A stretch of 43,567 bases of DNA. Source: Acidimicrobiaceae bacterium (GTDB lineage: Bacteria > Actinomycetota > Acidimicrobiia > Acidimicrobiales > Ilumatobacteraceae). Below the pieces are notes generated by a model that did no database searches, was not told where the DNA came from, and saw nothing but the letters and a program-made list of their open reading frames with translations. A program made the position numbers and the translations under genes. How positions within the stretch are numbered: position 1 is the stretch's first letter; each line of letters opens with the position of its first letter. The DNA lies in the NCBI GenBank assembly GCA_947488385.1, contig CANKZL010000001.1:1-43567 (forward strand), in the 5' to 3' direction. Of this stretch, positions 1-43,567 are shown one piece after another.

Positions 1-55
1 TTATCGACAGTCACGTTGCGATTGCTCGCACGTTCAGAACGTTGATTTGACGAAT

Positions 56-637
56 TCACATTCGACTCAGTTCTATTTTTCGCAAAAGCTCGACGAATTC
101 GGGTTGCTGCACCCCGGCACACCACATAACGATCGCGTCGTCTCGGTTCTCGTAATACTTTTTGCGCACACCTGCAGGCACAAAGCCGAAGCGACGATAA
201 AGCTGTTGCGCTGCAATATTCGTGTGTCGCACCTCGAGAGTCATCGCCTCGCAACCCCGACGATTCGCTTCCCACGCCAAGTCGAGCAACAGTTCGGTGG
301 CAATTCCACGACTTCGCCACATCGGATGCACCGCAACATTTGTAACGTGCGCATCACTATCGACATAAAGCAGACCGCCGTATCCCACGAGCTCTTCGCC
401 AATCGTGCCAACAAGATAGTGACGTCGCCCAGCCCGAACTTGTTCGAGTTCTTCAACAAAAACTTGCGCCGTCCATGGTCGCGGATAAATCTGCTGCTCG
501 ATCGGCATGATCTTGCGAATATGCGCCCGTCGCATCGGCACGATCACAAGTTCTTGCGATTCTTCACCCTCGATACTTTGAGTAGAGTCGCGCGTTTCTT
601 GTGCTTTCGAGCGAATGAAGCGATCCAAAATGCTCAT
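56..637 (-). CDS. rimI: Ribosomal protein alanine N-acetyltransferase RimI (GNAT family)
   Basis: The 193-residue product is a GNAT acetyltransferase. In this family RimI transfers acetyl from acetyl-CoA to the N-terminal alanine of S18, and in many bacteria the gene travels with the t6A genes. The acetyl-CoA loop is visible as HPMWRSRGIATELL at about residues 104-117, and the C-terminal GNAT signature runs from EVRHTNIAAQQLYRRFGF to KKYYENRDDA. About 30 charged residues precede the fold, so the chain is longer than the usual 145-160. The ATG overlaps the tsaB stop (ATGA), which implies translational coupling. The exact protein substrate is inferred from family and context. Confidence 0.93.
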   Translation of the reverse strand: MSILDRFIRSKAQETRDSTQSIEGEESQELVIVPMRRAHIRKIMPIEQQIYPRPWTAQVFVEELEQVRAGRRHYLVGTIGEELVGYGGLLYVDSDAHVTNVAVHPMWRSRGIATELLLDLAWEANRRGCEAMTLEVRHTNIAAQQLYRRFGFVPAGVRKKYYENRDDAIVMWCAGVQQPEFVELLRKIELSRM

Positions 638-1347
638 GAGTTCACTCGTGTCTGCCAGTTGATTTCAGCATCTGCCTGACGCAAATAAAGTGCCTGCAGT
701 TCTGTTGCGGTCTGCCATTGCTCATGCAACGCCAACTCGGCGGCGATCAGTGCCAATACGGCGGCACTTGGTTGGGCAAGTTGTTCGCTCGCCCATTCAA
801 TTGACAGACCAGTCGTTTCAAGAGACTCGCTGATTTGTGCGCGATATCGCAGTGCGCCATTGCCGACAATCAAAGCTGCCTGACCTCGATCCACGACGTC
901 GACAATGCAGTCAGATATTTGACCAACTCGCGGCGGCTTTACTTCGATGCTCGGGCCAACGTCATTGCGGTACATCGACCAATAAAGTTCGCCGCGACGC
1001 GCGTCAATTGTCGACAACACAACTCGATCAGTCGTAGAAACAGAACGCGCCAAGATATCTAGGCTTGAGACACCAATTATCGGCACGTCTAAAACTTGAG
1101 CGATCGACTTTGCTGATGCAATACCCACTCGCATTCCCGTGAACAAACCTGGTCCGATATCTACAGCTACGACATCAATCTCGCGCATTGCAATGTCAGC
1201 TTGGGCGCAAACATTTTCGATCATTGGCGCCAGCAACTCAGCATGACGACGATCGCTCGTGACATGAGCACCGGCCAACAACTGCTTTGAGTTGTTCACC
1301 GCCACACTCACGGCATCAGTCGAAGTATCTATCGCTAAAACGATCAT
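634..1347 (-). CDS. tsaB: tRNA threonylcarbamoyladenosine biosynthesis protein TsaB
   Basis: This 237-residue protein is an ASKHA-fold paralogue of TsaD. TsaB partners TsaD and TsaE in transferring threonylcarbamoyl to A37 of ANN-decoding tRNAs in the cytoplasm. It opens with MIVLAIDTSTDAVSVAV, the ATPase phosphate-1 strand, and carries GPGLFTGMRVGIASAK at residues 65-80, the hallmark of the family. The length is normal. It lies 5 nt after tsaE and overlaps rimI by 4 nt, giving the standard tsaE-tsaB-rimI-tsaD order; tsaD itself falls outside the window. Confidence 0.97.
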   Translation of the reverse strand: MIVLAIDTSTDAVSVAVNNSKQLLAGAHVTSDRRHAELLAPMIENVCAQADIAMREIDVVAVDIGPGLFTGMRVGIASAKSIAQVLDVPIIGVSSLDILARSVSTTDRVVLSTIDARRGELYWSMYRNDVGPSIEVKPPRVGQISDCIVDVVDRGQAALIVGNGALRYRAQISESLETTGLSIEWASEQLAQPSAAVLALIAAELALHEQWQTATELQALYLRQADAEINWQTRVNS

Positions 1348-1352
1348 CGCTC

Positions 1353-1862
1353 TCAGCCTCGCGCCAATACTTTGAAACTGGCTACTAACTCTTCGCTGAG
1401 CTTGTTAAATCGGCTCGCCCATTGGGCTCCACGACTCTCAATTGTGACTGTGCGTGGTGCGTCTGCGCTGTTTTCTGCACCCCCAACTTCATGGGCAAAG
1501 CCCATGATCAGCGCATCCCCAAGTTCATCGCCGACAATGTCGCCCCATTCAACAGCGATTACCCCACCACTGTCTTGCAACTCATCAAGACCCAAATCGG
1601 CCAGTTCGCCAGTTCGCTCTAGGCGATAAAGGTCGGCGTGATGCAACGACATTCTTCCTGAACCGTAATTGTGCAACAGATTGAACGTTGGCGAGGTAAT
1701 CAGATCAGTAACGCCGAGCGCTCGGCCAAAACTTTGTGTAAATGTCGTCTTTCCAGCGCCCATTTCGCCGGCCAAAATAATCATGTCGCGCGGTCGAACG
1801 TGCTTGGCAACAATCTGCGCCAGACGATCGGTGTCAACTAACGAGACAAGCAGAATTTTCAT
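1353..1862 (-). CDS. tsaE: tRNA threonylcarbamoyladenosine biosynthesis ATPase TsaE
   Basis: The 169-residue product is the P-loop ATPase that drives the TsaB-TsaD cycle in t6A synthesis. Walker A is GEMGAGKTT at residues 32-40, followed by the family motifs SPTF at 57-60, HHADLYRL around 74-81 and VEWGD near 104-108. A C-terminal stretch of about 35 residues beyond the core is less recognisable. The gene starts 5 nt after the alr stop, in the middle of a tightly packed operon. Confidence 0.97.
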   Translation of the reverse strand: MKILLVSLVDTDRLAQIVAKHVRPRDMIILAGEMGAGKTTFTQSFGRALGVTDLITSPTFNLLHNYGSGRMSLHHADLYRLERTGELADLGLDELQDSGGVIAVEWGDIVGDELGDALIMGFAHEVGGAENSADAPRTVTIESRGAQWASRFNKLSEELVASFKVLARG

Positions 1863-1867
1863 CGTGA

Positions 1868-3001
1868 TTACTTTTTGCTGTCAAGATATTTGCGCGGCAC
1901 GCGTGCGCTTATTCCACAAACAATTTCATAGCCAATTGTTTCAAGTTTGGCTGCGACTTCATTTGCCGAAATTGACTGTGAATCCTGAGTGCCGATCAAA
2001 ACTGCATGGTCGCCAATTTGCACATCGGCATCACCGCAATTGACCATCAGCTGATCCATCGTTACCACACCAACAATCGGGCAACGCTTGCCACCAATCA
2101 AAACTTCACCACCCACTTTCCAGAGACGACGCTGTATTCCGTCGGCGTATCCAATTGGCAACGTTGCAATCGTCGCTGCTTGGCTCAACTTTGTTCGCAA
2201 ACCATATGAGACGCCTTCACCTTTAGCAAGATGCTGCACATGACTGACCCGTGCATGAAGCGAAAGTGCTGGCTGCAGATCTTTAGCAAATGATTCAAGT
2301 TCGCTACTTGGCGCAATTCCATAAATTGCGATTCCAACGCGAGCAATGTCGGTTGTTGCACTCAAGACGCGCATCGCAGCAGCCGAATTTGAAGTGTGAA
2401 CATACTTTGGTCGCAAAGACTCTCGGTCTAATTCGGCAACTACGTTGTCGAATCGTTGCTGTTGCTTGTCTGTCTCGTCATGGCTCGGCAAATCAGCTGC
2501 AGCAAAGTGCGTGTATACGCCCTCAAGTTGTAGCGACGCAAACGAACTGATCTGTCGACATCGAGTCATCGCGCTGGCAACTGGTGCACCGACTCGATGC
2601 ATCCCCGTATCTACTTTCAGGTGAACTTTGCCGACTATTCCAAGATCTGACGCAGTTTTTGCGTAACTATTTATAGTTGACTCGTTATAGAGCGTTGCCA
2701 CGACATCGTCGCGCAACATTTGCTCGAATTGTGTTGCTGGTTGCTCGCTAACGATCAAAATCGGCGCTGTAATTTTCGCTTGACGAAGTTCGTGGGCCTC
2801 GTCAGCAAGCGCCACGCACAAACCTGTTGCACCAGCACCCAAAGCAGCCCGTGCTGCTTGAACCGCTCCATGCCCATAGCCATTTGCTTTTACAGTTGCC
2901 CATAGTTGGGCCTTGCCTGCTTGCTTGACCAGCAAAGCAACGTTTTTTTGAATCGCTCCAAGATCTACTTCAACCCACGCCCAACGATTGTCGGTGTTCA
3001 T
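1868..3001 (-). CDS. alr: Alanine racemase
   Basis: A fold-type III PLP enzyme of 377 residues that interconverts L- and D-alanine for peptidoglycan. The PLP lysine is K38 in KANGYGHG, the substrate-facing arginine is R136 in DTGMHRVG, and the opposite-face catalytic tyrosine is Y266 in SYGLRT. The C-terminal beta-domain contains GVVTMDQ. It lies 12 nt after acpS and 5 nt before tsaE. Many actinobacteria carry an NAD(P)HX repair gene between acpS and alr; none is present here. Confidence 0.97.
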   Translation of the reverse strand: MNTDNRWAWVEVDLGAIQKNVALLVKQAGKAQLWATVKANGYGHGAVQAARAALGAGATGLCVALADEAHELRQAKITAPILIVSEQPATQFEQMLRDDVVATLYNESTINSYAKTASDLGIVGKVHLKVDTGMHRVGAPVASAMTRCRQISSFASLQLEGVYTHFAAADLPSHDETDKQQQRFDNVVAELDRESLRPKYVHTSNSAAAMRVLSATTDIARVGIAIYGIAPSSELESFAKDLQPALSLHARVSHVQHLAKGEGVSYGLRTKLSQAATIATLPIGYADGIQRRLWKVGGEVLIGGKRCPIVGVVTMDQLMVNCGDADVQIGDHAVLIGTQDSQSISANEVAAKLETIGYEIVCGISARVPRKYLDSKK

Positions 3002-3013
3002 CGCGGCCGACTT

Positions 3014-3379
3014 TTAGTTGCTCGCGACAACAGCGACAGCCGTGTCTTCAGTGTGAGAAAGCGAGACAAGCCACGATTTCACACCTTGCGCTTTTGCAAT
3101 TTCAGCGGCACGACCTGTGACGACCAGTTCGGGCGCACCAGATTCGCGACTGCGAATTGAAACGTCGTGCAGATCGAACGCGCCAAGCCCCACCCCGAGT
3201 GCTTTCATCGTCGCTTCGCGCGCGGCAAATCTCGCTGCCAAACTTGGGGCACTATCAGCACGACCTGCAAGAGATTCAAGTTCTTTTGCAGTGAATACGC
3301 GCGAACGCAGAGAAGGTGTTCGGTCTAGTGCAGCACGAAACCGCTGCACATTCACAGCGTCAATTCCGATTCCGATCAT
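3014..3379 (-). CDS. acpS: Holo-[acyl-carrier-protein] synthase
   Basis: The 121-residue product is a short AcpS-type phosphopantetheinyl transferase that converts apo-ACP to holo-ACP from CoA. The magnesium ligands fit D7 in GIGIDAV and E55 in RFAAREATMKALG. The usual motif reads AAKEA, so the lysine before the catalytic glutamate is arginine (R54) here, a conservative change; the second lysine, K59, is kept. The gene sits 8 nt after the giant glmS and 12 nt before alr. Confidence 0.96.
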   Translation of the reverse strand: MIGIGIDAVNVQRFRAALDRTPSLRSRVFTAKELESLAGRADSAPSLAARFAAREATMKALGVGLGAFDLHDVSIRSRESGAPELVVTGRAAEIAKAQGVKSWLVSLSHTEDTAVAVVASN

Positions 3380-3387
3380 GTGGGTCT

Positions 3388-6300
3388 TTACTTTGCGCGC
3401 CAGTGATCAGCCATGTCACTGATTGGCAAAATCAACAAGTCAGCAACCGAAACTTCTGCCAAACGGTCTTCTCTAAATGAACCTTCAGTTTCGGTCACCC
3501 AGTCCACAAGACGGTCGTAGCGACGGTCATACCCTTGCAATACTGCGCGCATTGCAGTCGCTGGCAAACGATCATGAAACATCACGTGCAACAAAGTGAT
3601 GCCGGTTGTCTGGCCACCTTTTGTTTCAGGCACCATGATCACTGTTCGATTATCGCTTCGCCCGCGCGCCACGAGAACTTCTTGGTCACTTGCGACACGT
3701 CGCTTGGTTCCGACGAGTTGTGAGTTGCGGTCAACACGCGACGTGAGATTTTTTGACATTCCCCCACGGTCAACAATTGCGATCGTGGCTTGAGAACTGG
3801 CAATGTCACCCTCAATTTGATATCTCGTAAACCCGGTTACGGCACTGACTGCAGCGTCAAGATCGGCGACAATCTTCAATACGCGATATGAAAGTCGCTC
3901 ACGCGCTACACCAGCTTCAAGCAAAGCCTTTACTAGCGGACGATCAAACAAGCCTTCATCACTGCGCGAGATACCCACCGTCACGGTCTTTGCTTGATGT
4001 TTGATCGCATCAACCGGACGAGTCAATTCATCTACGCCTCGTGTCAGCGCGCTTGTCAGATCATCTAACAACAACTCTGGTGAGGCGATCTTTCCCGAAC
4101 TGCGCTGATACGCCTGAACAGGGTCGTTCGACAAAGTGTCTCGCAACATCGTGACGATTCGCACCGCTGTGCTGGCCTCTAAGTTGCCGTCGTAGTTGCC
4201 TGTTGCTAATGCATCGGTGAATCGTGTTGCCGGTGCACCCAACTCGGTGCGAATCTTGACCAACAATTGATTTGCATCTCCACCACGCTCAACTGCGTGC
4301 TCGACAACTTCACGCGCCTCACGCAATGGCCTAGCCAAAGCATCAATCGCCAGTGCCGCCTCATAACCAAACAAGTGACCCACCATCACGCTCAATATGA
4401 ACGACAAATTCGTCTCGACATTTGGCACCAGCAACACTGCTGCCGCTGCATCAAACCTCGTCTGACCCGCAGTCGCAACAACAATCGGCAGTGCTTTGTG
4501 GGCCCGATAGATCGCAATCTCTTTGGCGACATCCGAGGCCGTACCTTCGAGCAACCCAGTTGCACAAACGAAAATCAGTGGCTCGCACGACAGGTCAATA
4601 TGTTTTTTATCCTCAGTCGAGTCACTTGAAATTGACTTGTAGCAAAGTTCCGAAAGCTTGATGCGCACTTCTTGCGCTGCGATCGTATTCATGCCGTTGC
4701 CAACAACTGTCCAATATCGCCGTGACGACGCAAACTGTTTCGCCGCCGCTGAAATTTGTGGCCGTGTTGCAAGAACTTCAACCAACGCATCTGGAATTTT
4801 GCGCAGTCCAGCAAGTAATTCGTGTCGCGCACGATCAGATGATTTACCAACTGCCTTCGAAAGAGCGCATGCATAAAGAGCACCGGCTGCAACCTGAGCA
4901 TAAAAAGCTTTCGTGCTGGCAACACTCATTTCAACGTCGCGACCATCAGACGTATACATCACACCGTCTGCTTTGGCCGACAGTTCACTACCCCGACGGT
5001 TGACGATCGCCAAGACACTCGCACCTCGTGCTCGAGCCAAGTCCACTGTGCGGTTCGTGTCAGTCGTTGTTCCACTCTGACTGACCGCCACAACAAGCGT
5101 GTCGCTCATATCGAGCGCCAAACCAAAACCCGAAAGTTCGCTGGCCAACAACGCCTCAACACTTAACTCGATACCCACAAGGTCACTGAGCAACCTCGCC
5201 AAAGCTTGCCCCGCAACAGCAGCCGTACCCTGGCCAATCACACGTACTTTTTTAATTTCACCAGACGCCAATCGGTCACACACAGATTTTGGCAATACTT
5301 TTTCACCCAGATCTGTAGTCAATAGGCCATTCACTTCGACAATTCGGCCTCGAATCGTTTTACGAAAACTCTGCGGTGCTTCAGCGATTTCTTTAGCCAA
5401 AAAATGTTTGTGTTCACCACGGTTGATGTCTCTGGTTGTAATCTCAGCGGTCAAAACTTTGTCTTGGCTCAGTGGAAGCTGACGACCATCGTATGAAACC
5501 AATTCAATACCCGAGAGTTCGCCGGCGCCTTCACCAGAGAGCGCGACAACTTGACCACGGCTTGACGGATTATCAACATCAGCGAGCGCTTCGCCATCCA
5601 TTCGCACATAATTCAGCGTCTCTTCAACCACACCGTATGGTTCGCTCGCGACAATGAAGCGATCTTCAGCAAGACCGATACACAATCCTTGGCCGCTTCC
5701 GTGCAATGCAAGCAACAACTTGTCTGGTGCCGTTGCGCTCGCTGCAGCAATCGCCACCGAGCCTTCAAACTCGGCAACTGTTTGACGAAATGCATCTAAA
5801 AGATTTGAGTTTGTCGACAATCTTCGTGACACCAAGGCGGGGATAACTTTTGCATCGGTTGTGATCGGCCCCGCGACGCGCAAACCGTATTGCACTCGCA
5901 AGTCTGCGTGATTATCAACGTCGCCATTCAACGCTGCGACAAGATATGCATCATCGTGCTTGCCTTCAAGTTCTTCGCTGTTCACTGGGTGCGCATTCGG
6001 CTCAGAAATAATGCCGACGCTCGCCCAACGAGTGTGGGCCAAAACTGCGACTTGAGAATTAGTTTGCGACAGACATAGACGCAACAGATCATCAGCCATC
6101 ACCGCGTTACGCATTACGCGGGTGTTGTCACCAAGTTCGCCGATCTCTGCCGCTGCTTTATAAACAAAAGACCATGCGTTCTCTGTAATCCGTATGGAAC
6201 CAGACATGAACAATGCATCTTCACTGCGATTTGCAAGCAAAGACTTTACGTTTTTGTCTGTCGGCTTCAAGCCATGATTCGAAACGAGCACGTGAATTCC

Positions 6301-6795
6301 TGCTGAGTCGCGTCCGCGAACTTCAAGTCGATCAAGACCCGAGAATGCTTGTTGAATCGAGAAATATCCGCTGCGCGCCGAATTTGAAGCCCCCTGCCCA
6401 GCCAGCGCATCTACAAGTCGCGCTGTTCGAATTCGGTCGTTACGCAACTCCCAGATCGCATCTTTAGCGCGAATAATCTCCTGCAACGCGTGCTCTGAGG
6501 TCTCTGTCTGCAAACTCGCCGACTTCTCAAGCGTTAATTCATAGGCATCGACAATCGCATCAAGTTGATCAATTCGCGATGTCATTGCAGCAACCAATTG
6601 ATGGTTGTCGGCCATGCAGAATTGGCCGGCATCACCCCGCAAAAGTTTGTCGGCTGTCGTCACCGCCAAAGCAAGTTGATCGATGTCGCTCTTCATTCCA
6701 GCTTCGAGTGCGGCGTCCAACAGGGCCAAGATCTCTTTGGCAGTTGGGGTGGCTCGTCGTGTCGGACGACTGAGCACGCAGATTATTCCGCACAT
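3388..6795 (-). CDS. glmS: Giant GlmS-like glutamine-fructose-6-phosphate aminotransferase with insertions and a C-terminal extension
   Basis: The product has 1135 residues; GlmS is normally about 600-625. The N-terminal nucleophile Cys (MCGI) is present, but about 130 mostly helical residues separate it from RLEVRGRDSAGI (156-167), which normally lies near residue 25. Glutaminase motifs follow: HTRWASVG (254-261), NAHPV and NGDVDNH (290-296). The SIS1 domain has SQSGTTTDT (572-580) and VASTKAF. In SIS2 I align K713, E716 and H732 without gaps to E. coli K485, E488 and H504. The canonical C-terminal loop is seen as AKTVTVG near 935-941 (K936 for K603), but after an extra ~100 residues, and a further ~195 residues follow that I do not recognise. 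Immediate linkage to glmM supports glucosamine-6-phosphate synthesis. Function of the added segments is unknown. Confidence 0.9.
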   Translation of the reverse strand: MCGIICVLSRPTRRATPTAKEILALLDAALEAGMKSDIDQLALAVTTADKLLRGDAGQFCMADNHQLVAAMTSRIDQLDAIVDAYELTLEKSASLQTETSEHALQEIIRAKDAIWELRNDRIRTARLVDALAGQGASNSARSGYFSIQQAFSGLDRLEVRGRDSAGIHVLVSNHGLKPTDKNVKSLLANRSEDALFMSGSIRITENAWSFVYKAAAEIGELGDNTRVMRNAVMADDLLRLCLSQTNSQVAVLAHTRWASVGIISEPNAHPVNSEELEGKHDDAYLVAALNGDVDNHADLRVQYGLRVAGPITTDAKVIPALVSRRLSTNSNLLDAFRQTVAEFEGSVAIAAASATAPDKLLLALHGSGQGLCIGLAEDRFIVASEPYGVVEETLNYVRMDGEALADVDNPSSRGQVVALSGEGAGELSGIELVSYDGRQLPLSQDKVLTAEITTRDINRGEHKHFLAKEIAEAPQSFRKTIRGRIVEVNGLLTTDLGEKVLPKSVCDRLASGEIKKVRVIGQGTAAVAGQALARLLSDLVGIELSVEALLASELSGFGLALDMSDTLVVAVSQSGTTTDTNRTVDLARARGASVLAIVNRRGSELSAKADGVMYTSDGRDVEMSVASTKAFYAQVAAGALYACALSKAVGKSSDRARHELLAGLRKIPDALVEVLATRPQISAAAKQFASSRRYWTVVGNGMNTIAAQEVRIKLSELCYKSISSDSTEDKKHIDLSCEPLIFVCATGLLEGTASDVAKEIAIYRAHKALPIVVATAGQTRFDAAAAVLLVPNVETNLSFILSVMVGHLFGYEAALAIDALARPLREAREVVEHAVERGGDANQLLVKIRTELGAPATRFTDALATGNYDGNLEASTAVRIVTMLRDTLSNDPVQAYQRSSGKIASPELLLDDLTSALTRGVDELTRPVDAIKHQAKTVTVGISRSDEGLFDRPLVKALLEAGVARERLSYRVLKIVADLDAAVSAVTGFTRYQIEGDIASSQATIAIVDRGGMSKNLTSRVDRNSQLVGTKRRVASDQEVLVARGRSDNRTVIMVPETKGGQTTGITLLHVMFHDRLPATAMRAVLQGYDRRYDRLVDWVTETEGSFREDRLAEVSVADLLILPISDMADHWRAK

Positions 6796-6822
6796 GGTGA
6801 CAAGTCTACTTTCGCATCGCTA

Positions 6823-8154
6823 TCAGCCGAGTCGCGCAGTTATGGCTTGTGCCAAGGTGGCAGCGACTGATTCTGCCGTGGCTTGTTGTGACGCTTCAAC
6901 CATCACCCGAACCATCGGTTCAGTTCCACTCGCTCGCACGAGCACACGTCCATTTGCTTGCAGAGACTTCTCTGCTGATGCAATCTCTGACTCAAATAGT
7001 TTTTCGATATTTTCAACACGTTTGCTGACACGTAAATTAATCAGCACCTGCGGAAAACTGGTCATTGCTGCACTAGCGATTTCGCCAAGTGTCTTCTTCG
7101 CCTCGGCAACAATTGCCGACAACATCAGGGCAGCCAAGAGACCGTCACCAGTCGTAGCCAAATCGCGATAAATAATGTGACCACTCTGTTCGCCACCAAG
7201 CACAAGCGAATTTTCTTCAAGTGCAGCAAGCACCGATCGATCTCCGACTGGTGTGGTCACCACTTCAATCTCCGCTTTTTTCATTGCCTGGTGAAAGCCA
7301 ATGTTTGTCATCACCGTTACGGCAACTTTATTGTTGCGCAAAGTTCCACGACGCTTCATCTCAGTTGCGCTGATTGCGATCAAGTGATCTCCGTCGACAA
7401 TTTCACCCTTCTCATCTACGGCGATCAATCTGTCACCATCACCATCAAAAGCAATTCCAAAATGTGCACCAACATTTGTGACGACCGAACACAGCATCGC
7501 TGGGTGCGTGGCGCCGCATTGCTCGTTTATATTTCGACCATCTGGTGTCGCATTGATAGTCGTCACCGTTGCCCCGAGTTTTGTAAAGACTTCTGGTGCA
7601 ACATTGCTATAAGCACCGTTCGCACAGTCAAGAACGACGTGCAATTTGCTGAAGTCTGTCGTGTCGACTATCTGAGACAACCAGTCACAATACTCTTTGA
7701 CAAGTTCAGGTTTGGGCGTTTCTGCGCGTTCGCTGCTCGCACCAATTGTGCCCGAAGTCGATTTACGTGTGCGTTCAAGCAGCTGTTTTTCAATCTCTTC
7801 TTGTTCTGAGTCAGAGAGTTTTAGACCACCGGCGCCAAATATCTTGATTCCATTGTCTTGATACAAGTTGTGCGACGCGGTAATCGCAATCGCCACGACA
7901 TTTCGTCGCATGGCCGAAAACGCAATCGCTGGGGTCGGAGCAATCCCCATTAGTTGAACTTCAATGCCTTCTTTGATAAGCGCATTCGCAATTGCTGTTT
8001 CTAGAAGCACCCCAGATTCTCGAGTGTCTCGACCAATCACGACTGTTTTGCATCGCAGAACTTGTGCAGCGACAACTGCCAGATCGGCGGCGTAACTCTC
8101 GGTCAGCTCTGTGCCAAATTTGCCACGCACACCGTCGGTACCAAATGTCAACAT
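6823..8154 (-). CDS. glmM: Phosphoglucosamine mutase
   Basis: This 443-residue alpha-D-phosphohexomutase converts glucosamine-6-phosphate to glucosamine-1-phosphate for UDP-GlcNAc synthesis. The phospho-serine is S94 in ITASHN, the magnesium loop is DGDGDR at 237-242, the sugar-binding loop contains GGEQSGH, and the phosphate-binding loop RASGTEPMVRVMVE lies near the C-terminus. The length matches the family. The gene follows rpsI after 94 bp and precedes the GlmS-like gene by 27 bp, so both consecutive enzymes of the pathway are together. Confidence 0.98.
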   Translation of the reverse strand: MLTFGTDGVRGKFGTELTESYAADLAVVAAQVLRCKTVVIGRDTRESGVLLETAIANALIKEGIEVQLMGIAPTPAIAFSAMRRNVVAIAITASHNLYQDNGIKIFGAGGLKLSDSEQEEIEKQLLERTRKSTSGTIGASSERAETPKPELVKEYCDWLSQIVDTTDFSKLHVVLDCANGAYSNVAPEVFTKLGATVTTINATPDGRNINEQCGATHPAMLCSVVTNVGAHFGIAFDGDGDRLIAVDEKGEIVDGDHLIAISATEMKRRGTLRNNKVAVTVMTNIGFHQAMKKAEIEVVTTPVGDRSVLAALEENSLVLGGEQSGHIIYRDLATTGDGLLAALMLSAIVAEAKKTLGEIASAAMTSFPQVLINLRVSKRVENIEKLFESEIASAEKSLQANGRVLVRASGTEPMVRVMVEASQQATAESVAATLAQAITARLG

Positions 8155-8248
8155 CTAACCACCAATGCCTTGTCGTAACAAAGAGTGTTGAACGCGATTC
8201 TTAAAACTGACGACGCGCACAGCCATGAGCCATGCCGTACAAAAAGAA

Positions 8249-8644
8249 TTAACGCTTTGTGTACTGTGGCGCTTTGCGCGCTTTTTTGAGACCGTATTTC
8301 TTGCTCTCTTTGCGACGTGAATCGCGAGTCAACAAGCCGGCCTTCTTCAAAGCAAGTCTTTGAGTTGGATCAAGTTCTACGAGTGCACGTGCAATCGCCA
8401 TTCTCAGCGCACCTGATTGACCGGCAATACCGCCGCCAACAATGTCTGCATCTACGTCGTAGCTCGCCTGAGTGTTTGTGATTCGCAATGCTTCGGTTGA
8501 AGAGTTGCGCTGAACCTCTGATGGAAAGTACTCGGCAAACTCACGGTCGTTGATTTTTACAACACCAGTACCTGGTCGAAGTCGCGCGCGACAAACTGCA
8601 TGCTTACGACGACCTGTTGTCTGTGTTAATGGCTTTGTTCCCAC
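8249..8644 (-). CDS. rpsI: 30S ribosomal protein S9
   Basis: The 131-residue product ends in the basic tail KKARKAPQYTKR, whose last residues reach the P-site tRNA in the small subunit. The core motifs TGRRKHAVCRARLRPG and GGGIAGQSGALRMAIARAL are diagnostic. The start is GTG, with an AAGGAAA ribosome-binding site about 11 nt upstream. It pairs with rplM in the conserved L13-S9 operon, 30 bp downstream of rplM. Confidence 0.98.
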   Translation of the reverse strand: MGTKPLTQTTGRRKHAVCRARLRPGTGVVKINDREFAEYFPSEVQRNSSTEALRITNTQASYDVDADIVGGGIAGQSGALRMAIARALVELDPTQRLALKKAGLLTRDSRRKESKKYGLKKARKAPQYTKR

Positions 8645-8674
8645 GAGTTATGTTTCCTTTTTCTGTTCAGCGAC

Positions 8675-9121
8675 TCAACGAGCCTTGGCGTGCGGAATCT
8701 CAAGCACCTTTGGTGATTGCGCCGCATGTGGATGTTCTGCACCTGGATAAACCTGCAACTTCTTAATCATCTGTCGACCAAGTGAACCTTTTGGCAACAT
8801 GCCACGAATCGAACGGCGAATTGCATCGCCCGGTTTGCGACCAAGCAAGTTTGCGTATGTTTCAGACTTGAGACCACCTGGGTAACCCGAATAGTCATAG
8901 ACCATTTCGCGATCAGCCTTGCCTGAGGTAAGGACAATCTTCGATGCGTTGATGATCACAACATGATCACCCGTGTCCATGCTTGGTGTGTACATCGGCT
9001 TGTGCTTGCCGCGAAGCAACGTTGCGACTTCTGTGCAAAGACGACCGAGAACTAAACCTTCTGCGTCGATGATGTGCCAAGCACGCTGCACATCGGTTGG
9101 TTTTGCTGAATAAGTACGCAT
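8675..9121 (-). CDS. rplM: 50S ribosomal protein L13
   Basis: The 148-residue product has L13 signatures: WHIIDAEGLVLGRLCTEVATLLRGKHKP near the N-terminus and AIRRSIRGMLPKGSLGRQMIKKLQVYPG. It is an early assembly protein of the large subunit. The ATG is preceded by AGGA with 7-nt spacing. A 135-bp spacer separates it from truA and holds a candidate promoter and inverted repeat. Confidence 0.98.
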   Translation of the reverse strand: MRTYSAKPTDVQRAWHIIDAEGLVLGRLCTEVATLLRGKHKPMYTPSMDTGDHVVIINASKIVLTSGKADREMVYDYSGYPGGLKSETYANLLGRKPGDAIRRSIRGMLPKGSLGRQMIKKLQVYPGAEHPHAAQSPKVLEIPHAKAR

Positions 9122-9192
9122 AAAGAAATCCTCAAAAAATTAAATATTGCAACCGCCAGAGAGCATTTCGCACCCGTTTTAACGGCCTAGTA

Positions 9193-9222
9193 AGGATAGG
9201 GCCGAAAACCCGAGATTCACAA
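9193..9222 (-). promoter_or_regulatory. Candidate promoter for rplM-rpsI
   Basis: On the minus strand, TTGTGA and TATCCT are separated by 18 nt, each matching 4 of 6 consensus positions of a housekeeping promoter. The predicted start lies near 9186, giving a leader of about 65 nt before rplM. Position and spacing are seen; activity is inferred. Confidence 0.35.
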
Positions 9223-9229
9223 TCGGCCC
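9199..9229 (-). promoter_or_regulatory. Inverted repeat in the truA-rplM spacer
   Basis: The arms GGGCCGA and TCGGCCC are perfectly complementary over 7 bp and flank a 17-nt loop. It overlaps the candidate rplM promoter, so it could be a weak terminator for the upstream operon or an operator-like element. There is no U-tract after it in the minus-strand RNA. Confidence 0.35.
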
Positions 9230-9256
9230 AAGCAAAATATGGGCTTTACCCGCTGC

Positions 9257-10099
9257 CTAAACGGCCCGATCAGTTAGATCGCTCGGATACCCAACTTCTG
9301 TCAGAAATAAACCTTGTGGCGGGGCTAACTGCGACGCCTCGGCGCGATCGCCCGATCGAATCAGCGCCATCATGTCACTGCTGGGTCTCTTTCGTGCACC
9401 GATTTCAATAAATGTGCCAACCAGCGACCGAACCATTTGGTGACAAAACGCGTTGGCCCGAATATCAAACCTGAACACTGAGTCGCCCACATCTTTCCAG
9501 CTTGCTTGCATCACATGCCTACGCAACGACTTCTCACGCACAATTTCGCCCGTCGCATCTTGCAATTCAGAACCCTCGAGGTCAGGTTCATTATCGGGTT
9601 TCGGTCTGCGACAAAACGCAGAAAAATCATGGGTACCGATTATCGGATCGCAAGCCAACTGCATCGCATGCAAATTCAATGGAGCAATCACATGCCAAGC
9701 CGATGACACTTTAAACGGATCTGGAAAGTCGGCGTTGTAAACGAAATATTGGTAGTGACGCCAAATGGCCGAGAAGCGGGCGTGAAAGTCGGCGCTCGCC
9801 CACGCAATTTCTTTGACGATGATTTCTGGGCCGCAAAGTGAATTCAGTTGCTTGCGTAATGTCGGCAATTCACAATGTGCAGGCACATCACAACTAACCA
9901 CCTGTGCTTTCGCGTGAACCCCAGCATCGGTACGACCAGCCGAGACAAGTGGAATCGGCTGTTGAAATATTTGTTGCAACGATTCGCCGAGGCTGCCTGC
10001 GACCGTGCTTACTCTCGGGTTAATCGCAAAACCGTGAAACGGCGTGCCGTCATAGGCCACGATCATTCGTACACGACGCATCAACTTTGACGCAGTCAC
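9257..10099 (-). CDS. truA: tRNA pseudouridine(38-40) synthase TruA
   Basis: This 280-residue product isomerises uridines 38-40 in the tRNA anticodon arm. The catalytic aspartate is D58 in AGRTDAGVHA, and the N-terminal strand VRMIVAYDGTPFHGFA and the later CHQMVRSLVGTFIEIG segment are family landmarks. It lies 54 bp after rplQ, the standard actinobacterial position, and is the last gene of the large ribosomal cluster before the L13-S9 unit. Confidence 0.97.
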   Translation of the reverse strand: MTASKLMRRVRMIVAYDGTPFHGFAINPRVSTVAGSLGESLQQIFQQPIPLVSAGRTDAGVHAKAQVVSCDVPAHCELPTLRKQLNSLCGPEIIVKEIAWASADFHARFSAIWRHYQYFVYNADFPDPFKVSSAWHVIAPLNLHAMQLACDPIIGTHDFSAFCRRPKPDNEPDLEGSELQDATGEIVREKSLRRHVMQASWKDVGDSVFRFDIRANAFCHQMVRSLVGTFIEIGARKRPSSDMMALIRSGDRAEASQLAPPQGLFLTEVGYPSDLTDRAV

Positions 10100-10153
10100 T
10101 GTGCTGAACCGTTTTGGTCGAGTCTGAATTCGACGCTAAGAAATATTTGCGAA

Positions 10154-10525
10154 CTAAATAAGTTCGATACGCGCCATTGGAGCGTTGTCGCCATGGCGTG
10201 GACCAAGCTTCAAAATGCGAAGGTATCCACCGTTGCGCTCCAAGTACCTTGGGGCGACAACATTGACAAGTTTGTTAGTCATTTCTTTGTCGCGCAAGTA
10301 GCTCTGAATTTGACGAATGCGGTGAACTCGCATCGGGCTGGTGCCCTGCGCTTTCTTTGCTTTCGTGATCAACTTTTCGGCAATCGGGCGAAGCGCCTTT
10401 GCCTTTGACTCTGTTGTCACGATGCCTTCGGCAGCAAACAACGACGATGCAAGGTTTGCCATCATCAGTTTTTCGTGCGACGAGCTACCACCAAAACTTG
10501 GTCCGCGGCGTGGTCTTCCTGGCAT
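10154..10525 (-). CDS. rplQ: 50S ribosomal protein L17
   Basis: The 123-residue product starts MPGRPRRGPSFGGSSSHEKL, a slight variant of the usual L17 N-terminus, and contains FAAEGIVTTESKAKALRPIAEKLITKAK. The C-terminus GGYLRILKLGPRHGDNAPMARIEL is typical. It follows rpoA after 53 bp. It has no long C-terminal extension, unlike L17 from some actinobacteria. Confidence 0.98.
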   Translation of the reverse strand: MPGRPRRGPSFGGSSSHEKLMMANLASSLFAAEGIVTTESKAKALRPIAEKLITKAKKAQGTSPMRVHRIRQIQSYLRDKEMTNKLVNVVAPRYLERNGGYLRILKLGPRHGDNAPMARIELI

Positions 10526-10578
10526 ATTGAATCGTCTCCCTGTCTAATTTATTTCAGTTCGTTATTTAACTTTGGCGC

Positions 10579-11511
10579 TCAGATTCGCAATGAGAGACCG
10601 CGCTCATCAAGCTTTTGCTTGATTTCGTCCAGGCTCTTCTGACCGAAGTTAGTGATGTTCATTAAGTCTTCTTCTGAGCGAGTAAGCAACTCGCCAATTG
10701 TGTTTACTTGACCGCGCTTCAAGCAGTTGCGTGGACGCTCTGACAAGTCAAGATCTTCGATTGGCAAGTCCAAGTCGCCTGCGCCACTTGAGTAACCGGA
10801 AACTTCACCAAGTTCAAGAGCAACTGGCTCTGCGGTGAGGTTTGCCACAAGATCTACGAGTGAACGAAGTGTTGCGCCTGCTGAAGCCAGCGAGTCAACC
10901 GGTGTGATTGAGCCGTCTGTCTCGATATCGATAATCAAGTTGTCGTAGTTAGTTGATTGCTCAACGCGTGTCGGCACAACTTCAAAAGTCACGCGACGAA
11001 TCGGTGAGAAAATTGCATCGATTGGAATCACACCAATCGTCTTGCGGGCACCGTCACGATCTGACGACATGTAGCCCTTGCCGCGCTCAACTGTCAGGTC
11101 AAACACAAGCTTGCCCTTTGCTGAGAGAGTGGCGATCTTTTGTGACTTGTTCAAAATCTCGATATCTGATGGTGCTTGAAGGTCGCCAGCGGTGAGATCC
11201 ATTGGGCCTTTCACGTCTACATGAATGACAACTGGGTCATCTGAAGTGGACTGCAAAACGATGTCTTTCAAATTGAGGATGATTTCAGTTACATCTTGCG
11301 TAACGCCCTCGATGGTGTCGAATTCATGCAATGCTGATTCGAACTTGACAAAAGTGATTGCCGCACCAGGGATCGACGACAACAACATTCGGCGCAACGA
11401 GTTGCCGATTGTGTGGCCAAGACCTGGCTCGAGTGGTCCAACCGAAAACTTCTGACGGTTGTTTTCTGGTGAGCCGATTGGTTCGACTATTGGGCGCTGG
11501 ATTACAAGCAT
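10579..11511 (-). CDS. rpoA: DNA-directed RNA polymerase subunit alpha
   Basis: The 310-residue subunit nucleates polymerase assembly as a dimer. The N-terminal domain has the dimerisation segment LGHTIGNSLRRMLLSSIPGAA near residues 30-50. After an acidic linker the C-terminal domain (about 240-310) contains the helix-hairpin-helix NTIGELLTRSEEDLMNITNFGQKSLDEI that contacts UP elements and activators. The ATG is preceded by GAGGAGAAATC. It follows rpsD by 30 bp. Confidence 0.98.
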   Translation of the reverse strand: MLVIQRPIVEPIGSPENNRQKFSVGPLEPGLGHTIGNSLRRMLLSSIPGAAITFVKFESALHEFDTIEGVTQDVTEIILNLKDIVLQSTSDDPVVIHVDVKGPMDLTAGDLQAPSDIEILNKSQKIATLSAKGKLVFDLTVERGKGYMSSDRDGARKTIGVIPIDAIFSPIRRVTFEVVPTRVEQSTNYDNLIIDIETDGSITPVDSLASAGATLRSLVDLVANLTAEPVALELGEVSGYSSGAGDLDLPIEDLDLSERPRNCLKRGQVNTIGELLTRSEEDLMNITNFGQKSLDEIKQKLDERGLSLRI

Positions 11512-11541
11512 GATTTCTCCTCAGACCATTCTTTTTGGGGA

Positions 11542-12159
11542 TTACTTTGAATAAAGCTCAACGATTAATTGTTCACGTACAGGCACATCAATTTGCTCAC
11601 GAACAGGCAACTCACGCACCGTGACTTGCTTGCCGGCTTCGGCAACATCAAGCCATGCCACAACCTTGCGGTCAAGCGTGTCGATGTTGTGCTGAATGAC
11701 GATCATGTTGCTGCCCTTTTCTGACAGTGTCACGACTTCACCCTTTTGCAATGTGTATGACGGGATATCTACTCGTTTGCCATCGACCTTGATGAGCCCA
11801 TGACTTACGAACTGGCGCGCTTGCGGACGAGATGCCGCCCAACCTGCGCGATAAACCACGTTGTCGAGGCGTGTTTCCAAAAGGCGCAACAAGTTTTCAC
11901 CTGTCGGACCAGTCAAACGAACTGACCTCTTATATAGGTTGCGGAATTGACGCTCAAGAAGACCGTAGATGAACTTTGCCTTCTGCTTTTCTTGCATCTG
12001 GGCTAGGTATTCGCTACCTGCACCCTTGCGGCGTGAACGGCCGTGGTGACCTGGTGGAAACGGGCGACGCTCAAGAGCTTTTGAACCCTTGGTGTTTTCA
12101 AAAATGTTCACACCAAGACGGCGCGAAATACGAACTTTTGGACCTGTATAGCGAGCCAT
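11542..12159 (-). CDS. rpsD: 30S ribosomal protein S4 (zinc-free form)
   Basis: The 205-residue protein has the N-terminal RNA-binding domain from MARYTGPKVRISRRLG and the S4 domain from ENLLRLLETRLDNVVYRAGWAASRPQARQFVSHG. S4 initiates 30S assembly and in some bacteria autoregulates its operon. There is no N-terminal CxxC-type zinc site, so this is the C-minus form. It lies between rpsK and rpoA. Confidence 0.98.
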   Translation of the reverse strand: MARYTGPKVRISRRLGVNIFENTKGSKALERRPFPPGHHGRSRRKGAGSEYLAQMQEKQKAKFIYGLLERQFRNLYKRSVRLTGPTGENLLRLLETRLDNVVYRAGWAASRPQARQFVSHGLIKVDGKRVDIPSYTLQKGEVVTLSEKGSNMIVIQHNIDTLDRKVVAWLDVAEAGKQVTVRELPVREQIDVPVREQLIVELYSK

Positions 12160-12162
12160 GAG

Positions 12163-12558
12163 TTATGGTCTCTTTCTCTTTGGCTGACGACAGCCGTTAT
12201 GCGGAACTGGTGAAAGATCTTTGATTCCAGAAACTTCGATGCCAAGGTTTTGAATCTGACGCAACGCTGTGTCACGACCAGAGCCTGGACCTTTTACATG
12301 CACTTCTGCGCGACGAAGACCAAGTTCCATCGCTGCTCGACCAGCCTTCTCGGCCGCCATTTGTGCGGCGAACGGTGTCGACTTGCGTGAACCACTGAAG
12401 CCAACGCCACCAGCAGATGCCCACGAAATTACATTGCCTTCGGTGTCAGTCACCGAAACAATCGTGTTGTTAAAAGTGCTCTTGATATGGACAATGCCCG
12501 ATGAGACATTGCGACGCTCGCGCTTGCGCTTGCGACTTCCGACTTTTGCTTCAGCCAT
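12163..12558 (-). CDS. rpsK: 30S ribosomal protein S11
   Basis: The 131-residue product contains [18 protein letters not shown] and the C-terminal hallmark [16 protein letters not shown] of S11, a platform protein near the Shine-Dalgarno helix. A ribosome-binding site (TGAGGAAG) lies in the last codons of rpsM, and the ATG is 2 nt after the rpsM stop. Confidence 0.98.
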
Positions 12559-12560
12559 GG

Positions 12561-12941
12561 TTACTTCCTCACTGCAATCTTCTTATTAGCGACTGTCTTC
12601 TTCGGGCCCTTGCGAGTGCGCGCATTTGTGTGCGTGCGCTGACCACGAACCGGAAGGCCCTTGCGATGGCGCGTGCCCTGATATGAACCAATCTCAATCT
12701 TGCGTTTGATGTCTGTCTGCACATTGCGACGGCGATCACCTTCAACGCTCAAATTATTTTCGATAAACATACGAATCTTGTTGACTTCAGAGTCTGTCAA
12801 GTCGCGAACGCGGGTGTCTGGATTGATACCAGTTTCGCTGCAAAGTTTCTTCGCAGTCGTGCGACCAATTCCGAATATGTAGGTAAGACCAATCTCGAGG
12901 CGCTTCTCGCGCGGAATGTCTACTCCTGAAATACGTGCCAT
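12561..12941 (-). CDS. rpsM: 30S ribosomal protein S13
   Basis: The 126-residue product starts [19 protein letters not shown] and contains [14 protein letters not shown], a helix-two-turn-helix landmark. The basic tail has [17 protein letters not shown], which contacts P-site tRNA. S13 forms the head bridge to the 50S subunit. It follows rpmJ by 14 nt. Confidence 0.98.
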
Positions 12942-12955
12942 CTTGTCTCTCTCGC

Positions 12956-13069
12956 TCAGCCTTGACGTTGCTTATGACGTGGGTTTTCGCAAATCACCAT
13001 TACGCGACCGTGCCGACGAATGATCTTGCACTTCTCGCATATTTTTTTAACACTGGTTCTTACTTTCAC
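12956..13069 (-). CDS. rpmJ: 50S ribosomal protein L36 (zinc-binding)
   Basis: This is a 37-codon gene with a GTG start. The translation begins [19 protein letters not shown] and ends in [10 protein letters not shown]. The zinc ribbon C-x2-C-x12-C-x4-H is intact (C11, C14, C27, H32), so this is the C-plus form. An AGAAGG ribosome-binding site follows the infA stop. The infA-rpmJ-rpsM order is canonical. Confidence 0.96.
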
Positions 13070-13080
13070 TGCACGCCTTC

Positions 13081-13305
13081 TTATTTAAATCGATATGTAA
13101 TACGACCTCTTGTGAGGTCATACGGTGTTAGCTCTACTTGCACTTTGTCCCCGGGAAGAATTCGAATGTAATTCATTCGCATCTTTCCTGAAATATGAGC
13201 CAAAACCGTGTGTCCGTTTTCTAACTCGACTCGAAACATTGCGTTGGGTAGGGATTCAGTAATCTTGCCTTCCAGCACGATTGCATCTTCCTTATTTTTG
13301 GGCAA
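13081..13305 (-). CDS. infA: Translation initiation factor IF-1
   Basis: The 74-residue OB-fold protein contains [20 protein letters not shown] and ends [17 protein letters not shown], matching IF-1, which blocks the A site during initiation. The start codon is TTG, supported by GGAGAAAC immediately upstream and by alignment of the first residues MPKNKEDAI with the family. It directly precedes rpmJ. Confidence 0.97.
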
Positions 13306-13380
13306 AGTTTCTCCGAACGAATTCTGGTTTTTTCTCTTATTGCCCGACGGTCCGAAGACCGTTTAGGGCGACTAGTCAGG

Positions 13381-14043
13381 CTATCGGCGAAGGCCAGTTT
13401 CAACCACTGTTTTTATGCGGTCAAAGACCTCATCTGGCGTGCCCAAGCCGTCTACGACATGCAAAGAACCCCGTCCCCCGTAGTAGGAAATCAACGGTGC
13501 CGTCTGGTTCTCATAGACATCTAATCGATGGTTGATCGCCGCCGAAGTGTCATCTGTGCGCTGAACCACCGTGCCGCCACACTTGGCGCACTTCCATGGG
13601 CTTGGCTCTTTGCCTGTTGCCGTATAAATAGCGTCGCACGACTCACAAGTACGTCGAGAAGAAAGTCGCCCGACAACTACTTCGCGCTTGACGTCTAGAT
13701 CAATCACAAAACCCACTGGCCTGGCTTGAGTCAACTCGTCAAAGGCCGTCGCTTGACCGATCGTACGCGGGAAACCATCTAACACGAAGCCTGCGGTGCG
13801 CGCATCTTCTTGGCCGATTCGTCCTTGAACCAAAGACACCATCAAACCGTCATCAACTAATTCGCCACGGTCCAACACTGTTTTTGCCGCACGACCAACT
13901 ACTGAATCTTGCTTTACCGCGTTGCGCAACATCTCGCCAGTTGAAATATGTGGGACTGCAAAATATTTTGCGAGTCGAGCACTCTGCGTGCCTTTGCCGG
14001 CGCCTTGACGACCGAACATTATTATTCTCACTCCAGCACTCAT
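13381..14043 (-). CDS. adk: Adenylate kinase, long-LID zinc form
   Basis: The 220-residue enzyme balances AMP, ADP and ATP. The P-loop GRQGAGKGTQ spans 11-20 (the common form is GPPGAGKGTQ). The DGFPRT motif lies near 89-94. The LID has four cysteines at C133, C136, C152 and C155, a structural zinc site that is usual in Gram-positive and actinobacterial enzymes. It follows secY by 59 bp. The methionine aminopeptidase gene often found next to adk in this cluster is absent. Confidence 0.98.
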   Translation of the reverse strand: MSAGVRIIMFGRQGAGKGTQSARLAKYFAVPHISTGEMLRNAVKQDSVVGRAAKTVLDRGELVDDGLMVSLVQGRIGQEDARTAGFVLDGFPRTIGQATAFDELTQARPVGFVIDLDVKREVVVGRLSSRRTCESCDAIYTATGKEPSPWKCAKCGGTVVQRTDDTSAAINHRLDVYENQTAPLISYYGGRGSLHVVDGLGTPDEVFDRIKTVVETGLRR

Positions 14044-14102
14044 GAGTTTTTATTCCGATCCTGTGGCCAATAAAACGTTGTTCGTCGCTACGTGATTCGC
14101 AA

Positions 14103-15422
14103 TTATTGCTTTAGGAAACCTTCATAATTTCGTTGCATGAGCTGACTATCGATCTGGCGCATCAGTTCAAGTGCAACACCGACCGCAATCAAAACCGTTG
14201 TGCCTGCGAATGGGAAAGAACTCACGTTTCCGACCCACAAAACTATGTACGGCAAGATCGCAATTACCGCAACAAAAGTTGCACCTGGCAACGTGATGCG
14301 ATTGACGGTCTTGGCCAAGAATGATTCGGTCTGCTGACCCGGACGAATACCGGGGATAAACCCGCCCTGCTTACGCAACTGATCGGCTTGACGAATCGGG
14401 TCAAACGCAATCGAGTTATAGAAATAAGCAAAAGCAATAATCAAAAGTGCAAAAACCGTCACATACAAAAGGTTCTGACTGTTGATCAAGTATTGATCCA
14501 CGAAGCGAGCGATTGAACCGCGCCAGCCTTCACCGCTGCCCAACATGTTCGACATCAAAACTGGCAACAGCAACACCGAGCTTGCAAAGATGATCGGCAC
14601 AACACCCGATTGGTTTACTTTTAACGGAATATAAGTGCTTTGCCCGCCGTACATTTTGCGACCAACAACTCGTTTGGCAAATTGCACCGGCAGACGACGC
14701 TGACCCAACTCAACTCGAACAACAGCGAAAATAATCGCGATCGTCAACGCCACCAAGATTGCGAACACAACTGTTTTGCGTGTCTGCAGAAGCGAGTAAT
14801 AGCCGTATGGTAAGTCGCTGACCACCGAGGCAAAAATAACCATCGACATACCGTTTCCAATACCGCGTTGGCTGATCAACTCTCCGAGCCACATCAAAAG
14901 TGCTGTACCTGCAACCAACGATGGAATCACAAGCAACGCTCTTGGCATAAACGGATCGAGCAAAACAACATCTGGTGTATTACCGCTTGCTCCGAAAAAA
15001 GCCGAGCCCCGACCTTGGCCGAAGATAAACGTCAGACCAGCACCCTGCAACGTGGCGATACCAATTGCCACATAGCGAGTCCATTGAGTAATTTTTCGTT
15101 GACCAGTTGCCCCTTCTTGCTGCCACTGTTCAAGCTTGGGAATCACGACCGTCAAAACCTGCATGATGATGCTGGCTGTGATGTACGGCATGATTCCGAG
15201 AGCAAAAATCGAGAAACTGCCAAACGCGCCGCCCGAAAACAAGTTCAAGAAACCGAGTGCACCTTGAGACTTAGAGGCTTCACGCAATTGGCTCACGGCT
15301 TGGGCATCTACACCCGGCACTCGCAGCGAAACACCAAGTCGATATATGAGCAGCATCGCCAAAGTAAACAGAATCTTGTTGCGAAGTTCTGTGACCTTAA
15401 AGATGTTGCCAATTTTTGCCAA
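14103..15422 (-). CDS. secY: Preprotein translocase subunit SecY
   Basis: The 439-residue membrane protein forms the Sec channel with SecE and SecG. I see about ten hydrophobic segments, the first in KILFTLAMLLIYRLG near residues 17-31, plus the plug-proximal GGAFGSFSIFALGIMPYITASII and the cytosolic loop IRPGQQTESFLAKTVNRITLPGA. It ends with LMQRNYEGFLKQ, typical of SecY. It follows rplO by 43 bp. Confidence 0.98.
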   Translation of the reverse strand: MAKIGNIFKVTELRNKILFTLAMLLIYRLGVSLRVPGVDAQAVSQLREASKSQGALGFLNLFSGGAFGSFSIFALGIMPYITASIIMQVLTVVIPKLEQWQQEGATGQRKITQWTRYVAIGIATLQGAGLTFIFGQGRGSAFFGASGNTPDVVLLDPFMPRALLVIPSLVAGTALLMWLGELISQRGIGNGMSMVIFASVVSDLPYGYYSLLQTRKTVVFAILVALTIAIIFAVVRVELGQRRLPVQFAKRVVGRKMYGGQSTYIPLKVNQSGVVPIIFASSVLLLPVLMSNMLGSGEGWRGSIARFVDQYLINSQNLLYVTVFALLIIAFAYFYNSIAFDPIRQADQLRKQGGFIPGIRPGQQTESFLAKTVNRITLPGATFVAVIAILPYIVLWVGNVSSFPFAGTTVLIAVGVALELMRQIDSQLMQRNYEGFLKQ

Positions 15423-15465
15423 GATGATTCCTCTTTTTTATATAAGCAGGACGATTCGAACTGTA

Positions 15466-15954
15466 CTAGCGGTTGGTGAACTGACTGCCCTTGGCTGGAG
15501 GTCGCACGCCCTTGAATGATGGTGGCAAGATAACTACTGACCCACCCGCAGCGACAATTGCTTCTTGTGCCGACTTCGAAACTGCGTGAGCCGAGACTTT
15601 TACTGCACGAGTGATTTTGCCGCGACCCAGAACTTTAATCATCTGGCCTTTGTGCGCAACTCCACCCGATACAAGTTTCGCTGGATCTACTTCGCTCGCG
15701 CCAAGTGAATCAATCGCGTCAAGGTTTACCGCGTAGTACTCAACACGGAAGGGGTTATTGAAACCCTTCAACTTTGGTACGCGTTGCTTAAGTGGCATTT
15801 GTCCACCTTCGAAACCGCGGGCAACTGTGTTACGTGCGTATTGACCTTTGGTACCACGACCTGCAGTTTTTCCGCCCTTGCCGCCGGTTCCACGACCGAC
15901 ACGCTTTGGCTTCTTACGTGCTCCGTAGCGAGGCCCGATTTGATCTACGCGCAT
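15466..15954 (-). CDS. rplO: 50S ribosomal protein L15
   Basis: The 162-residue product opens with the glycine- and arginine-rich segment RVGRGTGGKGGKTAGRGTKGQ, followed by FEGGQMPLKQRVPKLKGF, both diagnostic. L15 joins late in 50S assembly. Its ATG lies 2 nt after the rpmD stop and it precedes secY. Confidence 0.98.
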   Translation of the reverse strand: MRVDQIGPRYGARKKPKRVGRGTGGKGGKTAGRGTKGQYARNTVARGFEGGQMPLKQRVPKLKGFNNPFRVEYYAVNLDAIDSLGASEVDPAKLVSGGVAHKGQMIKVLGRGKITRAVKVSAHAVSKSAQEAIVAAGGSVVILPPSFKGVRPPAKGSQFTNR

Positions 15955-15956
15955 GT

Positions 15957-16232
15957 TTATGCTCCTTTTCGCGTTACTTCAATAAGGTGAGGAACTCGCG
16001 CGATCATGCCACGAATTTCTGGACGATCTGGAAGAGTGTTGACGTCACCGATTTTGCGCAAACCGAGCGCGCGCATTGTCGCTTTTGTTTTTGGCATGAT
16101 GCCAATTTGTGAGCGCACTTGCCGCACGACAACTGTTGGACCAGTGTGGGTCTTGCGAGTCGCTTTAACTGCGACCGCTTTTTTTGCCACAGCTTTCTTC
16201 GCTGGTTTTGCTGCTTTTTTTGTAACGGCCAT
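15957..16232 (-). CDS. rpmD: 50S ribosomal protein L30 with a Lys/Ala-rich N-terminal extension
   Basis: The L30 core runs from about residue 33 (PTVVVRQVRSQIGI) to the end and includes TKATMRALGLRKIGDVN. Bacterial L30 is normally near 60 residues; this one has 91. The extra ~30 N-terminal residues are almost entirely K, A, V and T (KKAAKPAKKAVAKKAV), resembling histone H1-like tails. The ATG is 2 nt after the rpsE stop, which supports this start, although an internal start cannot be excluded. Confidence 0.93.
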   Translation of the reverse strand: MAVTKKAAKPAKKAVAKKAVAVKATRKTHTGPTVVVRQVRSQIGIMPKTKATMRALGLRKIGDVNTLPDRPEIRGMIARVPHLIEVTRKGA

Positions 16233-16234
16233 GT

Positions 16235-16891
16235 TTACTTAGCTCCAAGACTCGAAATTGTCTTCTTGCGTTCTGTGTAAGCACGCAACATACCTTTTGG
16301 TACGAAATCTTCAGCTGGCAAACCACGACGCTTTGCTACCTCGTCAGGACGTTGCAAGCCCTTCAAACCATTGATAGTTGCTCGAGCAACGTTGATCGCA
16401 TTTGGCGAACCTAAAACTTTTGCCAAAACGTCTTTGATTCCTGCTTCTTCAAGAATGATTCGTGCTGCACCACCGGCGATAACACCGCAACCAGGCGCTG
16501 CTGGCTTCAGCATTACGCGACCAGCACCATTAACGCCGATTGTTGCATGCGTGATCGTTGTTCCAGCAAGGGCCACATGAAAAATGTTTCGCTTTGCCTC
16601 TTCGGTGCCCTTTTGAATTGCCAATGGCACTTCTTTTGCTTTGCCATAACCAAGACCTACTCGACCGTTGCGATCGCCAACTACAACAAGTGCGGTAAAC
16701 GAGAATCGACGACCACCCTTAACAACTTTGGCTACACGATTGATGTGTACAACGCGAGACTCGCCGATTTCTCCGACCTTTGCTGGCGGACGTGGCTCAC
16801 GCTTCTCGCGTGGCTCACGACGATCGCGTCGTTCACGACGACCGGTCTCTTCTGTGCCAGGGATTGCAGGAATCTGATTTACATCGGTCAT
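16235..16891 (-). CDS. rpsE: 30S ribosomal protein S5
   Basis: The 218-residue product has the S5 double-stranded RNA-binding domain starting [27 protein letters not shown], then [16 protein letters not shown]-type motifs and ARATINGLK. About 40 arginine- and proline-rich residues precede the fold ([18 protein letters not shown]), a common actinobacterial feature. The stop of rplR is immediately followed by the ATG (TAAATG), with GGAG upstream. Confidence 0.98.
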
Positions 16892-17260
16892 TTAGAACTC
16901 CAAGCCTTCTTCTCGAGCAGCTTGTGCTGCTGCTGCAATACGACCGTGATACAAAAATCCACCGCGGTCATAAACAACTTTTGTAACTCCGGCCTGTTTG
17001 GCGCGTTGCGCAACTGCCTTGCCGACTCGCGCTGCAGCCTCGACTGTCGAACCAGATCCTGATTTGCGAAAGTCTGCTTCAAGCGAAGATGCAGCCGCAA
17101 TAGTTCGACCGGCATCATCATCGATCAACTGTGCTGACAAGTGCTTGTTGCTGCGGAAAACTGCCAAACGTGGACGTTCTGCAGTGCCATGAATCTTTTT
17201 GCGCACGCGTCGCTGACGACGCAAGCGTCCTGAGTGTCGTTTTGCTGCTGTGTTAGCCAT
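16892..17260 (-). CDS. rplR: 50S ribosomal protein L18
   Basis: The 122-residue product contains [28 protein letters not shown]-like sequence and ends with [28 protein letters not shown], both L18 hallmarks. L18 binds 5S rRNA. A GGAG site 12 nt before the ATG supports the start. Confidence 0.97.
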
Positions 17261-17279
17261 GGTTAAGTCAGTCTCCTAT

Positions 17280-17822
17280 TTACTTCTTGCCGGTCTTGCC
17301 GGCCTTGCGACGGACACGCTCGTTCAAGTAACGAACACCCTTGCCCTTGTAAGGCTCTGGTTTGCGCATGTTACGAATGTTTGCTGCAACTTGGCCGACA
17401 GCTTCTTTGTCATTGCCCTTGATAACGATTTGTGTTTGTGCAGTTACTTCAAAAGTTACGCCTTCAGGCGCTGTGTAGACGATCGGGTGAGAAAAACCAA
17501 GTGCCAACTTCAACTTGTTTGGACCCTGTGCTTCTGCACGGTAACCAACGCCTTGAATGTCGAGCGCCTTCGTATATCCCTGAGTTACACCAATAATCAT
17601 GTTGGACAACAAAGTGCGAGCCAAACCATGTCGTGATCGAGCGTCGCGCTCGTCATTTGCTCGATCAACGAACAAATTGTTTTCTTCGCGACGTGCAGAA
17701 ACACCAACTGGGAGATCTCGCTTCAAAGTGCCTTTTGGACCTTTGATCGTCACTGCTGCGCCAGAGATCGTTACTTCGACCCCTGTCGGCACTGCGAGTG
17801 CTGATTTTCCTATGCGTGACAT
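17280..17822 (-). CDS. rplF: 50S ribosomal protein L6
   Basis: I place the start at the ATG of MSRIGKSALAVPTGVEV, the family N-terminus, giving 180 residues. A GGAG ribosome-binding site lies just upstream, whereas the open frame further upstream overlaps the end of rpsH. The C-terminal motif KPEPYKGKGVRYLNE is diagnostic. L6 sits near the factor-binding site of the 50S subunit. Confidence 0.97.
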   Translation of the reverse strand: MSRIGKSALAVPTGVEVTISGAAVTIKGPKGTLKRDLPVGVSARREENNLFVDRANDERDARSRHGLARTLLSNMIIGVTQGYTKALDIQGVGYRAEAQGPNKLKLALGFSHPIVYTAPEGVTFEVTAQTQIVIKGNDKEAVGQVAANIRNMRKPEPYKGKGVRYLNERVRRKAGKTGKK

Positions 17823-17847
17823 TTTGTTTCTCCGTTCGACTTTCTGA

Positions 17848-18249
17848 TTACCACACGAAACACATGACTTCGCCACCGACGTTGCGCTTGCGCGCTTCGC
17901 GGTCCGTCATGAGTCCGTGACTTGTTGACAAAACTGCTACTCCAAGACCACCAAGTACACGTGGTACTTCGGTCGCTGCACGATAAACGCGCAAGCCTGG
18001 TGTTGAAATTCGCTTGATTCCAGAGATCGTGCGTTGACGATCTGAACCATATTTCATTGTGATCTTCAATGCCTTGCCAGAACCTTGCGTGTCTTGAACT
18101 ACTGCATAATCTGCAATGAAACCTTCACGCTTGAGAACTTCTGCAAGAGCAGACTTTTGTTTCGACGCAGGCATAAGCACTTCATTGCGCATCGCAACGT
18201 TTCCGTTACGAATGCGTGTGAGCATGTCGGCGATTGGGTCAGTCATCAT
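17848..18249 (-). CDS. rpsH: 30S ribosomal protein S8
   Basis: The 133-residue product starts [17 protein letters not shown] and ends with [26 protein letters not shown], matching S8, a central-domain primary binder. Two ATG codons are in tandem (18249 and 18246), and either could be used; there is no strong ribosome-binding site. The gap from rpsN is 6 bp, consistent with coupling. Confidence 0.97.
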
Positions 18250-18255
18250 GGGCGT

Positions 18256-18441
18256 TTACCAACTTGCCTTTGTGATACCAGGAATCTCACCAGCGTGCGC
18301 AAGCTCGCGGAAGCACAAACGACACAAACCAAACTTCTTGTATACCGAACGAGTTCGGCCACAACGTTGGCAGCGGGTATAACCGCGTACCTTGAACTTT
18401 GGCTTTGCCTCTGCTTTAATCCTGAGTGATTTTTTTGCCAT
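18256..18441 (-). CDS. rpsN: 30S ribosomal protein S14, zinc type (type Z)
   Basis: This 61-residue protein has the short S14 fold with zinc cysteines at C24, C27, C40 and C43 (CQRCG and CRLCF). The basic N-terminus and the C-terminal [12 protein letters not shown] are typical. Type Z S14 is the standard form in the spc operon of actinobacteria and firmicutes; the cysteine-free paralogue is not in this window. Confidence 0.97.
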
Positions 18442-18471
18442 ATAAATTTGGTCTCCGTTAGTTCCGTAAAA

Positions 18472-19080
18472 TTATTTCTTCTTCGACTTCTTGGCTTTAG
18501 TTACAGATGCTGGTACTTCGCCCTTGCGGAATGGAAAGCCAAAAGCATCAAGAAGTGCCTTTCCTGCTAAATCGCTGTTTGCGCTCGTCACAATCGTGAT
18601 GTCCATACCGCGAGGTACGTCAACTTGCTCGATGCGAACTTCGATGAACGCGAGTTGCTCTGTCAAACCAAATGTGTAGTTGCCGTTTCCGTCCCACGAC
18701 TTACCTGAGAGACCTCGGAAGTCGCGAATACGTGGAATCGCAACCGACAACAAGCGGTCGAAGAACTCCCACATACGGTCGCCACGCATCGTCACTTTGC
18801 AACCAATTGCTTGGTCTTCGCGCAACTTAAATGACGCAATCGCGATTCGTGATTTTGTGATCAATGGTTTCTGACCGCTAATCGCAGTCAAGTCGGCAAC
18901 CGCACCATCAAGCAACGAGGCTTGTTGAGTGGCACGACCAACACCCATGTTGATCACGATCTTCTCGATCGTTGGTACCTGCATTGGGTTAGTTAATTCA
19001 AGCTGCTTCATCAAGTCAGCTCGAACTGAATTCAAATAGTGCGCTTTCATGCGCGGCATATATTTAGTTGCTGCAGCCAT
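18472..19080 (-). CDS. rplE: 50S ribosomal protein L5
   Basis: The 202-residue product contains PTIEKIVINMGVGRATQ, GQKPLITKSRIAIASFKLREDQAIGCKVTMRG and GMDITIVTSANSD, all L5 landmarks. L5 binds 5S rRNA and contacts P-site tRNA. The ATG overlaps the rplX stop (TAATG). A lysine-rich C-terminal tail (KAKKSKKK) extends the usual ~180-residue length. Confidence 0.98.
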   Translation of the reverse strand: MAAATKYMPRMKAHYLNSVRADLMKQLELTNPMQVPTIEKIVINMGVGRATQQASLLDGAVADLTAISGQKPLITKSRIAIASFKLREDQAIGCKVTMRGDRMWEFFDRLLSVAIPRIRDFRGLSGKSWDGNGNYTFGLTEQLAFIEVRIEQVDVPRGMDITIVTSANSDLAGKALLDAFGFPFRKGEVPASVTKAKKSKKK

Positions 19081-19382
19081 TAGATCTCTGCTCCGGTTTT
19101 CTTGGCAATTCGTATTTTCTTGCCTTTTTTGTCGACTTTGTAGGCAATCTTCGATCGCTTGCCACCGTTGTTAATCATCACGTTTGAAGCATGAATCGGC
19201 ATCGGCTTTTCAATGATCTCGCTCTTGGTGTTTTGACCACGAGCAACCGTATGTCGCTTAGCCACGTTCACTTTGTCAATGATTACTTTGTTCTTCGCTG
19301 GAAGTACGGCCGAGATTGTGCCGGTCGCACCCTTGTCTTTGCCCGCGATCACAATCACGCTGTCACCTTTTTTAAGCTTCAT
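19080..19382 (-). CDS. rplX: 50S ribosomal protein L24
   Basis: I place the start at MKLKKGDSVIVIAGKDKG, giving 100 residues with the KOW motif at the N-terminus. GGAGG lies about 10 nt upstream inside rplN, and the ATG is 1 nt after the rplN stop, so the longer upstream frame is rejected. L24 is an assembly initiator of the 50S subunit. Confidence 0.97.
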   Translation of the reverse strand: MKLKKGDSVIVIAGKDKGATGTISAVLPAKNKVIIDKVNVAKRHTVARGQNTKSEIIEKPMPIHASNVMINNGGKRSKIAYKVDKKGKKIRIAKKTGAEI

Positions 19383-19383
19383 G

Positions 19384-19752
19384 TCACAACACCTCCGGAG
19401 CAAGCGAAATAATTCGCATGAACTTTTTGTCGCGCAACTCTCGTCCGACTGGTCCGAAAATTCGGGTTCCACGCGGGGTCAAATCTTCTTTGATCAAGAC
19501 TGCAGCGTTCTCGTCAAACTTGATGTAACTGCCATCAGGTCGACGCTTTTCTTTCGCCACGCGTACAACAACACAGCGAACAACTTCACCTTTTTTAACT
19601 GCCGCACCTGGGATTGCATCTTTTACGGTGCCAATGAAGACATCGCCGATTGATGCATAACGACGACGTGTACCGCCGAGCACCTTGATCACGAGAACTT
19701 CACGCGCACCGCTGTTATCAGCAACGCGGAGTCGGGTTTCTTGTTGAATCAC
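19384..19752 (-). CDS. rplN: 50S ribosomal protein L14
   Basis: The start is the GTG that reads [19 protein letters not shown], giving exactly 122 residues, the family length. It overlaps the rpsQ stop as GTGA, with GGAG upstream. Motifs [27 protein letters not shown] and [24 protein letters not shown] are diagnostic. L14 contributes to an intersubunit bridge. Confidence 0.97.
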
Positions 19753-20039
19753 TTTGCACGCTCCAAAATCTCGACTACGCGCCAACGCTTGAGTTTTGAC
19801 ATTGGGCGAGTTTCCATAACGCGAACGCGATCGCCAATTTTTGCGTCGTTGGCCTCATCGTGCGCGTAAAGCTTCTTTGTTCGTGTAACAAACTTTTCGT
19901 ACTTCTTGTGACGAATGCGCTCAACAATTGCAATGACAATCGTCTTGTTCATCTTGTTCGACACGACTACGCCCTCTCGCGATTTGCGAAGGTTGCGCTC
20001 TGGTGTAACTGGTGTTGCTTCGGCCATGATCTTGCTCAC
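19749..20039 (-). CDS. rpsQ: 30S ribosomal protein S17
   Basis: The OB-fold S17 core runs from [23 protein letters not shown] to [21 protein letters not shown]. The longest frame starts at a GTG that overlaps the rpmC stop (GTGA), giving 96 residues; an ATG four codons later (20027) is an alternative. AGGGA lies very close to the GTG, so the start is not certain. Confidence 0.95.
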
Positions 20040-20254
20040 TTCCCTGCAGCTTCTGCAGCGACAATTTCTCGCTCACGAATCAACATGCTGATTCGGGCGA
20101 TTTGACGACGTGCTTTCGTGATTGCCGCAGTGTCATCAAGTTGACCCGTTGCATTACGAAAACGAAGATTAAGTGCTTCTTGCTTTGTGGCGCGCAACTC
20201 TTCGACGAGTGTTGCGAGATCCATTTCACGAAGTTCAGTCAGTTCGCGTGCCAT
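20036..20254 (-). CDS. rpmC: 50S ribosomal protein L29
   Basis: I choose the ATG that reads [20 protein letters not shown], giving 72 residues. It lies 1 nt after the rplP stop with GAGG upstream. The helical hairpin with [29 protein letters not shown] is the L29 signature. L29 sits at the peptide exit tunnel. Confidence 0.96.
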
Positions 20255-20255
20255 G

Positions 20256-20672
20256 TCAGATCGCCTCATTTCGAGAAATAATGCGGGTTTTGATCGGCAA
20301 TTTCTGCGCTGCACGACTCAGAGCCTGATGCGCAGTTGCGGCAGTTGGGTAAGAAAGTTCGAACAAAACGCGACCTGGCTTCACAACAGCTACCCACAAC
20401 TCTGGGTTGCCCTTGCCCGAACCCATGCGAGTTTCTGCAGGCTTCTTGGTCACCGATTTATCTGGAAATACGTTGATCCAAACTTTTCCGCCGCGCTTAA
20501 TGTGACGAGTCATCGCAATACGTGACGCTTCAATCTGACGAGCAGTGATCCAACCCGGTTCAAGAGCCTGAATGCCATATTCACCGAATGCGAGTTCGTT
20601 CGCACCCTTTGAAATGCCGTTCATGCGACCGCGGTGTTGCTTGCGGTGCTTAACTTTGCGTGGTTCTAACAT
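20256..20672 (-). CDS. rplP: 50S ribosomal protein L16
   Basis: The 138-residue product opens [19 protein letters not shown] and contains the landmark [36 protein letters not shown]-type region, near the peptidyl transferase centre. It starts 6 nt after rpsC ends, with GAGAGG upstream. Confidence 0.98.
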
Positions 20673-20678
20673 GACTCT

Positions 20679-21560
20679 TTATACCTCTCGCTTAAAGTGA
20701 GGAGTTTCGTGGCTGTCATGACTACGACGTTGAATATCTTCTTCTTCGTCCAACAAGCGCTCGAACTCTGGGTCAGCTTCCTTGACCAACGGAGCCAATG
20801 CCACGTCGTCAACTTCAGCGGCTTTCGGGCCAGCTGACGTCACTACTTTGCGTGCAGCATCAGAGTGACCTGATGTCTCACCGGCTGCCATCGCTGCTTC
20901 TCGCGCAATGCGATCGTCGGTCTGTGCTTTGTAAGGAAGAATCTCGCCCTTGTAAAGCCAAACTTTGATTCCGATTCGACCAGCAGTTGTTGCAGCTTCA
21001 CGGAAGCCGTAGTCAATATTCGCACGAAGTGTGTGTAGCGGAACGCGGCCTTCGCGATACCACTCACGACGGCACATTTCTGCACCACCAAGACGACCTG
21101 AACACTGAACACGAATACCTTGAACGCCTTGCTTCTGCGCGTTTTGTACTGCACGCTTCATTGCACGACGGAAAGCAATTCGGTTTACCAACTGGTCTGC
21201 AACACCCTGAGCAACAAGTGCTGCGTCAAGTTCTGCATCGCGAATTTCGGTGATGTTCAATTGAACTTTGTTGTTTCCTGTCAACGCAGTGAGACCAGCG
21301 CGAAGTTCTTCAGCTTTTTGACCTTTGCGACCAATCACAATTCCTGGACGTGCGGTGTGAACGTCAATTCGAAGTTTGTCGCGAGTGCGCTCGATTTCGA
21401 TGCGGCTTACAGCAGCATCTGACAGTTGCACTTTGAGATAGTCACGAATCTTCCAGTCTTCGGTGAGATACGCCTTGTAGTCCTTGGTGCTGAACCACTT
21501 GCTCTTCCAGTCGGTTGTTACACCAAGGCGAAAGCCGTATGGATTGATCTTTTGGCCCAT
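20679..21560 (-). CDS. rpsC: 30S ribosomal protein S3
   Basis: The 293-residue product begins [13 protein letters not shown] and has the KH domain with [18 protein letters not shown], then the C-terminal domain with [34 protein letters not shown]3 lines the mRNA entry tunnel. About 60 acidic and polar residues extend the C-terminus past the core. The ATG follows the rplV stop with no gap. Confidence 0.98.
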
Positions 21561-22115
21561 TTACTTCTCCGTCACTGTTTCGTTTTCGGCATCATCTGAC
21601 ACTTGCGCGTCAGTCGATGAATCTTTTGACTTTTGTGCTCGGGCACGGCTTGCTTCAACACGACTGCGACGTTGTGAAGCCTGTGCTCCACCGCGTGACT
21701 CGCTTTGTATTTCGCGAACAGCAAGTGCAGCATCGCTCAATTTGTCAACCACGATTGTGACGTGACTTGTGCGCTTGAAAATTGCAGCCGAGCTACCTTT
21801 AGCGCGGGGACGGAATCGCTTCAAAGTCGGGCCACCATCGGCGTAGCAGGCCTTGATGTAGAGCTCTTCGGCGTTTTGCGAGAAGTTGTTGGTTGCATTG
21901 GCTACTGCCGATGCCAAAAGTTTGCGCACGATGTGAGCCGAGTCACGATCTGTCAATTGCAACAAGTTGTCGGCCGAACGAACATCCATGCCGCGCACGA
22001 GGTTCAACACAACGCGCACCTTTGATGGCGACAAACGAGCGAAACGCGCTGAAGCGCGATAACCACTTGAGACACCAGCAACGCGAGTTGCTTCGTTGAG
22101 TTTTGGACCGGTCAT
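21561..22115 (-). CDS. rplV: 50S ribosomal protein L22 with long charged C-terminal tail
   Basis: The L22 core covers about residues 20-130, with [20 protein letters not shown] and the tunnel hairpin containing [25 protein letters not shown]. The product has 184 residues; L22 is usually 110-130. The extra ~55 residues are rich in R, S, D, E and A. The ATG overlaps the rpsS stop (ATGA). Confidence 0.97.
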
Positions 22116-22414
22116 GGTTTACCTGCTGCCGCGGCTGCTGCTGCAGCTGCTTTTTCTTGGCTCTGGTGAAACTTGAAAGTACGTGTTGGTGAGAACTCGC
22201 CGAGTTTGTGACCAACCATCGACTCAGTTACATAAACAGGCACGTGCTTGCGTCCATCATGAACGGCAAATGTGTGACCAAGCATGTCTGGAATGATCGT
22301 GCTACGACGTGACCAAGTCTTGATCACTTTGCGATCGCCACTGGCGTTCATCTCATCCAACTTCTTAAGAAGGTGCTCATCAACAAACGGACCTTTTTTG
22401 AGACTGCGTGACAT
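22112..22414 (-). CDS. rpsS: 30S ribosomal protein S19
   Basis: The 100-residue product starts [19 protein letters not shown] and contains [16 protein letters not shown], both S19 landmarks of the 30S head. It ends with a run of nine alanines followed by GKP, replacing the usual short basic tail. It follows rplB by 4 nt and overlaps rplV by 4 nt. Confidence 0.98.
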
Positions 22415-22418
22415 TTAG

Positions 22419-23255
22419 TTAACCTCTTGACTTTCCTGATCGGCGACGACGAACAATCATCTGTTGTGAAGACTTGTTCTTGTCGCGAGTACGACGCTCT
22501 GGCTTACCCCATGGTGAAACAGGTGGACGACCGCCCGAAGTTTTACCTTCGCCACCACCGAGTGGGTGGTCGACTGGGTTCATTACAACACCGCGTGATT
22601 GTGGACGAACACCCTTCCAACGATTACGACCGGCCTTACCAATCTTGATCTGCTCGTGTTCTGCGTTGCCGATTTCGCCAACAGTTGCACGACAGTCAAT
22701 TGGAATTCGACGCATTTCGCTCGAAGGCATACGCAAAGTTGCATATAGTCCTTCTTTTGCTACGAGCTGCACTGCCATTCCGGCTGAGCGAGCAATTTTG
22801 CCACCTTGACCAGGACGCATTTCAATGTTGTGCACTGTTGTACCAACTGGCATGTAACGAAGTGGCAACGCATTGCCAACAATGATGTCGGCCTTTGGGC
22901 CGCTCTCGACTTTTGCGCCGACTTCTAAACCTTTTGGCGCAAGAATGTACGCCTTTGTTCCGTCTGCGTAATGCAACAATGCAATTCGACAAGTGCGGTT
23001 CGGGTCATATTCAATTGCGGCTACTTTTGCGACGCAGTCGTCTTTGCCGCGCTTGAAGTCAACCATTCGATACTGCTGTTTGTGACCGCCACCTTGGTGA
23101 CGCGAAGTAATTCGACCTGCTGAGTTGCGACCGCCGCGAGATGGCTTCGGTGCCAACAATGATTTTTCTGGTGTCGTCTTCGTGATCTCACTGAAGTCTG
23201 AAACAGTTTGAAAGCGGCGACCAGGGCTGGTCGGGCGGCGTTTACGAATTGGCAT
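22419..23255 (-). CDS. rplB: 50S ribosomal protein L2
   Basis: The 278-residue product has the N-terminal [14 protein letters not shown]-type start, the central RNA-binding region, and the catalytic-centre loop [22 protein letters not shown], which includes the conserved histidine near the peptidyl transferase centre. AAAGGA precedes the ATG. It follows rplW by 18 bp. Confidence 0.98.
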
Positions 23256-23273
23256 CTTGGGTCGTCCTTTTAA

Positions 23274-23564
23274 TTAGTTCTCAAACAACGGGATCTGATT
23301 TCCCGCTTCCAAAGTCACAAGTGCATGCTTCGATCCGTCACGAACACCAATGCGGTTCGTGCCACGAGTAATGCGGCGCTTGCCCAAACGGTTAATCGTG
23401 TTTACGCGTCGAACCTTCACACCCCAAATTGATTGAACCGCATCGCGAATCTCTGGCTTTGTCGCCAATGGGTGAACTTCGAATGTGTATGTTCCCTTGT
23501 CGATCAACGAGTAACTCTTCTCGCTAACAACTGGGCGCAGAATAATGTCGCGTGGGTCTTTCAC
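23274..23564 (-). CDS. rplW: 50S ribosomal protein L23
   Basis: The 96-residue product contains DIILRPVVSEKSYSLIDKGTYTFEVHP and the RRVNTINRLGKRRI loop of L23, which surrounds the tunnel exit and docks trigger factor and SRP. The start is GTG, overlapping the rplD stop (GTGA), with a strong GGAGG 7 nt upstream. Confidence 0.97.
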   Translation of the reverse strand: MKDPRDIILRPVVSEKSYSLIDKGTYTFEVHPLATKPEIRDAVQSIWGVKVRRVNTINRLGKRRITRGTNRIGVRDGSKHALVTLEAGNQIPLFEN

Positions 23565-24181
23565 TTTGCAGCCTCCATCGTTGGCAGGCTCGCCTTGGTG
23601 AAGACGATCCAGTCATTGCACAAAATGTCGTATGCGTTGAGTTCGGCAGTGCTCAACACTTGAACTTCTTTGAGATTGCGGAAGCTCTTCCATGCGGTCT
23701 CATCTTTGCGTTCGAGCACGATCAAAACGCGCTCTGAAACACCGATGCTCTTCAGGGCTGCCGTTGCCGACTTGGTGCTTGGCTCTGCAAAGCTCCACTC
23801 TTCAACAACCACAACTTTGTTTTCGCTCATGCGATCTGAGAGGGCCGAACGCAAAGCAAGTTGAACCATCTTCTTTGGTGTGCGCTGCGAGTACTTACGA
23901 GGCTTTGGTCCGAGTGCAACACCGCCACCACTGAAATGCGGTGCACGAATCGAACCTTGACGGGCGTTACCGGTGCCCTTTTGCTTGAACGGCTTCTTAC
24001 CGCCACCACGAACTTCTGAGCGAGTTTTTGTACTCTGTGTGCCCGAGCGACGATGCGCAAGCTGAGCAACAACAACTTGGTGCAAGACCGGAATGTTTGG
24101 CGTGATGCCGAAAACCGAATCAGAAACTTCAACTGAAGATGCTTTCTTGCCTGCAGCATTTTTCATTTCAATCTTTGCCAT
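23561..24181 (-). CDS. rplD: 50S ribosomal protein L4
   Basis: The 206-residue product has the extended tunnel loop with GTQSTKTRSEVRGGGKKPFKQKGTGNAR and the family motif GPKPRKYSQRTPKKMVQLALRSALSDR. In enterobacteria L4 also represses the S10 operon by binding its leader; whether that applies here is unknown. AAGGAG lies in the last codons of rplC. Confidence 0.98.
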   Translation of the reverse strand: MAKIEMKNAAGKKASSVEVSDSVFGITPNIPVLHQVVVAQLAHRRSGTQSTKTRSEVRGGGKKPFKQKGTGNARQGSIRAPHFSGGGVALGPKPRKYSQRTPKKMVQLALRSALSDRMSENKVVVVEEWSFAEPSTKSATAALKSIGVSERVLIVLERKDETAWKSFRNLKEVQVLSTAELNAYDILCNDWIVFTKASLPTMEAAK

Positions 24182-24183
24182 GA

Positions 24184-24843
24184 CTACTCCTTGGCCTTGC
24201 CCTTGACGGCGTTACGAATAATCACGACGCCGCCGTTTGGACCTGGAACCGAACCTTTGACGAGCAACAAGTTGCGCTCAAGATCTGCTTGTACTACTTC
24301 AAGATTCAAAGTCGTTACTTGTTGGTGACCCATGTGACCCGACATTCGCAAACCTTTGAATACTCGGCCTGGGAATGTGCAAGAACCAATTGATCCAGGA
24401 GCACGATGGTGCTTGTGGTTACCGTGACTCGCGCCTTGACCACCGAAGTTGTGGCGCTTCATCGTTCCGGCGAAACCTTTACCGCGACTCACCGCTGTTA
24501 CGTCAACTCTCTCGCCAACTGCCAAAGTGTCGACTTTGATCTCTTGGCCAATTTCAAAACCGTCCACTGAATCAAGACGCAACTCAACAAGTCGACGTCC
24601 GGCTGCAACATTGCGTGTGCCGCTCTTTGGTGCGTATTGCCCCGCTTCGGCCTTGTTCATTTTCTTGACATCACGTTGGCCGTAAGTTACTTGCAGCGCT
24701 GTGTAGCCATCTGTCAAACCTGTTTTTACCTGCACGATGCGAGCTGGCTCAATGCGCAGCACAGTTACAGGCACGACTCGTTGGTCGTCACCCCAAACTT
24801 GTGTCATGCCGACCTTTTCGCCGACGATCGCTTTTTGTGCCAT
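24184..24843 (-). CDS. rplC: 50S ribosomal protein L3
   Basis: The 219-residue product starts MAQKAIVGEKVGMTQVW and includes SRGKGFAGTMKRHNFGGQGASHGNHKHHR near the peptidyl transferase centre, with the glutamine that is methylated in some bacteria. It is the first gene of the L3-L4-L23-L2 run here; the usual upstream neighbour rpsJ lies about 1.6 kb away across htrA. Confidence 0.98.
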   Translation of the reverse strand: MAQKAIVGEKVGMTQVWGDDQRVVPVTVLRIEPARIVQVKTGLTDGYTALQVTYGQRDVKKMNKAEAGQYAPKSGTRNVAAGRRLVELRLDSVDGFEIGQEIKVDTLAVGERVDVTAVSRGKGFAGTMKRHNFGGQGASHGNHKHHRAPGSIGSCTFPGRVFKGLRMSGHMGHQQVTTLNLEVVQADLERNLLLVKGSVPGPNGGVVIIRNAVKGKAKE

Positions 24844-24901
24844 AAGGCCAAACCCTTTTTATTCAAAATTGTTTATGAAATAATTCGTTTATTCGCACAA
24901 A

Positions 24902-24930
24902 TGCTCCGCAGGCCATGGCCGCGCGGAGCA
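24902..24930 (-). promoter_or_regulatory. Strong hairpin in the rplC leader
   Basis: Outer arms TGCTCCGC and GCGGAGCA pair perfectly over 8 bp, and inside them lies the self-complementary GGCCATGGCC. It sits about 58 nt before the rplC ATG. No U-run follows directly, so it looks more like a leader or regulatory structure than an intrinsic terminator. Confidence 0.5.
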
Positions 24931-25058
24931 CTCTTATATTTTTCGCTGTGAGGTACCCGCGAAACTCTCGGGCGCACACAGACATCAATTTTTTGAATTG
25001 ATCTCTTCGTTTAAAAACCAATCGGCTTACGCCCATCGGGTCTTCTAACGAAGTGTTT

Positions 25059-25087
25059 ACTCTATCCCCCTAGATCGCAGTCCCCAA
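25059..25087 (-). promoter_or_regulatory. Candidate promoter for the rplC operon
   Basis: On the minus strand TTGGGG and TAGAGT are separated by exactly 17 nt. The -10 resembles actinobacterial TAnnnT hexamers and the -35 keeps the TTG. It lies downstream of the htrA stop and would provide transcription for the long ribosomal block now cut off from rpsJ. Confidence 0.4.
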
Positions 25088-25150
25088 ACGGCAAAACCCG
25101 AAAAAATCGAGGAAAATTAAGGATTTTTGAGGGGTCCAGGCAAATTTGGA

Positions 25151-26347
25151 CTATTCAGATCGAGCGATCAAAGTCGCCTCAAAAGTAAGCCTTTTGCCGT
25201 CTCTGAGTATCTCAATTTTGACCGTTTGGCCAGGCTCTGCGTCTCGAATCGCAGCTACTAAACCCGCTTGTCCATCAATTGGCTCACCGTCAACGGCCAA
25301 GACTACGTCGTCTATCAGGATTCCCGCTTTGTCTGCAGGCGAACCTGCTTGAACGTCAGTGATGATTGCTCCCTGACCGCCGTCTTCGCGAGCGGCAAGT
25401 CCTACGCCTAGAAATCCATCGTCACGCACAACTCCATTTGCTTGTTTGCGCAACTGTTCTATAACAATCAAAACTTCGTCTACAGAAATTGAAAAGCCAA
25501 TGTTGTTCGCTGCCGAAGTTGAATCACCTCGAGCCACCGCGGTGTTGATGCCAACCACTTCACCCTTGAGGTTGACCAAAGGCCCGCCTGAGTTACCCGA
25601 TGAAATCGCTGCATCGGTCTGAATCAAACTATTGAGAGCTCCTGAATCTGTTTCAATCGTGCGCTTCAACGCCGAGACAATGCCCGAAGTTACAGTCGGC
25701 CCACCATCAAGGGCCAAGGCATAGCCAATCGCAATGACTGCGTCACCAATTTGCACGCTGCCTGGCTTGGCAAAAGTCGCTGCAACTAAACCGGTCGCAT
25801 CAATTTTTAATAGTGCAAGATCATTACCCAAGTCACTAGCCAAAATTTTTGCCACGCGCGGTTCAGTTTCGCCGGCAAATCGAACCACTACTTCACTCGC
25901 ATCTTCAACAACATGCGCATTCGTCAGAATCTGGCCATCAGAAGTCAACACAACACCAGTGCCTACTCCACGACCGCCACCGAAGTCGTCACTTACAGTC
26001 GTCGAAATTGTCACGACACTATTCGCTAGACGCGCTGCCACTTTGGCGATCGCCGAATCAGTAAGTTCGTTTTCACCAGACGAAACAACTACTGGTGCCG
26101 AAGTAATCTGCGACGACGAATCGTTGCCTTGCAAATCCACAAGGTTTGCATCTTGCGCTATATAAGTTCCGATAATGCCGCCGAACAAACCAAACACCGC
26201 TGCAACAAGCACAACTCCAAAGCGTCGACGCGGCGACCGACCTGATTCGTCGTGATTTTGCGACGGCAAATCTGATTGCACCGGCAATTGCGGTGGTGGA
26301 AACTGTGACGACGGAAACTGTGTCGAGTTCTCGTTGAAGTCGCTCAT
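25151..26347 (-). CDS. Membrane-anchored HtrA/DegP-like serine protease with PDZ domain
   Basis: The 398-residue product has a proline- and serine-rich cytosolic N-terminus (1-40), one membrane segment at about 43-65 (FGVVLVAAVFGLFGGIIG), a trypsin-like domain and a C-terminal PDZ domain (about 305-395). The catalytic triad fits H145 in TNAHVV, D176 in GNDLALL and S253 in GNSGGPL. Such proteases degrade or process misfolded envelope proteins outside the membrane. Its position between rpsJ and rplC interrupts the S10 operon. The gene begins 63 bp after rpsJ and could be co-transcribed with it. Confidence 0.95.
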   Translation of the reverse strand: MSDFNENSTQFPSSQFPPPQLPVQSDLPSQNHDESGRSPRRRFGVVLVAAVFGLFGGIIGTYIAQDANLVDLQGNDSSSQITSAPVVVSSGENELTDSAIAKVAARLANSVVTISTTVSDDFGGGRGVGTGVVLTSDGQILTNAHVVEDASEVVVRFAGETEPRVAKILASDLGNDLALLKIDATGLVAATFAKPGSVQIGDAVIAIGYALALDGGPTVTSGIVSALKRTIETDSGALNSLIQTDAAISSGNSGGPLVNLKGEVVGINTAVARGDSTSAANNIGFSISVDEVLIVIEQLRKQANGVVRDDGFLGVGLAAREDGGQGAIITDVQAGSPADKAGILIDDVVLAVDGEPIDGQAGLVAAIRDAEPGQTVKIEILRDGKRLTFEATLIARSE

Positions 26348-26410
26348 GACTTAAGACTAACGCTGCGTAAATTGCTCGTCTCGGAGACGAATTTCACGGA
26401 CTAAATATGC

Positions 26411-26725
26411 TTAGGCGTTTTGAATCTTGATTTCGATGTCAACGCCAGCAGGCAACTCTAAACGCTGAAGGCTGTCGATTGTCTTGGCGTTTGGATCAAC
26501 GATGTCAATCAAGCGCTTATGGATTCGCATCTCAAAGTGCTCTCGCGAGTCTTTGTCAACGTGTGGTCCACGAATAACCGTGAAACGATGCTTGTCCGTT
26601 GGCAATGGAATCGGACCACGCACCGTCGCACTCGTTCGAGTCACAGTCTCAACGATCTTCTTTGCAGAGTCGTCGATGTTCTGGTGATCAAACGCCTTGA
26701 GACGGATACGGATGCTTTGTGCCAT
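26411..26725 (-). CDS. rpsJ: 30S ribosomal protein S10
   Basis: The 104-residue product contains [15 protein letters not shown] and the loop [31 protein letters not shown], both S10 hallmarks. S10 also acts as NusE in antitermination complexes. It follows tuf by 24 bp with no clear ribosome-binding site, so it appears attached to the str operon, and is separated from rplC by htrA. Confidence 0.98.
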
Positions 26726-26749
26726 CAGCGTGAACTAGTTCTTGACGAT

Positions 26750-27934
26750 CTACTTGAGGATCTTAATTACGCGACCGGCGCCAACTGTGCGGCCACCTTC
26801 ACGAATTGCGAAGCGAAGACCTTCGTCCATGGCAATTGCTTTGCCAAGTTCAACTGTCATTACAACGTTGTCGCCAGGCATAACCATTTCTGTGCCCTTT
26901 GGCAATTCAACTGTGCCCGTTACGTCAGTTGTTCTGAAGAAGAACTGTGGTCGGTAGTTGTTGAAGAAAGGCTTATGGCGTCCGCCTTCTTCTTTCTTCA
27001 ATACGTAGACCTGACCTTCGAAGTTCGTGTGCGGGGTGATTGACCCTGGAGCACACAACACTTGGCCACGCTCAACTTCTTCTTTTTTGGTACCGCGAAG
27101 AAGCGCACCAATGTTGTCGCCTGCTTGACCTTCGTCGAGCAACTTACGGAACATTTCTACTCCGGTGCAAACAGTCTTTTGTGTGTCACGAAGACCAACG
27201 ATTTCGATTTCGTCTCCTGTGTGTACTTTGCCCTGCTCAACTTTGCCGGTGACAACAGTGCCACGACCAGTGATCGTGAATACGTCTTCAATCGGCATGA
27301 GGAATGGCTTATCAAGTTCACGCTTTGGCTCTGGGATCGACTTGTCACATGCAGCCATGAGTTCCATGATCTTTTCTTGCCAAGCAGCATCGCCTTCAAG
27401 GGCTTTGAGCGCTGACACGCGAACTACTGGGCAGTTCTTTCCGTCGAACTCGTAGGAAGTGAGCAAGTCGCGAACTTCTTCTTCAACAAGTTGCAACATT
27501 TCTTCGTCCTCAACTGAGTCTGACTTGTTGAGCGCAACCACGATGTATGGAACACCGACTTGCTTTGCGAGCAACACGTGCTCACGAGTTTGTGGCATTG
27601 GGCCGTCAGTTGCAGCTACTACCAAGATCGCACCGTCTACCTGAGCAGCACCAGTGATCATGTTCTTGATGTAGTCAGCGTGACCTGGCATGTCAACGTG
27701 TGCGTAGTGACGATTCTCTGTGTTGTACTCAATGTGAGCGATCGAGATCGTAATACCGCGAGCTTTTTCTTCTGGAGCCTTGTCGATTTGATCGAACGGC
27801 GTGTAGTCGGCAAGACCCTTGCTGGCAAGCGTCTTTGAAATTGCCGCTGTAAGAGTTGTCTTACCGTGGTCAATGTGGCCCATCGTTCCAATGTTGACGT
27901 GTGGCTTGTTGCGCTCAAATTTCGCTTTGCTCAT
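26750..27934 (-). CDS. tuf: Elongation factor Tu
   Basis: The 394-residue GTPase delivers aminoacyl-tRNA to the ribosome. G1 is GHIDHGKTT near 18-26, followed by [12 protein letters not shown] and SALKAL motifs. Domains 2 and 3 include [14 protein letters not shown] and the C-terminal [24 protein letters not shown] precedes the ATG. It follows fusA by 52 bp in the standard str order. Confidence 0.99.
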
Positions 27935-27986
27935 TGTTCTTCTCTCCTGTTATCGCTGGTTACTGTTAAAACTCTGGCTTGCTCGG

Positions 27987-30071
<2,085 letters not shown>

Positions 30072-30101
30072 GGGGGTGTACCTATTAACTCGTTCTGCTG
30101 A

Positions 30102-30572
30102 TTACCAGCGGTAGTGAGCGAACGCTTTGTTCGACTCGGCCATCTTCTGCATGTCTTCGCGCTTTTTCATCGATGCGCCAAGACCATTTGAAGCGTCCAT
30201 CAATTCACTTGCAAGACATTCGGCCATTGTCTTCTCACGGCGACTGCGTGCGTTTTCAACGATCCAACGAATTGCCAATGTTGTCGCACGACGTGGTCGC
30301 ACTTCAACCGGAACTTGATATGTTGCGCCACCAACACGGCGACTGCGAACTTCTAGCGGTGGCTTCACATTGTCAACTGCGCGCTTGACTGCAGTAAGCG
30401 GCTCGGCACCCATTTTTGCTTCCATGACTTTCATTGCGTCATAAACAATTGATTCAGCGATGCTCTTTTTGCCGTGCAACATCACTTTGTTGACGATTTG
30501 AGTTACGAGCGCTGAGCGATAAACAGGATCTGCTGCGAATTCGCGACGCGCGACTGGACCTTTACGTGGCAT
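30102..30572 (-). CDS. rpsG: 30S ribosomal protein S7
   Basis: The 156-residue product starts [18 protein letters not shown] and contains the beta-hairpin sequence [27 protein letters not shown], ending in [10 protein letters not shown]7 initiates assembly of the 30S head and lies at the E site. It follows rpsL by 11 bp. Confidence 0.98.
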
Positions 30573-30583
30573 AGATCAATCCT

Positions 30584-30952
30584 TTATTTCTTCTTCGCGC
30601 CGTAGCTACTGCGCGATTGCTTACGATCTTTTACGCCGGCAGCATCAAGTGCGCCGCGAATAACTTTGTAACGAACACCTGGCAAGTCACGAACACGACC
30701 ACCACGCACAAGCACGATCGAGTGCTCTTGCAAGTTGTGGCCCTCACCCGGAATATAGGCAGTAATTTCAACACCACTCGTCAAACGAACTCGAGCAACT
30801 TTGCGCAACGCTGAGTTTGGCTTCTTTGGAGTAGTCGTGAAAACGCGGGTGCACACACCACGACGTTGAGGAGAACCCTTGAGCGCAGGCGTCTTGGTCT
30901 TTGAAGACTTCGAGCTTCGACCCTGACGGATCAACTGTTGAATTGTGGGCAC
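30584..30952 (-). CDS. rpsL: 30S ribosomal protein S12 with arginine at position 88
   Basis: The 122-residue product begins with GTG, supported by an AAAGG site and by the family start [13 protein letters not shown]12 monitors decoding in the A site. The two streptomycin-determining loops are [12 protein letters not shown], with K43 unchanged, and [14 protein letters not shown], where residue 88 is arginine (codon CGT) instead of the near-universal lysine. The gene opens the str operon, 126 bp after rpoC. Confidence 0.98.
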
Positions 30953-31078
30953 GCAAACGACCTTTTCTGAAATTGCTTTAATGAAAACTGACTACTCAAA
31001 ACCACCCCAAACGGGACAGTGAATACTACGGTTCAACGCCTCGTCTCGGCAACCTGCCAAGACTCGGCTATTGACCGT
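30953..31078 (-). promoter_or_regulatory. rpoC-rpsL spacer with hairpin
   Basis: The 126-bp spacer contains a hairpin at 31043-31063 with arms GTCTTGGCA and TGCCGAGAC (9 bp including one G-U pair) and a 3-nt loop, 15 nt beyond the rpoC stop. It could end or attenuate the rpoBC transcript, although no U-tract follows. I found no convincing promoter for rpsL. Confidence 0.45.
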
Positions 31079-34000
31079 CTATTGAGCAATCTCGCTATCT
31101 GAACCGCCGTCTAATTCGGCTGAAATGCTTGAATCAGCGACGTCTTGGACAGACTCGGTTTCAACTGTCTGCGCTACGACTTCGTCTGACTCGGCAACGA
31201 TCTCGTCAACCTGCTCATCGGCAACATAGTTACCTTGCAGGCCAGCCAAGTATGCCGCTGGGTCAGCTTCGTCGTCGCTTGAGTAATAAGGCATCGGCAC
31301 GTAATCTGGCGCGCTGACATCAAACAAGTTGTAACGATCCATTCCGGTACCGGCTGGGATCAACTTACCGATGATGATGTTTTCTTTCAGACCAACCAGG
31401 TGATCTGACTTGCCATCAATTGCGGCTTCGGTCAGTACTCGAGTCGTTTCTTGGAAAGATGCTGCCGACAACCAAGACTCAGTTGCCAACGAAGCCTTCG
31501 TGATACCCATCAACTCTGGACGACCTTCGGCTGGCTTCTTGCCTGCTTCAACAATTGCACGGTTGACGTCGCGGAAATCTTTCGAGTCCGCGCGATGACC
31601 TGGCAAGAAGTGAGTGTCGCCTGGCTCTTGAACGCTGACGCGTCGAGTCATTTGACGAACAATCAACTCGATGTGCTTGTCGTGAATCGCCACACCTTGG
31701 TCGCGATAAACCCTTTGCACTTCTTCAACGAGATACTGCTGTGTCTCACGAATACCTTTGATCTGCATCAGTTCTTTTGGATCCAATGGGCCGTCAGTGA
31801 CGCGGTCGCCCGCTTCAACATTTTGTCCATCTTTTACAAGTGGACGACTGCCGGTTGGCAAAATGATTTCGAGCTCTGCGCCTTGATCATCGATGAACTT
31901 GATTGGAATACCCTTGCCCTCGTCTTCGAGAATTCGGACAACTCCAGTTACTGGAACAAGTCGAGCAGAACCTTTTGGATTGCGTGCTTCGAAGAGTTCA
32001 ACTACTCGTGGCAAACCACCAGCGATGTCTTTTCCTGCAACACCACCTGTGTGGAAGGTACGCATGGTCAACTGAGTACCAGGCTCACCGATTGATTGAG
32101 CAGCGATTACACCTACTGCTTCACCAAGTTCGATGTCTTTGCCGGTTGCCAATGAGCGTCCGTAGCACTTTGCACAAACGCCAACTTCGGCATCGCAAGT
32201 TACAACTGAACGCACACGTACTCGTGTCACCTTCGAGTCGTTTCGCAAAGTCGCCATCTCTTCGTCGCCAACGATTGTGTTGCGTGGCATGACTGAGCCG
32301 TCTGAAAGTTCGATGTCGTTGAGCAACGCGCGACCGAACAACTTCGTCTCAAGGTAGGCACGAGTGTTGGCAGTATCTGCCCCAACGTTTTCTACCCAAA
32401 CACCAAGTGTCGTACCGCAATCGTCTTCACGAACGATCAACTCTTGAGCAACGTCATGCAAACGGCGGGTCAAATAACCCGAGTCAGCAGTACGAAGCGC
32501 AGTGTCTACAAGGCCCTTTCGAGCACCTGGAGTCGCGATGAAGTATTCAAGAGTTTGCAAGCCTTCACGGAAGTTGCTCTTGATCGGACGAGGAATCATG
32601 TCACCGCGAGGGTTGGCTACGAGACCACGCATACCTGCAATCTGACGCATCTGGGTCATGTTTCCACGAGCACCAGAGTTGATCATCATGTCGACTGGGT
32701 TGAAGCGCAATTCTTTGAATTCTTTTTCCATGGCTTGCTGAACATCTGAAGTTGCAGCAGTCCAAATTCGCACTTCTTGACTACGACGCTCACCATCGGT
32801 GATGATTCCGCGACGGAACTGGTTCTCGACTTTTTCTGCCTGCTTTTCGTAGTCGTCGAGAATGCCACGCTTGGCAACCGGCGTCTTTACGTCATCAACA
32901 GAAACTGTCAAACCTGATTGCGACGCGTAGCGATAGCAAAGGTTCTTAATCGCATCGAGAGACGAAGCAATAACAGCCTTTGGATAGTTGTCGCTGAGTC
33001 GTTCTACGATCACACCGAATTCTTTTTTCTTAACCGGTGCTGTGATGTGACCAAACTGCTTCGAGAAGTCAGCAGGCAACACTTCTTCGAACAACATGCG
33101 ACCTGCAGTTGTTTCGAAATATGTCGTACTACCGTCTTCGGCTTTTTCAAGCACCTTGATCTTGGCGTGAAGTTTGAGGCCACCCTCGTCAAGAGCGCGA
33201 GTGATCTCCCACATCGACTTGAAGACGCGACCCTCGCCGGTCAAACCAGCATCATCACGTGTCAAATAAAAGCCACCGATTACAAGGTCCTGTTGCGGTG
33301 TAACAATTGGTCGACCAGAAGCTGGTGACAAAATGTTGTTCGCCGAAAGCATCAAAACTCGTGCTTCTGCTTGCGCTTCAACTGAGAGCGGCAAGTGAAC
33401 TGCCATTTGGTCACCGTCGAAGTCGGCGTTGAACGCTGTACATACGAGTGGGTGCAAGTGAATTGCTTTGCCCTCAACAAGTACTGGCTCGAACGCTTGA
33501 ATTCCGAGGCGGTGCAAAGTCGGCGCGCGGTTAAGCAACACCGGATGTTCTTTGATCACTTCTTCAAGCACGTCCCAAACTTGCGGACGACGACGCTCAA
33601 CCATGCGCTTGGCAGACTTGATGTTCTGCGCAAGTTGCTGATCAGCAAGTCGCTTCATTACGAATGGTTTGAACAATTCGAGTGCCATCAACTTTGGCAA
33701 ACCACATTGCTGAAGTCGCAGAGTTGGTCCGGCCACGATTACTGAACGACCCGAGTAGTCAACGCGCTTGCCCAACAAGTTCTGACGGAATCGACCTTGC
33801 TTGCCCTTCAAGCCATCTGAAAGCGACTTGAGTGGACGGTTACCCGGACCACTTACAGGGCGACCACGACGACCGTTGTCGAACAACGCGTCGGCTGCTT
33901 CTTGCAACATTCGCTTTTCGTTGTTGACGATGATCTCTGGCGCACCCAATTCGAGCAGGCGGCTCAAACGGTTGTTGCGGTTGATCACACGTCGGTAAAG

Positions 34001-35116
34001 GTCGTTTAAGTCTGAAGTTGCAAAGCGACCACCGTCAAGTTGCACCATCGGGCGCAACTCTGGCGGAATCACTGGAATCACATCAAGGATCATCGCTTTT
34101 GGATTGTTGACCAATCGCGCATCGCTGTCGCGACGGTTGAACGAAGCAACAATCTTCAAACGCTTAATCGCTTTTTGCTTGCGCTGTGTCGAGAGCGGCT
34201 TGCCGTTCAAACCGTTCATGATTGCGTCGCGCAAAATTACTTCTTCGGAATCAAAGTCGATTGTGTCGATCAGCACCTTGATCGCTTCTGCACCAGTACC
34301 ACCAGTGAAATAATCTTCGTAGCGATCCTTGATTTCACGCCAAAGTTCTTCGTCGTCAATGATCATTCGTGGATGAAGCTTTTGGAAGGTTTCAAACGCA
34401 CGCTCGAGACGGTCGAGATCTTTCGTGTGTCGATCACCGATCATCTGAATGTCTTTGTCGATCAACTTCTGGCGCGCACGAATGTCGCTCTCTTTTGCGC
34501 CATCTTTTTCAAGCTGCTTAAGTTCTGCCTCGGCGTCTTTCTGACGCAACTTGATCTCTTTTTCGCGTTGCTTGACCATCAATTCACGGTCTTCGAGATA
34601 TTCTTTTTCGAGATCTGGCATTTCTTCGTGGCGCTTGTCAACATTGACTTCGCTTACCAACCACGCAGCAAAGTAAATAACTTTTTCAAGCTGTTTTGCT
34701 TTGATTTCTTCGCGCGACTCTAAACCGCCGAGCAAATATGCCAACCAGCTACGTGTACCGCGGAGATACCAAATGTGCACTACCGGTGCAGCAAGTTCGA
34801 TGTGGCCCATGCGCTCACGTCGAACTTTTGAACGAGTTACTTCAACGCCGCACTTTTCGCAGATGATGCCCTTGAAACGAACGCGCTTGTACTTACCGCA
34901 ATAGCATTCCCAGTCGCGGGTTGGTCCGAAGATTTTTTCGCAGAACAGACCGTCGCGCTCAGGGCGCAATGTTCGGTAGTTGATGGTCTCTGGCTTCTTA
35001 ACTTCGCCACGCGACCAGTTGCGGATGTCATCGGCAGTTGCCAAACCGATGCGCAATTGCTGGAAGCTGTTGATGTCCAACTTGCGCTTGTTGTCGTCGA
35101 TTACTACATCTGACAT
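31079..35116 (-). CDS. rpoC: DNA-directed RNA polymerase subunit beta-prime
   Basis: The 1345-residue subunit has the N-terminal zinc ribbon C71, C73, C86, C89 and the active-site magnesium loop NADFDGDQ at 563-570. Between about 140 and 255 lies a highly charged coiled-coil insertion ([20 protein letters not shown] region) typical of actinobacterial RpoC. A second zinc cluster appears near [11 protein letters not shown]. The last ~45 residues are acidic. It follows rpoB by 37 bp. Confidence 0.99.
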
Positions 35117-35153
35117 GTTGATGCCAACCCTTTCAAAGTGCTGCGATTAATCA

Positions 35154-38100
35154 TTAGAAAGCCTTCTCTCGGCGACGCTCACGCTCGCGGTCATCTGCAT
35201 CAGAACCGCGTTCGTTGCGGCTGATATCGATGCCAAGTTCGCGCACTGCAGTGAAGACTTCTTCGTCGAGATCTGTGAGCTCAACTTGCTTGCCTTCATG
35301 CGAAATAACTTCTACGTCGAGACAAAGTGCTTGCATTTCTTTCATCAACACTTTGAAACTTTCTGGAATACCAGGCTCTGGAATGTTGTCGCCCTTGACG
35401 ATTGCTTCGTACACGCGAACACGTCCGAGTACGTCATCGCTCTTGATTGTCAAGAGTTCTTGCAAGCAATACGCAGCGCCGTAGGCCTCGAGTGCCCACA
35501 CTTCCATTTCGCCGAATCGCTGGCCACCGAATTGCGCTTTGCCACCAAGTGGTTGCTGCGTGATCATCGAGTATGGACCAGTTGAACGAGCGTGAATCTT
35601 GTCGTCAACCAAGTGGTTGAGCTTCAAGATGTACATGTATCCAACTGTGATTGGGTTGTCGTATGGCAAACCTGTGCGACCGTTGCGCAAAACTGTTTTG
35701 CCATCGGTGCCGATCATTCGCTTGCCGTCTACTGATTCTGGGTTCAAGTTCTTGAGAATTGACTGAATCGTTGGGTGTGAACCGGCTTGATCGTCTTCGT
35801 CCCAATGTGCACCGTCGAATACTGGTGTTGAGATGAAAGTTGCCGGCGGTGTGGATGGACGAGTCTTTGACTCTGTTCCGCGAATCGGGTTCGCGCCCAC
35901 AGCCTTCTGGTTCTTCTCGTCGTACCAACCCCATCTCGCGCAATAGCCAAGGTGGGCTTCGAGTACCTGACCGATGTTCATTCGGCTTGGTACACCAAGT
36001 GGATTCAAGATGATGTCTACAGGCGTTCCGTCTTCAAGATATGGCATGTCTTCGACAGGCAGAATCTTGGAGATAACACCCTTGTTTCCGTGACGCCCCG
36101 CGAGCTTGTCGCCGACGCTGATTTTGCGCTTTTGCGCCACGTGAATTTTTACGATTTGGTTTACACCTGGTGGCAACTCATCGCCTGGTTCGTCATCGCC
36201 TTCGGCAGCGCGCTTGAGAACTTTGACGTCAATAACTTTGCCACCTTCACCGTGTGGAACTTTAAGTGATGTGTCACGAACTTCTTTTGACTTCTCACCG
36301 AAAATTGCGCGCAACAAACGCTCTTCAGGTGTCAGTTCGGTTTCTCCCTTTGGAGTCACCTTGCCGACAAGAACGTCGCCAGGTCCTACTTCTGCGCCGA
36401 CGCGAATGATTCCGCGATCGTCGAGGTCGGCAAGAATTTCTTCCGACAGGTTTGGAATGTCACGGCTGATTTCTTCTGCACCAAGTTTTGTGTCTCGGGC
36501 ATCAACTTCGTATTCGTGAATGTGAATTGAAGTGAGCACGTCTTCTTTGACGAGACGCTCTGACAAAATGATTGCGTCTTCGAAGTTGTAGCCCTCCCAT
36601 GGCATCAGCGCCACGAGCAAGTTCTTACCTAACGCAAGTTCGCCTTCGTCAGTGCTTGGACCGTCAGCAAGAAGGTCGCCCTTCTTGATTTTCTGTCCTT
36701 CTTTGACGCGAACAATTTGGTTGATGCAAGTGTCTTGGTTTGAACGCAAGAACTTATACAACTTGTGTTCGTGTTCACGCTTCGGCAGGTTTTCGTACTT
36801 GACAACAATTGTCGCGCCAGTAATTGACTCGACAACACCGTCATCTTTTGCCAAAACCAAGTCGGCTCCATCGCGTGCAGCACGGGCTTCAACACCGGTA
36901 CCGATGTATGGCGCTTCGGCACGAATCAACGGCACTGCTTGACGTTGCATGTTTGCACCCATCAACGCACGGTTTGCATCGTCGTGTTCAAGGAACGGAA
37001 TCAACGCAGTTGCGATTGAAACAATCTGCTTTGGTGAAACGTCGATGAAGTCAACTTCTGCCGGCGTTACGTAACCGATGTCTGTAGTCGCGCCGAAGAA
37101 GCTTTCTGCTTCAAGCATCTTCTTGAGGTCTTCCAAACTTGCTGCCTGTGGTGATCGACGCACAAGAACGCGCTCGTCACGCAAACGACCGTCTGGCAAA
37201 ATTGGAGTGTTGGCCTGTGCAACGACGTAATTTTCTTCTTCGTCAGCTGCCATGTATTTGATCTCGTTGGTGACGATGCCACCCTTTACGCGACGGTATG
37301 GCGTCTCGATGAAACCGAATGGATTCACTCGGGCATATGTCGAAAGTGCACCGATAAGACCAATGTTCGGACCTTCTGGTGTCTCAATTGGACACATACG
37401 GCCGTAGTGCGAGAAGTGAACGTCTCGAACTTCGAAACCTGCTCGCTCGCGGCTAAGACCACCAGGTCCAAGTGCCGAAAGGCGACGACGATGGGTCAAA
37501 CCCGACAATGGGTTGACTTGGTCCATGAACTGCGACAATTGCGATGTTCCGAAGAACTCTTTGATCGCCGCCACTACTGGGCGAACGTTGATCAAAGTCT
37601 GTGGCGAAATCGCCTCAGAGTCTTGGGTCGTCATGCGCTCGCGAACCACGCGCTCCATTCGTGAAAGACCGATACGAACTTGGTTCTGAATCAACTCGCC
37701 TACCGAACGAATACGACGGTTTGCAAAGTGATCTTGGTCGTCAAGTCGATAGCCCGGCTCTTGCTTTACGAGATGCAACATGTAGCTGATCGTCGCCAAA
37801 ACTTCGCAACGACTCAAAACATCTTGGTCTTCGGCTGGTAAATCGAGTTTGCCAAGTTCTGGCCCAACTTTGAGGCCGAACATTTCTTGAATCTTCTTCA
37901 ACTCGCCACCGAGTTTGCGATTCAACTTGTAGCGACCTACGCGTGACAAGTTGTATCGAACACCGAAGAATGCTTGTTCGAAATAAACACGTGCCGCTTC
38001 AACGTTCTGTGGCTCGCTTGGTCGGGCGCGCTTGTAAATTTCAAGAAGTGCTTCTTCGCGTGTTGGCGCGATTACTTTTTCACGACGCCACTGATCTTCA

Positions 38101-38789
38101 AGGAAGTCAAAGTAATTGACAAAGCGATCGATGAACCCTGGAGCGTTCAACTCGTCGTAGCCGAGTGCACGAATGATCGTGAAGATGCCCATGCGACGCT
38201 TGCGAGCAACACGAGTTCCTGCAGTTACTTCTTTGCCCGGTTTGTGCTCAACATCGAACTCAAGCCACTCTCCGCGACTTGGATGGATTGTTCCTTTTAC
38301 AAGTTGGTACTTCGACAAGTTACGCAAACGAAAGCGCTCACCTGGTTCGAAGATTACGCCTGGCGAACGCACCAGCTGACTAACAACAACACGCTCGGTG
38401 CCGTTGATGATGAAAGTTCCCTTGTCGGTCATCTTTGGGAAGTCACCGATAAAGACGGTCTGCTCTTTGATTTCGCCAGTTGGGCGGTTCAAGAACTTTG
38501 CCTTCACGAACTTTGGCACCGAATAAGTCATGTCACGATCGCGACACTCGGCCTCAGTGAATTTTGGTTTTGGATTTAAATCAGCATCATCTGGATCGAA
38601 AGTGAGTTCAAGCTGCAAGTCATCGCTGACACCTTTAACTGGGGAAATATCTTCAAAGACCTCTCGCAACCCCTCGGTGAGAAACCACTCGAAACTTTCG
38701 CGTTGTACGCCAATTAAGTTTGGGATTTCCATTGCATCGGAAAGTGTTGCGAACGAATAGCGTTCGCGTGCATCAGCACGAAGGGCCAC
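35154..38789 (-). CDS. rpoB: DNA-directed RNA polymerase subunit beta
   Basis: I set the start at the GTG that reads [20 protein letters not shown], giving 1211 residues, because AGGAG lies 7 nt upstream; a TTG ten codons earlier (38819) lacks a good site. The rifampicin region contains [26 protein letters not shown], with the main resistance positions (D516, H526 and S531 in E. coli numbering) unaltered and V at 518. The C-terminus with [22 protein letters not shown] is canonical. Confidence 0.98.
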
Positions 38790-38819
38790 GAGTGTACTCC
38801 TAGTGTTAGAAATTGGCAA

Positions 38820-38982
38820 GCAGGAAAATTAAAGTGAAATGCCCACTTGGAAGTTTTTGAGAACTACTTCGAGGGCAATGCACGGCGGTCTACGAGCCTA
38901 TCGGTGAATAAGTAAAACTCACCAACCCGCAGACCAAAATGCACGGTCGGCGTCCGGAGACCCGGACGCCAAGACCGAGTTA
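38820..38982 (-). promoter_or_regulatory. rplL-rpoB intergenic region
   Basis: The 163-bp region begins with the hairpin listed separately, just after rplL. Farther on, TTGGTG and TAGGCT lie 19 nt apart (38895-38925), a weak promoter-like pair. In other bacteria this joint sets the ratio of ribosomal protein to polymerase by attenuation or processing; that role is inferred here. Confidence 0.4.
38944..38977 (-). terminator. Strong hairpin after rplL (attenuator or processing site)
   Basis: The arms GGCGTCCGG and CCGGACGCC pair perfectly over 9 bp around a 4-nt loop. They are extended by CGGTC and GACCG across a 2-nt bulge, for 14 bp in all. It starts 6 nt after the rplL stop. Only a weak TTTT follows 4 nt later, so partial termination or RNase cleavage is more likely than full termination. 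Confidence 0.6.
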
Positions 38983-39363
38983 TTACGCGAGTTCGACGGT
39001 TGCGCCGGCTTCTTCAAGCTTGGCTTTCGCCTTAGCGGCGTCGTCCTTGCTGGCCTTTTCCAAAACTGGCTTTGGTGCACCGTCAACGAGATCTTTGGCT
39101 TCTTTGAGGCCAAGAGATGTGAGTTCGCGAACTGCCTTGATAACGGCGATCTTCTGCGCGCCGCCATCTTTCAAGATGACTGTGAACTCGTCCTTCTCGG
39201 CGCCTGCGTCGGCAGCTGGTGCTGCTCCGCCTGCTGCGGCAACTGCCACTGGGGCTGCTGCTGTTACGCCGAACTTCTCTTCGAATGCCGAAAGAAGATC
39301 TTTGAGCTCAAGAACCGTAAGTTCTGAGATTCCGTCAAGAATCTGATCTTTTGTAAGTGCCAT
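38983..39363 (-). CDS. rplL: 50S ribosomal protein L7/L12
   Basis: The 126-residue stalk protein has an N-terminal dimerisation helix ([20 protein letters not shown]), an alanine-rich hinge near 45-60, and the C-terminal domain with [27 protein letters not shown] that recruits GTPase factors. It lies 58 bp after rplJ, across an AT-rich spacer with a GGAG site. Confidence 0.98.
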
Positions 39364-39421
39364 TTCTATTTCTCCTTTTATTTTTTAGTTAATTTTGTTT
39401 TTGTTTAGTTGTAGTAAATCT

Positions 39422-39949
39422 CTAGGCCGCTTCACGCTGTTCAACGAGTGCCTTGAGGGCATACGCGGTCTTGCGTGGCAAGGCGGCGAACATGTTTGCG
39501 GTCTTTGTAAGTGGTGCTTGCAACATGCCAGCGAATTGAGCGAGCATGACTTCGCGTGGTGGAAGATCGGCAAGCGCCTTGAGTTCTTTCGCGCTAATTG
39601 CTTTGCCGGCGACTACTCCACCCATCAAAACAAGTAGTGGATTTTCTTTGGCATGGTTGCGAAGAACTTTTGCAACCGCCGAGGCGTCGCCGTTCACAAA
39701 AGTGATCGCTGCAGGGCCCTTCAAGAATTCTTCGAGCTCTGCGTAGCCAGATTCACGGGCAGCAAAACGCGCAAGTGTGTTTTTGTAAACCTTGTATTCG
39801 GCACCAAGCGGACGAAGTGCGCGACGCAACGTAGCCAACGAACCCACTGTCATTCCGCGATATTCAGTAATAATTGCGGCATTCGAAGCAGCGAGTTTTG
39901 CGCTCACTTCTTTTACTACTGCAATTTTCTCTGCGGTTGCATTTGCCAT
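39422..39949 (-). CDS. rplJ: 50S ribosomal protein L10
   Basis: I place the start at MANATAEKIAVVKEVSAKL, giving 175 residues, the usual L10 length; the frame upstream lies within the leader RNA region and does not look like L10. The core contains ITEYRGMTVGSLATLRRALRPLGAEYKVYKNTLARFAA. L10 anchors L7/L12 to the stalk. The ribosome-binding site is weak (AGAAAG), which fits control through the leader. Confidence 0.97.
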   Translation of the reverse strand: MANATAEKIAVVKEVSAKLAASNAAIITEYRGMTVGSLATLRRALRPLGAEYKVYKNTLARFAARESGYAELEEFLKGPAAITFVNGDASAVAKVLRNHAKENPLLVLMGGVVAGKAISAKELKALADLPPREVMLAQFAGMLQAPLTKTANMFAALPRKTAYALKALVEQREAA

Positions 39950-40190
39950 AAAACGATGAACTTTCTGATTTGACAATGCTCGGGTGCTCAACGCAGTGCG
40001 GAACAACCCAGCGCGAAAATCGCGACTAGATACATTCACCTCGTTTGGCGAACCATTGCTGATTCATTATCTGAAAAGAATCTTTCAGACCAAATTTCTG
40101 CGGTGGGCAACCTTCACATTGCTGTGACTGCTGCTTAACTCACTTCTAACGAATATTGACGATATCGGGCATTAAACCCACTTACCAACG
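39950..40190 (-). promoter_or_regulatory. rplJ leader region (candidate L10-responsive leader)
   Basis: The 241 nt between the glycosyltransferase stop and the L10 ATG carry three clear hairpins in the minus-strand RNA. They are TCACA/TGTGA closing a GCAA tetraloop (40114-40127), TCTGAAA/TTTCAGA with a 6-nt loop (40070-40089), and CGCGA/TCGCG with a 3-nt loop (40012-40024). L10 or the L10-L12 complex binds such leaders to autoregulate in other bacteria. I could not match the known consensus by eye. Confidence 0.5.
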
Positions 40191-41396
40191 TCAAGCCAAC
40201 CATGACTTGTTGTTACGCAGGAAACTCGCGCCCACATGGGGCCGACCGTTCAAGAATCGATCTTTGTGTTCAGGAAAAAACGTGTCATATATATGCCAAT
40301 ACTTTGCCTGTAATTCAAGGTCCCCCGGCGAGTCGACCCATTGCCCTTTGGAACGCTGCCAACCTTCAAGTGATGCCTCAAGTATCTCTTCGGGCGTATT
40401 GCGGACGAAATCCAATCCCCGATCAATCACCTTGTGATACCAATCTAAATTTCGAATCTCCGCAAACTGCAATGACTCTGAAAGCGTCAGCAGTCTGCCG
40501 CTAGATCTCTCAATAAATCGCTGCAAAATAAACACATCAGTCGAATAGAACAAAGTAGAGGCTTGAATAATCAAGGCCTGATTGGTGATCACTCGTAATT
40601 TGCCGCTCATCGCCGCAATATGGTCAAAACCCAGGTTTGTTGAAATGCACATCGCGCATTCACTTGCCAGATAAATGTCGGCGGCCTCGGTGCGCATGCC
40701 AGTTGAGGCGTAATCAATGATTAATGGTGAGCTCGAAGTGAACTGGCGCTCGACCTTTGCGCCCATTCGAACTATTTGCACATTCATTGACGCAAACTTC
40801 TCGGCAACTTGCAAGTAATCGTTAATGTCTTGATTTCGATAAATCTCTTTGTCGGTTCGCAGCTGTGTATTTGCCTGCACGATGTCGCTTTTATACGCGC
40901 CGTCTCGAACCATGAGTGCAATAAATTCTTTTTGCGGATCAATCCCTATTTTTTTAACGTACTCAGAACTTGAGTCGCAATCTTTTTGTGGCAGTTTTAG
41001 TTTTCTACCCACACCCTCAAGCAACGTGATCCGGATCTCGGATTCAATTTGGTGATGCTGAGCGCCCGGCAACTCTTCTGAAATTGCGGCGACAAGTTCA
41101 ATAAATCGTGATCTGTGGACTTTGATTTGTGACTTGACAAAATTCAGCATGTAGTCATTGCTGACTTTCACCGAGTCTTTTAAGTACCAAAAATCGAGCT
41201 GTCGCTTTTTTTGCTGAGTCTCTTTTATCCGCAGATAATGCTGCGAAACGACTGTCAACGGACCAATTTCGTCAGCGGGTAAATTTCTGAAACGAATCGT
41301 GACAATTGGTCGCAGAACGCGCAAGAAAATTGCCGTGACTAGTGCTGGTATAGCCAGCAACAGATCTTGCAAAGTAAGTTTTTTTAATCGGCGCAT
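40191..41396 (-). CDS. Putative glycosyltransferase of the TIGR04372 type
   Basis: The 401-residue product has an N-terminal hydrophobic helix (DLLLAIPALVTAIFLRVL, about 11-28) and a C-terminal domain resembling TIGR04372 proteins: a strand ending in VRDGAYKS (163-170), YRNQDINDYLQ (186-196), VRMG (209-212), and ASECAMCISTNLGFDHIAAMSG followed by ITNQAL. These proteins usually lie in surface polysaccharide loci. Here the gene sits alone between rplA and rplJ, which is unusual. It has no ribosome-binding site. Base composition looks slightly AT-richer than its neighbours. The sugar donor and acceptor are unknown. Confidence 0.75.
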   Translation of the reverse strand: MRRLKKLTLQDLLLAIPALVTAIFLRVLRPIVTIRFRNLPADEIGPLTVVSQHYLRIKETQQKKRQLDFWYLKDSVKVSNDYMLNFVKSQIKVHRSRFIELVAAISEELPGAQHHQIESEIRITLLEGVGRKLKLPQKDCDSSSEYVKKIGIDPQKEFIALMVRDGAYKSDIVQANTQLRTDKEIYRNQDINDYLQVAEKFASMNVQIVRMGAKVERQFTSSSPLIIDYASTGMRTEAADIYLASECAMCISTNLGFDHIAAMSGKLRVITNQALIIQASTLFYSTDVFILQRFIERSSGRLLTLSESLQFAEIRNLDWYHKVIDRGLDFVRNTPEEILEASLEGWQRSKGQWVDSPGDLELQAKYWHIYDTFFPEHKDRFLNGRPHVGASFLRNNKSWLA

Positions 41397-41406
41397 CGCT
41401 ATGCCG

Positions 41407-41415
41407 ATTATCTCA
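41407..41415 (-). promoter_or_regulatory. Extended -10 promoter candidate for the glycosyltransferase gene
   Basis: The minus strand reads TGAGATAAT, an extended -10 (TGn plus a hexamer matching 5 of 6). Its end lies 10 nt before the ATG of the glycosyltransferase, so a transcript would start about 4-5 nt upstream of the ATG. No -35 is evident. This would give a nearly leaderless mRNA. Confidence 0.4.
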
Positions 41416-41443
41416 CGAAATAGATTTTCGGTTTGACGAATTT

Positions 41444-42166
41444 CTACTCGCCAGCAACCAATGCTGGATCAATCTTGACGCCCGGCCCCATTGTCGACGA
41501 CACAGAAATCTTTTTGATGTATCGGCCTTTGGCTGCGGCTGGACGTGTGCGGTTGAGTTCTTCAAGCACAGCGGCAACGTTAAGCGTCAAAGCCGAAGCT
41601 TCGAAACTCACTTTGCCAACAGGAATGTGCACATTGCCATAGCGGTCGGTGCGATATTCAACTTTGCCACCTTTGAACTCGGCAACTGCGCGGGCAACAT
41701 CTGTTGTCACTGTGCCAGTCTTTGGGTTCGGCATCAGACCACGAGGTCCGAGTGCGCGACCCAATTTACCGACGAGCGGCATCATGTCTGGAGTTGCGAT
41801 TGCAATGTCGAAATCCATTTTGCCTTTTTCGATTTCGGCTGCGAGGTCGTCGCTACCCACAATGTCGGCACCAGCATCACGAGCCTGTTTGGCAGCGTCA
41901 CCGGCTGCGAAAACGGCAATGCGAACTGACTTACCGGTGCCTGACGGCATCGAGACGGTTCCGCGAACGCTCTGCTCTGTTTTGCGTGGATCAAGACCCA
42001 AGCGCACTGCTAGTTCAACGGTCTCGTCAAACTTTGCCTTGGCCAAAGACTTAACTTTGGCTACCGCATCGGCTGGCGTGTGCAGTGTTTCACGGTCGTA
42101 AGTCGCAATCGCATTGCGATAGTTCTTGCCGTGATTCTTGTCTGGATTCGTTTTATTCTGTGGCAT
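41444..42166 (-). CDS. rplA: 50S ribosomal protein L1
   Basis: The 240-residue product contains KFDETVELAVRLGLDPRKTEQSVRG and the signature LGRALGPRGLMPNPKTGTV, ending with KKISVSSTMGPGVKIDPALV. L1 binds the mobile stalk of 23S rRNA and in many bacteria represses its own operon. A strong GAGGGAGG lies just upstream of the ATG. Confidence 0.98.
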   Translation of the reverse strand: MPQNKTNPDKNHGKNYRNAIATYDRETLHTPADAVAKVKSLAKAKFDETVELAVRLGLDPRKTEQSVRGTVSMPSGTGKSVRIAVFAAGDAAKQARDAGADIVGSDDLAAEIEKGKMDFDIAIATPDMMPLVGKLGRALGPRGLMPNPKTGTVTTDVARAVAEFKGGKVEYRTDRYGNVHIPVGKVSFEASALTLNVAAVLEELNRTRPAAAKGRYIKKISVSSTMGPGVKIDPALVAGE

Positions 42167-42184
42167 AAAGCCTCCCTCGTTGTT

Positions 42185-42219
42185 AACCCGTCCGGATGAG
42201 GTTCTTCCGAATCAGGGTT
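42185..42219 (-). promoter_or_regulatory. Nested stem in the rplK-rplA spacer
   Basis: Outer arms AACCC and GGGTT (5 bp) enclose an asymmetric internal loop and an inner stem CGGA/TCCG in the minus-strand RNA, about 20 nt before rplA. Two short helices split by a loop are reminiscent of L1-binding sites in mRNA, but I did not confirm the conserved bases. Confidence 0.3.
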
Positions 42220-42256
42220 GGTTTTTGTTTATTACTTTCTTAAATCAGTGATTAAC

Positions 42257-42685
42257 TCAGCCGACCACGGTCAGGCCCATTGAACGGGCAGTACCACGGA
42301 CTTGTTGTTTGGCAGCTTCAAGATCGTTGGCATTTAAGTCAGGCATCTTGATTTTGGCTACTTCTTCAACATCTTTTTCTGTTACCGAACCAGCAACTTC
42401 TTTGCCTGGGTTCTTTGCAGCCTTCTCAAGACCGGCCTTTTGACGCAACAAAACAGGCGTTGGTGGAGTCTTAAGGATGAATGAGAACGAACGATCTTCG
42501 AAGATCGTAATTTCAACAGGCACAACTGTGCCGCTCTGCGACTCAGTTGCAGCGTTGTACTGCTTTACGAACTCCATGATCTGAATACCGTGAGGTCCAA
42601 GTGCTGTACCAACTGGTGGTGCAGGTGTCGCCTTGCCCGCAGGAATCTGAATCTTGACTACTGCTTTTACTTCTTTTTTTGCCAT
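42257..42685 (-). CDS. rplK: 50S ribosomal protein L11
   Basis: The 142-residue product contains [29 protein letters not shown], the thiostrepton-contacting proline-rich N-terminal domain, and a C-terminal domain with [28 protein letters not shown] that binds 23S helices 43-44. It follows nusG by 28 bp. Confidence 0.98.
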
Positions 42686-42713
42686 GATGAATTTCTTTCT
42701 TTGAAGTTTGTAA

Positions 42714-43394
42714 TTAGAGCTTGGCTACTTGACTGAAATCCATTTCGACGAGGGTTTCTCGACCGAAAATGTTGACAAGTACTTTAAGTTTCATGTGGTC
42801 GGCATTAATTTCTGCAACTTGACCTGAGAAATCTGCGAATGGGCCTTCTTTGACGCGAACACCCTCGCCAACTTCGTAATCAAGTTTCGGTGCCTTGCGC
42901 TTCGGTGCTTCTTTGCCATCACCTTTGGCTGACAAGAACGTCGCAACTTCTTTGCGTGAAAGCGGGGCCGGAGTTTTACCTTTTTGGCTCTGACCTACGA
43001 AACCAGTTATGCCCGGTGTGTTGCGAATGCAAAACCAAGTTTCATCGTCCATTTCGCAACGCACAAGCAAATATCCTGGGAAAACTTTTTTCTGAACTGT
43101 TTGCTTGCGACCTTGCTTGAACTCAACGACGTCTTCCATCGGAATGACTACTTCGTAAATTCGATCAGCCAAGTTGTAAGAAGCGATACGTGCTTTAAGG
43201 TTTGCGTCTACTTTTTTCTCGTAGCCAGACTGTGAATGCACGACATACCATTTGCCTGGACGCAACCATGGGCGATCGACTTCGGCGTCGTCGCCATCAC
43301 CGTCTTCGGTGAGATCAAAAGTCGCATCAACAACAGCCGACTCCAAAGCCGGTGCGTCTTGCTCAAGTTGAGTTGTGGTGGTGTCGTCAGTCAT
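42714..43394 (-). CDS. nusG: Transcription termination/antitermination factor NusG
   Basis: The 226-residue product has about 45 acidic N-terminal residues, an NGN domain ([23 protein letters not shown] to [14 protein letters not shown]) and a C-terminal KOW domain from [24 protein letters not shown]. NusG links polymerase to Rho or the ribosome. The acidic N-terminal extension is common in actinobacteria. It lies 11 nt after secE. Confidence 0.98.
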
Positions 43395-43405
43395 TTAGTC
43401 GGTAC

Positions 43406-43567
43406 CTAATCTTTATAAAGCCAGCCTGAAAGTATGCCAAATGCAGCGTCCAATCCCCCCACGAATGCGGTGACAATTACAACGGTGACCAGCACGATTA
43501 TCGAATATCGGCGAATTTCGGGCCATTTCGGCCAGGCAACCTTGCGCATTTCATCGCGAACTTCACG
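43406..43567 (-). CDS. secE: Preprotein translocase subunit SecE (3' end only)
   Basis: Fifty-three codons before a TAG stop read REVRDEMRKVAWPKWPEI, then the single membrane segment YSIIVLVTVVIVTAFVGGL, and end GILSGWLYKD. The KVAWP motif and the one C-terminal helix are diagnostic of SecE, which clamps SecY. The 5' end lies past the window edge. The secE-nusG-rplK-rplA order is canonical. Confidence 0.94.
   Translation of the reverse strand, partial: REVRDEMRKVAWPKWPEIRRYSIIVLVTVVIVTAFVGGLDAAFGILSGWLYKD

Follow-up and report, generated by a model that had tools for sequence, protein, structure and literature searches.

Glucosamine-6-phosphate synthase (GlmS) is the gateway to peptidoglycan and a drug target, and is among the most constant of enzymes in size and plan. 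In normal GlmS the catalytic C-terminal tail (C-tail) is a free end; the eukaryotic form, GFAT, is under feedback by UDP-GlcNAc. The bacterial enzyme, as in E. coli (PDB 1JXA/2J6H; NCBIfam model TIGR01135), has a two-domain plan with an N-terminal Cys, tandem SIS, a Lys/Glu/His set, and a C-tail Lys. In known enzymes the C-tail is a mobile element with residues of both active sites, and in E. coli it is restrained by an R331–E608 salt bridge (PMC8041777). In human GFAT-1 the C-tail bears T679, a glutaminase-site residue, and the UDP-GlcNAc site comprises T447, T458, G461, and H463 (PMC7000685).

We analyzed a 43,567-nucleotide stretch of DNA (the window) from an Acidimicrobiaceae bacterium (class Acidimicrobiia, hereafter the class), which encodes a GlmS homologue of 1135 aa that we call giant GlmS. 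Since a review gives the size range of GlmS as 589–716 residues (PMC9272926), giant GlmS lies outside the published range. It shares every element of the two-domain bacterial plan, but differs from bacterial GlmS in its sequence (about 24–29% identity), in four extra segments, in forming a separate clade, and in scoring below the curated cut-off of the family model. No description of an enlarged GlmS in this bacterial group turned up in the literature searched; giant GlmS is an undescribed, deeply diverged, enlarged GlmS subfamily. We are largely confident that it is, as predicted, a working enzyme and probably the only GlcN-6-P synthase of its owner, and that it represents an ancient subfamily of single origin that replaces normal GlmS across much of the class. 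We infer catalysis from the fold, the set of residues kept, sole occupancy, and the position of the gene.

Giant GlmS gene and its neighborhood

The open reading frame (ORF) at 3388-6795 on the minus strand has an ATG start and an MCGI N-terminus, while the plus strand of this interval has many stops. Pfam recognizes SIS (1.9e-17) and GATase_6, and the NCBIfam models TIGR01135 (247.1 of 418.05 bits) and NF001484 (279.5 of 381 bits) both give strong matches that stay below cut-off. By sequence, giant GlmS falls outside the subfamily described by these two models, though its predicted working is GlmS-like; because such equivalog models miss the giants, annotation pipelines may call genomes GlmS-negative. 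The initial annotation had read the ORF as an enlarged GlmS homologue with additions at four sites, with the equivalents of E. coli K485, E488, H504, and K603 kept and with glmM next door, and our analysis bears out each part of that reading. Its further suggestion, that the enlargement may bring built-in regulation or partner docking, is taken up below as a hypothesis. The genes concerned are as follows.

56..1862, minus strand: rimI, tsaB, and tsaE
1868..3001, minus strand: alr, alanine racemase
3014..3379, minus strand: acpS
3388..6795, minus strand: giant GlmS, glucosamine-6-phosphate synthase homologue, 1135 aa (ORF, Pfam, NCBIfam, relatives, and model)
6823..8154, minus strand: glmM, phosphoglucosamine mutase, the next enzyme of the pathway (TIGR01455, 471.8 bits over cut-off)
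8249..10099, minus strand: rpsI, rplM, and truA, the upstream end of the conserved cluster (shared gene order)

The glmM gene lies 27 bp upstream of giant glmS. No Rfam match to a glmS ribozyme/riboswitch was found anywhere in the window. A scan of genome contigs for giant GlmS returned 80 loci, by name mostly Acidimicrobiia-type metagenome-assembled genomes (MAGs); a few, titled as Bifidobacterium or Acidobacteria, seem to be MAGs under a wrong label. These loci have in common, as far as their contigs extend, the order truA-rplM-rpsI-glmM-GlmS-acpS-alr-tsaE-tsaB-rimI. The normal glmS genes of the class occupy the same slot of the same cluster, so that position next to glmM is common to both forms in this class, and giant and normal GlmS stand in for each other at a single operon position. 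In one family outside the class (f103; L126, L127, and L128), the giant gene is away from the glmM operon, yet is the sole GlmS found.

The whole architecture is kept in 61 relatives of the window's giant GlmS, at 54–92% identity, which puts it well outside the reach of chance. It is scarcely conceivable that the size is an artefact of assembly or annotation, such as a fusion of neighboring genes. Single genomes do show frame breaks (G046 is an example), but 73 genome-contig loci, one of them on the complete chromosome of Aquihabitans sp. G128 (L092), carry an uninterrupted frame of about 1,110–1,150 aa whose segments differ little in length. With the same frame present in relatives, artefact or gene fusion was ruled out.

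Domain layout and four extra segments

When aligned with E. coli GlmS and six relatives of normal size, giant GlmS shows four large extra segments, totaling about 470 residues relative to E. coli, with a few small indels making up the remainder. Relative to that enzyme, segment I contributes about 130 more residues after the first strand (within 11-150) and segment II about 48 more before HTRWASVG (within 173-246); segment III adds about 95–105 residues between SIS2 and the C-tail (821-926), and the C-terminal addition comprises the 194 residues following AKTVTVG (942-1135). Residues are numbered Met-first for giant GlmS and from Cys1 for E. coli.

6766..6795, minus strand: residues 1-10, holding the Cys nucleophile C2 (E. 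coli C1) and the glutaminase domain's first strand, modelled at 3-9 (alignment and model)
6346..6765, minus strand: residues 11-150, extra segment I, helical (alignment and model)
6280..6345, minus strand: residues 151-172, glutaminase core, LDRLEVRGRDSAG (alignment)
6058..6279, minus strand: residues 173-246, extra segment II (alignment and model)
5446..6057, minus strand: residues 247-450, glutaminase core with HTRWASVG, N290/G291 oxyanion, and D314 (Pfam, residue alignment, and 1xff superposition)
4846..5433, minus strand: residues 455-650, SIS1 subdomain with SQSGTTTDT phosphate loop (Pfam SIS 1.9e-17)
4336..4845, minus strand: residues 651-820, SIS2 subdomain with K713, E716, and H732 (superposition and residue alignment)
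4018..4335, minus strand: residues 821-926, extra segment III, all-helical, directly before the catalytic C-tail (alignment and model)
3964..4017, minus strand: residues 927-944, C-tail, RPVDAIKHQAKTVTVGIS, with catalytic K936 and T939 (residue alignment, model, and conservation)
3391..3963, minus strand: residues 945-1135, C-terminal domain (C-domain) with PAS-like fold and helices (genome surveys, model, and fold search)

Conservation is uneven along the protein: it is lowest in segment I (8 of 140 positions invariant) and highest in the C-tail (15 of 18), while the C-domain has a mean of 0.71, as against 0.70–0.77 in the catalytic domains. Modelled helices of segment I span 19-34, 38-51, 54-61, 65-91, 98-132, and 138-157, and sequence comparison of this segment with solved structures returned generic helix bundles only. 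All four extra segments are constant features of the giant subfamily.

Predicted structure and active sites

A full-length AlphaFold2 model was obtained at mean pLDDT 86.9 and pTM 0.74. Convergence of the catalytic residues in a model had been raised as a check from the outset, and residues 2-939 superpose on E. coli GlmS (Z 42.6) and on human GFAT-1 (PDB 6R4E; Z about 43), so the eukaryotic enzyme has the same catalytic fold, although its extra segments differ from those of giant GlmS and sit elsewhere. Taken by domain, the E. coli glutaminase domain 1xff fits at 1.7 Å over 236 residues (Z 30.6), and the isomerase domain, 457-939, fits 1MOQ at 2.3 Å over 353 residues (Z 41.3). Segments I and III are helical in the model. 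The only long stretch with pLDDT under 50 is the C-tail loop, 934-947, as befits the mobility of the C-tail in known enzymes (PMC8041777).

K713, E716, H732, and K936 correspond to E. coli K485, E488, H504, and K603 and are invariant in 62 giants. In E. coli numbering, the invariant equivalents in the same 62 are C1, R26, R73, W74, H86, N98, G99, D123, S347, Q348, S349, T352, E396, E481, K485, E488, H504, and K603. The Cys nucleophile and glutamine pocket (C2, R256, W257, N290, G291, and D314; 62 sequences) and the loops that bind the phosphate of fructose-6-phosphate (S572, Q573, S574, and T577) are thus present and invariant in the giants, as is T939, the equivalent of GFAT-1 T679. The S303 equivalent is Ala in all giants, and also in one of seven normals. 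Other active-site neighbors have likewise changed throughout the giants: KHGP reads KHID, C300 is Q, H77 is V/I, and Y28 is R. The equivalent of E608, partner in the E. coli salt bridge, is absent in giants, where a 191-residue domain follows the C-tail. The GFAT-1 UDP-GlcNAc site is not kept: a HMMER alignment to 6ZMJ (whose chain numbering is 6 above that of PMC7000685) pairs T447/T458/G461/H463 with V598/A609/V612/Y614. Because these residues are replaced, UDP-GlcNAc feedback through a GFAT-1-type site is unlikely in giant GlmS.

Spread and exclusion of normal GlmS

In a survey of 247 genomes of the class, the giant C-domain occurs in 95, from 30 families, in the same architecture of ~1,120–1,160 aa (a tally that omits one further weak match, in genome G203, taken as chance), while a normal GlmS of ~610 aa scores over cut-off in 139, from 23 families. 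No genome of the 247 has both, against 53 expected if the two were independent; since the genome-level hypergeometric ignores kinship, the fairer measure of exclusion is the family tally, in which no family holds both giant and normal GlmS. The initial annotation, which suggested looking for the same architecture in related genomes, had set against its own reading a normal-sized glmS elsewhere in the genome; none occurs in the 95 giant-bearing class genomes, and none was found in the window's genome (assembly 69% complete). Giant GlmS is the standard GlmS across much of the class, beyond what that annotation saw. Much of the class, abundant freshwater actinobacteria included, relies on a GlmS nearly twice the usual length, and the owners comprise aquatic and soil actinobacteria.

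A draw of 396 genomes from the phylum contains the C-domain in 35, seven of them outside the class, and never apart from a giant-type GlmS, although a number of the frames are interrupted or lie where a contig ends. Six of the seven have no normal GlmS. The seventh, G332 (L125, L263), with a listed contamination of 5%, is the only genome seen with both giant and normal GlmS; its giant gene lies away from the glmM cluster. The C-domain gave a chance match only in plasmids, and phage records matched the GlmS core only, with no record covering 80% of the query.

Evolutionary history

In a tree of the GlmS core, all 38 giants, including those outside the class, form one clade (100% SH-aLRT); the branches that part it from all 48 normals, E. 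coli GlmS among them, measure 3.64 and 2.82 changes per site (about 6.5), and with a quick method and a long branch, we claim no exact position for the root. When the giant/normal label is mapped on a proxy tree built from rplM, rpsI, and truA, 5 changes suffice, compared with 17.6 in shuffles, and at least 2 are required by branches with strong support. This is read most simply as a single origin of the giants followed by a few exchanges, in place or by transfer, in either direction.

So long a branch, together with KHID for KHGP and the other fixed changes near the active site, might indicate an enzyme derived from GlmS but turned to a different task, with another amino donor or sugar, in cells that get glucosamine-6-phosphate otherwise. 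This is very improbable, given that, S303 apart, every catalytic and phosphate-loop residue is kept and that giant GlmS strictly replaces normal GlmS in the same slot beside glmM.

C-terminal domain and the role of the additions

Modelled alone, the C-domain reaches pLDDT 94.8 as a PAS-like sheet with helices (two strands, helices, and three strands). Among solved structures its fold is best matched by residues 173-359 of the large glutamate dehydrogenase of Mycobacterium smegmatis (L-GDH180; PDB 7JSR), with a Foldseek probability of 1.00 (E 1.2e-3) and Z 8.6 over 156 residues at 4.4 Å; next come GAF, PAS, and Cache sensor domains at Z ≤7.3, all of these Z values being near the level seen without true relatives. 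The match covers nearly all of the C-domain, and the PAS/ACT segment of L-GDH180 is likewise a sensor-like extra on an enzyme of nitrogen metabolism, but it is N-terminal whereas the giant GlmS domain is C-terminal, and identity is 12–15%. Profile–profile comparison of the C-domain with the L-GDH180 PAS region scored 16.9, which was equalled by 17 of 150 column shuffles, and the comparison with enlarged alignments gave no significant support for common descent; the likeness is likely one of fold only. No convincing known Pfam domain was found among the 42 C-domain members examined, no solved sequence relative of the domain was found, viral structures gave nothing convincing, and no GDH_ACT2 was found in the window's genome.

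From this evidence, the extra segments, and the C-domain above all, might constitute an allosteric sensor by which a nitrogen or amino-sugar metabolite sets C-tail mobility, replacing the UDP-GlcNAc feedback of GFAT. We consider this a real possibility, if short of probable. The confidently modelled PAS-like topology and its sensor-domain matches point that way, as do the direct joining of the C-domain to the C-tail and the loss of the eukaryotic feedback site, but PAS and GAF folds are widespread and some bind no ligand, profiles lend no support to kinship with the dehydrogenase domain, and one giant, in genome G244, does without the C-domain. That the additions are instead structural, serving a larger oligomer or a docking surface, for instance for GlmM, without sensing, seems to us somewhat doubtful: while the helical segments I and III, the low conservation of segment I (as expected of a scaffold), and the constant adjacency of glmM in the 80 loci, where the contig reaches, all agree with it, the C-domain matches the catalytic domains in conservation, a sign of something more than a loose surface, and in family f103 the giant gene is away from glmM.

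In our proposed working of giant GlmS as a synthase, the freed N-terminal Cys would hydrolyze glutamine, and the ammonia would travel along the interdomain channel and reach the tandem-SIS isomerase domain, where the C-tail Lys, together with the Glu and His, would convert fructose-6-phosphate to glucosamine-6-phosphate, to be passed by the product of the adjacent glmM toward peptidoglycan. In the least certain step, segment III and the PAS-like C-domain, which flank the mobile C-tail, would be placed to hold or gate it, probably as a small-molecule sensor or as a docking/oligomerization module. Control or restraint of the C-tail by the additions is plausible because the C-tail, the most conserved stretch, lies between segment III and the C-domain, and the C-domain may control it. 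The most specific version of this proposal is an ancient second form of bacterial GlmS in which a helical insert and a PAS-type metabolite sensor would hold the C-tail between them. An essential cell-wall enzyme would thereby gain built-in allosteric control in a lineage that lacks the eukaryotic UDP-GlcNAc site, with a sensor module in common with large glutamate dehydrogenases; this version strikes us as unlikely.

Natural variants

Two mutually exclusive forms in one slot, together with natural loss of the C-domain, make the role of the additions directly testable. The giant GlmS of G244 (L151:1465-4620), listed at 1051 aa counting from the first ATG, stops just past AKTVTVGISRR; another gene follows after 17 bases, and both the C-domain and acpS are missing. 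This giant keeps the catalytic motifs, has gained low-complexity inserts, and groups with its genus in the core tree. G203 (L152), of the same genus and listed as 98% complete, has glmM, but its glmS slot holds a RarA-like AAA ATPase gene and an nnrD-like gene after glmM, and no glmS was found elsewhere; it is a possible amino-sugar auxotroph. As single MAGs, they give a provisional hint that giants can lose the C-domain, which would make it accessory to catalysis. In G046 (L131:5983-9520), a two-contig assembly, the giant is split by one frameshift after KKHIDLS, either a sequencing error or a real break.
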